From a virus, in the IMG/VR virus record IMGVR_UViG_3300027857_000033, positions 1 through 43,217 of that record: a DNA stretch of 43,217 nucleotides; one strand, 5' to 3'. Position numbers and translations under genes: made by a program. The notes beneath the pieces were generated by a model that was not told where the DNA came from, searched no databases, and worked only from the letters and a program-made list of their open reading frames with translations. Each line of letters starts with the position of its first letter. Positions within the stretch are counted from its first letter, which is position 1. Of the stretch, positions 1 to 43,217 are shown one piece after another.

Positions 1-2
1 CC

Positions 3-1397
3 GCATACGCGGACTCGGCCGTGGCCGTGGAAACGAGCCGGGCCAAGGCAGCTGAGGCACTGGCACGGCGTTCCGTGACGCTGATCGTCGCGGCCAGCAA
101 CGCTACCGCCAGCAGCAAGTATATGGCCGACTACGCATGCACCGGCACGAACGATGACGTGCAGATCAACGCCGCGTTCGCGGCGCTGCCTTCCTACGGC
201 GGCGGCGTCTACCTGACCGAGGGTAATTTCAGCATCTCGAACCCGCTGGTACCCGTGGTGAGCAACACCCACCTCAAGGGGCCGGGCCTGGACGCATGCA
301 AGGTGAGCGCAGCCAACGGGTCCAACTCGAACGGCTTTGCTTTCACCAGCAGCACCAAGAGCCTGATCTTCTGCTCGGTCGAGGGCATCTCGTTCTACGG
401 CAACTCCACCTTCGGGGGCAGCGGCGGCACGAACACCAGCGGCTACGGCGTGTACATCAACCCGAGCGGGCAGACATTCTGGGATTTCCACCTGCGGGAC
501 GTGTTCTTCTCCGGGTGGGAGCAGGACGGCTTCTATTCCTATGACGGTCACGGCTATGTCCTGGATCACGTGCTGGCCGAGACCAACGGCGGATGGGGCA
601 TCAACTTCCCGACGTCGGGCGGCGGCCAGCCGGAGGTCCGCAACGGCACGGTCAAGTTCAACGGCGGCGGCGGCGTCCAGATGGCCATCAGCGGCGGGGT
701 CGTCGCGGAATGCGAGGTCAGCAACAACACCGGGTACGGGATCGCCCTGATCGGGCCTGCGTGCGCCCGGGACAACACGGTCTACAGCAACAGCCTCGCG
801 GGGATAGTGCTGAACAGCAACTCGACGCTGGGCACGCGGGCTTCCGGCAACGTCGTCTACAGCAACACCCAGTACGGGATACTGGCGCTGACCAGCGCGT
901 CATTCATCACCGGCAACTGGCTCCAGGGCAACAGCGCGGGGACGAACACCTACGATGAGATCCAGGTGCAGCGCGGGTTCTCCGTCGTGGCGTTCAACTG
1001 GGTGAACGGCCAGAGCCAGTCCCGGTACGGAATCAACTTCAACGGCGGCAACACGTTCAGCGGGAACGTGTGCAACGGCAACCAGGTGGAAAACGAGCAC
1101 ACGGCGCTGTATTACTTCGGCACCACAGCCAACGCCAAGGCGCGCGACAACCTGGGCTTCAACCCGGTCGGCGTCGTCACCCCGGCCGTGCCCGCGTCCG
1201 GCTCACCGACCACGGCCCAGGTGTACGACCAGACGTTCTACATCACCGCAGGGGCCTCGACGGTGACGTGCGCCATATCAGGCGGCCCGTCTCCGGTGAT
1301 CCCGTCCGGCGGGTTCGGCACGATCCGGGTGCCGGCCACCCAGACCCTCACGCCCACCTATTCCAGCGCCCCGACGTGGGTTGTCGAGGGAGAGTAG
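3..1397 (+). CDS. Tail spike / right-handed beta-helix protein (5' end outside window)
   Basis: The frame is open to the left edge, so the true start lies upstream; GTG at 21 is probably internal. The visible 464 residues are rich in Gly, Asn, Ser and Thr, with short repeating beta-strand/turn units such as NNTGYGIAL, YSNSLAGIVL and YSNTQYGILAL. This is the pattern of pectate-lyase-like parallel beta-helices in phage tail spikes that bind or cleave host surface glycans. It precedes minor tail genes and the lysis cassette, as expected for a receptor-binding protein. Codon use differs from the rest of the window: the NNT-before-A junctions that create TTAA and CTAA elsewhere are absent here, suggesting recent acquisition. 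Fold assignment is by pattern; the enzymatic activity is unknown. Confidence 0.75.
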   Translation, partial: AYADSAVAVETSRAKAAEALARRSVTLIVAASNATASSKYMADYACTGTNDDVQINAAFAALPSYGGGVYLTEGNFSISNPLVPVVSNTHLKGPGLDACKVSAANGSNSNGFAFTSSTKSLIFCSVEGISFYGNSTFGGSGGTNTSGYGVYINPSGQTFWDFHLRDVFFSGWEQDGFYSYDGHGYVLDHVLAETNGGWGINFPTSGGGQPEVRNGTVKFNGGGGVQMAISGGVVAECEVSNNTGYGIALIGPACARDNTVYSNSLAGIVLNSNSTLGTRASGNVVYSNTQYGILALTSASFITGNWLQGNSAGTNTYDEIQVQRGFSVVAFNWVNGQSQSRYGINFNGGNTFSGNVCNGNQVENEHTALYYFGTTANAKARDNLGFNPVGVVTPAVPASGSPTTAQVYDQTFYITAGASTVTCAISGGPSPVIPSGGFGTIRVPATQTLTPTYSSAPTWVVEGE

Positions 1398-1402
1398 CCG
1401 CC

Positions 1403-1504
1403 GTGACCACTCCGGGCAGCCATCGCACAGCGCGCACTCACGCCCGGCCCGGTAGTGCCGGTGCGCCGCCCGGTCATGCCCGCACCGGCAAGTTCTTTTC
1501 CTGA
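1403..1504 (+). CDS. Possible 33-aa basic peptide
   Basis: A GTG start 5 bases after the tail spike stop is preceded by an AGGGAGAG ribosome-binding sequence inside the end of that gene. The peptide is rich in Arg, His, Pro and Gly, with no recognisable motif. Its stop overlaps the first bases of the dispersed element at 1503. Spacing and RBS favour translation, but the composition is what random GC-rich DNA gives. Confidence 0.3.
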   Translation: MTTPGSHRTARTHARPGSAGAPPGHARTGKFFS

Positions 1505-1523
1505 TTATCCGCACGAGGTAACA
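1503..1523 (+). promoter_or_regulatory. Dispersed ~20-bp element, copy 1
   Basis: Matches the shared pattern ATNNKCACRTSRTAACA with two changes (CACGAGGTAACA). It lies 9 bases before the start of the gene at 1533, in the direction of transcription, and an AAGG ribosome-binding sequence follows it. Confidence 0.55.
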
Positions 1524-1532
1524 AGGTAGCAG

Positions 1533-2165
1533 ATGACCACCTGGACTGTCCCGTCTAACACTCATAATCCTGGTGACACAGGTCACACTACTGATCACAA
1601 TAGCATTGCTGGTGACCTGTCTCTTATCGGCGCCATCCTGCCCGCTGTTACCGGAGGGCTCACCGGGGCTGCCGCTGTTACCCGTTTCGTCGGCGCCACC
1701 GCTAGTGGCGCCCCCACGTCGGGCACTTTCGCAATAGGTGACTGGATTGTCGACCAGTCGGGAACCATCTGGATCTGTACTGTTGCCGGAACCCAGGGAA
1801 CATGGGTAGCGCTCTGCACTGTCAGCACGACCCAGACGGTTTCGGGGGCTAAGACTTTCTCGAGTGTCGTAGCCCATTCTGCCGGGACTAATACGAGCGG
1901 AACAGCGACGGCTTCAACGCCGTCGCTTACATCCGGCACGGCTGCCCAGATCAACACGACGCAAGATGTCATGCTCTATGCGTCAGTGACAACCGCGGCC
2001 ACGTTCTCCCTGGCTATCGGACCTACGTCGACTCCCGCGACAACCATTGTCGCCAGCGCTACTGATGTAGCGCACACCCTGTTTACTGTCCGTGTTCCCG
2101 CTGGCTGGTATGTCAAGTCGACGTTCACCAGCGGTGATATCACCTGGACTGCGGTTACGTGCTAA
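1533..2165 (+). CDS. Minor tail / tail-fibre-associated protein, unknown function
   Basis: A 210-aa protein with ATG start after AAGGTAG. It is rich in Thr, Ser, Ala and Val, with alternating polar/hydrophobic beta-strand patterning throughout and a WICTVAGTQGTWV segment near residue 85. Such short carbohydrate-module-like proteins commonly sit between tail spike and baseplate genes of actinophages. Wobble T is much more common here than in the upstream tail spike gene. The next gene begins 7 bases after its stop. No catalytic motif is visible; the tail role is inferred from position and composition. Confidence 0.6.
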   Translation: MTTWTVPSNTHNPGDTGHTTDHNSIAGDLSLIGAILPAVTGGLTGAAAVTRFVGATASGAPTSGTFAIGDWIVDQSGTIWICTVAGTQGTWVALCTVSTTQTVSGAKTFSSVVAHSAGTNTSGTATASTPSLTSGTAAQINTTQDVMLYASVTTAATFSLAIGPTSTPATTIVASATDVAHTLFTVRVPAGWYVKSTFTSGDITWTAVTC

Positions 2166-2172
2166 GGGCAGC

Positions 2173-5100
2173 ATGACCGGGATCACGGTCACAGCGACCC
2201 AGGGCGGCTCGACTGGGAACGGTACTTTCCTGCAAGTCCTGGTGCTTGACAATGCCGCGGTCGGTTCCAGCCCGAATTCGGCTAGCGCCGTCTTCGGTTC
2301 CAATACCACCCCTTATCTTGATTTCACCCCGCAGAACAGCGGTTCCCTGGCTTACGCGATAGCAGCCGGGAATTCGATGACCTTCTCGTCCGGGGTTAAC
2401 ACGCTGGCCGACGATGGCGGCCTTAGCGTCGAATTCCAGACTTATGTCAGTAGTGCCCCCGGGCAGCAGGTGACCATCGGTGATCCTAACCCGTCCAACC
2501 CCGGCACTTACGGCCCCAACCAGATCGCCATTGTCGAAGTCCAGCAGTCCGGCGGCAGCATCCTCACCGACCCGTCCACTCCGGCAGTGGTTTACAACGG
2601 CAGCAGCACGAGCGCTACCACCGCCTCGTTCACGCCCCCCGCGGGGGCGCTCATCCTGGTCTTGGCCGGAGGGGCTGGCGGCAGCGGCACGACCACGCTG
2701 AACGTGACCAGTTCCCTGCTGACTTTCACCCAGATCCTCTCGGTACCCCAGTCGGGTGACGGTGTTGCGGCTATCTGGTACGCCGTCATGCCGCCAGCCC
2801 CGCAGATTGTCACCACCCAGACTCCGGGCGGCGTGATCGGCGAAGCTTACAACTTCACTTTCACCGGCACCAGCGGCACTAAGCCTTACTCTTGGGCGGT
2901 AACTTCCGGCGCCCTGCCGTCCGGGCTGAGCCTCAGCAGTGCCGGTGTCGTCTCCGGAACACCCACGGCATCCGTGGGTGTCTACTCGTTCACGGTCACG
3001 CTGACTGACGCTTTCACCTTCACGGCCAGCGCCTCGTTCGCCATCGTCATCAACGCGAACAGCACCCCGGGCGGGGTGGTCCGTGCCACCTGGGCCTTGT
3101 CGGCTTTCCAGTACAGTTACGGCTGCTTGCCCATCGAAGTGTCCACTGTCGACCATGACTGGATTTTCGTCACCGTCTCCTGGTCGAGTGGCGATGACAC
3201 CGGCATCGCCTATTGTGCCGATAACGTCCACAACTTCTACCAGCCAAGCCCTTTCGCTTCCAGCCCGCAGGTGAACACCCAGACTTTCGTGGTACCTAAC
3301 GCACGGGCTGTCAGCACGATCTACATTTCCACGTCAGCCTATGTCCGGTGGCTCAACGTCCAGGTGACAGAAGTAACCGGCCTGGATGCCGGTTACGTAG
3401 TGGATGCTTCTAGCACCTGGACCGGCGGCCCTAGTACGTCTTTCACTGAGAGCCTTAGCACTGCTAACGCTGACTTTATTTTCGCCGTGGGCGCGCTTAG
3501 CGGAACCCCGCAGACAGTCGGCCAGGCCGGCTCCGGGGCCACGTGGACAGCTCTTACCGGGAGCATCAACGGCAGCTCGTCCGCGGGTGTCACCCAGTCG
3601 GTAGCGTGGGCCGAGACGACCGGGGCGGCTTCCCCGTCGATGACGTTTTCCGGTGTGTCCAGCTATTACGCCGGGGTCATGATCGCAGTCCGCCAGGCGG
3701 GCGGGCTGCCTGCCAACATTAACCCGGCTTGGCCTGTCATCAAAGCCCAGGCTGCTTTCGGTTACACCCCGCAGCAGCCGACCGCCCCGCCTGTCTGGAC
3801 GGATATCACCGGCAGGTTCCGCGGGCTTAACGGGGACCGCGGCAGGTCGTTTGAACTGGACGAGAATTCGGCCGCCGACATGACGGCCATTTTCGACAAC
3901 TTCGACGGGGCGCTAAGCCCTCAGAATACGGCCAGCCCCTACTACCCTAACGTCACCCTGATAACCCCGGTGCAGGTGACAGCCACCTGGCAGGGCCGGG
4001 AGTATTCCCTGTTCCGCGGCCTGCTCACTTCGATCCCGCAGACGTTCGACTTCCAGCGGGGACTAGTCAAAGCCACCGTGTCAGACGACTGGTCTAAGCT
4101 GCCTAACATTCTCCTGGCCCCGTGCATGATCCAGGAAATGCTATACGACCAGCCTCTAGCCATCTGGCCTCTCAACGACCAGCAGGGAGCGCCTTACGCT
4201 TCCAACTGGTCGGGGATCTCGGCTGCCGAGCTGATACCGACCGTCGCCCAAGGCGGCGGTGGTGCTACCCCGGCCAAGGAACTGACTGTCTCCCTGTTCG
4301 GGCAGACGTTTTCGGTTGCCTCGAGCTTCCTCACCGCCAGCACGGGCACAACCACCAGCACTGGGTCAACTACGGGCAGCACGTCTAACACGCCGACAAC
4401 CGGATTCGGCAACACCCAGTCGGGAACCTATCCGGGCGGCCTTGCCGGGACAACTGACTCTGTGTGGGGCAACACGTCTGCCGCCGTGGGCGGCGGCAGC
4501 ACGTACCAGGGGACTGTCCTGGTTGACTCTAACGACACCACATTGCCTTTGACGGCCACCGGGGCTACCTATTCGGTGTGGGCCCAGATGTACAGCGGGC
4601 TTAACTCGTCTACCGGTGCCATGGTCATGCTGCTGACCAACCAGGCCGGGTCGGGCAGTGCCAAATACCTGGGCGTCTACTACAACGGCACGACGGTAAC
4701 CGTCTCGCAGACATCCGGCTCGCAGGTTTACACGCCTACAGCCAGCCTGTTTGACAGTAAATGGCATCTGTGGACTGTCACCATCACCACGGCCGGTGTC
4801 ATCACCCTTTACATTGACACGGTTCAGATCGGCTCGTTTACCGGCAGCTTCCCGTCAGGTTCCCCGACGCTGCTTCAGTGGGGCGGGGATACGACGGTTA
4901 CCTCTACCAGTTCGGCTGGCCTGTGGACGGGCTGCATGTACCTGGCCGCGGTGTACCCGCGGGTCATCGACTTCGAGCGCATGCAGACCTGGTATCAGTC
5001 GGGGACGACCGGGTTTCTTGACGAGCTGGCCGGGACGAGGCTTCAGAGGGTGCTTGCGTGGGCGCGCTGGAGCGCGCCGCAGCAGATCGACCCGGGCCTT

Positions 5101-6312
5101 TCTAAGCAGCAGGCGTTCAACTACCTGACAGGCGGCTATGGCAGCTCAGGCCTTACCGGGGCGATCGGCAACTATGCCACCGCGGGCGGCAGTGCTGCCG
5201 TCGACTTCGGCGCCCAGGCTGACGTGACCATGCAGGACATCGCCAACACTGAGAACGGCCTGCTGTGCATGTCCGCCCAGGGTGGTGTCATCTTCCATGA
5301 ACGGGACGACCTGTCCAGCTACCCGGTGGGTCACAACCTGGGTGACATGGACTATGCCCTCAACCCGACAAGCTCATTCAGCTACGGGCTGGGCGAGTGG
5401 ACTAACACGACTAGCTGCACGGTTGCCATTTCTAACGGCTGGTCGTTCTGCCAGGAACAGTCGGCGCTGATCACGGTAACCGGGACACCCTCGTCTGCTT
5501 CTGTCGCCGGGTCTCAGGTGGCAGCTTCCGGGGGCGAGGAAACCGGGTTCAGCACGTGGATGATGAGCCCGCAAGGCTGCTATGCCAGTATCGCTGTCAA
5601 CTGGTACGGCTACGGGGATCTCTACTCGGGCACGTACACGGCCAGCTACCCGTCTTTGACGTTCGGGCAGCTCGGGTCCAATTCGAGCGCCACCGTGCAG
5701 GTGCCGCCGATGACCCCGGTGTTTCTCAACGTTCCCGCCGTGGCGGCGCCTGCCGGGACCACCTACTTCCAAGCCGTGGTGACCATCCAGGATTCGCCGG
5801 CCACCGGGACTCAGCTTTACTTTGACCGCCCGCGGGTTTCCCCCGCGGGCTTCCAGGTACCTTACGAAGGTGAGAATGAAGGCGACCTTCAGGTAACCGA
5901 GGACATCCAGTACCTGTTCAACGACGTTGCCATTACCCGGAACGTCGACCAGGCCACCTACCGGACGATCAACCAGGCCAGCCGCAGCCAGTATTACCCG
6001 CGGGTTTACACGAGGACCATCTACTCATCTGTCGATGACCCTAACGCGGTAGTGAACTGCGGTAACACGCTGCTTAACGCTTTCGCCCTGCCGCAACTCC
6101 GAGTTGAACAGGTGATCGTGGATGCAGCCAGCAATCCTGATGCGTGGGAGTTCGTCCTCGAAGCTGACATCGGGGACCTGGTTTCGTTTACCCGCACCCC
6201 TGTCGGGGGTGCTGTTGTCACCGGATCATTCCTGGTGCTGAGCATTTCGCTAGCCCTCGCGCCCGATAAGGCCGAGTTCACCTATGTCCTGTGCCCGGTC
6301 GGAGTTTTCTGA
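2173..6312 (+). CDS. Large minor tail protein with Ig-like and LamG-like domains
   Basis: The chosen ATG at 2173 follows AAGGGCAG; a longer frame from 2092 would overlap the previous gene by 74 bases. The product is about 1379 aa. Residues ~205-295 look like a putative Ig domain (He_PIG type: PSGLSLSSAGVVSGTP, YSFTVTLTDA). Residues ~515-650 (WTDITGRFRG, LFRGLLTSIP, VKATVSDDW) resemble the baseplate/Tal-type core of actinophage minor tail proteins. Residues ~790-890 resemble a LamG/concanavalin-like domain (SKWHLWTVTI, VITLYIDTVQIG). A Ser/Thr/Gly linker precedes that domain. The C-terminal part is beta-rich. It probably forms part of the tail tip and contributes to host recognition. Confidence 0.8.
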   Translation: MTGITVTATQGGSTGNGTFLQVLVLDNAAVGSSPNSASAVFGSNTTPYLDFTPQNSGSLAYAIAAGNSMTFSSGVNTLADDGGLSVEFQTYVSSAPGQQVTIGDPNPSNPGTYGPNQIAIVEVQQSGGSILTDPSTPAVVYNGSSTSATTASFTPPAGALILVLAGGAGGSGTTTLNVTSSLLTFTQILSVPQSGDGVAAIWYAVMPPAPQIVTTQTPGGVIGEAYNFTFTGTSGTKPYSWAVTSGALPSGLSLSSAGVVSGTPTASVGVYSFTVTLTDAFTFTASASFAIVINANSTPGGVVRATWALSAFQYSYGCLPIEVSTVDHDWIFVTVSWSSGDDTGIAYCADNVHNFYQPSPFASSPQVNTQTFVVPNARAVSTIYISTSAYVRWLNVQVTEVTGLDAGYVVDASSTWTGGPSTSFTESLSTANADFIFAVGALSGTPQTVGQAGSGATWTALTGSINGSSSAGVTQSVAWAETTGAASPSMTFSGVSSYYAGVMIAVRQAGGLPANINPAWPVIKAQAAFGYTPQQPTAPPVWTDITGRFRGLNGDRGRSFELDENSAADMTAIFDNFDGALSPQNTASPYYPNVTLITPVQVTATWQGREYSLFRGLLTSIPQTFDFQRGLVKATVSDDWSKLPNILLAPCMIQEMLYDQPLAIWPLNDQQGAPYASNWSGISAAELIPTVAQGGGGATPAKELTVSLFGQTFSVASSFLTASTGTTTSTGSTTGSTSNTPTTGFGNTQSGTYPGGLAGTTDSVWGNTSAAVGGGSTYQGTVLVDSNDTTLPLTATGATYSVWAQMYSGLNSSTGAMVMLLTNQAGSGSAKYLGVYYNGTTVTVSQTSGSQVYTPTASLFDSKWHLWTVTITTAGVITLYIDTVQIGSFTGSFPSGSPTLLQWGGDTTVTSTSSAGLWTGCMYLAAVYPRVIDFERMQTWYQSGTTGFLDELAGTRLQRVLAWARWSAPQQIDPGLSKQQAFNYLTGGYGSSGLTGAIGNYATAGGSAAVDFGAQADVTMQDIANTENGLLCMSAQGGVIFHERDDLSSYPVGHNLGDMDYALNPTSSFSYGLGEWTNTTSCTVAISNGWSFCQEQSALITVTGTPSSASVAGSQVAASGGEETGFSTWMMSPQGCYASIAVNWYGYGDLYSGTYTASYPSLTFGQLGSNSSATVQVPPMTPVFLNVPAVAAPAGTTYFQAVVTIQDSPATGTQLYFDRPRVSPAGFQVPYEGENEGDLQVTEDIQYLFNDVAITRNVDQATYRTINQASRSQYYPRVYTRTIYSSVDDPNAVVNCGNTLLNAFALPQLRVEQVIVDAASNPDAWEFVLEADIGDLVSFTRTPVGGAVVTGSFLVLSISLALAPDKAEFTYVLCPVGVF

Positions 6313-6554
6313 TGCTGTCAACTGTAGCCGCTGTCATTCTCGCCGTCGTAGCACTTCTCGGCGCCGTCTTCGGCGGCGTGGCCTGGTTCTACCGACGCGG
6401 GCAGCAGGAACAATCGCTGGCCAGCTCGGTAGCAGGACTAGGCAAGGCTACGGCTGACCTTGCCACCCAGGTAAGCAAGCTGAGTGACAAGCTGGACGGC
6501 CACGGGAGCCAGCTCACCGACCACGAATACCGCCTGAGGGCCGGGGGCCTGTGA
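6312..6554 (+). CDS. Small membrane protein with C-terminal coiled coil (holin candidate)
   Basis: The ATG at 6312 overlaps the upstream stop by one base (TGATG). The 80-aa product has one N-terminal membrane helix (VAAVILAVVALLGAVFGGVAWFY), then Tyr-Arg-Arg and a polar heptad-like region (LASSVAGLGKATADLATQVSKLSDKL) likely to form a coiled coil. It starts the cluster leading to the endolysin, so it may be a holin or a membrane-bound partner. It could equally be a tail-associated membrane protein. Confidence 0.65.
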   Translation: MLSTVAAVILAVVALLGAVFGGVAWFYRRGQQEQSLASSVAGLGKATADLATQVSKLSDKLDGHGSQLTDHEYRLRAGGL

Positions 6555-7735
6555 AAGCTCCCGCACCCAGGAAGACGCCATCGGCCGGGAAGACGACCGG
6601 GGCTAAGCCTAAAGCTAAGGCTAAGGCGAAAGCTAAGACGTACACGGCTGCCCAGAATGCCTCCTACCAGGCGTGGCTGAAAAAGATCCGCGCCCAGGAG
6701 CATGCCGCCCATGTCGCCCACGTCAAGCATGTTCAGCATCTTGCCCACATAAACAAGACGCTGACACTCAACAGCACGCATGTCATACCGGAGGAAGATG
6801 TGAAGCTAGGCCGGAATGCGCCTTACGCCGCGGCCGACAAGCCGCGGCTCGTCCTGGACAACTACCTGACCAGCCCGGCAACCCCGTCTGTGGTCGACTT
6901 TGCCAGCCAGGTTGTTTCCTGGCCGATGTACGGGAACGACACGATCGGGGACTGCACCTGCGCGACGGCAGGCCATCAGATCCAGGCGTGGACCTGCTAC
7001 ACGGGCGCCGAAGTCACCGTCCCGCAGGAAGACATCATCCAGCTTTACTCAGCTGTCTCGGGTTACAACCCGGCAACCGGGGCTAACGACAACGGGGCTA
7101 ACGTCCAGGATGTTCTTACCTACTGGCGTAAGAGCGGCGTGCCCGTGGCCGGGCACAAGATTCTCGCTTTCGCCCAGCTCCAGGATCTGGCCAAAGTGAA
7201 GGATGCCCTGTTCACGTTCGGGTCTGTCTACCTGGGCATCAACTTCCCGGCTTCCGCAATGGACCAGTTCAACGCGGACCAGTCGTGGACTGTCGTGCAA
7301 GGCAGCCAGATCGAAGGCGGCCATGCGATCCCCCTCCAGTATGCCGGGACCGGGGCGGTCCCGTACCAGATCGTCACCTGGGGCAAGCTCCAGGGAATGG
7401 ACCAGGCATTTCTTGACACTTACTGCGAGGAAGCATGGGTGGTCATCACCGATGACTGGCTGGACAAGAACGGCCACGACCCGGAAGGCCTGGACCTGGC
7501 CCAGCTCGGCGCCGACCTGGCCGCCATGACAGGTGACCCTAACCCGTTCCCTAGCCCGGCTCCTGCCCCTGGCCCGGCGCCCGCACCTTCCCCCGCACCT
7601 TCCCCCGCTCCGGCGCCGGCTCCCCAGCCTGCCCCTAGCCCGGTACCGGGGATCGTCCAGGATCTCGAGCGGGTAGGCGAGATCATCGTCAAGGACGCCC
7701 CGCAGATCGTAGCGGCGGTGGAGAAGATCCTGTGA
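6551..7735 (+). CDS. Papain-like cysteine peptidase-like protein with Lys-rich head and Pro-rich tail
   Basis: GTG overlaps the previous stop by 4 bases (GTGA). The 394-aa product has a basic N terminus with a Lys-Ala run (~18-30) and a His-rich helical segment (~50-70). Residues ~85-310 show a C1-like arrangement: IGDCTCA with C135/C137, GGHAIPL with H258, and VTWGK near 276, where papains usually have Asn before Trp. A Pro/Ala linker (~330-370) leads to a short amphipathic C-terminal helix. It sits between two membrane proteins and the lysozyme. It may help degrade the envelope at lysis or act at DNA entry. The missing Asn leaves activity uncertain. Confidence 0.6.
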   Translation: MKAPAPRKTPSAGKTTGAKPKAKAKAKAKTYTAAQNASYQAWLKKIRAQEHAAHVAHVKHVQHLAHINKTLTLNSTHVIPEEDVKLGRNAPYAAADKPRLVLDNYLTSPATPSVVDFASQVVSWPMYGNDTIGDCTCATAGHQIQAWTCYTGAEVTVPQEDIIQLYSAVSGYNPATGANDNGANVQDVLTYWRKSGVPVAGHKILAFAQLQDLAKVKDALFTFGSVYLGINFPASAMDQFNADQSWTVVQGSQIEGGHAIPLQYAGTGAVPYQIVTWGKLQGMDQAFLDTYCEEAWVVITDDWLDKNGHDPEGLDLAQLGADLAAMTGDPNPFPSPAPAPGPAPAPSPAPSPAPAPAPQPAPSPVPGIVQDLERVGEIIVKDAPQIVAAVEKIL

Positions 7736-8010
7736 GCCCGGGCCACATCCTGTGGCAGATGTTCGACTGGCCGGGCGGCAATGTCCTGGGCAACCTGATT
7801 GCCAGCGTCATGTGGGCTGTGCCCACCTGGCTGCTGATCCTGCGTAAGTTGCATTGCGCAGAGACACTGTGTTTCAGGCCTGGCCGTCACGAGGTTGACG
7901 GGACGACGTTCCGCACGTGCCGCAAGCACACCACTAAGCCGGTTCATGAACGGCTCAGAAACCGGCATGCTGTGAAATTCCCCGAGCAGCATGCCCATCT
8001 TAACGGTTAA
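7732..8010 (+). CDS. Small membrane protein of the lysis cassette (holin candidate)
   Basis: GTG start overlaps the previous stop by 4 bases. In 92 aa there is one central hydrophobic helix (LGNLIASVMWAVPTWLLIL, ~18-36) followed by a basic Cys/His tail (LHCAETLCFRPGRHEV, FRTCRKHT). It ends 11 bases before the endolysin ATG, so the two are surely cotranscribed. Position directly before the lysozyme makes it the stronger holin candidate of the two small membrane proteins. Holins are not identifiable by sequence alone. Confidence 0.65.
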   Translation: MSPGHILWQMFDWPGGNVLGNLIASVMWAVPTWLLILRKLHCAETLCFRPGRHEVDGTTFRTCRKHTTKPVHERLRNRHAVKFPEQHAHLNG

Positions 8011-8021
8011 GGAAAGGGATC

Positions 8022-8870
8022 ATGCCTGACATTCCCGGAGTTGATGTAGCCTCCTGGCAGGGGGAACCCGGTCAGTGGGTTAACCATCCCGCGGCCCGCG
8101 GCATTCAGTGGGCTGCCGTCAAGTTCACCGAGGTTAGCACCCAGTACGGGACTTACGAGAACCCGCAGGCTAAGGCCGACTGGGACTGGCTGTGGGAAAA
8201 CAAGAAGGGCCGTATCGCCTACCTGTTCGCCCACCCGGCGGCGAGTGTTTCCGACACGGTAGCCGCGTTCCGGTCGATGACCGAGAAGCTGGGTCTCCTG
8301 CCGGAAGACGGCATCGCCGTCGACCTGGAAACAACGGATGGCATGTCTCCTGCCGAGGTTTCCTCATGGGCCCGGGAGCTGCTGGCGGAACTTGCCGCCC
8401 TGTACGGGCGGCGCCCGATCCTTTACACGTACCTGAATTTCGCGCTTAGCGGGAACTGCGAAGGGCTGGAAAACTACCTGCTGTGGATTGCCAGTATCAC
8501 GACCGCGGGCATGCCTCAGGTTCCCGCCCCGTGGCGGGACTGGTTCGCCCAGCAGTACGTGCTTGCCCAGCCGAACAGCGTCGACCAGGATGTTGCCCAT
8601 TTTTCCAGCCTGGCCGCCATGCAGGCGGCCATGGGGCAGGCCCAGTTCAAGACGGTTGAAGCTGTTCACGTGACCACGGGTGAGGACACGATGGTCAGCT
8701 TGTCCCATCTGCTCCAGTGCGAGATTTCGGAGATGCTGGGGCTGACTCTTAACGCCCAGGCTGACCGGATGTTTTCCGGCAACCTTAAGGACTACCTGGA
8801 TTACGGGAATCTTCAGGCGTTCATCCCTAAAGGCGTGGCGATTCGCTACATGGAGACTGTCCGCGCCTGA
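8022..8870 (+). CDS. Endolysin, glycoside hydrolase family 25 lysozyme
   Basis: ATG follows AAGGAAAGGG. The 282-aa protein begins with GVDVASWQG (Asp8), typical of GH25, and has the catalytic D-x-E as VDLETTDG (D101, E103). Further family features are YTYLNFAL, LLWIASI and FAQQYV before residue ~190. GH25 enzymes cleave the beta-1,4 bond between N-acetylmuramic acid and N-acetylglucosamine. The C-terminal ~80 residues have no Pfam-like pattern I recognise and may bind the cell wall. A strong terminator follows, ending the late operon. Confidence 0.92.
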   Translation: MPDIPGVDVASWQGEPGQWVNHPAARGIQWAAVKFTEVSTQYGTYENPQAKADWDWLWENKKGRIAYLFAHPAASVSDTVAAFRSMTEKLGLLPEDGIAVDLETTDGMSPAEVSSWARELLAELAALYGRRPILYTYLNFALSGNCEGLENYLLWIASITTAGMPQVPAPWRDWFAQQYVLAQPNSVDQDVAHFSSLAAMQAAMGQAQFKTVEAVHVTTGEDTMVSLSHLLQCEISEMLGLTLNAQADRMFSGNLKDYLDYGNLQAFIPKGVAIRYMETVRA

Positions 8871-8914
8871 TTTTACGTGGCGGCTGGCCTGATCCCACCG
8901 GCCGCCCGGCTCCT

Positions 8915-8951
8915 GGCCCCCTGCTCTGTCTGAGAGAGCAGGGGGCCTTTT
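8915..8951 (+). terminator. Rho-independent terminator after the endolysin
   Basis: A 13-bp perfect stem (GGCCCCCTGCTCT with AGAGCAGGGGGCC) around a 7-base loop is followed by TTTT. It separates the plus-strand lysis operon from the minus-strand integrase operon that converges on it. Confidence 0.9.
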
Positions 8952-8956
8952 GCCGT

Positions 8957-9028
8957 TTAGCGAGGCATGATCACACCAACTATCGCCGCGCTGCCCGCGG
9001 CGAGCAGGAAGTACACGAGGTACTGCAT
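8957..9028 (-). CDS. 23-aa membrane micropeptide
   Basis: ATG three bases after the DUF2637 gene stop, preceded by GGGAGGGG inside that gene's end. The peptide MQYLVYFLLAAGSAAIVGVI ends MPR and is essentially one membrane helix. RBS, spacing and composition all fit translation. The function is unknown. It is last in the integrase operon and ends next to the converging endolysin terminator. Confidence 0.5.
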   Translation of the reverse strand: MQYLVYFLLAAGSAAIVGVIMPR

Positions 9029-9031
9029 CTC

Positions 9032-9550
9032 TTAGCCCCTCCCGTTGCTTAGGCCTATCCCCGTTAGCCCTTGACTGGCGCCCTGCTGGGCGCCGAGTTG
9101 CCCCCAGCCCTGGACTGGATCACCCGGGCTGCTCACCGCCTCCGGCTCACTGACCTTAGGTCCGGCTGACCGGACGAGAAGCATTCCCAGTTCGACAGAC
9201 ACGAACAAGGCTACGGGCGCCCAGGCTGAGATGAGGGCTGCCAGCCAGCCCCAGAAGATCCCGTAGCCGATGTTAGCGGCCAGGGTTACGCCAGCCCCGC
9301 CCCACAAAGCCAGCCGCGGCAGCGGGTGGCTGAGATCCTTTCGCCTCAGGTGCAGCATGACGAGTCCAGCCCCGACCATAAGCAGGTCTACCGACAGGGG
9401 CAGCATCCGCAAGGCTGCCCCGTTCTCGTGATGGGCTGCCGCCAGCAGGAAGATGTGAGTGTAGCTCTCCGTGAAGGCGAAGGCTGCTATCGCCAGGACT
9501 ACCAGCACCATCAGGTACCTGATAGCCCGGTCCAGCCTGTCCGGCTGCAT
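9032..9550 (-). CDS. DUF2637-type four-helix membrane protein
   Basis: ATG with a strong AAAGGAGAAG RBS. In 172 aa there are four hydrophobic segments: ~11-33, ~46-64, ~80-95 and ~103-125. A polar Gly/Ser/Gln tail follows. This layout matches DUF2637 proteins, which are common on actinobacterial conjugative elements and phages, often next to integration or transfer genes. Its molecular role is unknown. The start lies inside the open frame of the upstream gene (9273-9779). Confidence 0.65.
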   Translation of the reverse strand: MQPDRLDRAIRYLMVLVVLAIAAFAFTESYTHIFLLAAAHHENGAALRMLPLSVDLLMVGAGLVMLHLRRKDLSHPLPRLALWGGAGVTLAANIGYGIFWGWLAALISAWAPVALFVSVELGMLLVRSAGPKVSEPEAVSSPGDPVQGWGQLGAQQGASQGLTGIGLSNGRG

Positions 9551-9779
9551 GGTCTTCTCCTTTAGGCGGGTTGTAAGGGTGGACTCGTATCAGGTCGAAC
9601 CGTGTCTCGTCTGTGACGGCATCGAACGGCCGGTCCCCGATGACAGGGTGGATGTACTCGGCCAGGTATCCCCTGGCATCTTCTGCCGCCTCGAAATCCT
9701 GAAGGCACCTGGCCAGTCTTTTTTCGAAGATGCGGTGATAGAGCCGGGACCGCCATGAAGTACGGGAATGCCTGCTCAT
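9273..9779 (-). CDS. Small hypothetical protein; frame runs 278 bases into the DUF2637 gene
   Basis: ATG overlaps the FDXHR gene stop (ATGA). Residues ~1-75 (RLYHRIFEKRLARCLQDFEA, AEYIHPVIGDRPFDAVTD) look like real coding sequence. From 9550 on, the frame is only a shadow of the DUF2637 gene and no stop occurs until 9273. Either the protein has a long overlapping tail, a stop was lost, or ribosomes shift +1 near the CCTAAAGGAG sequence. No family recognised. The N-terminal ~75 residues are the trustworthy part. Confidence 0.45.
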   Translation of the reverse strand: MSRHSRTSWRSRLYHRIFEKRLARCLQDFEAAEDARGYLAEYIHPVIGDRPFDAVTDETRFDLIRVHPYNPPKGEDHAAGQAGPGYQVPDGAGSPGDSSLRLHGELHSHLPAGGSPSRERGSLADAAPVGRPAYGRGWTRHAAPEAKGSQPPAAAAGFVGRGWRNPGR

Positions 9780-10054
9780 GCGGCACCCCTAGCCGATGAC
9801 ACCAGACCGGCCCCGTCAGGGCCGGAGAAATTCACTGGGACAGTAAACCGGGGCATGTCTGCCGTTGCCGGTTTCCCCCACTTGCCGTCAGGCTTGCGTT
9901 CCATGCCGAGGGCTTCCGGGTGAAGGCACGTAACCTCACCGGCTGCCCACCGCCTGTGGCGGTCGAACCCGGTTATGCCGGTGAAAACTTTCCCGCATCC
10001 GCGGCAGCCGCACGCGGACAGGGACTGGCCTAGCGGGACTTCCAGTTCCATCAC
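9776..10054 (-). CDS. FDXHR-type putative zinc-binding protein
   Basis: GTG at 10054 (or the next codon, ATG at 10051) overlaps the integrase stop, giving tight coupling. The 92-aa protein contains CGCRGCGKVF then GFDRHRR and a later Cys (VTCLHPEALGM), followed by GKWGKP. This is the FDXHR zinc-binding pattern found in many actinophage proteins. It probably binds one zinc ion. It could help the integrase or act as a small regulator, but that is inference from position. Confidence 0.75.
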   Translation of the reverse strand: MMELEVPLGQSLSACGCRGCGKVFTGITGFDRHRRWAAGEVTCLHPEALGMERKPDGKWGKPATADMPRFTVPVNFSGPDGAGLVSSARGAA

Positions 10055-11103
10055 ATTGCCCTCCTGAACTGGATGAGAGAGCCGCCCTGCGGCGGCTCCG
10101 GCTGGCCGTACATGGAGTTGCCTTTCAGCCAGTCGTTAAGCTCGTCCCGTTCCTGCTCCACGCCGATGTAGCGGATCGTCTGCTTAAGGTCGTCATGGTC
10201 GAGCATCAGCGACACCTGGATGAGCGCCCGCTGGTGGCCGAGACGTTCGCTTAGGGACTTGAGGAACGCCCTGGCACCGCTGCGGCGGAACGTGTGCATT
10301 CCCTCGCCCAGATGGTCAGCCGTCTTGCCTTGCCGGGTGGCAGTGACACCCAGGTCGGTCAGCAGCCGCTTGGCTACCCGCTCCATGGCGCTGACAGGTG
10401 TCTCCGGTTGCAGCCTGCCGTGCCCGCGGGAGCGGGACGGCACTAGAAGCCAGCCGGGGTGTTCCCGCATCATCGTGTACGGGCTCAGGTAACCCATCTG
10501 GGCGGCGTAGAACCTCAGCCACATGTTCATCTCGGCTACCAGTTCGGGCGTCATCCCGGTTGTCGTCCACCTGTCCCGCTTCTCCCGGTAAAGCCGGATC
10601 TCACCTTTAGCCAGGTCGATGTCAGCCAGCCTGGCCGGGCCGATCTCCGATGCCCTGGCAAGAGTGAACAGGGCGAGGGCGACGATGGCCCGGTCTGCCG
10701 GGTGACGGGTCCCTGCCGCCTCAAGGGCGGCAGGGAATTCTTCCGCGTCCAGGTAGTACTTCGGCTGCCGTTCAGCTTTGCGGCCCTTGTAGCCGTCCAG
10801 CAATTTCGCGGCAGTGAAATTCGGCCGGAGGTAGCCCCACTTCTCAGCCCAGCCGAGGAAGGCTTTCACGGTTTCCAGGCAGTTGTTCCGGTAGCCCTGC
10901 TCGCCGGGCAGGTCGCTGAAGAACCGTGCCACGCAGGCATGGTCAACCTGGCCCATGGTGGCTTGCGGGCCTTTCACCTTCTGGCAGGCCGCGGCGAAGC
11001 CGCGGGCAGCTACACCGTGCCGCCTGACCGTGCCGGGCGCGAGCCCTCGCCCGGCCTGGTATTCCAGGAATTCGGGTATGGCGTCGGTGACTTTGAGAAC
11101 CAT
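10051..11103 (-). CDS. int: Tyrosine site-specific recombinase (integrase)
   Basis: ATG after AAGGAAAGGAG. The 350-aa protein has an N-terminal SAM-like DNA-binding region (~5-95) and a catalytic domain with all conserved residues in order: R150 in LARASEI, K175 in YREK, H270 and R273 in HTFRR, H303 in LDHDDLKQ, and nucleophile Y312 in IRYIG. It catalyses integration and excision between attP and attB. Its presence indicates a temperate ancestry. The upstream region holds a likely -10 (TATGAT, minus strand) inside a copy of the dispersed element, so expression is probably repressor controlled. attP cannot be located from this sequence alone. Confidence 0.93.
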   Translation of the reverse strand: MVLKVTDAIPEFLEYQAGRGLAPGTVRRHGVAARGFAAACQKVKGPQATMGQVDHACVARFFSDLPGEQGYRNNCLETVKAFLGWAEKWGYLRPNFTAAKLLDGYKGRKAERQPKYYLDAEEFPAALEAAGTRHPADRAIVALALFTLARASEIGPARLADIDLAKGEIRLYREKRDRWTTTGMTPELVAEMNMWLRFYAAQMGYLSPYTMMREHPGWLLVPSRSRGHGRLQPETPVSAMERVAKRLLTDLGVTATRQGKTADHLGEGMHTFRRSGARAFLKSLSERLGHQRALIQVSLMLDHDDLKQTIRYIGVEQERDELNDWLKGNSMYGQPEPPQGGSLIQFRRAM

Positions 11104-11117
11104 CTGAGGCTCCTTTC

Positions 11118-11138
11118 CTTGATACTCACATCATAACA
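11118..11138 (+). promoter_or_regulatory. Dispersed element, integrase-proximal copy
   Basis: Ends TCACATCATAACA and fits ATNNKCACRTSRTAACA. Read on the opposite strand it contains TATGAT about 25 bases before the integrase ATG, so bound protein would block the integrase promoter. Confidence 0.55.
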
Positions 11139-11186
11139 TACAATCATTGAGATGCAAGTAAGTCCAGGTAGAAGGCCATGACCTGC

Positions 11187-11207
11187 GATGATGCTCACAA
11201 GATATCT
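11187..11207 (+). promoter_or_regulatory. Dispersed element, divergent copy in the control region
   Basis: GATGATGCTCACAAGATATC keeps the AT, CAC and ATA positions of the consensus but differs in the last third. It is listed because it sits between two better copies. Confidence 0.35.
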
Positions 11208-11387
11208 GTGTCGTCCGTCGCAATGTTCGTGAATCTCACCATCAGTCCTGACCTGCCGGAACGGCAAGCTTAGCGGCTAGGTCCCCCCCGAGTCAACCCC
11301 TGTCCACCGCGGGTCACATGTGTCCGGTCCCCCGCAGGGGGGCCCAAAAATGGGTGGTTAACGTTGTCCGCATTGGGTAGCCATGGG

Positions 11388-11408
11388 TAAGATAGTCACA
11401 ACATAACC
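11388..11408 (+). promoter_or_regulatory. Dispersed element upstream of the candidate regulator
   Basis: GATAGTCACAACATAACC, 25 bases before the ATG at 11433, in the direction of transcription. Fits the consensus at nearly all core positions. Confidence 0.5.
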
Positions 11409-11432
11409 TGCACGACCAGGAGAGACACGTCC

Positions 11433-11999
11433 ATGGCCCCGCCCCGCAAGTTCAGTTATGAGCGCCTTCAGCGGCTCATCAAAGATCATCCCGAGTGGCC
11501 TTACGCCCAGTATGCTGACGTGCTTACAGCAGACGAGCGGAGGGACAACCCCGGTGCTCCCCGGATCAAGCCCGACTCTGTGCGGCGAGTGGTGAGCCAG
11601 TACAGGGACGAGTGGAAGGAAGACGGGACGAGCATCCCTGTCCGCGGTGTCGTCTTCAGTGACCTGCTGCCCCCGCTCGGCAGTGTTGCCGCCAACCAGA
11701 GGATGGCAACCCCTCTGCGCTACCTCCGGGAAATAGCCAAAGAGCGCCGGGGCGAAGCCCCGGTGACCGCTAATGAGGCTATTGTCCGGAAACAGGCGCT
11801 TAAGTGGGAATCAGCCCTCAAAACTAACCTTGAGATAGTTGATCTCACCGGGAACGGGATTGTGACCGTCCGCCCCGCGAGGGCGGACGAGCTTGACGAC
11901 CATGGAAGGCTGATCGACGTTGCCGCCTGGGCTCTGCCCGGATGGCAGAGCCCGTCAAGGGTCAACCTGAGAGGCCGCGGCTTACATGTTACGATGTGA
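11433..11999 (+). CDS. Putative DNA-binding regulator (candidate repressor)
   Basis: ATG after AGGAGAG. In 188 aa the first ~70 residues (FSYERLQRLIKDHPEWPYAQ, IKPDSVRRVVSQYRDEW) have the spacing of a helix-turn-helix found in actinophage regulators of the form 'PEW...YAxxLTAD...VxxxxSxYRxxW'. Residues ~90-150 are helical and basic, then a short beta region. It lies divergent from integrase behind a copy of the dispersed element, where phage repressors usually sit. The repressor role is inferred from position; a replication initiator or other DNA-binding function is possible. Confidence 0.55.
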   Translation: MAPPRKFSYERLQRLIKDHPEWPYAQYADVLTADERRDNPGAPRIKPDSVRRVVSQYRDEWKEDGTSIPVRGVVFSDLLPPLGSVAANQRMATPLRYLREIAKERRGEAPVTANEAIVRKQALKWESALKTNLEIVDLTGNGIVTVRPARADELDDHGRLIDVAAWALPGWQSPSRVNLRGRGLHVTM

Positions 12000-12007
12000 C
12001 GATCATC
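11987..12007 (-). promoter_or_regulatory. Dispersed element, minus orientation
   Basis: On the minus strand GATGATCGTCACATCGTAAC fits the consensus well. It overlaps the last codons of the candidate regulator gene and points against it. A matching copy starts the second control block at 34298. Confidence 0.6.
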
Positions 12008-12095
12008 ACAAAAACGTTCACCCGGTAGCGCCCTGTTAGAAATGTTACTACCCTCGAAGGGTGGCGGGCGGGATACTACAAGACAACACTAAGAC

Positions 12096-12117
12096 GGGCG
12101 CCCCTCCGGGGGCGCCC
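12096..12117 (+). terminator. GC-rich hairpin, weak terminator
   Basis: 9-bp perfect stem GGGCGCCCC/GGGGCGCCC with TCCG loop, preceded by CTAAGAC. No T-run follows. Its counterpart in block B (34530-34551) has the same flanks and loop. Confidence 0.5.
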
Positions 12118-12209
12118 TAGTCTTACCCGTTCAAAAACTTCTAGAACAGCTAACATAGTTAACACTTCTAACTTTGTAGGATAACTAACAGTAGTTAGCC
12201 TAGGTAAGG

Positions 12210-12241
12210 AAGGCCCAGCGCTTGTGGCGCTGGGCCTTTTG
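12210..12241 (+). terminator. Rho-independent terminator of the regulator transcript
   Basis: A 12-bp stem (AAGGCCCAGCGC with GCGCTGGGCCTT), 5-base loop, then TTTTG. Confidence 0.85.
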
Positions 12242-12347
12242 TAACTGTTCTGAGATTTTCAAGCCTCTCTAACCAATGTGGGCTCATCTTTCCGCCGATC
12301 AGCTTTCCGCGCCTCTGAGTTTCTTCTGAAAACCCTGAATGTTCCCT

Positions 12348-12367
12348 GATGTGATCCGGATCACATC
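12348..12367. promoter_or_regulatory. Perfect 20-bp palindrome (operator candidate)
   Basis: GATGTGATCCGGATCACATC is its own reverse complement with no loop. This favours a dimeric DNA-binding protein rather than an RNA hairpin. It lies about 110 bases before the gene at 12479. Confidence 0.55.
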
Positions 12368-12478
12368 CATCAGGGGTCACAATGTCACCCCTCTCCGCTA
12401 CGGTATCCCTTGATTCAGAATCTTCCCGCATCCCGCCGGGGAGGCCTAGACCTCGCTTCTTCAGGGACGTGATATGTC

Positions 12479-12808
12479 ATGACGATGACCGGGCCCATGC
12501 CAGTAATACGGGCCACCATCCCAGGCGACAGCCGAACGGCTGTCCTGGACGAGATGGGCGCCCCGCTGGGTGGTATCCGGTACAGGTACCCGACCGCGAC
12601 GGCAGTGATCGACACCAAGAAGGGGGTACTGTTCATTGCCGTCGACCCCGATCCAGCCCCGGAAGACTGGGGCGCCATCGTGGGCCTGATCCGAGCCGTG
12701 GGGTGGGACAACGGAGTCGGTCCCCACTATGATGACCCAGGACCGCCGTACCTCTGTGACGACCTGCGAGGCGTCTGGATGTGGCGGCTGGAGTACGCCA
12801 GGGAGTAG
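12479..12808 (+). CDS. Hypothetical protein
   Basis: 109 aa; ATG at 12479, with a second ATG two codons later. RBS is weak (AGGGACG). Acidic, with Pro- and Trp-rich C-terminal half (DWGAIVGLIRAVGWDNGVGP, GVWMWRLEYARE). No family recognised. It is a lone gene between control block A and a strong terminator, so it is probably a separate early transcript. Confidence 0.6.
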   Translation: MTMTGPMPVIRATIPGDSRTAVLDEMGAPLGGIRYRYPTATAVIDTKKGVLFIAVDPDPAPEDWGAIVGLIRAVGWDNGVGPHYDDPGPPYLCDDLRGVWMWRLEYARE

Positions 12809-12830
12809 CAGCCTCCCTGGCCGGCTAGCG

Positions 12831-12871
12831 CCCCGCGGTTCCCCTCCCTCTCTCCGGGAACCGCGGGGCGC
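12831..12871 (+). terminator. Strong hairpin terminator
   Basis: 13-bp stem CCCCGCGGTTCCC/GGGAACCGCGGGG around a 12-base pyrimidine loop, then CGCTTTC. Confidence 0.75.
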
Positions 12872-12889
12872 TTTCATGTCCCCACCCGC

Positions 12890-12916
12890 TTGACTGTTGA
12901 TACGCACGTGATAACA
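12890..12916 (+). promoter_or_regulatory. Promoter overlapping a dispersed element
   Basis: TTGACT at 12890-12895, 15-base gap, TAACAT at 12911-12916: a near-consensus sigma-70 promoter. The dispersed element (12896-12916) fills the spacer and supplies the -10. It reads into the endonuclease VII-like gene. Confidence 0.6.
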
Positions 12917-13470
12917 TGACCTTTGTGCAGCCGAAATACAATGGTGTAAGATCAACTGCGGGCAGGTCGGGCTACCGGCATCTGACCCCAGTTGAGATCC
13001 AGCGCATACACGATCTCAAGGCTGCCGGTGTAACACACGCCGAGATCGCTCGAACTCTGGGTATCTCTCACGGCACCGTGGCCTATCACTGCAACCCCAA
13101 GACCAAGGCCAGGGTTAATAGGAACAGCAAAGACAACGGTCGCCGCATTAACCTGCGCCTCTATCACGGTGCTTCGGTTGAGCAGTATGACCGGATGCTA
13201 GCTGGCCAGGGTGGCGGCTGCGCGATCTGTGGCGGCGGTAATCCTGGCGGCCGGGCGCTGTTTGTCGACCACGACCATGACTGCTGTCCAGGCAGGCCAG
13301 CATGCGGTAAATGCAAACGCGGCCTGCTGTGTGTCAGGTGCAACACCCGGCTTATGCATGGCATCGCCCTAGGTGACACATTCATGTCGCGCCGGGAGCG
13401 TAACTACGTCTACCTATGGCGCAAGCGGATCGCCCGCGAACGCCTCAACCCATGGGATGAGGAGACATGA
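12916..13470 (+). CDS. HTH plus recombination endonuclease VII-like HNH protein
   Basis: The ATG at 12916 lies inside the promoter and lacks an RBS; GTG at 12925, nine bases after the -10, would give a leaderless start with protein MQPKYNG. Residues ~22-60 form a helix-turn-helix (THAEIARTLGISHGTVAYHC). Residues ~98-150 have the endonuclease VII zinc/HNH signature: CAIC (102, 105), VDHDHDCC (117-124), CGKCKRGLLCVRC (130-142). The T4 family member resolves branched DNA; HTH-fused versions also act as homing endonucleases. It overlaps the next gene by 4 bases and sits directly before a split nuclease gene, so either role is possible. Confidence 0.8.
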   Translation: MTFVQPKYNGVRSTAGRSGYRHLTPVEIQRIHDLKAAGVTHAEIARTLGISHGTVAYHCNPKTKARVNRNSKDNGRRINLRLYHGASVEQYDRMLAGQGGGCAICGGGNPGGRALFVDHDHDCCPGRPACGKCKRGLLCVRCNTRLMHGIALGDTFMSRRERNYVYLWRKRIARERLNPWDEET

Positions 13471-13664
13471 GCGAGCAGCCTGAATCGAACCCACGTTCCC
13501 ATAGTCAACTCAGTACATACCTGGACTGCCCGCGGCGATACCAGCTCGAAAAGGTCCGGCGCCTTCCGCGCCGGCCGGGCGCATGGTTCCCGGGTGGTAC
13601 AGCGGTTCACGCGAGCATCGAAAGATACCTCAGGTGGTCCCTGTCCCTACAGGAGGATAAGTGA
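13467..13664 (+). CDS. N-terminal fragment of a Cas4/RecB-like nuclease
   Basis: 65 aa starting ATG inside the previous stop (ATGA). SHSQLSTYLDCPRRYQLEKV then GTAVHASIERYL is the start of PD-(D/E)XK Cas4/RecB-type exonucleases, which normally continue for ~250-300 aa. Here a stop follows at 13662. The catalytic half occurs 530 bases downstream (14195-14884). The end of this frame supplies the AGGAGG RBS of the next gene, so the split is now stable. The fragment includes the first of the usual iron-sulphur cysteines. Confidence 0.75.
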   Translation: MSEQPESNPRSHSQLSTYLDCPRRYQLEKVRRLPRRPGAWFPGGTAVHASIERYLRWSLSLQEDK

Positions 13665-14083
13665 ACGTCGAACTGGCAATGGCGGCCCTCGAAGATGCCA
13701 AGGCCCATCCCGAGAACTTCGATATGGACGTGTGGTTTTCCGATGGCGGCGGTTTCACCAAGGACCGGGAAGACTTCTCCCCGCCGTGCGGCACCACTGC
13801 CTGCTATGCGGGTTTCGTAGCGCTTAGGGTCGCCCCGGTCGGCTCCATGGTCAGGGCATGCGCAATCATCGCTCCCGGCGCAGACGGTATCGATGTTGAG
13901 GCCTACGCCACTGAGGCACTGGACATCAGCCCCGCCCAGGCGGCAACCCTGTTCTACCTCGACGGGATCGAGCAGGTGGAAGGTGCCGTTCGCTACCTGG
14001 CCGACAACCCGGATGTTCCCAGTGCCACGCTCTGGGACATGTTCGGCTCCGATGATTGCTCGTTTGCGGATGACGACCTGTGA
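13661..14083 (+). CDS. Conserved phage hypothetical protein inserted between nuclease halves
   Basis: 140 aa; GTG after AGGAGG, overlapping the previous stop by 4 bases. The fragment DVWFSDGGGF ... CGTTACYAGFVAL is shared by a widespread, uncharacterised phage protein family. The rest is acidic, ending FGSDDCSFADDDL. Function unknown. It and the next gene together fill the gap between the two parts of the nuclease. Confidence 0.75.
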   Translation: MNVELAMAALEDAKAHPENFDMDVWFSDGGGFTKDREDFSPPCGTTACYAGFVALRVAPVGSMVRACAIIAPGADGIDVEAYATEALDISPAQAATLFYLDGIEQVEGAVRYLADNPDVPSATLWDMFGSDDCSFADDDL

Positions 14084-14211
14084 ACCCGGTCTGCAAGGTC
14101 TGCGCAGAGCAGACCGAAGATGACGGCTACGGGGAACCCGTCCACTCTGACACTGGCCTGTACGGCGTCTACGACAACCGGGGGAACCTTATCCATGTCG
14201 CCCGAGTTTGA
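14080..14211 (+). CDS. 43-aa CxxC mini-protein
   Basis: GTG overlaps the previous stop by 4 bases. The sequence begins NPVCKVCAEQTEDDGYGEPV, with one CxxC pair and later single His residues, so it may bind zinc. Its last 17 bases overlap the start of the catalytic nuclease half. Function unknown. Confidence 0.6.
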   Translation: MNPVCKVCAEQTEDDGYGEPVHSDTGLYGVYDNRGNLIHVARV

Positions 14212-14884
14212 CGTTGCCGCGGTGTTCCGCGAAGAACTGGACAGGGCCGTGGCAGACGAGGTCAGCAAGTCCGGTTTCGCCTTGGAAGACTGGTTCATCG
14301 CAGGCAGGCAGCGCGACGGCCATGAGGCCGTCGCCTGGTGGCACGAGAACGGGCCTGCCATGGTCGAGTCTTTCATCGACTGGTGGGAGCATAACCCGGA
14401 CATCGACGTGTGGGTGACCCCTGACGGCGTTCCCGCCATCGAGCTTAGCCTTGATGTCCGGTTCGGCTCCATCCCGTTCCGCGGCTACGTCGACCTGGTG
14501 CTTAAGATCGGTACGGCACTCGTAGTCGTGGACTTGAAGACGAGCGCTAAGGTTCCCGCCAGTTACCGGCAGCTCGGGTTTTATGCCAGCGGGATTGAAC
14601 TCGCCTACGGGATCAGGCCTCGTTACGGGACGTTCTTCATGAACCGCGGCATCGGCAGGTCTGACCCTAAGACGTTCTTCCAGCGGCCTGTTGACCTTGG
14701 CGTGCCGCAGTACAGCATCGCCTACCTGACCCGCGAACTCGAGCAGTTCGAACAGGGCATACAGGCCGGAGTGTTCCCGTCCAACCCGGGCGAAAGCTGC
14801 GCCAGGTGCGGGGTTGCCTACGCATGCACCGCCGCGGGCGGCGCTAAGGCCCGGCAGCTCGATCCCAACTGGACCAGGAGCTAA
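14195..14884 (+). CDS. Catalytic half of a Cas4/RecB-like PD-(D/E)XK nuclease
   Basis: ATG at 14195 after GGGGGAA. The 229-aa product carries the PD-(D/E)XK core: FRGYVDLVL (Asp) and VVVDLKTSAK (D-x-K), followed by YRQLGFYASGIELAYG, the QxxxY-type motif. A C-terminal cysteine set (SCARCGVAYAC) would complete the iron-sulphur cluster with the Cys of the N-terminal fragment. Such enzymes resect DNA ends during phage recombination. The missing N-terminal 60 residues are encoded at 13467, so activity would need the two chains to assemble. Confidence 0.8.
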   Translation: MSPEFDVAAVFREELDRAVADEVSKSGFALEDWFIAGRQRDGHEAVAWWHENGPAMVESFIDWWEHNPDIDVWVTPDGVPAIELSLDVRFGSIPFRGYVDLVLKIGTALVVVDLKTSAKVPASYRQLGFYASGIELAYGIRPRYGTFFMNRGIGRSDPKTFFQRPVDLGVPQYSIAYLTRELEQFEQGIQAGVFPSNPGESCARCGVAYACTAAGGAKARQLDPNWTRS

Positions 14885-14886
14885 GC

Positions 14887-15150
14887 GTGGCTACTAAAAC
14901 CCTGATCGCCAATCTCGGTGTTCCAGGTAAGGCCATACCGACCCCGGCGCCTCTCGCGTCATTGCAGATCGACGGCGAGCCTGTCACCAGCGTCCAGGCC
15001 ATGGTCCTGGTCATCGACGCGAGCCAAAGCCAGCCGGCCGCGTTCACTTTCCGGCGTGTCGCCATCCTCGACGGCCTGGAATTCATGGCTGTCGAATCGC
15101 ACGTCATCAGCAATCTTTCCCTGATCATCGAATACGAGCAGGAGGCTTAA
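14887..15150 (+). CDS. Hypothetical protein of the recombination cluster
   Basis: 87 aa; GTG after CCAGGAG, two bases after the nuclease stop. Predicted mainly beta, with VTSVQAMVLVIDASQSQPAA and an acidic end (IIEYEQEA). It lies between the exonuclease half and the zinc/SSB-like genes, so it may be part of the recombination machinery. No family recognised. Confidence 0.65.
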   Translation: MATKTLIANLGVPGKAIPTPAPLASLQIDGEPVTSVQAMVLVIDASQSQPAAFTFRRVAILDGLEFMAVESHVISNLSLIIEYEQEA

Positions 15151-15152
15151 AG

Positions 15153-15530
15153 GTGAGCCAGGAAAGCAACTATTCTTTCACGGTTAAGACCCCGAGAGGG
15201 AATCTGTTCACAGTCCGGGGTGACTCGGCCGCGGAGACCGCGGCCAACCTGGACGCGGCAGCCTCGAGCGGCCTGCTCGGCAAGATCGCGGGCATCGAAG
15301 CCTCACTTGCCGGACAGGCGGCGCCGCAAGCGCCGGCTGCTACAGCAGCCCCGGCAGTGTCTTCCGCCAGTGCCAGCCAGGAACTCCCGGCAGCTTACGG
15401 CGTGAAGTGCGGCACCTGCGGCGCCGACACCAAGTTCGAGCAGGAGGGCATTTCCAAGAACTCCGGGCTCCCCTACAAGCGGTACTCGTGTACTGCCAAC
15501 CAGCTCCACAAGGCGACGTTCACTAACTAA
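15153..15530 (+). CDS. Zinc-ribbon protein next to SSB-like gene
   Basis: 125 aa; GTG after AGGAGG. N-terminal ~45 residues are a small beta/helix unit (YSFTVKTPRGNLFTVRG), then an Ala/Pro/Ser linker (~50-80), then a zinc ribbon with CGTCG and a lone later Cys (KRYSC). This layout is common in actinophage genes directly before an SSB-like gene. It probably binds nucleic acid or a partner through the ribbon. Function otherwise unknown. Confidence 0.7.
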   Translation: MSQESNYSFTVKTPRGNLFTVRGDSAAETAANLDAAASSGLLGKIAGIEASLAGQAAPQAPAATAAPAVSSASASQELPAAYGVKCGTCGADTKFEQEGISKNSGLPYKRYSCTANQLHKATFTN

Positions 15531-15546
15531 GGAGGCTTAGCCGAGC

Positions 15547-15966
15547 ATGAGCGCACTAGCGCCTAGCCCCAGGTACCCGACCGCCAAGTTCCCACAGGTG
15601 GGAAGCAGGATCAAGGGTGTCATCACTCAGCCCACCGAGGACCGGCAGGCAAAGAAGTTCGGGACCGAGATCCTGGACTTCTGGCCGGACGGACAGCCGG
15701 TCATGCAGACCAAGATCGTCCTTAAGGTGGCGGACGGAACCGAGCACGCCGTCTACGCCAAAGGCAAGATGGCTAACGCCATCACCAAGGCCATCGTCAC
15801 GGCCGGGGCTACCGACCTGGCCGTTGGCGGGGAACTGGAAGTCGTGCATCACGCCGTGGGCGAGGCTAAGGCCGGGGGGCAGCCGCCCAAGCTGTACGAG
15901 GCCACGTACACGCCGCCTTCCGGCGGCGGGTCACAGGAATGGCCTGACGACGAGCCGCCCTGGTAA
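15547..15966 (+). CDS. Putative single-stranded DNA-binding protein
   Basis: 139 aa; ATG after AAGGAGG. Residues ~15-115 form a beta-barrel-like pattern (KFPQVGSRIKGVITQP, VMQTKIVLKVADG, LAVGGELEVVHH), typical of OB-fold SSB-like proteins of actinophages. The protein ends QEWPDDEPPW: an acidic tail with terminal aromatic residue like bacterial SSB tails, which dock other replication proteins. It lies with the exonuclease and upstream of the helicase-like ATPase. Confidence 0.65.
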   Translation: MSALAPSPRYPTAKFPQVGSRIKGVITQPTEDRQAKKFGTEILDFWPDGQPVMQTKIVLKVADGTEHAVYAKGKMANAITKAIVTAGATDLAVGGELEVVHHAVGEAKAGGQPPKLYEATYTPPSGGGSQEWPDDEPPW

Positions 15967-15972
15967 GCACCT

Positions 15973-15993
15973 GATGTTCCGCACGTCGTAACA
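15973..15993 (+). promoter_or_regulatory. Dispersed element after the SSB-like gene
   Basis: GATGTTCCGCACGTCGTAAC, 7 bases after the stop. The 145 bases to the next gene hold no start with an RBS and may be a leader RNA; they end with the first copy of a 19-bp direct repeat (16105-16123). Confidence 0.6.
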
Positions 15994-16104
15994 GGCTGGC
16001 CGATGGGCCGGTAAGGGTAGTCATCACTCCGTTTCGCCTGGCATCAAGCCGGGTCGGGCTGGTCCCCGGGGACCGCCGAAGCAGATGGGCTCATGGACGG
16101 GACT

Positions 16105-16123
16105 GCCGCCAGCTAAGGCTTAG
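16105..16123 (+). repeat. 19-bp direct repeat, copy 1
   Basis: GCCGCCAGCTAAGGCTTAG, identical to 16607-16625. Both copies lie just before a gene start (16139 and 16631), and both can encode a peptide end PPAKA-stop. Confidence 0.7.
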
Positions 16124-16138
16124 AGAGAGAGGTTAGCC

Positions 16139-16567
16139 GTGAAGGCTGCTGTTAAGACTGCATGGGTCAAAGACCTCCGGGAGCACCCGGAGGTCCAGGG
16201 CACGTCTGCCCTGGATTACATCGATCCGAAAGACGGCAAGCGCAAGCAGTGCTGCCTGGGTCGTCTCTGCTTGCTAGCGGTTGAGGCGGGAGCAATCCCG
16301 GCACCGGAACTGCAAGGCAGTGTCTACACCTACCTGGACGACGAAGATAGCGAAGACGAGTTGTCCTGCCGGTCGTTCTGCCAGGATTCCGTACTCCCGC
16401 GGGCGGTCCAGGAATGGGCCGGGCTTGACTCCAGTGATCCAGTGATCGATCCCGTGAGTGACGAGCACGAATGCGACACTAATGCCGCCGAGGCTAACGA
16501 CACTTACCTTTACTCATTCCCGGAGATCGCGGACCTCGTAGAGAAGAACGTCCCGGCGGATGCTTAG
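16139..16567 (+). CDS. Conserved phage hypothetical protein, 'CCLG' family copy 1
   Basis: 142 aa; GTG after GAGAGAGAGG. The features VKDLREHP, KQCCLGRLCLLAVEAGAI and SVLPRAVQEWAGL mark a widespread uncharacterised phage family. A second member is encoded on the minus strand at 28303-28698. Acidic insertions distinguish this copy (DDEDSEDELSC). Its last codons overlap the relic frame at 16560. Confidence 0.75.
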   Translation: MKAAVKTAWVKDLREHPEVQGTSALDYIDPKDGKRKQCCLGRLCLLAVEAGAIPAPELQGSVYTYLDDEDSEDELSCRSFCQDSVLPRAVQEWAGLDSSDPVIDPVSDEHECDTNAAEANDTYLYSFPEIADLVEKNVPADA

Positions 16568-16625
16568 CATTGCCCAGGCCACCGACCGCAGAGGGTCGGC
16601 GGGCCAGCCGCCAGCTAAGGCTTAG
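16560..16625 (+). pseudogene. 21-codon relic of the ATPase N terminus
   Basis: ATG CTT AGC ... reads MLSIAQATDRRGSAGQPPAK A-stop. The intact ATPase at 17928 begins [20 protein letters not shown], and DNA identity is high over the first ~30 bases. In both places the start overlaps the TAG stop of the upstream gene in the same way (GCTTAG). This looks like a duplicated or left-behind start of the ATPase gene after rearrangement. It may still be translated as a micropeptide. Confidence 0.6.
16607..16625 (+). repeat. 19-bp direct repeat, copy 2
   Basis: Identical to 16105-16123; forms the 3' end of the relic frame. The pair brackets the CCLG-family gene and could have served as recombination ends. 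Confidence 0.7.
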
Positions 16626-16630
16626 GGAAA

Positions 16631-16966
16631 ATGAAACTAGACCTGACTTACCTGCTCCAGAGAGAGGGCAGTCTAGAATTCAAGATTGGTCACGGTGATC
16701 CGTGCGACCGTCTTTCCAGTCTCCAGACCGGCAACGCTGGCAGGCTGATCCTCATAGCCGCGTTCCCCGGCGGCAAGCAGCTAGAGGGCTTCCTGCATGC
16801 AGCATTCAAGAGCAGGCAAATCCGGCTTGAGTGGTTCGAGTTTCCCGATCCGGAAACCGCCCTGGTCCTGATACATCAGGAAATCGTCAGATACCGGGAG
16901 CTAAGAGAAAAGCATCCCGGCCTCCGGCCGGAGATGCTTGCCGTCCTGGCCGCAAAAGCAGCCTGA
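16631..16966 (+). CDS. T5orf172/MUG113 (GIY-YIG-like) protein
   Basis: 111 aa; ATG after TAGGGAAA. FKIGHGDPCDRLSSLQTGNA then EGFLHAAFKSRQIRLEWFEF has the spacing of T5orf172/MUG113 proteins, relatives of GIY-YIG nucleases: K-I-G, R-L-x-x-L-Q-T-G and E-x-x-L-H-x-x-F ... E-W-F. These are often mobile or DNA-modifying accessory genes. It lies between the ATPase relic and the intact ATPase cluster, consistent with arrival by insertion. Confidence 0.7.
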   Translation: MKLDLTYLLQREGSLEFKIGHGDPCDRLSSLQTGNAGRLILIAAFPGGKQLEGFLHAAFKSRQIRLEWFEFPDPETALVLIHQEIVRYRELREKHPGLRPEMLAVLAAKAA

Positions 16967-17254
16967 CTGCCCGAGCCATTCCTGCCCAACCCCGCCCTGA
17001 CAACCCTTTCCTGTCCGGCCCCCTCCGGTCTGACTTTCCGCTCCACCCATGCCCCGTCCACGCCACCCCGACAAACCGTCCCTGGCCGACACCCGTCCAC
17101 CCCGCCCCGACTTCCCAGCCCAGGGCGCCCCCATCCTCGCCTTGCCGCCCCATCCCGACTATCCTTTCCGCCCCGACCCAGGCCGCTCCAGGCCGACCCG
17201 CCCTGACTACCCGCACCCATCTATGAAATGTCCATCATCTGCGAAGGGAACAAA
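16967..17254 (+). other. C-rich, G-poor tract with repeated CYGAC motifs
   Basis: About 250 bases in which C greatly exceeds G on the plus strand. Eight or nine (C/T)CYGAC motifs recur at irregular 10-40 base spacing, near 16996, 17029, 17068, 17086, 17106, 17154, 17172, 17192 and 17201. No RBS-led gene fits. A transcript from here would be unstructured and C-rich, like a Rho-utilisation site; iterons of an origin are the other reading. Confidence 0.5.
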
Positions 17255-17935
17255 ATGTCCAGCATCTTCACTACGTACCGGATCAAGGCATGGCCTTTCC
17301 GCTACGCCGGAACCCTCGCCGTCACCGACATTCACGGCGGCGTACCGAGTGACCCTAAGACCGTCGAGAGCTGGCTAAGGCTCAAGGTCGAGGAAAAGGA
17401 TTCGATCACCCAGCAGGTAGTCGCTGAGATCATGACCGAACGCGGCATCGACGCGGAAGCCGCGGTAGCCGAGCTGGCCAAGTCCAAGGTCAACGGCTTC
17501 CACCGTGACGAGAACGGGCTTTACGTTCCCGGCAACAACCTTAAGGCGTGCCTTAAGGAAGCGGTCATGGTGGCCGCTAACGCCGGCAAGATCACCACGA
17601 AGGGATGGGGCAACCCGGACAACGCTGCTTTCAAGAAGCAGATCAAGGGATGGTTCCCCGAGCATGTTTTCGTGATGGAAGACCGTCTTTACCTGGGCGC
17701 CACCGAGTATGACTACATAGACCAGCGGTTCACCCGCAGCCAGTACGGGTCATCGATCACACGTGAAGAGGTTATTAGTAAGGCTGTCGTCAGCTTCACG
17801 ATCGAGACCGACTACCCGTTCACCGATGAGCAGTGGGCGGTCATCTGGCTTACCGCGGAACAGCAAGGGCTTGGCGCTAGCCGCTCCCAGGGTTTCGGTC
17901 GCTTCGAGGTCATCGCATGGGATCGCGTTGCTTAG
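17255..17935 (+). CDS. RAMP-like (Cas5/Cas7-type fold) phage protein
   Basis: ATG at 17255 follows GAAGGGAAC and is preferred over ATG 17228. In 226 aa, N-terminal residues suggest a beta-alpha start (FTTYRIKAWPFRY). LYVPGNNLKACLKEA lies near residue 90, and the C terminus has GLGASRSQGFGRFEVIAW, which resembles the glycine-rich loop of RAMP proteins. RAMPs form Cas5, Cas6 and Cas7 subunits, but no CRISPR genes or arrays are visible here. It overlaps the ATPase start. Assignment rests on one motif; function unknown. Confidence 0.5.
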   Translation: MSSIFTTYRIKAWPFRYAGTLAVTDIHGGVPSDPKTVESWLRLKVEEKDSITQQVVAEIMTERGIDAEAAVAELAKSKVNGFHRDENGLYVPGNNLKACLKEAVMVAANAGKITTKGWGNPDNAAFKKQIKGWFPEHVFVMEDRLYLGATEYDYIDQRFTRSQYGSSITREEVISKAVVSFTIETDYPFTDEQWAVIWLTAEQQGLGASRSQGFGRFEVIAWDRVA

Positions 17936-18764
17936 TATCGCCCAGGCTGCTGATCGCCGGGGAGCGGCAGGAGAACCGCTCCCCGGCATGTACGCACCGC
18001 TCAAAGCTCGCGGGGTAGAGATCTGCCGGGGACAGCTAGCCCTGGTGGTCGGCCCGCCATCATCAGGTAAGAGCCTGTTCCTCATGAATCTCCTGGTGCG
18101 AATGAAGGTCCCGAGCCTGGCCTTCCTTCTGGATATCGACCAGCTCTCGGCGGCGGCCCGATTCGGATCCATCATGACGGGCGATAAGTTCGGACAGGTT
18201 AAGGCGGATATCGAAAGCTACCGAGAGGCGCTGATGCGCCTCGAGGATGTCCAGGTTCAGTTCCACGTTCAGGACATGGATGACATCAGGCTCCAGGTTG
18301 ACGCCTACGAGCAGCGGTTCGGCTTGCCGCCTGATGTGATCGTGCTGGATAACATCGGCAATCTTACTTCCGCTCTCGATGGTGAGTGGGCCTTGCTTAA
18401 AGCTCTTACCCTTGAGCTGGACTTGCTGGCCCGGGAAATGCAGATGGCGGTGATTGCTGCCGCCCACGTGACCGACCTGGAAACAACCAACCCGGCTGGC
18501 CGCACTAAGATCCTGGGCAAGATCAGCCAGTACCCGCGGCTTATCCTCTCGGTCGGGTTCGACCCGGTGTCAGGTGAATACAAGGTGTCCGCGGTGAAAA
18601 ACTCGAGCGGGCCTAGCGACGTGTCCGCATCCCATCCGGTCACCATGTACGCTGACCCGTCAAGAATGTACCTGGGGGAAAGCGACCCGAACTGGTCGCC
18701 TTCATCAGCACTGCCCGCGGAATCACGCCAGCCGGTTGACAATCCCTGGTCGGATTTGAGATGA
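17928..18764 (+). CDS. RecA/DnaB-type ATPase, replicative helicase-like
   Basis: TTG at 17928 is chosen because it starts [12 protein letters not shown], matches the relic at 16560 and overlaps the previous stop by 8 bases. The 278-aa product has Walker A GPPSSGKS (~43-50), Walker [11 protein letters not shown] (~140) and a following VIAAAHVTD, sensor-like as in DnaB/RadA RecA folds. The N-terminal half of DnaB is absent. It probably drives DNA unwinding or recombination for phage replication, with the primase parts encoded 3 kb downstream. Confidence 0.75.
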
Positions 18765-18780
18765 TCGTCACGTCATAACA
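18760..18780 (+). promoter_or_regulatory. Dispersed element before the pentapeptide gene
   Basis: GATGATCGTCACGTCATAAC, best-conserved class. It overlaps the ATPase stop and is followed 22 bases later by the pentapeptide ATG with GAAAGGG between. Confidence 0.65.
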
Positions 18781-18801
18781 GAACGGCGAAAGGGTAAGCA
18801 G

Positions 18802-19467
18802 ATGGTGTCCGGTAAGATCACGGTTAACGGCCAGGAATACGACATCCAGCCTGGGGCGGACCTGTACGGGGCGGACCTGCGCGAGGCGAACCTGTACGGG
18901 GCGAACCTGCGCGGGGCGGACCTGTACGGGGCGGACCTGCGCGAGGCGAACCTGCGCGAGGCGGACCTGCGCGGGGCGGACCTGTACGGGGCGGACCTGC
19001 GCGAGGCGAACCTGCGCGAGGCGGACCTGCGCGGGGCGAACCTGTACGGGGCGAACCTGTACGAGGCGGACCTGTACGGGGCGAACCTGCGCGGGGCGAA
19101 CCTGTACGGGGCGGACCTGCGCGGGGCGAAAGACCTCTCGCCGCTTGTGGCCGCGCAGACCTCCGTCGTCCCTGAGGCGGGAGAGCTGACCGGCTGGAAG
19201 AAGTGCCGCGGGGGCGTGATCGTAAAGCTCCGCATTCCCGCCAGCGCTAAGCGCTCCAACGCGACCGGCCGTAAGTGCCGGGCGTCGGCGGCCAAGGTTC
19301 TCGACGTGTTCGGCGCCGACGAAGGTGTCAGCCAGCATGACACCAGTTTCATCTACCGGAAGGGCGAGACTGTCACCCCGGTTGAGCCGTTCGATGAGGA
19401 CAGGTTCAACGAGTGCGCTTCCGGTATCCATTTCTTCATCACCCGGCTCGAAGCGGAAAACTACTAG
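18802..19467 (+). CDS. Pentapeptide-repeat protein with DUF5758-like C-terminal domain
   Basis: 221 aa; ATG after GAAAGGG. Residues ~18-112 are nearly pure A(D/N)L(Y/R)(G/E) pentapeptides ([15 protein letters not shown]), which fold as a square right-handed beta-helix. Residues ~130-221 ([47 protein letters not shown]) match the DUF5758-type domain often paired with pentapeptides. Some pentapeptide proteins mimic DNA and inhibit gyrase; that is not shown here. The repeats are also near-identical as DNA, suggesting recent expansion. Confidence 0.85.
18856..19130 (+). repeat. 15-bp coding minisatellite in the pentapeptide gene
   Basis: Tandem 15-base units (GCGGACCTGTACGGG, GCGAACCTGCGCGAG and close variants) repeat about 18 times with only a few variable bases. 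All reading frames on the opposite strand are also open, a side effect of the repeats. Confidence 0.85.
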
Positions 19468-19475
19468 GCCGATCG

Positions 19476-19496
19476 GATAATCGTCACGTGCTCACC
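19476..19496 (+). promoter_or_regulatory. Dispersed element containing a GTG start
   Basis: GATAATCGTCACGTGCTCAC: first half fits the consensus, second half diverges. The GTG of the next small gene lies within it. Confidence 0.45.
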
Positions 19497-19559
19497 TGGT
19501 TTATCGTCGGGTTTGCCCTAGGCGTGCTTCTGACCCTCAAAATGGTTCACGGGAAGTAG
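19488..19559 (+). CDS. 23-aa membrane micropeptide
   Basis: GTG at 19488 gives LTWFIVGFALGVLLTLKMVH plus GK: one membrane helix with a basic end. No classical RBS is present, so translation may be coupled or leaderless. The hydrophobic run, and the next gene starting 8 bases later, support it. It resembles in size the peptide at 8957-9028, without clear sequence identity. Confidence 0.45.
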   Translation: MLTWFIVGFALGVLLTLKMVHGK

Positions 19560-19566
19560 GGGCGGA

Positions 19567-19701
19567 ATGGCTGAGCATGCCTGCACTGACTGCGGTAAGC
19601 CGATCAGCTACCCGGGTACGTGTCCCGACTGCCTGGTTAAGAATCAGCCCGTTCCGGAGAAGCTGGTCAAGGACATCAAGAAGGGCGGCAAGCGCAAGTG
19701 A
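19567..19701 (+). CDS. 44-aa zinc-ribbon protein
   Basis: ATG after GGGGCGGA. CTDCGKPISYPGTCPDCLVK is a compact two-CxxC zinc ribbon, followed by a Lys-rich tail. Likely binds nucleic acid or a protein partner. It overlaps the next gene by 4 bases. Confidence 0.7.
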   Translation: MAEHACTDCGKPISYPGTCPDCLVKNQPVPEKLVKDIKKGGKRK

Positions 19702-19874
19702 GCAAGCTTGAGACTCCTTCCCGCTCGAGTAAGCAGATGCTGGCCGTGCTCAACTTCCTGGCCATGCAAGGCAAGCTCAGGCTTTACCAGGGAACGGTTC
19801 CGGCCAAAGTGGTGGCCCGCAGAAGGGCCCGCAACAAGCGGGCCCGCATTTCCCGGAGGATCAACCGTGGCTAA
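19698..19874 (+). CDS. 58-aa very basic protein
   Basis: GTG overlaps the previous stop by 4 bases. The C-terminal 25 residues are mostly Arg, Lys and Ala (VVARRRARNKRARISRR), suggesting direct nucleic-acid binding. It carries the CCCGGAGG RBS of the resolvase gene in its end. No family recognised. Confidence 0.6.
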   Translation: MSKLETPSRSSKQMLAVLNFLAMQGKLRLYQGTVPAKVVARRRARNKRARISRRINRG

Positions 19875-20253
19875 CCCTGGTAAGCGCAAAGGTACCGCAT
19901 GGGAGACCGCGGTAGCCGAGTACCTGAACGAGTCGGATCTTGACGCGGTGCGTACCGGGTCGGCTACTGCGGACAAAGGTGACATCTGGTTCGCGGAAGA
20001 CTGGACGGTCGAAGCTAAAGCCGAGCAGCGGATCGACCTTCCCGGTTACCTGAGCCAGCTTGCCGCCGCGGTCGAGCGGCGGGGCACCCTGGCTCTCAAG
20101 TCGGCTGTGTGGGTGAAAAACCGGCGTCACGGTGTCAAAGACGCCTACGTGGTCTTGTCCGGGGAAAACTACCGGCAGCTAGCCGTGTACGTGGATGCCC
20201 TGGAACGCACCCTGGCGAACATTCAGGAGAGGCTCAGTGACCGGGCAGCCTGA
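19867..20253 (+). CDS. Hjc-like PD-(D/E)XK endonuclease, Holliday-junction resolvase candidate
   Basis: 128 aa; GTG after CCCGGAGG. KGTAWETAVAEYLN, VRTGSATADKGDIWF and WTVEAKAEQR give the E ... D ... E-x-K order of the PD-(D/E)XK resolvase fold. Similar small proteins in actinophages are annotated as resolvases. It would process recombination or replication intermediates before packaging. Helical tail DALERTLANIQERL. Confidence 0.75.
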   Translation: MANPGKRKGTAWETAVAEYLNESDLDAVRTGSATADKGDIWFAEDWTVEAKAEQRIDLPGYLSQLAAAVERRGTLALKSAVWVKNRRHGVKDAYVVLSGENYRQLAVYVDALERTLANIQERLSDRAA

Positions 20254-20689
20254 AGGCCAGATGGACATTTTCGACGTGCTGCCTGACGAGCTGGCCGGCG
20301 AGCCTTCCCCGGCTCGGGCCATCAAGATACTCGACCAGGCTAAAGAACTGGGCTGGACCCTTAACCCGTTCGCGTCCCTGGTGATCAGGCTTACCCGGGA
20401 TGACGCTCTCCCGTTTTTCGCTAAGTGGGATCTGAGTGTTTCCGAGTCGGGCAAAAAGTCCTGGAGGTTTACCGGGGCTCGGGCTGCCAACGGGCAGCCA
20501 TTGGCTTACGGGGACATCAAGGCCTACCTGGAAGATCCGAGAGTCATCTACCCGGAACCACCAGACGAGCTGTGCGAGGCAGCGGAACACGAAAACCCGG
20601 ATCGGACGATGGAAGGCGCCGTTAAGGCGCTCGCACCTTTGACCGGGCAGTCTTCATCTTTCAACGAGTGGGGAGAATTCTTCCAGTGA
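20237..20689 (+). CDS. Hypothetical protein of the replication cluster
   Basis: 150 aa; GTG at 20237 after AGGAGAGG. Acidic, with a central basic part (SLVIRLTRDDALPFFAKWDL, GKKSWRFTGARAANG) and a SSFNEWGEFFQ end. It lies between resolvase and membrane protein genes with overlaps on both sides. No family recognised. Confidence 0.7.
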   Translation: MTGQPEGQMDIFDVLPDELAGEPSPARAIKILDQAKELGWTLNPFASLVIRLTRDDALPFFAKWDLSVSESGKKSWRFTGARAANGQPLAYGDIKAYLEDPRVIYPEPPDELCEAAEHENPDRTMEGAVKALAPLTGQSSSFNEWGEFFQ

Positions 20690-21078
20690 ACAGCGCAAGC
20701 GAGACCCTTAGCAACGTTAAGCAGGCCAGCAAGACCCCGGACGGCAAGTCCGGGAGTGCGGGCATCGTCGGCGGTTTCGTCTCCATGCTGGCTGGTTCTG
20801 CCATCGCCAGCGGACTGGCCGGTGTCGCCCTTAACAAGGGCTTCGGCATCCCCGTCCCGTTCCTGGCCGGGTTCTTCCTGATCATCGGCTTCCTGTTTTT
20901 CCTCAGGCTGGCAGCTAACACGGTAGCTTACGCCTGGTTCGCCAAGCAGGCTGAGAGTGCCGCGGCCATCGCCGCGGCTAACTACCTTGGCTCGCAGGCT
21001 GCCGCTGTTCTCACCGGCCGCCAGGATCTGCTGGACAGCGTCCTGGAATCCATTCTCAAGGACGCACCGGAGAAGTGA
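20686..21078 (+). CDS. Membrane protein with two or three helices
   Basis: 130 aa; GTG overlaps the previous stop by 4 bases; GGGGAG lies upstream. Polar, Lys/Ser-rich N terminus (~1-25), then hydrophobic spans ~27-47 and ~54-80 (FLAGFFLIIGFLFFLRL), then an Ala-rich amphipathic end. It is an unusual gene to find between replication genes. A membrane anchor for replication is one idea, without direct support. Confidence 0.65.
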   Translation: MNSASETLSNVKQASKTPDGKSGSAGIVGGFVSMLAGSAIASGLAGVALNKGFGIPVPFLAGFFLIIGFLFFLRLAANTVAYAWFAKQAESAAAIAAANYLGSQAAAVLTGRQDLLDSVLESILKDAPEK

Positions 21079-21455
21079 CCAATCCTCCTATCCTGCCGGT
21101 CCTCGAGGCGTACGGATTCGAGGACCGGCGGTGGGGACATGGCGACTGGCAGACAGTTAAGTGCCCTTTCCATCCCGACAGCCACGCTAGCGCGAGGCTT
21201 AACGAAGAGAAGGGGGTCTTCCACTGCAACGCCTGTTCCGCCAGCGGGAACGCTATCAACCTGATCGAGAAGGCCGAGGGCATCAGTTACGACGCCGCTA
21301 GGCAAAGAGTTAAGGACATAACTGGCCATGTAGGGACCGCGAGAGGGGGTGCAAGTGCTAAATCCAAGCTGCCCTTGTGGGCTCAAAAGCATTCCCGTCC
21401 CGCTCGGGGGACTGGACGGCGCTTATCAGGTTCTCATTCACGAACCGGATGCTGA
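21075..21455 (+). CDS. DnaG-type primase, N-terminal CHC2 zinc fragment
   Basis: 126 aa; GTG overlaps the previous stop by 4 bases. CPFHPDSHASAR (C30, H33) and VFHCNACSASGNAINLIEKA (C51, C54) are the primase CHC2 zinc finger. Authentic homology probably ends near residue 95; the last ~30 residues (HSRPARGTGRR) are a run-on through the homing endonuclease gene. The catalytic TOPRIM part is separately encoded at 21873. The split primase suggests the endonuclease gene inserted into one primase gene. Confidence 0.8.
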   Translation: MTNPPILPVLEAYGFEDRRWGHGDWQTVKCPFHPDSHASARLNEEKGVFHCNACSASGNAINLIEKAEGISYDAARQRVKDITGHVGTARGGASAKSKLPLWAQKHSRPARGTGRRLSGSHSRTGC

Positions 21456-21876
21456 GATAGTGGCGCAATATCACTGGACGGCCAAGCGTAGTAAGCGGTC
21501 CATCTATGCATACCGCAAATGGCACGCAGCGGGCGCCGAAGGCGGCCAGTTTATGCACTGCCTCCTGATGGGCCGCCAGGGAATCGACCATCGCAACGGC
21601 GATGGCCTCGACAACCGACGTTGCAACCTACGCCCCGCGACGGATGGGCAGAACGGTGCTAACAGGGGGAAGTTTACGGGATGCAGCTCACAATTTAAGG
21701 GCGTTAGCTGGGATAAGGCTAACGGCAGATGGGTGGCACAGATCAGGGTTAACGGCAAACGTCACCTTCTGGGCTATTTTCAGTCCGAGATCCCCGCAGC
21801 CAGCGCCTATGACGACGCTGCGGTGAGATACCACGGAGAGTTTGCCCGGACCAACGTAATGCTGGGGCTGCTATGA
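21349..21876 (+). CDS. HNH-AP2 homing endonuclease inside the primase locus
   Basis: 175 aa; GTG at 21349 (GAGAGGGG upstream) overlaps the primase fragment by 107 bases. Residues ~65-100 form an HNH core (FMHCLLMG, GIDHRNGDGLDNRRCNLRP). Residues ~112-168 form an AP2-like DNA-binding domain (GCSSQFKGVSWDKANGRWVA, LGYFQSEIPAASAYDDAA). This HNH-AP2 architecture is typical of free-standing phage homing endonucleases. Its stop overlaps the start of the TOPRIM half by 4 bases. Confidence 0.88.
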   Translation: MQVLNPSCPCGLKSIPVPLGGLDGAYQVLIHEPDAEIVAQYHWTAKRSKRSIYAYRKWHAAGAEGGQFMHCLLMGRQGIDHRNGDGLDNRRCNLRPATDGQNGANRGKFTGCSSQFKGVSWDKANGRWVAQIRVNGKRHLLGYFQSEIPAASAYDDAAVRYHGEFARTNVMLGLL

Positions 21877-22502
21877 CGCGACTGTCGGATGAATTCCGAA
21901 CGGGCCTCGAGCTGGCAGCGCTCGCCTACGAGCGAGCGCTTAGCCCGGCGGCCCGGGCTTATCTCTATGGCCGAGGTCTGACGGATGAAGTGATAGCCCG
22001 CTACCGGCTAGGTCAGGTCGACGGCTCGGTTGCCGAGCACGTCAGCTACTCCGGGATGATCTCGATGCCTTACGTTACGAAGCTGGGCGGTGTAACCAGC
22101 CTCAAGTTCCGGCAGCTTGCGTCGGACAAGGAACCAAAATACCTCACCCCTTACCCGACGCGCATTTTCAACCCGATCGCCTTGGATAGGGCGGAAGCAC
22201 TCGGCTACGTGGCTATCTGCGAAGGCGAGCTTGACGCCATTGTCCTTGACGCCTTGTGCGGCATCCCTGCCGTAGGCGTGCCGGGTGTGGAAACGTACAA
22301 GGCCCACCCGGAGTGGAAGGAAATGCTCCGCGGGTTCAGCCGGGTTCTCATGTTCCCCGACCCTGACGAGGCGGGCAAGAGGCTGGCCAGCCAGATTCTC
22401 AGTGACCTGGACACGGCCCATGTGGTCGCCCTCCCGGGCGACGTTAACGAGACTTACCTTCAAATCGGTTCCGACAAGATCAGGGAGATAGCCGGTGTCT
22501 GA
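21873..22502 (+). CDS. DnaG-type primase, TOPRIM catalytic fragment
   Basis: 209 aa; ATG overlaps the endonuclease stop (ATGA). LSPAARAYLYGRGLTDEVIARY is the primase core start. TOPRIM motifs are VAICEGELDAIVL (E117, D121) and VLMFPDPDEAGKRLA (D163, D165), which bind the catalytic metal. The zinc half is on a separate chain. It would make RNA primers for phage DNA synthesis, provided both chains work in trans. Confidence 0.85.
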   Translation: MTRLSDEFRTGLELAALAYERALSPAARAYLYGRGLTDEVIARYRLGQVDGSVAEHVSYSGMISMPYVTKLGGVTSLKFRQLASDKEPKYLTPYPTRIFNPIALDRAEALGYVAICEGELDAIVLDALCGIPAVGVPGVETYKAHPEWKEMLRGFSRVLMFPDPDEAGKRLASQILSDLDTAHVVALPGDVNETYLQIGSDKIREIAGV

Positions 22503-22929
22503 GATTAAGGTCATGCCCTGCCCTTGCGGGCAGACACCCGAGAACTGTGGTTACTATTGTCGCCCCAGTATCTGCGGCGACAACTGGGACGCCCATAAGC
22601 CTGACGGTTCCATGGATTACGAGAGGTTTATACCTGAGCCTCCTATGCGTGCCGCCGTCCTGGACGACGCTAAGGCCGCGGTCTGCCAGGACAGGAACAC
22701 CGAGTACGGGGAGCCGATCGACAACTTCGGCCGGTGGGCCGGGGCTTGCAACGCTCTCGGCTACCGCCGCCCTGGCGGCGGTGACCTTAAGCCGCACGAC
22801 CTGGCCGTCATCATGGGACTGGGCAAGCTTTCCCGTTCCGTGCAGAGCCCGGAGAAGGCCGATACGTGGACCGACCTGGCCGGTTACGCGGCTGTCGGTT
22901 TCGAGCTTGTCACCTTGGAAGACCAGTGA
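22495..22929 (+). CDS. DUF6378-like phage protein with Cys-rich head
   Basis: 144 aa; GTG overlaps the primase stop by 8 bases. The N terminus has several Cys (MPCPCGQTPENCGYYC, SICG) that may bind zinc. The main part (RNTEYGEPIDNFGRWAGACN, DLAVIMGLGKLSRSVQSPEK, DTWTDLAGYAAVGFEL) matches a common helical phage family resembling nucleotide pyrophosphohydrolases. Substrate unknown. Confidence 0.7.
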   Translation: MSEIKVMPCPCGQTPENCGYYCRPSICGDNWDAHKPDGSMDYERFIPEPPMRAAVLDDAKAAVCQDRNTEYGEPIDNFGRWAGACNALGYRRPGGGDLKPHDLAVIMGLGKLSRSVQSPEKADTWTDLAGYAAVGFELVTLEDQ

Positions 22930-23465
22930 GAATCCTCGTAACCGGCCCGCGGGACTGGGATGACGAGTCTTTGGTAGCAGGGGCTTTGCTTTACCGGGCC
23001 AGCCGTACTCCCGCATCCGAACGTATCGTCATCATCCACGGGGGCGCTGACGGATTCGACACGGTAGCTAACCGTGTCGCCTTGCATTACGAGTGGGAGA
23101 TCGAGCGCCACTCGGCCGTCTGGTACCCGGACGGCAGGCTTGACAGGCTGGCCGGTTTCAAGCGCAACCAGGAAATGGTGGCCGCGGGCGCCGATGTGTG
23201 CGTGGCCGGAGTCAGGCCTTGCTTCCGGGAAGCCTGCCGTAAGCCTAAGCCGCATCTCACGCACGGTACCGCGGACTGCATCCAGCGAGCCTTGCTGGCA
23301 GGTATCACGGTCGTCCCGGTGAAGTACGAGGGAGGTTCGGGCAGCCGTGAGCCGAGAGGAAATCCGGCAGGTGGTTCTCCTGCTGACCAGTATGGGCTTC
23401 CGGGTGGAAGTCCTGGAACGCTCGCCTTTGCGGCTGCTGGTAGTAATTCCTGGTACGGAGGATAA
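22926..23465 (+). CDS. DUF2493/SLOG-family protein
   Basis: GTG at 22926 overlaps the previous stop by 4 bases. MRILVTGPRDWDD, IIHGGADGFDTVANRVA and GFKRNQEMVAAGADVCVAG are the YspA/DUF2493 signature of the SLOG nucleotide-binding superfamily. Its members are thought to sense or process nucleotide ligands and are frequent in phages and defence loci. The domain ends near VVPVKYEGG (~residue 137). The remaining Gly/Pro-rich ~40 residues overlap the next small gene and look like run-on translation. Confidence 0.75.
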   Translation: MRILVTGPRDWDDESLVAGALLYRASRTPASERIVIIHGGADGFDTVANRVALHYEWEIERHSAVWYPDGRLDRLAGFKRNQEMVAAGADVCVAGVRPCFREACRKPKPHLTHGTADCIQRALLAGITVVPVKYEGGSGSREPRGNPAGGSPADQYGLPGGSPGTLAFAAAGSNSWYGG

Positions 23466-23484
23466 TCGTCATGTCATATCATAA
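23347..23484 (+). CDS. 45-aa hypothetical protein
   Basis: GTG after GAGGGAGG. The sequence EEIRQVVLLLTSMGFRVEVL then SPLRLLVVIP has an alternating helix-strand pattern of a small folded protein. It overlaps the SLOG frame upstream and the GIY-YIG-like gene downstream. Codon use favours this frame over the SLOG run-on. Confidence 0.6.
   Translation: MSREEIRQVVLLLTSMGFRVEVLERSPLRLLVVIPGTEDNRHVIS
23461..23481 (+). promoter_or_regulatory. Dispersed element at the start of the GIY-YIG-like gene
   Basis: GATAATCGTCATGTCATATC: fits the consensus except CAT for CAC. The ATG at 23471 lies inside it. Confidence 0.5.
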
Positions 23485-23938
23485 GCTATCCGCCGCAGAC
23501 CGCCGCTATCATCGAAACCGTAATGATACACCGCAGTTTCGTCATGTTCAACGGGAGCGGAACACCCAGCATCGCAACCTTAACCGACATGAGGAAATAG
23601 CTTACGCAGCATTCTCTTCGACGTTTGGCTATATCAAGCTGGGGCATTCGGCTTGCTTTAAGCCTCGTTGGGCAGTGCTGCGCTCGGGTTGTCCCGATCT
23701 TGACCTAGCGTGCATCATCTATGGCGGTCGGGAGGTGGAACATCTATTGCATGACATCCTAGACGAGGAAAACCTTCGTGTCGAGGGCGAATGGTTCCGC
23801 GCCCCGGAGGGCGCGAATCTATCGCAAGTTCGTGCATATATCCGGCAACTCTTGGCCGATTATCCGGAATTTGAGGTCAGGGCCGCATCTCAAAATTATT
23901 TGGAATTTCTGCTTACCGGCGATTCGGAAGCCGCTTAA
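23471..23938 (+). CDS. GIY-YIG/T5orf172-like protein
   Basis: 155 aa from the ATG inside the dispersed element; there is no RBS, so a leaderless transcript or a later start is possible. FSSTFGYIKLGHSACFKPRW, AVLRSGCPDLDLAC and REVEHLLHDILDEENL then VEGEWFRAP follow the T5orf172/GIY-YIG-like order. The region is less GC-rich than its neighbours and uses more A/T codon ends, suggesting transfer. It lies directly before an exonuclease gene that lacks a normal start. Confidence 0.7.
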   Translation: MSYHKLSAADRRYHRNRNDTPQFRHVQRERNTQHRNLNRHEEIAYAAFSSTFGYIKLGHSACFKPRWAVLRSGCPDLDLACIIYGGREVEHLLHDILDEENLRVEGEWFRAPEGANLSQVRAYIRQLLADYPEFEVRAASQNYLEFLLTGDSEAA

Positions 23939-24010
23939 CCACCCCACTGGGCGCTCTGGCCGGTCCAGGGCTGACGAAGGGAGCACGAGCAAGCCATCCG
24001 GATTCTACTC

Positions 24011-24739
24011 TTGGACATAGAAACCAGTCCATGCCTCGCGGACGTTTGGAGCTTGTGGAACAACAACGTCAGCCTTGACCAACTGCGGTCGTCTACGGAG
24101 CTTATCTGCTTTGCCGCTAAGTGGCTCGGTGAGCCCGCCAGGGCGACCCGGTTCTGGTCTGTCAACGACGGCAAGCAGGTGATGGTAGCCGAGGCTCATG
24201 GGCTGCTGGACGAAGCAGACATCATCTGCACTTGGAACGGCAGGAAGTTCGACATTCCCCACTTGAACCGGGAGTTTCTTGAAGGCGGCCTTAAGCCGCC
24301 GTCGCCATACCGCCAAGTCGACTTGTGTGAAGTGGTGAAAAAGCAGTTCCGGTTCCCGTCCAACAAGCTTCAGTACGTGTCGACCACGCTAGGCATGCGG
24401 GGCAAGGTCCAGCATGCAGGCCATCGGCTGTGGGTGCAGTGCATGGCCGGTGACCCGGCCGCGTGGAAGAAAATGGAGACTTACAACAAGCAGGATGTGA
24501 TCCTGCTGGACGGTCTTTACCGCAGGCTCCAGCCGTGGATTCCCGGCCATCCTTCCTGGGCTTCATTCCTCGAAGAAGATGTGTGTCCTAAATGTGGCAG
24601 CCCGAAGCTTCAGAAACGCGGTTTCGCTTACACCCAGCAGTCCGTGTTCCAGCGTTACCAGTGCCAGGGTTGCGGGGGCTGGTCGAGAGGGACTAAGCGG
24701 GAGACCGGGGTCACGATCAGGGAGGTAGCAAATGGCTGA
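24011..24739 (+). CDS. DnaQ-like 3'-5' exonuclease with C-terminal zinc ribbon
   Basis: Frame 24011 (TTG) starts MDIETSP, but the homologous strand RILLLDIET begins earlier (~24000), where no ATG/GTG/TTG exists. DIETS (ExoI Asp/Glu), TWNGRKFDIPHLNREF (ExoII) and YNKQDVILL (ExoIII) mark the RNase H-like exonuclease fold of phage proofreading or PolB-like proteins. The last ~45 residues (CPKCGSPKLQ, YQCQGCGGW) form a zinc ribbon. No polymerase gene is visible in the window. Overlaps the next gene by 8 bases. Confidence 0.8.
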   Translation: MDIETSPCLADVWSLWNNNVSLDQLRSSTELICFAAKWLGEPARATRFWSVNDGKQVMVAEAHGLLDEADIICTWNGRKFDIPHLNREFLEGGLKPPSPYRQVDLCEVVKKQFRFPSNKLQYVSTTLGMRGKVQHAGHRLWVQCMAGDPAAWKKMETYNKQDVILLDGLYRRLQPWIPGHPSWASFLEEDVCPKCGSPKLQKRGFAYTQQSVFQRYQCQGCGGWSRGTKRETGVTIREVANG

Positions 24740-25418
24740 CACTGCCGCGGCGCTCTCGGCGCCGCTAAGCGAATTCCTTGCCAGCCGGATACCCAGGGCA
24801 GCCCAGAAGGCCCACCAGCGTTTCCCCGCGGTCCCCGTAGACGACTTCGAGCAAGCCATGTGGGAGAAGATTCTCCGTGCCCCGGTCAAGTTCACCCGCC
24901 TGCACGAGCAGGAGAAGTACGGCGCCATCTGGGCCGAGCTGCGGCGTGAGGGAACCCGGCTAGGCCAGGATGACAACCGCTACCGGCAGGCCACTAAGGC
25001 ACTGGCTGAAGGCTACTCGGTGTACGACGTGGAATTCTATTCGACCGGGGTGCTGGCTAAGATCCTGCCCGCCCTGGCTGAAGCTGACTTCGATGTGGCC
25101 GAAGCGATGGACAGGTCATCGTCTTCCACTGACGCCGCCGGTATCCACATCCGCTCGAGTGACCCGTTCGGCGGATCGGAAAACTATCTTGTCATCCTGA
25201 TCGACGTAGCCAAGGCTTACAGCCGCCTCCCGGAGGGGATGAGACGGCTGCTCCAGACCTATTACGGGGTGTCCCAGGAGGACACCGAGGATGGCAGGTG
25301 GGCGAGGGAAGGCCTGGCAAGTTCGATGGGCCTGACTGCGGATGCACTGAGGCAGCGTGTCCACCGTGCCCTCCAGCGGCTGCAAGACGAGCTTGGAGGG
25401 CCTGATCCGTGGCAGTGA
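24732..25418 (+). CDS. Sigma-70-like / helix-turn-helix transcription factor
   Basis: 228 aa; ATG after AGGGAGGTAG. N-terminal two thirds are helical (DDFEQAMWEKIL, AIWAELRREG). The C terminus (AYSRLPEGMRRLLQTYYGVS, GLASSMGLTADALRQRVHRA) fits sigma region 4, which recognises the -35 element, and the protein is called a sigma factor in related phages. It may direct middle or late transcription, and could use the dispersed element. Region 2 is not clearly seen. Confidence 0.65.
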   Translation: MADTAAALSAPLSEFLASRIPRAAQKAHQRFPAVPVDDFEQAMWEKILRAPVKFTRLHEQEKYGAIWAELRREGTRLGQDDNRYRQATKALAEGYSVYDVEFYSTGVLAKILPALAEADFDVAEAMDRSSSSTDAAGIHIRSSDPFGGSENYLVILIDVAKAYSRLPEGMRRLLQTYYGVSQEDTEDGRWAREGLASSMGLTADALRQRVHRALQRLQDELGGPDPWQ

Positions 25419-25555
25419 CCAAGCGCAAAGCCGAAGCTCTTGACGAAGCCAAAAGAGTCCTGGAGGCCGCCGAGAAGGCGGCCGGGACCGGCGAGGCTGA
25501 CAAGCTCATCCGGATAGCCGACCGCTGGCTGGAGATAGCCAAGGAGAGTGCGTGA
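25409..25555 (+). CDS. 48-aa helical, charged protein
   Basis: GTG at 25409, 8 bases after GGAGGG; a second GTG at 25415 overlaps the sigma-like gene stop. The product is almost wholly alpha-helical (KAEALDEAKRVLEAAEKAAG, KLIRIADRWLEIAKES) and could pair as a coiled coil. Function unknown. Confidence 0.6.
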   Translation: MAVTKRKAEALDEAKRVLEAAEKAAGTGEADKLIRIADRWLEIAKESA

Positions 25556-25704
25556 AAACCTACAGCGTGGACGAGCTGAACCAGATCAGCCTGTATGGGA
25601 CATGCCCGGTAGACGGCAGTCCCCTGGACGTTCGCCTGGAACCAGACGGCCCGGGAGCGTGGAAGATGGAACGTTACTGCCCGGCATGCCTTAAGGTGCG
25701 GTAG
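25552..25704 (+). CDS. 50-aa zinc-finger protein
   Basis: GTG overlaps the previous stop by 4 bases after AAGGAGAG. Contains TCPVDGSPLDV and RYCPACLKV, three Cys that may bind zinc with a nearby residue. Last gene of the rightward early operon; a bidirectional terminator follows 40 bases later. Confidence 0.65.
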   Translation: MKTYSVDELNQISLYGTCPVDGSPLDVRLEPDGPGAWKMERYCPACLKVR

Positions 25705-25742
25705 GCTATGGCATGCCGGCTCCGTCAAAGCAGCCGCAACGC

Positions 25743-25775
25743 AAAAAAGGCCCCCGTCGCACGACGGGGGCCTTT
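25743..25775. terminator. Bidirectional terminator between converging operons
   Basis: 11-base arms GGCCCCCGTCG/CGACGGGGGCC, flanked by AAAAAA on the left and TTT on the right, so both strands have a U-tail. It ends the rightward replication operon and the leftward accessory operon. Confidence 0.9.
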
Positions 25776-25785
25776 CCTTTGCCTC

Positions 25786-26103
25786 TCAAGAGACCAGTTC
25801 AGCCGCCTTTTCGGCTGCTTCGCATTCGGCATGATTGACACACCAGTGCTGCCCTGCGAACGTGACGCCGCCTGGAACGTAAGCCAGCGATGCCAGCCCT
25901 TTAGCCAGATGGTTGAAAGCTTCCGCCGCGGCGCCCTTCTTGCCGCCGTACATAAGCTCGTCACCGTGACAGGCTATGTACTGGCCTGCTTCGCCTCCCG
26001 TTTCGACCCGGCGCTGTTCCGTCCAGGTTCTCATCTCGTGAATCCACAGCGGCACTGCCGCTTGCAGGCCGGTTGTGAGGGCCGGGAAGTCTTCGATTCT
26101 CAC
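25786..26103 (-). CDS. Hypothetical protein downstream of WhiB
   Basis: 105 aa; GTG overlaps the WhiB stop by 4 bases. It is mainly helical, with a few Cys and His (QYIACHGDELM, HWCVNHAECEAAEKAAEL) that could bind metal. Last gene of the leftward operon. No family recognised. Confidence 0.65.
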   Translation of the reverse strand: MRIEDFPALTTGLQAAVPLWIHEMRTWTEQRRVETGGEAGQYIACHGDELMYGGKKGAAAEAFNHLAKGLASLAYVPGGVTFAGQHWCVNHAECEAAEKAAELVS

Positions 26104-26435
26104 GCCACCATCACCCGCTTAGCCGCGGCTAGCTTGTTGGCCAGCTTGGTCCGCTGGCCCGTGGTGAGACCGCCCCAGATGCCGTAGCGGTTGTTCGGGT
26201 CTTCCGTCCTCATCGCCTGCCGCAGGCATTCAGCCCGGACAGGGCAGGAACGGCATATCTTCAAGGCCACCTTGCGAGCCTCCCGTCTCGCCTCCCACCC
26301 TTCCTCGAAGGTGAGTGCTTCGAGCAGCCCGTCATCAGGGCCGAACCATGCGTCGTAGCCGGTTTCCTCGTAGAACGGGCGGCAGGCCGAGTCTTTCTCC
26401 CAGTTCTTGCGTACCGGGGCCGGAATGTCGATCAT
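26100..26435 (-). CDS. WhiB-family iron-sulphur transcription factor
   Basis: 111 aa; ATG after AGAGAGAGGAAC. Four cysteines in WhiB order: C18, C61, C64 and C70 (ICRSCPVRAEC), which hold a 4Fe-4S cluster. The GIWGGLT turn (85-91) and a basic AT-hook-like end (RTKLANKLAAAKR) follow. WhiB proteins bind the host principal sigma factor and redirect transcription; phage versions such as WhiBTM4 can repress host whiB2. It is likely to act on host or phage gene control. Confidence 0.93.
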   Translation of the reverse strand: MIDIPAPVRKNWEKDSACRPFYEETGYDAWFGPDDGLLEALTFEEGWEARREARKVALKICRSCPVRAECLRQAMRTEDPNNRYGIWGGLTTGQRTKLANKLAAAKRVMVA

Positions 26436-26459
26436 GAGTGTTCCTCTCTCTTGACATGG

Positions 26460-26482
26460 AAAAAGACCGCCCTGAGGCGGTC
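26460..26482 (-). terminator. Terminator immediately after the tmRNA-like RNA
   Basis: Minus strand: GACCGCC, 4-base loop, GGGCGGTC, then TTTTT. The stem begins two bases after the RNA's 3' CC, so the terminator is dedicated to this RNA and separates it from the WhiB gene. Confidence 0.88.
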
Positions 26483-26484
26483 CC

Positions 26485-26565
26485 GGTGGAGCTGGGGAGA
26501 ATCGAACTCCCGTCCAGTCATGTTCCGCGTGCGGTTTTCATGACTGTCGAAACCATTCCAGCCCC
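26485..26565 (-). ncRNA. tmRNA-like RNA: tRNA-like domain only, no tag frame
   Basis: Minus strand. The 5' end GGGGCTG pairs with 3' CAGCTCC with one wobble, G3-U, the alanyl-tRNA synthetase identity pair of tmRNA. Then GAATGGTTTCGAC matches the conserved tmRNA D-loop region. AGTCATG pairs perfectly with CATGACT (helix P2), capped by a 16-base loop with inner CCG-CACG-CGG. GGAC precedes the T arm, GGGAG-TTCGATT-CTCCC. Discriminator A and CC follow; the genome has G where CCA would end. Bacterial tmRNAs are ~300-400 nt with a tag frame and pseudoknots at P2; here only 16 bases are present. A terminator follows directly; a promoter-like element lies 45 bases upstream. Confidence 0.8.
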
Positions 26566-26570
26566 TCAGT

Positions 26571-26599
26571 CCTTAACGGTGCAAGGTGACCTGTTAAGG
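26571..26599 (-). other. Leader hairpin of the tmRNA-like RNA
   Basis: Minus strand CCTTAAC pairs with GTTAAGG (7 bp), with an inner GGT/ACC after a bulge. It ends 6 bases before the RNA's 5' G, so it could guide RNase P or other 5' processing. Confidence 0.55.
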
Positions 26600-26609
26600 A
26601 CCACGTACA

Positions 26610-26630
26610 TGGTATCACGTGCGGATGATC
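26610..26630 (-). promoter_or_regulatory. Dispersed element upstream of the tmRNA-like RNA
   Basis: Minus strand GATCATCCGCACGTGATACC. It starts within the stop of the 39-aa gene and lies 44 bases before the RNA. This supports a role of the family in starting or controlling transcription. Confidence 0.6.
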
Positions 26631-26748
26631 AGAACGAGCCGAGCACATACAGGCCGAGACGTACCGTCCAGCACACCGCGGCGATAGCCAGGATGATTAC
26701 CATGACGCCTGCAAGAAACCGGGTGAACTCCCGGTCAAAGTCGTCCAC
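26629..26748 (-). CDS. 39-aa membrane micropeptide
   Basis: GTG after GGGAGAGGGG. N-terminal DDFDREFTRF, then a membrane helix LAGVMVIILAIAAVCW, then basic and hydrophobic end residues. The good RBS and membrane pattern favour a real gene. Function unknown; it is directly upstream of the tmRNA-like RNA. Confidence 0.65.
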   Translation of the reverse strand: MDDFDREFTRFLAGVMVIILAIAAVCWTVRLGLYVLGSF

Positions 26749-26764
26749 TGTTACCCCTCTCCCT

Positions 26765-26794
26765 GTCCCCGGGCCATAGAGCCCGGGGACTTTT
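26765..26794 (+). terminator. Hairpin with T-run on the plus strand
   Basis: 10-bp stem GTCCCCGGGC/GCCCGGGGAC then TTTT on the plus strand, although genes on both sides run leftward. It may stop antisense transcripts. In the leftward direction it is only a stem. Confidence 0.6.
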
Positions 26795-26829
26795 CTTCAC
26801 CGATAGACCCGAGAACAGAACATCGCAGG

Positions 26830-27906
26830 TCAGATAGTTCCGGCTGTTCCCCATGCGCGCTCGAAGTCACAGCGCATGTAGCCTTGCACCGGGCCGAGCT
26901 GGGGTATCCGGATCTTCCTGGGCTCGATCCCGGCCGGCCGCAGCATGGCGGCCATCTCCCGCGGTGCGGCCTCAGCAGGCCACCAGGTTTTCCAGGGCGC
27001 ACCCTGTAGGGCGTAGAGCCTTTTGACAAGCTCGGCCGTCCAGATCCTGTCACCCGTCTTCCAGACGGCTTCCACGTCTTGCAGGAGACGCTGCAAGGGG
27101 GATATCTCCGGTTCCGCGGTGACACCTTCGGTCAGTTCCGCGTAAGCGTTCCTGATGCGCTCCGGCCAGGAACCTCCGGCCACGTCCGCGATAGCGAACA
27201 AGGGCCACCAGCAGTCAGCGTTCCTGTCTTCGCAGCCTTCCGGCAGATCCGGCCACACGCTGGCCAGCTCCATGGCCACCGAACCGGCCCAGTCGCCCAG
27301 GGCCTGCCCGATAGCCTCACCCTGCGGATCGTGGAGCCTCGCCATGTAGGAATCTATCTTCTGTTCCGGCTTGCGCTTCTCCATGTAGACGAGAAGGCTA
27401 CGGGACATGACGGCGGGGGGCAGCTTGCGCAGCCCGCCGAACATGACCGGGCAGTAGATGGACTTCTCGGCTACGTCGTCAGCCCCGGCGCATTTGTCGG
27501 CCACGCCTTTGAAAGTGAAACCGTCGTTAAGCGCGGCTTGCATGAGCGGAGCCGACTTGTCGGTGCGGAAGATGGTATCCGTCTCGTCTAGGGCCACCGT
27601 GCGGCCTTTACCCAGCCAGCGGACCAGGACGGCTGCCGTGTAGTTGGTCAGCGTCTTAGTCTTGCAGGCCAGGAGTCCGTTAATGGTCATTGCCCTGGAT
27701 TTGCCTGATGCCGGGTGATCGGAGACGAACCCGAGACGCGGGTAAGTCTGGAATGCCCCGTAAGCATGGCTTCCGGCGCACCACACGGCGCACACGTCCG
27801 CGTAAGCGGACGACGGCAGGACGACGAACCTCTTGATGAAGTCGACCGCCTCGTCCAGAAGCTTAGCCCCGTCGAGCGGGGCTGGTTCTTCTGCGGTTGT
27901 ATCCAT
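26830..27906 (-). CDS. DUF3631-type P-loop ATPase
   Basis: ATG at 27906 after GGGGAGAGAGGGA; earlier in-frame codons lie within a terminator and are rejected. The 358-aa product has Walker A-like SDHPASGKS (~62-70) and Walker B TVALDETD (103-110), then PVMFGGLRKLPPAVMSRSLL typical of DUF3631 helicase-like proteins. These occur on actinobacterial plasmids and phages, often as the C-terminal domain of a primase-helicase. The C-terminal ~80 residues (LQRLLQDVEAVW, TAELVKRLYAL) look like a winged-helix. Role in replication likely but unproven. Confidence 0.8.
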   Translation of the reverse strand: MDTTAEEPAPLDGAKLLDEAVDFIKRFVVLPSSAYADVCAVWCAGSHAYGAFQTYPRLGFVSDHPASGKSRAMTINGLLACKTKTLTNYTAAVLVRWLGKGRTVALDETDTIFRTDKSAPLMQAALNDGFTFKGVADKCAGADDVAEKSIYCPVMFGGLRKLPPAVMSRSLLVYMEKRKPEQKIDSYMARLHDPQGEAIGQALGDWAGSVAMELASVWPDLPEGCEDRNADCWWPLFAIADVAGGSWPERIRNAYAELTEGVTAEPEISPLQRLLQDVEAVWKTGDRIWTAELVKRLYALQGAPWKTWWPAEAAPREMAAMLRPAGIEPRKIRIPQLGPVQGYMRCDFERAWGTAGTI

Positions 27907-27948
27907 TTGCCTGTCCCTCTCTCCCCTGCTTGTCGTGTAGCAGGCATG

Positions 27949-27974
27949 AAAAGGGCCAGCCGTCAGGCTGGCCC
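27949..27974 (-). terminator. Intercistronic terminator 1
   Basis: 9-bp stem GGGCCAGCC/GGCTGGCCC with GTCA loop, then TTTTC in the minus direction. Sits between the gene at 27996 and the ATPase start; followed by CATGCC and a purine-rich RBS. Confidence 0.8.
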
Positions 27975-27995
27975 CAATCAAACCGGCCAGATCGG

Positions 27996-28217
27996 TTAAG
28001 GCAGTGTGATCACGACCTGCTCAGCCTTCCGGACCACGCGGTATTTCTTGGGCCGGGAGCTGCTGTGAGGGTTTCTCTCGTCCCATCGCTGGTCGATGGC
28101 CTTGACTTCCGCGAGAGCTTCATCCAGTGAACAATATGCACCGGGGAACTGATTCCAGTGCTCTATCTTGACATAGGGCATGTACTGGATGACGTAGCTT
28201 TCATTCAGGGTTTTCAC
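27996..28217 (-). CDS. 73-aa hypothetical protein
   Basis: GTG after AGAGAGAGGACGG. Aromatic N-terminal half (YVIQYMPYVKIEHWNQFPGA), helical LDEALAEVKAIDQRW, basic SSRPKKYRVVRKAE end. It is likely a small folded protein. No family recognised. Confidence 0.65.
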   Translation of the reverse strand: MKTLNESYVIQYMPYVKIEHWNQFPGAYCSLDEALAEVKAIDQRWDERNPHSSSRPKKYRVVRKAEQVVITLP

Positions 28218-28256
28218 CGTTAACCGTCCTCTCTCTCTTTGCTGTTAGCCAGCATG

Positions 28257-28280
28257 GAAAAGCCCGGCTAAGGCCGGGCT
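28257..28280 (-). terminator. Intercistronic terminator 2
   Basis: 8-bp stem AGCCCGGC/GCCGGGCT then TTTTCC in the minus direction, between the genes at 28303 and 27996. Upstream it has the shared GAGTTTGGTTA sequence. Confidence 0.78.
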
Positions 28281-28302
28281 TAACCAAACTCACTACAACT
28301 GC

Positions 28303-28698
28303 CTACAACTGCGCGTCGATGATGTCCGCGATGACGCTGAACGTAGTGCCGCCGTCGTTCATGTTGGCCAGGGCCGGCAGGCCGGTATCCACCTGGTCGT
28401 CCAGGTCCGCTCCCCATGTGACGCCCTCGGGAAGGCTGTCCGTAGAGACGGCGGGGTTATCCTCGTGAAGCCCGGCCCAGTCCATGACCGTCTGGGGCAG
28501 CACGCTGGTTACGCCGTCGTAGTAGTGGCGGAACGGGCCCTTCTCGTACTCGATCACGCCAGCCTTGACGGCCAGGTCGCACAGGACTCCCAGGCAGCAG
28601 AATCCCTCATCCGTGCGGAGGTATTCCTTGCCCTGCGGGTACTCGCCGCTCCGCAGAGCGGCGGTCCACCGGACCTTGATATCGGCGTTCATTCCCAT
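28303..28698 (-). CDS. Conserved phage hypothetical protein, 'CCLG' family copy 2
   Basis: 131 aa; ATG at 28698 after AGAGAGAGGAAAAGG; a longer frame upstream runs through a terminator. WTAALRSGEYPQGKEYLRT, GFCCLGVLCDLAVKAGVI and VLPQTVMDWAGLHEDNPAV are the classic form of this widespread family. Compared with the plus-strand copy at 16139 it keeps the normal length and motifs. Function unknown. Confidence 0.8.
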   Translation of the reverse strand: MGMNADIKVRWTAALRSGEYPQGKEYLRTDEGFCCLGVLCDLAVKAGVIEYEKGPFRHYYDGVTSVLPQTVMDWAGLHEDNPAVSTDSLPEGVTWGADLDDQVDTGLPALANMNDGGTTFSVIADIIDAQL

Positions 28699-28746
28699 TG
28701 CCTTTTCCTCTCTCTGTGTATTCTTTGCTGCCCTTAGCGGGCATGG

Positions 28747-28772
28747 AAAAGGGCCAGCCTTCCGGCTGGCCC
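28747..28772 (-). terminator. Intercistronic terminator 3
   Basis: 9-bp stem GGGCCAGCC/GGCTGGCCC with TTCC loop then TTTTCCATGC in the minus direction; nearly identical stem to terminator 1. Confidence 0.8.
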
Positions 28773-28791
28773 TAACCAAACTCACTAAGGT

Positions 28792-28878
28792 TCACTTCTC
28801 TTGCTTAGGTTCTCTCGGGCACGAGCACGTGCAGTGGTAAATGTGGCAGCGCTGGCATGGTTCCAGGGAGTGCGTCAT
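28792..28878 (-). CDS. 28-aa Cys/His-rich mini-protein
   Basis: ATG overlaps the upstream stop by 4 bases (ATGA). The order EPCQRCHIYHCTCSCPREP gives five Cys and two nearby His, enough for a metal site. The exact coupling and Cys density make chance unlikely. Function unknown. Confidence 0.55.
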   Translation of the reverse strand: MTHSLEPCQRCHIYHCTCSCPREPKQEK

Positions 28879-29087
28879 GTCCGCGCCGCCCTAGTGATCT
28901 CCTTAGCCCTCCTGGACATGTAGTTCTGGAGAGCACTCACCAGGCTGGGAATCTCGTCATCGGGCAGATAGACCAGCTCAATGCCAATTTGTACCTTTAG
29001 TGCCGCGTAGGTTGTCCGGTCGGGAAGTGTGACGGGATGAATCTGGAGTTCATCGCCGGCTGCATCCCGGTATCTGTAGACTGCCAT
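28875..29087 (-). CDS. 70-aa hypothetical protein
   Basis: ATG after GAGAGGGGAAC. Beta-rich first half (YRYRDAAGDELQIHPVTL) then helical PDDEIPSLVSALQNYMSRRA with basic end. Coupled to the Cys-rich mini-protein. No family recognised. Confidence 0.65.
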   Translation of the reverse strand: MAVYRYRDAAGDELQIHPVTLPDRTTYAALKVQIGIELVYLPDDEIPSLVSALQNYMSRRAKEITRAART

Positions 29088-29124
29088 TCCTGTTCCCCTC
29101 TCTCTTAGCCCTAAGCGGGCATAG

Positions 29125-29148
29125 CAAAGGCCGGGCTAATGCCCGGCC
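29125..29148 (-). terminator. Intercistronic terminator 4
   Basis: 8-bp stem GGCCGGGC/GCCCGGCC then TTTGC in the minus direction, between the genes at 29170 and 28875. Confidence 0.7.
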
Positions 29149-29169
29149 CTCACTAAACGCGCCTGGTCC

Positions 29170-29538
29170 CTAGCCCAGCTCGATGACCCCGATCGACACC
29201 TCCATTTCCGGGTCGATGATCTCGGCCGCCTTCTTGCAATCCATGAAACGGTTCTGGGCGGTGATGAATTCGTTGTAATGAACCGTCATGAATTCCGCCA
29301 GCTTCAGGATGTAGTCCCCCGTGAGGAATTCCAGGGCTCGTTCCGCGGTAGCGGTAGCCTGCTTCTCGCCCACCATGATTGCCCCGGCGCACGGAGTGCA
29401 GACGTACAGGCCGGGGATCTCGGTCATGGTCTCGTTAACGGACACGACCAGCGGGCCGGCATCACCCGCGATGACCACCGTCTCGTCCAGGTAGGTACCG
29501 CACTCGGCGCAGTTAGCGGGGCCGGTGAGTTCTGCCAT
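29170..29538 (-). CDS. Zinc-finger hypothetical protein
   Basis: 122 aa; ATG after GGGAGAGGAAAGAG. CAECGTYLDETV and YVCTPCAGAIMVG form a two-CxxC zinc site (~10-55). The C-terminal half is helical (ATATAERALEFLTGDYILKL). It may be a regulator or an enzyme-binding factor. No family recognised. Confidence 0.7.
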   Translation of the reverse strand: MAELTGPANCAECGTYLDETVVIAGDAGPLVVSVNETMTEIPGLYVCTPCAGAIMVGEKQATATAERALEFLTGDYILKLAEFMTVHYNEFITAQNRFMDCKKAAEIIDPEMEVSIGVIELG

Positions 29539-29563
29539 TGTCTCTTTCCTCTCCCTCGGTTAA

Positions 29564-29668
29564 GACGGGAATCTTCCGATTCCCGTCGATGGCGATAACG
29601 CGAAGCGTTCTCGCCTTAAAGCCAGCTCCTTAGCTGACTTGGCAGAGGCTTAGCTTGCGCTAAGCCTC
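29564..29668 (-). other. Array of consecutive hairpins
   Basis: Three clear stems: GACGGGAATC/GATTCCCGTC (29564-29587, loop TTCC), GGCGA-AACGC/GCGTT-TCGCC with one mismatch (29591-29615, loop GAA), and GAGGCTTAGC/GCTAAGCCTC (29645-29668, loop TTGC). A weaker imperfect stem lies between (29621-29643). No T-runs follow, so these are not simple terminators. It may be an RNase processing or protein-binding leader of the gene at 29170. Confidence 0.7.
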
Positions 29669-29685
29669 ACCAGGCCGGTTAAGTG

Positions 29686-29928
29686 TCAATCCTCGATAAC
29701 CTTGATCGAATCCACGTCGCGGTTCTCGACGCTGGAACTGTCCGGGTCACGGTCGTTCATGGAGGCGACGTAGTAATCCCACTCGCCGTAGCTCTCGCCA
29801 AGAAGCTCGTTAATCTCGTCCATCGAGTACCCTTCGGCCCCGACCTTGGCCTTGAACTCGTCATAGTCGACCACCGCGTGAAAAGTCTTAACCACGGTCT
29901 CTGTCCAGCTAATCTCGATCTTTGCCAT
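29686..29928 (-). CDS. 80-aa hypothetical acidic protein
   Basis: ATG after AGAGAGGTAGGAG. N-terminal strand KIEISWTETVVKTFHAVVDY, helical SMDEINELLGESYGEW, acidic end DRDPDSSSVENRDVD. No family recognised. Confidence 0.65.
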   Translation of the reverse strand: MAKIEISWTETVVKTFHAVVDYDEFKAKVGAEGYSMDEINELLGESYGEWDYYVASMNDRDPDSSSVENRDVDSIKVIED

Positions 29929-29967
29929 CTCCTACCTCTCTCTCGTTAGGTCCGAATGACCATGGCT

Positions 29968-29989
29968 AAGGCCGGGCGCGAGCCCGGCC
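29968..29989 (-). terminator. Intercistronic terminator 5
   Basis: 8-bp stem GGCCGGGC/GCCCGGCC, then TTAGCCATGG in the minus direction, following GAGTTTGGTTGG after the stop of the gene at 30000. Confidence 0.65.
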
Positions 29990-29999
29990 CCAACCAAAC

Positions 30000-30842
30000 T
30001 CACTCGGCGTCGGCCAGCAGGCCTAGATTCCCTAGGTGTTCCCGCAGGAACACGTCGGCGTTCGCGTAGTCGTCGCTTTCATCGGTCAGCTCCGGGAGGA
30101 ATATGGTTCCCTCCGGGAACAGCGCGATATCCTCGCGGCTACGTCTTCCGACGCTGCCCCGGTTGGCATTATCGCTAAATGGCTCGCGCCACTTGGGGGG
30201 GAAACCGTCGAATGTCCCGAATGCCACCCGCCGCAGCATCGCAGCGTGGGCGAGTGCGAACATAAGCGTTCCAGGGTCTAGTTCGTCACTGGCGCCCTTA
30301 AGGCATACCCGCTGATAAGCTTCCACGTGGCCATCAAGGTTGATGTCTGCCCAGATCTCGCACGCATGACCCAACTGACTAAGCGCCAGTGCCAGCGCCA
30401 CGATCACGTGACCCCTGCGGAGCACTGAATCCGTGTCCACCCAAGATGAGAAGCAGATGGGTGCGACCATGGTTACGACGCGACCGCTCTTACTGGTTTT
30501 GGTAAGCGGGAAGTCAATCATGCATTCCGGCTCGCCGCTTAGGTACCTGGCCACGTCAACCTCTGCCCCGGTTACGTCCCACACCGGATTAAAGGTGTCC
30601 ATCATGTGTTCCCGGTTAGCCGTGGCAACCGCAGATTCGGCTATCTCAAGTGCGGCCGGTAGTTCTTCCGGCCATCCCATGCGCAGCATCGACACGCTAG
30701 CCTCATAATCGGGAAGATCCAGGAAGTATTTCTTCTGGTCCCGCGTCTTGACCTTAGTGGCACGCTTAACGCTGGCATCGGCATATTCAGTCACTGACCA
30801 GTAGGTCTCAGTGATGCGGTCGCCTTTCACAGTCTGATCCAT
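30000..30842 (-). CDS. Partner protein of the AAA ATPase (DUF7192-like)
   Basis: 280 aa; ATG after GAGAGAGGATAGG. PVWDVTGAEVDVARYLSGEP and CMIDFPL, then RRGHVIVALALALSQLGHAC with LMFALAHAAMLRRVAFG, resemble the uncharacterised phage family found beside CobS/MoxR-like ATPases. Weak resemblance to a VWA/CobT-like fold (DTDSVLRRG) is possible. Each of the pair has its own copy of the dispersed element upstream. Likely substrate-remodelling partner. Confidence 0.65.
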   Translation of the reverse strand: MDQTVKGDRITETYWSVTEYADASVKRATKVKTRDQKKYFLDLPDYEASVSMLRMGWPEELPAALEIAESAVATANREHMMDTFNPVWDVTGAEVDVARYLSGEPECMIDFPLTKTSKSGRVVTMVAPICFSSWVDTDSVLRRGHVIVALALALSQLGHACEIWADINLDGHVEAYQRVCLKGASDELDPGTLMFALAHAAMLRRVAFGTFDGFPPKWREPFSDNANRGSVGRRSREDIALFPEGTIFLPELTDESDDYANADVFLREHLGNLGLLADAE

Positions 30843-30895
30843 TACCTATCCTCTCTCTCGGTGTGCGCTTAGCACACTCCACAATCCGCACACCT

Positions 30896-30916
30896 TGTTA
30901 CGATGTGCGGATCATG
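30896..30916 (-). promoter_or_regulatory. Dispersed element before the ATPase partner gene
   Basis: Minus strand ATGATCCGCACATCGTAACA. It lies between the ATPase stop (30924) and the start at 30842, in the direction of transcription. Confidence 0.65.
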
Positions 30917-30923
30917 GGCAGTG

Positions 30924-32132
30924 CTAAATGCGTGGCGCTCCGTCTGAAACCTTGCGCCAATCCGTGTCGGACATGCCGCACCGTACCGCGTAGTCGGTAG
31001 CCTCGCGGACAGTGAGGCCAGCGGCCAGCAAGGCGCACATAGCCTCACTGTTACGCGGACCGACAATGAGCGGCAGCTTGTGACTGTCGATACTGGCCCG
31101 CAAGTGACGGCAGTAAGCCAGGACTTGCCGGACTTTCGTGCCGTCAAGTCCGGTGTTAAGGCACAGTGCTTCCTCTAGCGGCTCATCTACTGCTATGGGC
31201 AGGTAGATAAACCTGTTGCGGAATGCACCGTCAAGTGCCTGGCGTCCCTGGTAGGTCCGGTCAGGTCCCGTCCCGTACGTGTTAGCCGCAGCTACACAGC
31301 GGAAGTCGGGGTGACGTTTCACCATGCCGTCAGGAAACGCCATCTCGCCGTTAGCCAGCGCGGCATTGATGACGTTGAGAACACTGGCCGAACCGTTGTC
31401 TACCTCATCGAACAGGAACACTCCGCCATGCTCGTAAGCCTGGCGGAACAGAGTGGCCCCGTAGTTGCCGTTAGCGTCCATGTAACCGATGATCCGTGAT
31501 TCGGTCATGGTCGGCCCTACTGAAATCGCATAGAACGGCAGGCCGAGCGCATCGGCCGCCTGGTGGCCTATGTGAGACTTCCCGGTGCCAGCGGGACCTA
31601 CCATCATGACGTGCTTGCCGATGCTTAGCACCGTTATGACGGTGGGCAGCATTTTGTGGGCCAGGCCTTCAACAGGCTTGGTCTCACCGTTACGGGTGAC
31701 TTCCACCCGCACTGGCAGAACGAGACCGCGTAGCCGCTCATCCACGATTGCGTGAACTTGAGCGGCATCAACGGTTGCCGTTGTCAGCTCGCCCAGCAGC
31801 GATGCCAGCTGAGCGAACTTGGCATCCTGGCCTGTAGCCGCAGGCGCCGTTACCGGCGCCGCAGGCTTTACAGGGACAGCTTCCCGGGCTGGTTCCGGCT
31901 TAGGCTCGTCCTGAGTCTCGCCCGGTTCCGGTTCGTGGTCACTGTCGCCGTTGCAATCGTGACGAGTACCGTCACGGTTGATACGAGTCCAGTTGGCTGA
32001 CGAGTGCTCGGAACACCAGTTACCTTTACGGCTAGCTGGTCCCTCGGTGTCGTGAGCCCAGTAGAGTTCACCGGTCCCGCACTTCGAGCATGGACGCCTA
32101 AGCGTCCTAACCGAATGCTTGATTAGTGCCAT
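30924..32132 (-). CDS. MoxR/CobS-type AAA+ ATPase with N-terminal zinc finger
   Basis: 402 aa; ATG after GAGAGAGGTTAAG. N-terminal CSKCG (15-19), later Cys (40, 60) then an acidic Pro-rich linker (~62-100). AAA core: Walker A GPAGTGKS (179-186), Walker B GVFLFDEVDN (237-246), sensor-like VAAANTYGTGPDRTY and arginine-finger region FRNRFIYLP. It is closest in pattern to CobS/MoxR ATPases, which with a VWA-like partner insert metals or remodel protein complexes. Phage-encoded pairs are common, but their target is unknown. Confidence 0.85.
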   Translation of the reverse strand: MALIKHSVRTLRRPCSKCGTGELYWAHDTEGPASRKGNWCSEHSSANWTRINRDGTRHDCNGDSDHEPEPGETQDEPKPEPAREAVPVKPAAPVTAPAATGQDAKFAQLASLLGELTTATVDAAQVHAIVDERLRGLVLPVRVEVTRNGETKPVEGLAHKMLPTVITVLSIGKHVMMVGPAGTGKSHIGHQAADALGLPFYAISVGPTMTESRIIGYMDANGNYGATLFRQAYEHGGVFLFDEVDNGSASVLNVINAALANGEMAFPDGMVKRHPDFRCVAAANTYGTGPDRTYQGRQALDGAFRNRFIYLPIAVDEPLEEALCLNTGLDGTKVRQVLAYCRHLRASIDSHKLPLIVGPRNSEAMCALLAAGLTVREATDYAVRCGMSDTDWRKVSDGAPRI

Positions 32133-32202
32133 TGCTTAACCTCTCTCTCATGTCTCTCTCAGCAGTGCGGCTATCTCTAGGCACACTCCACAAACCGCAC
32201 GT

Positions 32203-32223
32203 CGGTATGACGTGCGGATCATG
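32203..32223 (-). promoter_or_regulatory. Dispersed element before the AAA ATPase
   Basis: Minus strand ATGATCCGCACGTCATACCG, about 70 bases before the ATPase ATG. The 15 bases around it (CCGCACGTCATACC and CCCATGATC) are shared with the copy at 30896. Confidence 0.65.
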
Positions 32224-32231
32224 GGCAGTGT

Positions 32232-32576
32232 CTAGCGGATGACAGACCAGGCATATTCGCCCGGCCCGATAGGCAGGCATTCAACCCGGAACCACGGGCT
32301 GAACGGGTCGATTCTCGTCCAGCGGTGGAGACGGTAAGAACTGGCCGGGCACATAGCGTGCGGGCCAGTGCGGCGGACTGGAGTGTAGCCATTCCAGACT
32401 GGCCGGACTTGCTCGGCTGCCATAACGTCCGGCTGGAACATGCGAGCCGGGACGCCGCTAGCGGCCGGGGTCTGCCCGGCCAGGGTGGCGGCAATGGCAA
32501 GAATGACAGTGAGCACAGCCAAGGCCACGCCAGTGAGGATATGGCCAGTCTGGACGTGGCGAGCCTTACGGTGCAT
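32232..32576 (-). CDS. Single-helix membrane or exported hypothetical protein
   Basis: 114 aa; ATG after AGAGAGAGGGAAG. Basic N terminus (HRKARHVQTGH), then one hydrophobic segment (ILTGVALAVLTVILAIAATL, ~13-32), which may be a signal anchor. The rest is Arg/Pro/Trp-rich with two Cys that could form a disulphide (AMCPASS, RVECLPI). First gene of the leftward operon. Confidence 0.6.
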   Translation of the reverse strand: MHRKARHVQTGHILTGVALAVLTVILAIAATLAGQTPAASGVPARMFQPDVMAAEQVRPVWNGYTPVRRTGPHAMCPASSYRLHRWTRIDPFSPWFRVECLPIGPGEYAWSVIR

Positions 32577-33285
32577 GATGCTTCCCTCTCTCTAATCCGG
32601 CCAGGTCGTGACTGGCCGGCCAGGAAAGACCAGGTCGTATGGTTAACGACCTGGTCAATCCTGAGAGAGTGAGAGGTTAGGTTTCGTCTCCCGCACTGTG
32701 ACGTTTCGGGGAGAGTGAGCAGGCTAGGCGGGTCACCTTACGGGCTTAGCTACCTGCCGCGCACCCAAGAGGCTGTTCCCTCTTGGCTATGTGATGTGGC
32801 CCTGGCCTGCGCGTCCGACATGGTGTCCGGAGGGATTTACCCAGGTATGGCCCTGGGCGGCTGTGCTGTCCACTTGTTCGTACAGGTACATACAATCATC
32901 CGCACGTCATATCCGTCAATACCTAAGCAGGTAACAGGATGGTAACAGTGCATGGCTAAGGCTAGAGCTGGGCTTAGGTGGGTCGGTTGGGTTCGTCCCG
33001 CGCAAGCGGAGACTCCCTCCGCTTATGCTTAGTTAAGCCACCTTAACCTAGGTAGCACATGATGTAGCACAACAAAACCGCAGGTCAGACAGTGTTTGTA
33101 TGTGCTCCCATTCTTGCTGTCCGCTATAGAAGCAGTTGTCCGGTTTGCCCGAAACGACCCGCCAGCGGTGTAGAGTGGTCTCCCGCAAAACTTTTTTAAT
33201 TCTTAACATGCAGGTCAAAACCCCTAACCGGCCTGTTAGGTCACCTTGGTAGCGGCCGGCCTTAAGCCGGCCTATGATCCGAGTC
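32577..33285. other. Long non-coding control region
   Basis: About 700 bases without a convincing gene. It contains two hairpins at 32597-32619 and 32628-32656 (11-bp stem GACCAGGTCGT/ACGACCTGGTC), one dispersed element (32894-32914), a hairpin with stem AAGCGGAG (33004-33024), an AT-rich stretch ACTTTTTTAATTC (~33190) and a palindromic GGCCGGC/GCCGGCC stem (33254-33272). Frames of 76 (plus) and 79 codons (minus) here lack RBS and typical codon use. Divergent promoter zone or origin are possible uses. Confidence 0.5.
32894..32914 (+). promoter_or_regulatory. Dispersed element in the long control region
   Basis: AATCATCCGCACGTCATATC on the plus strand; no gene starts with an RBS within 300 bases downstream, so it may drive a leader or act as an operator only. 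Confidence 0.55.
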
Positions 33286-33546
33286 ATGGATACTTTCCAA
33301 GCCCCCCAAGGGGCCGCCCACAGGCAGCCGGGCCAGCACGAGCCGGCCGAGCTTCGCTATGCCAGGCAGACGAGGAACGCTGTCACGTTCATCGCCTGGA
33401 CTGTCGGCCTAGTCCTGGCCGGAACGATGATCCTGGGCATCATCGGCGGAATCCAGCTCGCCAGGATCAATTCAGAGCTGTCCGGCAGCTCGGGGCTTAC
33501 TTCGGGTAACTGTGTCAGCCAAGGCGGAACGGTGGCAGGATGCTGA
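33286..33546 (+). CDS. Small membrane protein
   Basis: 86 aa from ATG 33286; no RBS, so a leaderless start is possible. Polar N-terminal ~30 residues, one helix (AVTFIAWTVGLVLAGTMILG, ~33-52), and a short outer part with two Cys at the C terminus. Overlaps the next small gene. It lies antisense to the far end of the GntR-like frame. Confidence 0.55.
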   Translation: MDTFQAPQGAAHRQPGQHEPAELRYARQTRNAVTFIAWTVGLVLAGTMILGIIGGIQLARINSELSGSSGLTSGNCVSQGGTVAGC

Positions 33547-33923
33547 TGGACTGGGAACAGTTCGGCCAGTTCATCCAGGGTGCCGTTGTGAGAGTCTTGA
33601 CGTTCGCCGTCTTCGCGGCGATCGTCGTCTTCCTGTTCGGCACTCTTGCCCATCCGGGCCCTTAAAGACTGTCTCGCAACCCGGGCCCCCCGGCCCGGGA
33701 CTACGACCACCAGGCCTTCCTGGACGAGGACCCGGAGGGCTTTAGCTGCCGTGTCCCTGGCAACCTGGTAGTCGGCCTGGATTGTCTCTCTTGAGGGGAT
33801 TGCATCCCCTTCACGTAGTTCGCCTCGCTGGATCATGCCGCGGAGGATGGCCGCTACCTGGAGGTAGCGTGGAACCGGGGAAAGATCATCTAGCGGCACC
33901 AGGTCACTATAGGGTGCCCTCAC
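33357..33923 (-). CDS. GntR-family winged-helix regulator
   Basis: 188 aa; GTG at 33923 after AGGGCAG. Residues ~12-80 (VPRYLQVAAILRGMIQRGEL, AIPSRETIQADYQVARDTAA, KALRVLVQEGLVVVVPGRGA) are a standard GntR DNA-binding domain. From ~90 on the protein is antisense to two small membrane genes and looks non-native; it lacks any known effector domain. The true functional part may be just the DNA-binding domain. It may control the surrounding switch region. Confidence 0.75.
   Translation of the reverse strand: MRAPYSDLVPLDDLSPVPRYLQVAAILRGMIQRGELREGDAIPSRETIQADYQVARDTAAKALRVLVQEGLVVVVPGRGARVARQSLRARMGKSAEQEDDDRREDGERQDSHNGTLDELAELFPVHQHPATVPPWLTQLPEVSPELPDSSELILASWIPPMMPRIIVPARTRPTVQAMNVTAFLVCLA
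33540..33665 (+). CDS. 41-aa membrane micropeptide
   Basis: ATG at 33540 overlaps the previous stop by 7 bases; GGCGGAACGGTGGCAGG lies upstream. Amphipathic MDWEQFGQFIQGAVV then hydrophobic LTFAVFAAIVVFLFGTL. It forms a pair with the previous membrane protein and is antisense to the GntR-like tail. Function unknown. Confidence 0.55.
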   Translation: MLMDWEQFGQFIQGAVVRVLTFAVFAAIVVFLFGTLAHPGP

Positions 33924-34000
33924 CTGCCCTGACTACACTAGGTGAACCTCATACGGTCTGGGTGGACATAGGTTGCCTGGGTCGGCTACTATCGTCACCT

Positions 34001-34219
34001 ATGGGAGGGTTCACGACATGGGAAGAAGAACGAGTGGAGGCGATCCGGCGGTACTGGCCGGAGTTCGACTTGTGGCTCGTTCCTCGTTACATGGGTCCTA
34101 CCGTGTGGTGCGCTCGCCCTAAAGGCGAGCGTGTTGCCACGATCAACGAGGATTCTCCTGAAGAATTCATCACAGCCCTGGCTGAGGCCAGGGCTTCTCT
34201 GGACTGGCCTCCCGGATAA
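34001..34219 (+). CDS. 72-aa hypothetical protein, probably leaderless
   Basis: ATG at 34001, 8 bases after a TACTAT -10-like hexamer, and no RBS: typical of actinobacterial leaderless transcripts. WEEERVEAIRRYWPEFDLWL, YMGPTVWCARPKGERVATIN, SPEEFITALAEARASLDWPP match a small family seen in Streptomyces and their phages. Partial dispersed element (ATCGTCACCTAT) lies at the start. Function unknown. Confidence 0.7.
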   Translation: MGGFTTWEEERVEAIRRYWPEFDLWLVPRYMGPTVWCARPKGERVATINEDSPEEFITALAEARASLDWPPG

Positions 34220-34249
34220 CGCTGGCTCGCGGTCCCGGGAGGACTAGAA

Positions 34250-34293
34250 GGGAAGCCTGGTCTGGTAGTCGTGTACTGGACCAGGCTTCCCTT
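34250..34293 (+). terminator. 13-bp hairpin terminator
   Basis: GGGAAGCCTGGTC/GACCAGGCTTCCC with a 16-base loop then TTG; ends the transcript of the gene at 34001. Confidence 0.6.
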
Positions 34294-34297
34294 GCCA

Positions 34298-34318
34298 GAT
34301 ACGATGTGACGAACATCA
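34298..34318 (-). promoter_or_regulatory. Dispersed element, control block B
   Basis: Minus strand GATGTTCGTCACATCGTATC; opposite in direction to the late operon, like the copy at 11987-12007 in block A, with which it shares ACGATGTGACGA-CATCACA. Confidence 0.6.
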
Positions 34319-34382
34319 CAGAAAATTCTTGCAACCGCTAGAGCCGTTGTGACATGCTTACTATTGTATAAGGGGTTAGTGA

Positions 34383-34400
34383 GGCCGCCCTTAGGCGGCC
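34383..34400 (+). terminator. Hairpin of control block B
   Basis: 7-bp stem GGCCGCC/GGCGGCC with CTTA loop, no T-run; weak terminator or protein site. Confidence 0.45.
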
Positions 34401-34449
34401 GAACGACAGGCCCACCTTGGTTACAAGGGTTACCCTTCTTGCCGGGGCA

Positions 34450-34474
34450 CCCGGCGCTTGAGGCGCCGGGTTTT
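34450..34474 (+). terminator. Rho-independent terminator before the late operon
   Basis: 8-bp stem CCCGGCGC/GCGCCGGG with TTGAG loop then TTTTA. Confidence 0.8.
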
Positions 34475-34529
34475 ACAGGGTTCTAGAACTTCTAACCTTT
34501 GTAGCACTTTTAACCTTTGGGCCTAAGAC

Positions 34530-34554
34530 GGGCGCTGCTCCGGCAGCGCCCTTT
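34530..34554 (+). terminator. Terminator inside the terminase leader
   Basis: 9-bp stem GGGCGCTGC/GCAGCGCCC with TCCG loop then TTT, next to the presumed small terminase start. Counterpart of the hairpin at 12096. Confidence 0.7.
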
Positions 34555-34573
34555 CCAGTTTAAGGGGACTGTT

Positions 34574-35188
34574 CTGCCAGTTACAGGCAGGAAGCCTGGG
34601 GTCATTCCGCCGGACGAGAAGCGCTGCATCCAGAAGGCCAACAGCACTAAGCAGCGCTGCACTAACTGGCGTATGGGGGAATCGACTGTCTGCACTACGC
34701 ACGGCCGGGCCGGGCAGGTTCAGACTGCCGTCCGCCGCCGTCAGGCTCTCGCTTCGGCCAAGTCCAGGGCTCTTAAGAAATACCAGAAGGAAGGCCCTGT
34801 GGAAATCTCCGGTGCCGAAGCCGTCATAGCCATGCTCGAGGAACGGCTAGGCGTCCAGGTGAAGATGTCCCGGGCCCTGGACGAGATCGTGGGCAAGCTC
34901 ACCGCCGAGAACGCCTTGCGGTACGAGCACCGGGCCGGGGAACAGCTCCGCGGGGAGCTGACCGCCTGGATTCAGATCAACCAGATGGTGACCAAGCTCG
35001 GCGCCGACTATCTCAAGATCGGCCTGGACGAGCGCAAGGTACGCATCGCGGAAGCTCAGGCCCGGATTCTGGTCGGTGTCATCCAGTCCGTTCTTGGCCG
35101 CCTGAACCTTACCGCCGACCAGCGCCGCGTTGCGGCGCGGGCCGTCCCGGAAGAACTGGAACGGGTAGCCATCGAAGGCGGGGAGTAA
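34574..35188 (+). CDS. terS: Terminase small subunit-like protein
   Basis: The start is uncertain: TTG at 34517 would translate through the terminator. CTG at 34574 lies 6 bases after AAGGGG and begins LPVTGRKPGVIPP, so it is preferred. KRCIQKANSTKQRCTNW and STVCTTHGRAG form a Cys/His zinc-like motif seen at the start of many actinophage small terminases. The rest is helical (MLEERLGVQVKMSRALDEIV, KVRIAEAQARILVGVIQSVL). It recognises phage DNA and brings it to the large subunit. First gene of the head operon. Confidence 0.7.
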   Translation: MPVTGRKPGVIPPDEKRCIQKANSTKQRCTNWRMGESTVCTTHGRAGQVQTAVRRRQALASAKSRALKKYQKEGPVEISGAEAVIAMLEERLGVQVKMSRALDEIVGKLTAENALRYEHRAGEQLRGELTAWIQINQMVTKLGADYLKIGLDERKVRIAEAQARILVGVIQSVLGRLNLTADQRRVAARAVPEELERVAIEGGE

Positions 35189-35192
35189 CGAC

Positions 35193-35291
35193 ATGGGCAA
35201 ATCTCAGCCCCAGCCGGCCGTCTGCCGGCATTACTTCGTTAAGGGCTCTGATGGCCGCTGGCACTGCACCATGTGCCCGGAGAGCCGCTAA
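35193..35291 (+). CDS. 32-aa zinc-binding mini-protein
   Basis: ATG after GGGGAG. VCRHYFVKGSDGRWHCTMCP has Cys-x-His and His-Cys-x-x-Cys, a likely zinc knuckle. Such tiny C/H proteins are common between terminase genes of actinophages. Function unknown. Confidence 0.65.
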   Translation: MGKSQPQPAVCRHYFVKGSDGRWHCTMCPESR

Positions 35292-35453
35292 GTGAAGTCC
35301 CGTAAGTCCTCGTTCTGCGCCTCGAGGGAATGCGTTGAGGTCGCATCGGAAGGCGGGAACGTCTTCGTCAAAGGCTCGGGGATCTCGCCGGTCCTGGTGT
35401 TCTCAGCCGCCGGATGGGCCGCGTTCACCGCGGCCTTGAAGACCGGGCAGTGA
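35292..35453 (+). CDS. DUF397-family small protein
   Basis: 53 aa; GTG directly after the previous stop. FCASRECVEVASEGGNVFVK, SGISPVLVFSAAGWAAFTAA matches DUF397 (C-V-E-V-A ... P-V-L-x-F-s-x-x-E/G-W-x-A-F). In Streptomyces these proteins normally pair with an Xre-type regulator in toxin/antitoxin-like or developmental systems. Here it sits alone in the head operon, which is unusual. Confidence 0.8.
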   Translation: MKSRKSSFCASRECVEVASEGGNVFVKGSGISPVLVFSAAGWAAFTAALKTGQ

Positions 35454-35659
35454 CAGGCGCTTTGCGCCGGATAGCCGCGGCCACCTTGCGGGCAGCCGCG
35501 GACGAGCTGGACCCTAAGCCGGCCGTTAAAGGCCAGAAGCGCGACCTTACGGGTACCACGGCCTCGACCGTCCAGCTTTCCAGCCGGGTTGTCAACCGGC
35601 GGCCGTCGAGCCGCCGGGCCCGGTCACCCAGGCCAGTAGGATTCGGACTACCGAGCTGA
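35450..35659 (+). CDS. 69-aa basic hypothetical protein
   Basis: GTG overlaps the DUF397 stop by 4 bases. Helical Ala-rich start (RRIAAATLRAAADELDP), then Thr/Ser and Arg-rich tail (VVNRRPSSRRARSPRPVG). Probably binds nucleic acid; no family recognised. Confidence 0.55.
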   Translation: MTGALRRIAAATLRAAADELDPKPAVKGQKRDLTGTTASTVQLSSRVVNRRPSSRRARSPRPVGFGLPS

Positions 35660-35685
35660 CTAGCGCCTTTGCTGCCGCCGCTAAG

Positions 35686-37140
35686 ATGTCCGGCGGGCAG
35701 CGCCTGTCTAACGACCCGGTTACCTGGGCTAAGGAACGCGGAGGCGTTCACTTGTGGTCCCGGCAGCGCGAGATTGCCGAGACGCTAACCGAGCATAAGC
35801 GGGTGGCAGTCCAGTCGGCCCACGGGGTCGGCAAGAGCTTCCTGGCCGCCACCCTGGCGGCCTGGTGGGTGGATGTCCACCCTGCGGATGAGACCATGGT
35901 CGTCACCACGGCCCCGTCCCTGGATCAGGTTCACGCGATCCTATGGGAGGAAATCCGTGGTCTCCACGATCGAGCTAGTTTGTCTGGAGTGGTCCAGCGG
36001 ACTGATCGCTGGCTGGTTGGCGGCCGTCTTGTGGGCATGGGACGTAAGCCCCCGGACTACTCGGAGTCGGCATTCCAGGGAATCCACCGGAGATTCGTCC
36101 TCGTCATCCTTGACGAGGCCTGCGGAATCCCGGCATGGCTCTGGACCGCGGTAGAAACCATCACCACCGGGGACGACTGCCGGATCATGGCAATCGGGAA
36201 CCCTGATGACCCGAACAGCCATTTCCGTTTCCTGTGCCAGGGCCGCCCCGGCTGGGAGTCAATCAAGATCTCCTGTTTCGACTCGCCCAACTTCACGGGC
36301 GAGGAAATCCCGGAGTCCCTTAAAGGCCTGCTGACATCTAAGCAGTGGGCGGAAGACCGGGCGGCAGAGTGGGGCGTTGATAACCCGCTCTACATTGCCA
36401 AGGTTCTAGGCGAGTTCCCGAGTGACCACCCGTGGGCGGTCGTCCGGATGACTGACGTTTCAGCCTGCCGGATCGGCACGCCGAGAGCACCCGGCGAGAC
36501 GGTCCCCGTCGAGCTGGGCGTTGACGTGGGCGGCGGACTGGACGAGACGGTGGTCAGGGAACGCCGCGGCATGGTTGCCGGGCGTGAGTGGAAAGAGCTG
36601 TCCGACCAGCCGGAGACGATTTCCCGGCTGATCCTGAGGGCCCTTAAGGAATCCGGGGCTACGGCAGTGAAGATCGACTCAATCGGGGTCGGTGCCGGTG
36701 TCGTGGGCGAGATGAAGAACCTTAAGGCCGCGGGCGTCCATAACGCCAAGGTCTACGGCGTCAACGTCGCGGAAAAGGCCCATGACCCGACGAAATACTT
36801 TAACCTGCGGTCCCAGCTCTGGTGGGAATGCGGGCGCCTTGCGGCGCAGGACCGGGCAATTGACTTGTCCCGGATGGATAACGCCGACAGCACCGTGGCC
36901 CAGTTGCTCGAGACCCACTATGAACACGACTTGAAGGGGCGCGTGAAGGTCGAACCGAAGGATGAGATCCGTAAGCGGATCGGCCGGAGCCCCGACAATG
37001 CGGACGCCCTCCTTTTGTCTTACTACCACCCGCGCTCGAGCGCTACCGACTGGTTTGAGGCAGTAATGGGCGGTAGCCCCATCGAGATCATCGACCTTAA
37101 CGGCGTACCGACTGGCCGGATTTCGGAGTTGGCCGCTTAA
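35686..37140 (+). CDS. terL: Terminase large subunit
   Basis: 484 aa; ATG at 35686 lacks a good RBS. ATPase: Walker A SAHGVGKS (44-51), Walker B VLVILDEACG (138-147, D143/E144), and coupling motif IMAIGNPDDP. RNase H-like nuclease: GVDVGGGLDETVV (first Asp), VKIDSIGVGAGVV (second) and SPDNADALLLSYY (third). It packages DNA into the procapsid and cuts it. It overlaps the portal gene by one base. Confidence 0.93.
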   Translation: MSGGQRLSNDPVTWAKERGGVHLWSRQREIAETLTEHKRVAVQSAHGVGKSFLAATLAAWWVDVHPADETMVVTTAPSLDQVHAILWEEIRGLHDRASLSGVVQRTDRWLVGGRLVGMGRKPPDYSESAFQGIHRRFVLVILDEACGIPAWLWTAVETITTGDDCRIMAIGNPDDPNSHFRFLCQGRPGWESIKISCFDSPNFTGEEIPESLKGLLTSKQWAEDRAAEWGVDNPLYIAKVLGEFPSDHPWAVVRMTDVSACRIGTPRAPGETVPVELGVDVGGGLDETVVRERRGMVAGREWKELSDQPETISRLILRALKESGATAVKIDSIGVGAGVVGEMKNLKAAGVHNAKVYGVNVAEKAHDPTKYFNLRSQLWWECGRLAAQDRAIDLSRMDNADSTVAQLLETHYEHDLKGRVKVEPKDEIRKRIGRSPDNADALLLSYYHPRSSATDWFEAVMGGSPIEIIDLNGVPTGRISELAA

Positions 37141-39017
37141 TGCCGTTCAGGTCTCCTTTCGTCCGCAAGGCCCGCGGCCAGGCGCCCGCTAACGCCTCCG
37201 ATGCGTCTGATGTCATCCAGCTTCTCACCCAGGTCCGGGACGAGGCTCACCGCCGGAACACTTACCTGGCCAACCTCCCGCTTGACCCGGAGTGGCAGAC
37301 AGCCGAGTTCGGTCCTGGCTGGCCGATTCCGCCAGAGCCGCTGGACAGGCCTAACGAGCAGGGTTTCGTCACCCCGCGCATCCACCAGTACCCGGTCCAG
37401 TGGAACATCCCCGGCCGTCATGACCGGGTACACGTGCCGTGGGAAACCCTTAAGAAGGCTGCCGACCAGCCTCTTTTCCGGGCCTGCATCGAGATCCGCA
37501 AGCAGCGGATCTCCACTCTTGACTGGTGTTTCCGGATCTCCCCCGCTTACGCCGCGCGGATGGCGCGGCAGGCTAACAAGAGCCAGTACGAGATCGAAGA
37601 CCAGCTAAGGACCCAGTTCCAGGACGAGATCGACCGGCTAACCGCCTGGTGGTCTATCCCTGACCGCAAGAACGGGATGGAATTCTCCGACTGGATGAGC
37701 CAGGTCCAGGAAGAACAGCTCGTCTGGGATGCCCTGGCCGTCTACCCGCAGCAGACTTTCGGCGGGGAAACCCTTAACTTCACGGTCATCGACGGGTCGA
37801 CCATCAAGCCCCTGCTGGACGAGCAGGGCGGCAGGCCCATGCCGCCGCTCCCCGCTTACCAGCAGCTCCTGTACGGCTTCCCCCGCGGTGATTTCACCGC
37901 GGACACCGAGGATGTTGACGGCAAGCTGGTCATCCCGGGCGCGTTCAGCTCGAGCCAGCTCGTCTACCGCCGCCGGGTGATCCGCACCTGGACGCCTTAC
38001 GGGTTCAGCCCGACAGAGCAGGCCCTGCTGGACGGGATGCTCTGGGATAAGCGCTTCCGGTGGATGCTGGCCGAGTACACCGAGGGCGCACAGCCGGTCC
38101 AGTGGCTCGTTAACAAGGGCGAGGTCGACTGGGACCCGCGTCAGCTTCTCCAGTACGAGAAGCTGCTTAACGACCGCCTGTCCGGTAAGACCAGCGAGAG
38201 GTTCCGGAACCCCCTCCTGCCGGTCGGGGTTGAGCCGGTGAGAGACCAGCAGTCACCGGAGCGGTACAAGCCGGACTATGACCTGTTCCTGATCAAGCTC
38301 CAGGCAATGCACTTCGGCGTCACCATGCCGGAGCTGGGATTCTCCGAGCCCGGGGGGCTCGGGTCTGCCGGGTATCACGAAGGCCAGGAAGACATCCAGT
38401 TCCGCAAGGACCTGACAACCGTCCGCTGGCTTAACTCGTTTGTCTGCGGCCTTAGCCGCAAGCATCTCGCCATGCCGGACGCCCTCGAGTTCACTTTCCT
38501 GGGCCTGGACGAGGAAGACGAGGCCGCGGCCGACGCGGTAGACGGCGCCAAGCTCGCCCGCGGTCAGATAACCCTTAACGAGCTGCGGGCCAAGGCTGGC
38601 GACCCAACCCTGAATTTCCCCGAAGCCGACATGCCGATGATGCAGACCCAGCGTGGCATCGTCTTCCTGGACGGTGCCGCTTCCGCGGCGCCGCCTGGCG
38701 TGCTGATCGAGCCGGCCGAGCTTAAAAGCCCGGACCCCGGCCAGGGGGACGGTTCGGCGAGCAGCGATGACCCGGCACCTAAGGCTAAAGTCCAGGGTTC
38801 TCCTGCCGCACCCAGGCCTGTTAAGACGGATTCCCCTTCGGCCGCGGAAGCGGCTAAGGAACTGGCCCAGTTCGCTAAGTGGCTGGCCAAGGACCCGGAA
38901 GACCGCAAGAGTTTCGAGTTCTTGCATCTGGATTCTGACACGGCCTTGAGTCTTGTCAAGGCTGGTGGTTCTGCCCCAAAAGGCAGTTCCCCGGCTGGGT
39001 CCGGGCTGACGCCCTAG
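37140..39017 (+). CDS. Portal protein
   Basis: 625 aa; ATG overlaps the terminase stop. Fragment ACIEIRKQRISTLDWCFRIS and IRTWTPYGFSPTEQALLDGM, FGVTMPELGFSEPGGLGSAG are typical of HK97/SPP1-like actinophage portals, which form the dodecameric DNA channel. The C-terminal ~100 residues are a Pro/Ala/Ser-rich linker ending GSAPKGSSPAGSGLTP. At codons 613-614 (CCA AAA) lies a -1 slippery heptamer leading into the MuF frame, so a longer portal-MuF form may also be made. Confidence 0.92.
   Translation: MPFRSPFVRKARGQAPANASDASDVIQLLTQVRDEAHRRNTYLANLPLDPEWQTAEFGPGWPIPPEPLDRPNEQGFVTPRIHQYPVQWNIPGRHDRVHVPWETLKKAADQPLFRACIEIRKQRISTLDWCFRISPAYAARMARQANKSQYEIEDQLRTQFQDEIDRLTAWWSIPDRKNGMEFSDWMSQVQEEQLVWDALAVYPQQTFGGETLNFTVIDGSTIKPLLDEQGGRPMPPLPAYQQLLYGFPRGDFTADTEDVDGKLVIPGAFSSSQLVYRRRVIRTWTPYGFSPTEQALLDGMLWDKRFRWMLAEYTEGAQPVQWLVNKGEVDWDPRQLLQYEKLLNDRLSGKTSERFRNPLLPVGVEPVRDQQSPERYKPDYDLFLIKLQAMHFGVTMPELGFSEPGGLGSAGYHEGQEDIQFRKDLTTVRWLNSFVCGLSRKHLAMPDALEFTFLGLDEEDEAAADAVDGAKLARGQITLNELRAKAGDPTLNFPEADMPMMQTQRGIVFLDGAASAAPPGVLIEPAELKSPDPGQGDGSASSDDPAPKAKVQGSPAAPRPVKTDSPSAAEAAKELAQFAKWLAKDPEDRKSFEFLHLDSDTALSLVKAGGSAPKGSSPAGSGLTP
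38975..38981 (+). promoter_or_regulatory. Candidate -1 frameshift site C CCA AAA
   Basis: The heptamer fits X XXY YYZ in the portal frame. Ten bases on, CCCGG and CCGGG can form a stem with a 6-base loop. The -1 frame is open from 38939 to 39673 (MuF stop), and has no ATG, GTG or TTG before 39080. A shifted product would be ~844 aa. Confidence 0.55.
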
Positions 39018-39079
39018 CTGCCCAGTACGAGGCCCAGTTCATAGCAGCCCTAGGCGGGGCTATCGCAATCGCCGCCCTG

Positions 39080-39673
39080 GTGGCGGCGTGGCTGGCGGTA
39101 AGGCCCGGTCCTACCCATCCTGCCGACGCGGAGATGTGGCTAGACGGCAGGGACGTTAGAAGCCGCCTGACGGCGGCTCTCAGGCCGGTCCTGATGAACC
39201 TCTGGCAGGAAGCCTGGAAGGACGGCGCCGAAAGCGCCGGGGAAGCGGCTGGAGATTTCCGTCACATCCCCGAACAGGTGGCTGCCGACCGGATAGCCCG
39301 GCTGGCCGCTAAGTGGCTTGACGAGGTTGTCCAGACCCGTCTGGGCCGTATCGCGGTGATCCTGGCCAAGGGCGGGACGCCTGTCAGCCTCGAAGCCGGG
39401 ATAAGGGCGCTGCTCACCAGCAGCGCAGACGGCCGGATGGTCGTGATAACCGAAGTTAACCGGGCCATGATGACCGCGGCCATGGAAGTTTACCGGGCCG
39501 CGGGGGTCCAGAAGGTCCGGTGGGTTACCCGGTCACACGACCCGTGCCCGATCTGCCTAGCAAACGAGGCAGCCGGGGCCCGTTACCTGGGCGAGCCTTT
39601 CCCGTCAGGGAAGACGGCACCGCCCGAGCATCCGAACTGCCAGTGCGCGCTGATACCAGCAGAGGACGACTGA
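39080..39673 (+). CDS. MuF/SPP1 gp7-like minor head protein
   Basis: A separate start would be GTG at 39080, which lacks an RBS; coding pattern (ALAAQYEAQFIAALGGAIAI) extends upstream to ~39006 without a start codon, supporting synthesis by -1 frameshift from the portal. The C-terminal CPICLANEAAGARYLGEPFP, PPEHPNCQCALIP is the PF04233 MuF signature. Upstream, helical residues (WLDEVVQTRLGRIAVIL) match the family. These proteins contact the portal and enter the head. Confidence 0.85.
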   Translation: MAAWLAVRPGPTHPADAEMWLDGRDVRSRLTAALRPVLMNLWQEAWKDGAESAGEAAGDFRHIPEQVAADRIARLAAKWLDEVVQTRLGRIAVILAKGGTPVSLEAGIRALLTSSADGRMVVITEVNRAMMTAAMEVYRAAGVQKVRWVTRSHDPCPICLANEAAGARYLGEPFPSGKTAPPEHPNCQCALIPAEDD

Positions 39674-39772
39674 GTGGGACTTAAGACCTGCCCTGATTGC
39701 GGCGGCAGCGGCCAGGCTGCGCCGGGCCGTCCGTGCCCGACATGCCGCGGAGTGGGGATAGTCGGCCGATGA
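39674..39772 (+). CDS. 32-aa DnaJ-like zinc-finger mini-protein
   Basis: GTG immediately after the MuF stop. TCPDCGGSGQAAPGRPCPTC then RGVG carries two CxxCxG(x)G motifs, one DnaJ-type zinc centre. Ends overlapping the next ATG by 4 bases. Common in actinophage head operons; may assist folding or assembly. Confidence 0.7.
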   Translation: MGLKTCPDCGGSGQAAPGRPCPTCRGVGIVGR

Positions 39773-40296
39773 GCAAGCTAACGCTGCCTGACGGCACCGT
39801 TTACGAGGTCGACGACCAGGCCCTTCGAGGGCCTGCCGCTAAGACCTGGGACGGGGAGACTGTTAAGGGCGTCGTCGTCAAATCTGACGACGAACGCCGG
39901 TACACCCTGATGGTTGCCTACCCGGCCGATAGCGCAGACGTGGGCGTGGCCCGGGACGGCTTCCAGGATTTTGCCTCTGCCGAAGCGGTGGAAAAGGCCT
40001 GCTGGTCCTACATGGAGAAAAGCCGGGAAATCGGCGCATTCCACCAGGACGGCACCGAAGGCACCGGAACCCTGGTCGAGAACTACATCTACCGCGGACC
40101 CGACTGGGTGATTAAGGCCGTGGATGACAGTGAGCAGGTCATCAAGGCCGGTGACTGGCTCTGGGGTGTCCGGTGGGGCGAAGACGGCTGGAACCTGATC
40201 AAAAGCGGCGAGGCCCGCGGGGCTTCCATGCAGGGCGGCGCTACGCGCCGCATACCCTCGCCCGCAGACGTAGCAAGGGTGAAGAACCGTGGCTGA
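39769..40296 (+). CDS. XkdF-like prohead protease / structural protein
   Basis: 175 aa; ATG at 39769 overlaps the previous stop. GFQDFASAEAVEKACWSYME, IGAFHQDGTEGTGTLVENYI, YRGPDWVIKAVDDSEQVIKA, DWLWGVRW and LIKSGEARGASMQG match the XkdF family, predicted serine proteases of the prohead. The catalytic His and Ser may be H93 (FHQDG) and a late Ser. It lies between portal/MuF and scaffold/capsid, as expected for a maturation protease. Confidence 0.8.
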   Translation: MSKLTLPDGTVYEVDDQALRGPAAKTWDGETVKGVVVKSDDERRYTLMVAYPADSADVGVARDGFQDFASAEAVEKACWSYMEKSREIGAFHQDGTEGTGTLVENYIYRGPDWVIKAVDDSEQVIKAGDWLWGVRWGEDGWNLIKSGEARGASMQGGATRRIPSPADVARVKNRG

Positions 40297-41008
40297 CCTT
40301 ACCGAGCTGGTGGACATCGACCCTGAGCGGGTCGACCTGGTGAGAAACCCGGCTAACGGATTCCCGATCCTCGTCATGAAGGCGGTTAACGCCTCCGGCC
40401 AGGTTAACGAGAAGCCGGACATTGCCGCGGCCGAGAAGATCCTTAGGCAGGTTTCTGCGCTGATGGTCGCTGAGGCCGACGAGCTGGCCGCGGGAAACCC
40501 TAGCGAGATCTGCGATATCGAGCTGCTGACCGAGGTTTACCGCCTGATGAGCTGCTTCAAGCGCGGCGAGGAATACAACGCCGAGAACCTGGCTGGCGAA
40601 GCTACCAAGGAAACCCCGGCCGCTACGCCGGTAACCGAGACACAGAAGGAGACCGGCGTGCCGGAAAACCAGAATGACGACAAGACTTCTGAGACCCCCG
40701 AGTCTCAGGAAAGCACGGAGGTCGTTAAGTCGGCCGCCGAGCTTGTGGACGAGGCGGTAGCCAAGGCCGTGGAACCCCTCCAAGAGGTCATTAAGGGCCT
40801 GGAGGGCGAGATGGCAGCGCTCAAGTCGACTCCGATTCCGGGCGGGCCCGCGATCACGAGCACCCAGGCGCCTAGCGGCGCCGCCAAGTCGGAGGCCGCC
40901 TCTCAGGCGGCCTATTTTGACCGGCTGGCTAAGTCCGTGACTGACCGGGACCTGATCCGTTACTACGAGGAAAAGGCTGCGGAAGCCCGCAAGGCCGCTA
41001 ACGGCTGA
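40289..41008 (+). CDS. Scaffold-like head protein
   Basis: 239 aa; GTG overlaps XkdF by 8 bases. N-terminal VDIDPERVDLVRNPANGFPI is common in actinophage head operons. The middle is acidic and disordered (Glu/Thr/Pro-rich), and the end is coiled-coil-like (LVDEAVAKAVEPLQEVIKGL, DRLAKSVTDRDLIRYYEEKA). Size, acidity and position before the capsid fit a scaffold. Confidence 0.65.
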   Translation: MADLTELVDIDPERVDLVRNPANGFPILVMKAVNASGQVNEKPDIAAAEKILRQVSALMVAEADELAAGNPSEICDIELLTEVYRLMSCFKRGEEYNAENLAGEATKETPAATPVTETQKETGVPENQNDDKTSETPESQESTEVVKSAAELVDEAVAKAVEPLQEVIKGLEGEMAALKSTPIPGGPAITSTQAPSGAAKSEAASQAAYFDRLAKSVTDRDLIRYYEEKAAEARKAANG

Positions 41009-41010
41009 GC

Positions 41011-41031
41011 GATATTCCGCACGTCATAACA
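41011..41031 (+). promoter_or_regulatory. Dispersed element before the major capsid gene
   Basis: GATATTCCGCACGTCATAAC, three bases after the stop of the scaffold-like gene and 16 bases before the capsid ATG, with GAGAGGG between. It may add transcription for the capsid. Confidence 0.65.
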
Positions 41032-41046
41032 GCTTGAGAGGGAAAC

Positions 41047-42837
41047 ATGCCATCTCTTGACGAGATGTTTGCCGATGCCCAGAGCGCCACTGAGCGCGGG
41101 GATCGGCTGGAGGGACTTAAGAAGTCCCTGGAAGGCGCGATCGACCGTCACGACAAGCGGATTGACGCTTTCATCCCCGCGGGCCGCCAGGCCGACCCGG
41201 ATGCCAAGGTCGGCATCATCAAGGGCGCCGGTCCCGGCGCACCGCGGCGTGCCACGTCGGACCAGCTAAGCCGGCTGGCCGACCGTTTCGCGTCGATCAC
41301 CAAGGGCCTGGACCCGACCCAGGCGGCTGAGGTCGAGTCTGACCTTGCGGCCATGCGGGCGCTTAAGGACGAGCTGTCCAAGGACATCAGCACGACCGTC
41401 CCCGGCAACCTGCACCCGTACGACCTGGAAGACCCGGCTAAGCGCCTGGTCCCCCGGTTCACGCCGCTGCGGAACGAGATCCCGCGTACCAAGGGCATCG
41501 GTACCGCCCGTGAGTACCGCCGGATTCTGGGCTACACCAACGCCGGTCTCGGCGGGGTTGTCGACCAGACCCCGTTCTTCAACTCGGAGACCGCGCTTAA
41601 CGGCGGGTCGACTGCGGGACTGCCGAGCTTCGGCGCGCTGTCCCTCATCCGGGGCCAGAAGATCGCGTACGCGATGGACGTTCACACCGTGCCGTACATG
41701 GAAATGTCCCTGTCCGACTCGGTGGGCTGGAAGGCCCAGTTCGCTAACCTCGGTTTCGAGAACTCGAGGGCGCTCAGCCAGATGGCCCTGCTGTGGGCTC
41801 ACCTGCTGGGCGAGGAAAAGGCGATCCTGTGGGGCCGCGGCGGCTCGCCGTACGCGGGCGCCGTGGCGGCTCCGGTTACCGGCACGCCGACTTCCGGCGG
41901 CACGGCGATCGGTTCCGGTTTCGGTACCACGGTGTTCATCAAGGTCACCTCGTACACGGGCATGGGCGAGTCCCTTCCCTACGCGGAGCAGACCTCAAGC
42001 ACCCTGACCGCGGGCCAGGCCCTCGTCATCCCGAACACCCCCGTCCCGGGCGCCCTGGCTTACGGCGTGTACGCGAGCACCACCACGAACACGGAGACCT
42101 TCCAGGGTTTCTTTGTCCCGCAGGCCGGCGGCACCAACGCCGGCAAGCTCGTGGTGAACAGCTACGTGACCGGCGGCCGGACTGTCCCGGTTGCGGACGG
42201 CTCGTATAACGCGAACGCCTACGACGGCATCATCACCACCCTGGTTTCCGGTGGTTCCGGCCCGTCCGGCGCGGCAGGTTATGTCGGGTCTTTCCCGGCC
42301 CTGTACGCGGGTGCCGCCAGCGGTGCCAGCATCTACGGCGGTCCCGGCTACGCCGGTACCAACGTGGGTGACAAGCCGTGGCAGGACATGTTCGCGTCCC
42401 TGTACGCGAGCGTCTATGCCGACCCGGAGGAAGTGTGGCTGTCGGCTGTTCAGCGGCGCCAGCTCGCGGACTGGATCAGGTCTGACACCACGGGTGCCAG
42501 CGCCTACCGGATCACCATGGGCCAGAACGAGTTCGACGGTTCTGTCACCGTGGGCGGCTACGTGGCGGGTATCGCCAACGAGTCGAGCCCGACTGACAAG
42601 ATCGTGAACCTTAGGGTTCACCCGTACATGCCGGGCGGCATCAGCTTCGCCCGGTCCCGTACGGTCCCGGTCCCGGACTCCGGCATTGGTGACACCAACA
42701 CCATGGTCGAGGTCCAGGGCTACATGTCGGTGGACTGGCCCGAGATCCAGTTCACGTACGACGCCAGCACCTACTGGTTCGGCACGCTGCTCCACTACGC
42801 CCCGGCGTGGTCGGGCATCCTGACCGGCCTCCAGTAA
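41047..42837 (+). CDS. Major capsid protein
   Basis: 596 aa; ATG after GAGAGGGAAAC. The N-terminal ~110 residues are helical and charged (delta-domain-like, LKKSLEGAIDRHDKRID). HK97-fold features follow: FTPLRNEIPRTKGIGTAREY (N-arm/E-loop), then a helical spine MALLWAHLLGEEKAILWG. There is a Gly/Thr-rich insertion (~275-420) in beta-sandwich style, and the A-domain end WPEIQFTYDASTYWFGTLLH. A large insertion domain is consistent with the length. A strong hairpin follows. Confidence 0.88.
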   Translation: MPSLDEMFADAQSATERGDRLEGLKKSLEGAIDRHDKRIDAFIPAGRQADPDAKVGIIKGAGPGAPRRATSDQLSRLADRFASITKGLDPTQAAEVESDLAAMRALKDELSKDISTTVPGNLHPYDLEDPAKRLVPRFTPLRNEIPRTKGIGTAREYRRILGYTNAGLGGVVDQTPFFNSETALNGGSTAGLPSFGALSLIRGQKIAYAMDVHTVPYMEMSLSDSVGWKAQFANLGFENSRALSQMALLWAHLLGEEKAILWGRGGSPYAGAVAAPVTGTPTSGGTAIGSGFGTTVFIKVTSYTGMGESLPYAEQTSSTLTAGQALVIPNTPVPGALAYGVYASTTTNTETFQGFFVPQAGGTNAGKLVVNSYVTGGRTVPVADGSYNANAYDGIITTLVSGGSGPSGAAGYVGSFPALYAGAASGASIYGGPGYAGTNVGDKPWQDMFASLYASVYADPEEVWLSAVQRRQLADWIRSDTTGASAYRITMGQNEFDGSVTVGGYVAGIANESSPTDKIVNLRVHPYMPGGISFARSRTVPVPDSGIGDTNTMVEVQGYMSVDWPEIQFTYDASTYWFGTLLHYAPAWSGILTGLQ

Positions 42838-42850
42838 CCCGTAGCAGGCA

Positions 42851-42878
42851 AGGGGCGGGGGCTTCGGCCCCCGCCCTG
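42851..42878 (+). terminator. Hairpin after the capsid gene
   Basis: 10-bp stem GGGCGGGGGC/GCCCCCGCCC with UUCG tetraloop; no T-run, so transcript stabilisation or partial termination is likely. Confidence 0.65.
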
Positions 42879-42901
42879 CTTACTAGGGCTCAGGAGGCCC
42901 C

Positions 42902-43217
42902 ATGACACAGAAGAACCTTGCGACCACGCCTAACGCGACGATGGTCAGCAATGAGGACGGCACCCCGGAATCCCTGGTGGTCACCCCGCTTGAGGGCCTG
43001 ATTATCAAGAACGGGTCGACTGGCGGGCTGGCGGTAAGCCTGCCTTGCAAGCCCAGCCAGAACGTCACGGTAAAGACCGTGGTTGTCGACGGCAGCTCCA
43101 AGCTGACTGTCTCCGCGGGCGCCAGCCTGACGTTTACCACGGGCAACTGGAACACCCCGCAGGGGGTTACCCTCCAGTCGACCGCGGGACAGGCGGGATG
43201 GTTCTCCGTCCTGGCTG
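42902..43217 (+). CDS. Head decoration/fibre-like protein (3' end outside window)
   Basis: ATG after AGGAGG. The 105 visible residues are beta-rich with Thr/Val alternation (ESLVVTPLEGLIIKNGSTGG, VTVKTVVVDGSSKLTVSAGA, WNTPQGVTLQSTAGQAGWFS). Such proteins following the capsid gene are often decoration or connector proteins. The frame runs out of the window. Confidence 0.7.
   Translation, partial: MTQKNLATTPNATMVSNEDGTPESLVVTPLEGLIIKNGSTGGLAVSLPCKPSQNVTVKTVVVDGSSKLTVSAGASLTFTTGNWNTPQGVTLQSTAGQAGWFSVLA

Follow-up and report, generated by a model that had tools for sequence, protein, structure and literature searches.

We report that a 43,217-nucleotide stretch of viral DNA (IMG/VR record IMGVR_UViG_3300027857_000033, positions 1 to 43,217; hereafter the window) encodes, on its minus strand at 26484-26565, the tRNA-like domain (TLD) of a tmRNA without the mRNA-like domain; debris and an attachment site are both rejected as explanations. 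We refer to this RNA and its relatives as mini-tmRNAs. Judging from the comparison of related sequences, the structure of these RNAs is under selection.

A tmRNA reduced to its tRNA-like domain

The Rfam tmRNA model RF00023 matched the window at 75 bits (gathering score 47; E 1.7e-27), and all model positions from 1 to 374 were spanned by 82 nt of window sequence. A sequence-only reading of this DNA had claimed a match to both ends of bacterial tmRNA, and the covariance model bears this out. The mature RNA is about 79 nt long plus CC, and comprises the following parts.

26484-26565, minus strand: mini-tmRNA, tRNA-like domain only (both ends matched by RF00023 at 75 bits; 88.5 bits with the family model R1)
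26559-26565, minus strand: GGGGCTG, 5′ strand of the acceptor stem, supplying the G of the AlaRS identity pair G3-U70 (sequence)
26546-26558, minus strand: D-arm analogue GAATGGTTTCGAC (sequence; GG..TCGAC conserved)
26516-26545, minus strand: P2 stem AGTCATG/CATGACT and core AAAACCGCACGCGGAA (7 of 7 P2 pairs; P2 covaries in relatives)
26495-26511, minus strand: T arm GGGAG-TTCGATT-CTCCC (sequence; T-stem covariation)
26487-26494, minus strand: 3′ strand of the acceptor, CAGCTCC, with U70, and discriminator A73 (sequence)

The window thus contains the tRNA-like domain of tmRNA, with its 7-bp acceptor bearing G3-U70, D-arm analogue, T arm and A73. GGAC lies between P2 and the T arm, and CC directly follows A73; every base-level statement previously made about these elements proved correct when re-read. 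The P2 hairpin, 30 nt in all, joins the two tmRNA ends, and the 16-nt loop that it closes (AAAACCGCACGCGGAA) puts the core in the place of the tag frame and pseudoknots. Both the mRNA-like domain (tag frame and stop codon) and the pseudoknots are absent, with just these 16 nt within P2, as had been claimed; the tmRNA ends are joined without a tag frame, as in a TLD-only tmRNA. RNA folding recovered all three stems (z = -2.85, or -3.83 with the leader and terminator included), and the fold beats those of nearly all shuffled sequences. ARAGORN found no gene in the window, nor the D stem and anticodon arm of a tRNA-Ala in the mini-tmRNA. A two-piece, permuted tmRNA was considered and rejected: the corresponding model (RF04321) scored 30 bits, below its cut-off of 47, and the order is 5′ end and then 3′ end.

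Flanking signals and genomic setting

The mini-tmRNA lies between several candidate signals and two protein genes.

26569-26601, minus strand: leader hairpin, perfect 9-bp inverted repeat GTCCTTAAC/GTTAAGGAC (0 expected by chance)
26460-26482, minus strand: intrinsic-terminator-like hairpin GACCGCC-TCAG-GGCGGTC-TTTTT (RNA fold; unlisted by a simple terminator scan)
26609-26626, minus strand: promoter-like or start-associated phage element ATCCGCACGTGATACCAT (recurrence; upstream of the mini-tmRNA)
26100-26435, minus strand: WhiB-like regulator, downstream neighbour (PF02467, 48.6 bits; synteny only, outside the RNA gene)
26830-27981, minus strand: DUF3631 protein, upstream neighbour (PF12307; synteny only)
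10051-11103, minus strand: tyrosine integrase
21349-21876, plus strand: AP2/HNH-type endonuclease
33360-33923, minus strand: GntR-type regulator

The leader hairpin, reported earlier and recovered here, ends 3 nt upstream of the mature 5′ end. Two further claims held in part. The terminator hairpin folds as described, but was not among the hits of the simple terminator scan; the promoter-like element recurs, with seven matches to ATCCGCACGTGATACCAT in the window against 0.05 expected and another upstream of the mini-tmRNA in a relative (L366), but a sigma-70 scan found no consensus promoter for the mini-tmRNA. Flanked in this way, the window mini-tmRNA has the appearance of a transcription unit belonging to the phage. 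That it is a small RNA gene in its own right rather than debris is upheld by the presence of both ends, by covariation and by conservation across phages.

A repeated element, TGATCCGCACGTSRTAACA, occurs in the window at 1508+, 11123+, 12901+, 12002-, 15978+, 18765+, 26625-, 30911-, 32218-, 32899+ and 41016+. Several copies stand immediately 5′ of gene starts, oriented with transcription, and the element is probably a phage-specific promoter or start-associated sequence. With its integrase, GntR-type regulator and endonuclease, the window resembles the genome of a temperate actinophage.

Covariation and a conserved core hairpin

The family model R1 placed accepted mini-tmRNAs at 44.7 bits or more and full-length tmRNAs and tRNAs at 37 or less, with a single TLD-like hit between the two classes (L171, 39.2 bits). 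This hit, at 1938-2027 in Microbacterium phage Armstrong, is a divergent candidate tRNA-like domain; it is unannotated, adjoins a tRNA-Asn, and has G3-U70, a longer P2 arm and no GAC. L170, L174 and L181 scored weakly and were set aside, being either tRNAs or the 3′ ends of full-length tmRNAs.

In an ungapped alignment of 16 sequences of identical length (A2), 98.3% of the cells in the proposed structure pair, and both sides have changed in 16 of the 22 pairs. The covariation score was 0.674, compared with 0.135 for shuffled alignments and at most 0.13 for slid structures. Across 77 sequences, in an alignment fitted to the model, acceptor pairs 1-3 (G-C, G-C and G-U) are invariant, while two-sided changes are seen in acceptor pairs 4-7, throughout P2 and in the T-stem. 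Among the matches listed, G3-U70 is found in 103/103 unique mini-tmRNAs and A73 likewise in 103/103; the parser that collected them demanded an acceptor, D-arm, P2 and T-stem, and required a pair at 3-70 but accepted any pair type. Such a strict constraint on G3-U70 and A73 suggests that charging matters, since pure titration of SmpB would not need it.

A pairing-free test used the loop motif alone as query and returned 32 distinct contexts, including the window and three known phages. A standard tRNA-like domain flanked the motif in 22 of these, and a variant domain lacking GGAC did so in two more (L026 and L032; 80 and 88 bits); most domain-flanked contexts had 5-7 of the 7 P2 pairs. The core, AAAnCC-GCAYG-CGGA, varies far less than the P2 stem that encloses it. 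Its pattern AA(A/G)nCC...GG was found in 72/102 mini-tmRNAs among the matches listed, compared with 5/112 full-length bacterial tmRNAs, indicating that the core was mostly not inherited from host genes. One subtype (L065, L091 and L101) lacks the core hairpin.

Distribution among phages

Distant blastn matches to cultured phages identified an 81-nt RNA with a full-span RF00023 match in the Streptomyces phages LuckySocke, pSt2308, GiJojo and BRock. In all four it lies within a tRNA cluster with an RNA ligase gene adjoining, and the records either leave it without annotation or place a hypothetical protein across it. Two more cultured phages, phiPsal1 of Pontimonas and Jojan60 of Stenotrophomonas, also carry it, and Streptomyces phage Alone3 has a degenerate copy in which the T-stem and P2 are damaged. 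In no phage record examined is a mini-tmRNA annotated as tmRNA. Pattern scans of viral contigs followed by the parser gave at least 153 loci and at least 103 unique sequences. The middle segment is 25-32 nt long in 102/103 unique sequences among the matches listed, with a parser that allowed about 90 nt; similarly, an exact pattern found a gap of 24-34 nt in at least 120 viral contigs, versus five with a gap of 35-58 nt. One contig, IMGVR_UViG_3300027749_000047, carries two different mini-tmRNAs (L114 and L157) 67 kb apart. In Achromobacter, Pseudomonas and Synechococcus phages (L006, L007 and L009), tmRNA genes, full or permuted, lack a tmRNA annotation in their records.

The genomic neighbours vary, and include DnaB-like helicase, primase, capsid (including major capsid), terminase and exonuclease genes as well as tRNA clusters; tRNA genes are near the mini-tmRNA in 30/103 loci among the matches listed. 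No conserved neighbour gene was found among the loci compared, and such widely differing surroundings suggest that the mini-tmRNA behaves like a mobile cargo gene. One exact, strict pattern found no mini-tmRNA in 395 actinobacterial genomes, and plasmids gave 3′-end or partial matches only. A pattern scan of bacterial genome contigs overwhelmingly picked up 3′ halves from full-length host tmRNAs (ATCGACTA...) and is uninformative on bacterial mini-tmRNAs, and a whole-genome covariance-model search, in which 150/5739 candidates were scored in one genome, was left out of the counts. We found no smpB in 26 mini-tmRNA-bearing phage records, with 10/10 bacterial control genomes positive; an RNA acting in the way its shape implies would therefore need host SmpB, AlaRS and EF-Tu.

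Relatives of the window phage retain the mini-tmRNA to differing degrees. In L366, where the DUF3631 neighbour is 69% identical, it lies at the same place, before WhiB, and its P2 has changed to AGCTAAG/CTTAGCT, a compensated change; the mini-tmRNA of the relative L434 is likewise kept with compensated P2 changes, and a different hairpin occupies the place of the leader hairpin. The L366 copy (1931-2009) has the T-loop GGCAGTA in place of TTCGATT, with T-stem, P2 and core intact. About 80 nt downstream of it, at 2086-2115, lies a second, partial copy of the 3′ half (tggacgccggggcggtaccggacggcttcac), which suggests a duplication. A 52-kb relative with a terminase 78% identical has its mini-tmRNA at another location, with a different leader hairpin and a promoter-like match, TTGACG-16-TATCAT. 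The mini-tmRNA is absent from a 56-kb relative (G428), in which one 37-bit hit (L436) was rejected as it reads on inspection as a tRNA gene. The decay in Alone3, the aberrant L366 T-loop and the absence from G428 indicate that the mini-tmRNA is dispensable, a point against the interpretation favoured below.

Discussion

The kind of RNA found here, a TLD-only tmRNA, is already known, and the earlier statement that no RNA of this form had been described must be withdrawn. Mycobacteriophage DS6A is described as having a ‘TLD only’ tmRNA (tmID 11587; Mao et al. 2009, as cited in PMC4131195 and PMC11915505), and tag-less tmRNAs are known from jakobid and oomycete mitochondria, along with two plastid tmRNAs of about 65 nt in Mallomonadaceae (PMC11915505). 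As published descriptions have it, the DS6A RNA is like the mini-tmRNAs in being phage-borne, with little beyond the tRNA-like domain and no tag frame; by the same descriptions it is a single reported phage case, whereas mini-tmRNAs occur in many phages. The organellar RNAs have likewise lost the tag reading frame and retained the tmRNA ends, but they are organelle-encoded and the oomycete SmpB is organelle-targeted, in contrast to the mini-tmRNA-bearing phages searched, which are without smpB. Full-length phage tmRNAs (for example those of BE-cluster Streptomyces phages, mycobacteriophage Bxz1 and methylophage Melnitz) are also phage-encoded and often near tRNA genes, but encode a tag where mini-tmRNAs have a hairpin of 25-32 nt. 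Bacterial tmRNA (RF00023), which works with SmpB, shares the G3-U70 acceptor, D-arm analogue, T arm, GGAC and P2, but has an mRNA-like domain, pseudoknots and a resume codon, all absent from the mini-tmRNA. Nearly the same architecture is described for TLD fragments made for experiments with SmpB, in which a short loop connects the 5′ and 3′ ends (Bessho 2007 and Shimizu and Ueda 2006, as cited in PMC3929946); these are man-made, whereas the phage RNA occurs naturally and its hairpin loop is conserved.

We favour, with somewhat better than even confidence, the interpretation that the product of this stand-alone phage small RNA gene is charged with alanine, depends on host SmpB and, having no tag frame, competes with host tmRNA. 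After processing of its ends and completion of CCA, host AlaRS would charge the RNA with alanine via G3-U70; in tmRNA the third acceptor pair is G-U without exception and serves as a determinant for AlaRS, according to PMC3985003. Host SmpB and EF-Tu would bind the charged RNA as they do tmRNA, and it would compete against host tmRNA for SmpB and stalled ribosomes. On a stalled ribosome it could take the nascent chain while offering no resume codon, such that host trans-translation would be blocked or short-circuited and proteins made during infection may escape the SsrA degradation tag. The decoy role first proposed from the sequence is supported by published precedent: a TLD-only molecule similar to that of DS6A, chargeable or not, is summarized as strongly inhibiting tmRNA in E. 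coli (PMC4131195, PMC11915505; Mao 2009), perhaps by titration of SmpB (PMC4131195; Mao 2009). As this inhibition is reported even without charging, strict G3-U70 would be unexplained if titration were the whole function.

That same constraint is what makes a tag-less rescue activity plausible, although we consider it less probable, at well under an even chance. Here alanyl-mini-tmRNA with host SmpB would take the nascent chain on stalled ribosomes and add one or several untemplated alanines, and the chain would leave untagged, for instance via peptidyl-tRNA hydrolase; rescue would be kept and phage proteins spared degradation. G3-U70 and A73 never vary, which implies a need for charging; the TLD·SmpB complex, a mimic of a whole tRNA, is reported to make polyalanine without template mRNA in vitro (Shimizu and Ueda 2006, as cited in PMC3929946); and a part in rescue is ascribed to tag-less tmRNAs of mitochondria that have a SmpB of their own (PMC11915505). 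However, the sole TLD-only molecule tested, by the published summary, inhibits tmRNA in E. coli, which is why we prefer a dead-end competitor, and no release or hydrolase factor gene is prominent among the recurrent neighbours. The stronger proposal, that a tag-less rescue RNA widely encoded by phages works with host AlaRS, EF-Tu and SmpB to put untemplated alanine on stalled chains and free them, and so replaces tagged trans-translation during infection, with the core hairpin substituting for the mRNA-like domain, seems to us doubtful. A further, improbable reading makes the core hairpin a binding site for some factor of phage or host, with the tRNA-like ends contributing no more than stability, alanine or localization to an unrelated process, as in a regulatory RNA or an AlaRS titrator. 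A core far more conserved than P2 and rare in full-length tmRNAs (72/102 versus 5/112) would fit such a role; retention of the D-arm, T-arm, GGAC and acceptor identity as in tmRNA, and the subtype without a core hairpin (L065, L091 and L101), would not.

Two-piece tmRNAs exist, including permuted phage ones (L006, L007 and L009), and the mini-tmRNA could belong to a split tmRNA, with the piece that bears the tag encoded at another site. We regard this as very unlikely: no further tmRNA or permuted tmRNA match was found elsewhere in the window, no second full-length or tag-bearing tmRNA was found in seven complete cultured phages, and a short hairpin closes P2, leaving no free ends. Phages do integrate at ssrA, and the Weiservirinae Shandong1 and Milly have a 30-nt ssrA 3′ end beside the integrase; the sequence-only reading had named an ssrA-derived att site as its rival. 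We now give almost no credence to an attP copy of the end of the host ssrA gene, or to a decayed tmRNA. The tmRNA 5′ end is present in the window as well as the 3′ end, the integrase (10051-11103) is 15 kb distant with no TLD 3′ end near it, the stems covary, and conserved copies occur in phages that lack such a context, many of them lying in tRNA clusters or beside capsid genes.

What is new is the breadth of the family, its conserved core hairpin and the evidence of selection for alanine charging; we did not find its scale, conserved core or covariation described in the literature searched, where the tag-less phage tmRNA had a single named example (DS6A) and was seemingly an oddity. Mini-tmRNAs instead form a structured, covarying RNA family in unrelated phages of Actinobacteria and Stenotrophomonas and in many uncultured phages, and the cultured carriers LuckySocke, GiJojo, pSt2308, BRock, phiPsal1 and Jojan60 make them open to experiment. 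Their wide spread suggests that interference with host ribosome rescue, or a short cut through it, is common among phages, and points to this process as a frequent phage target.
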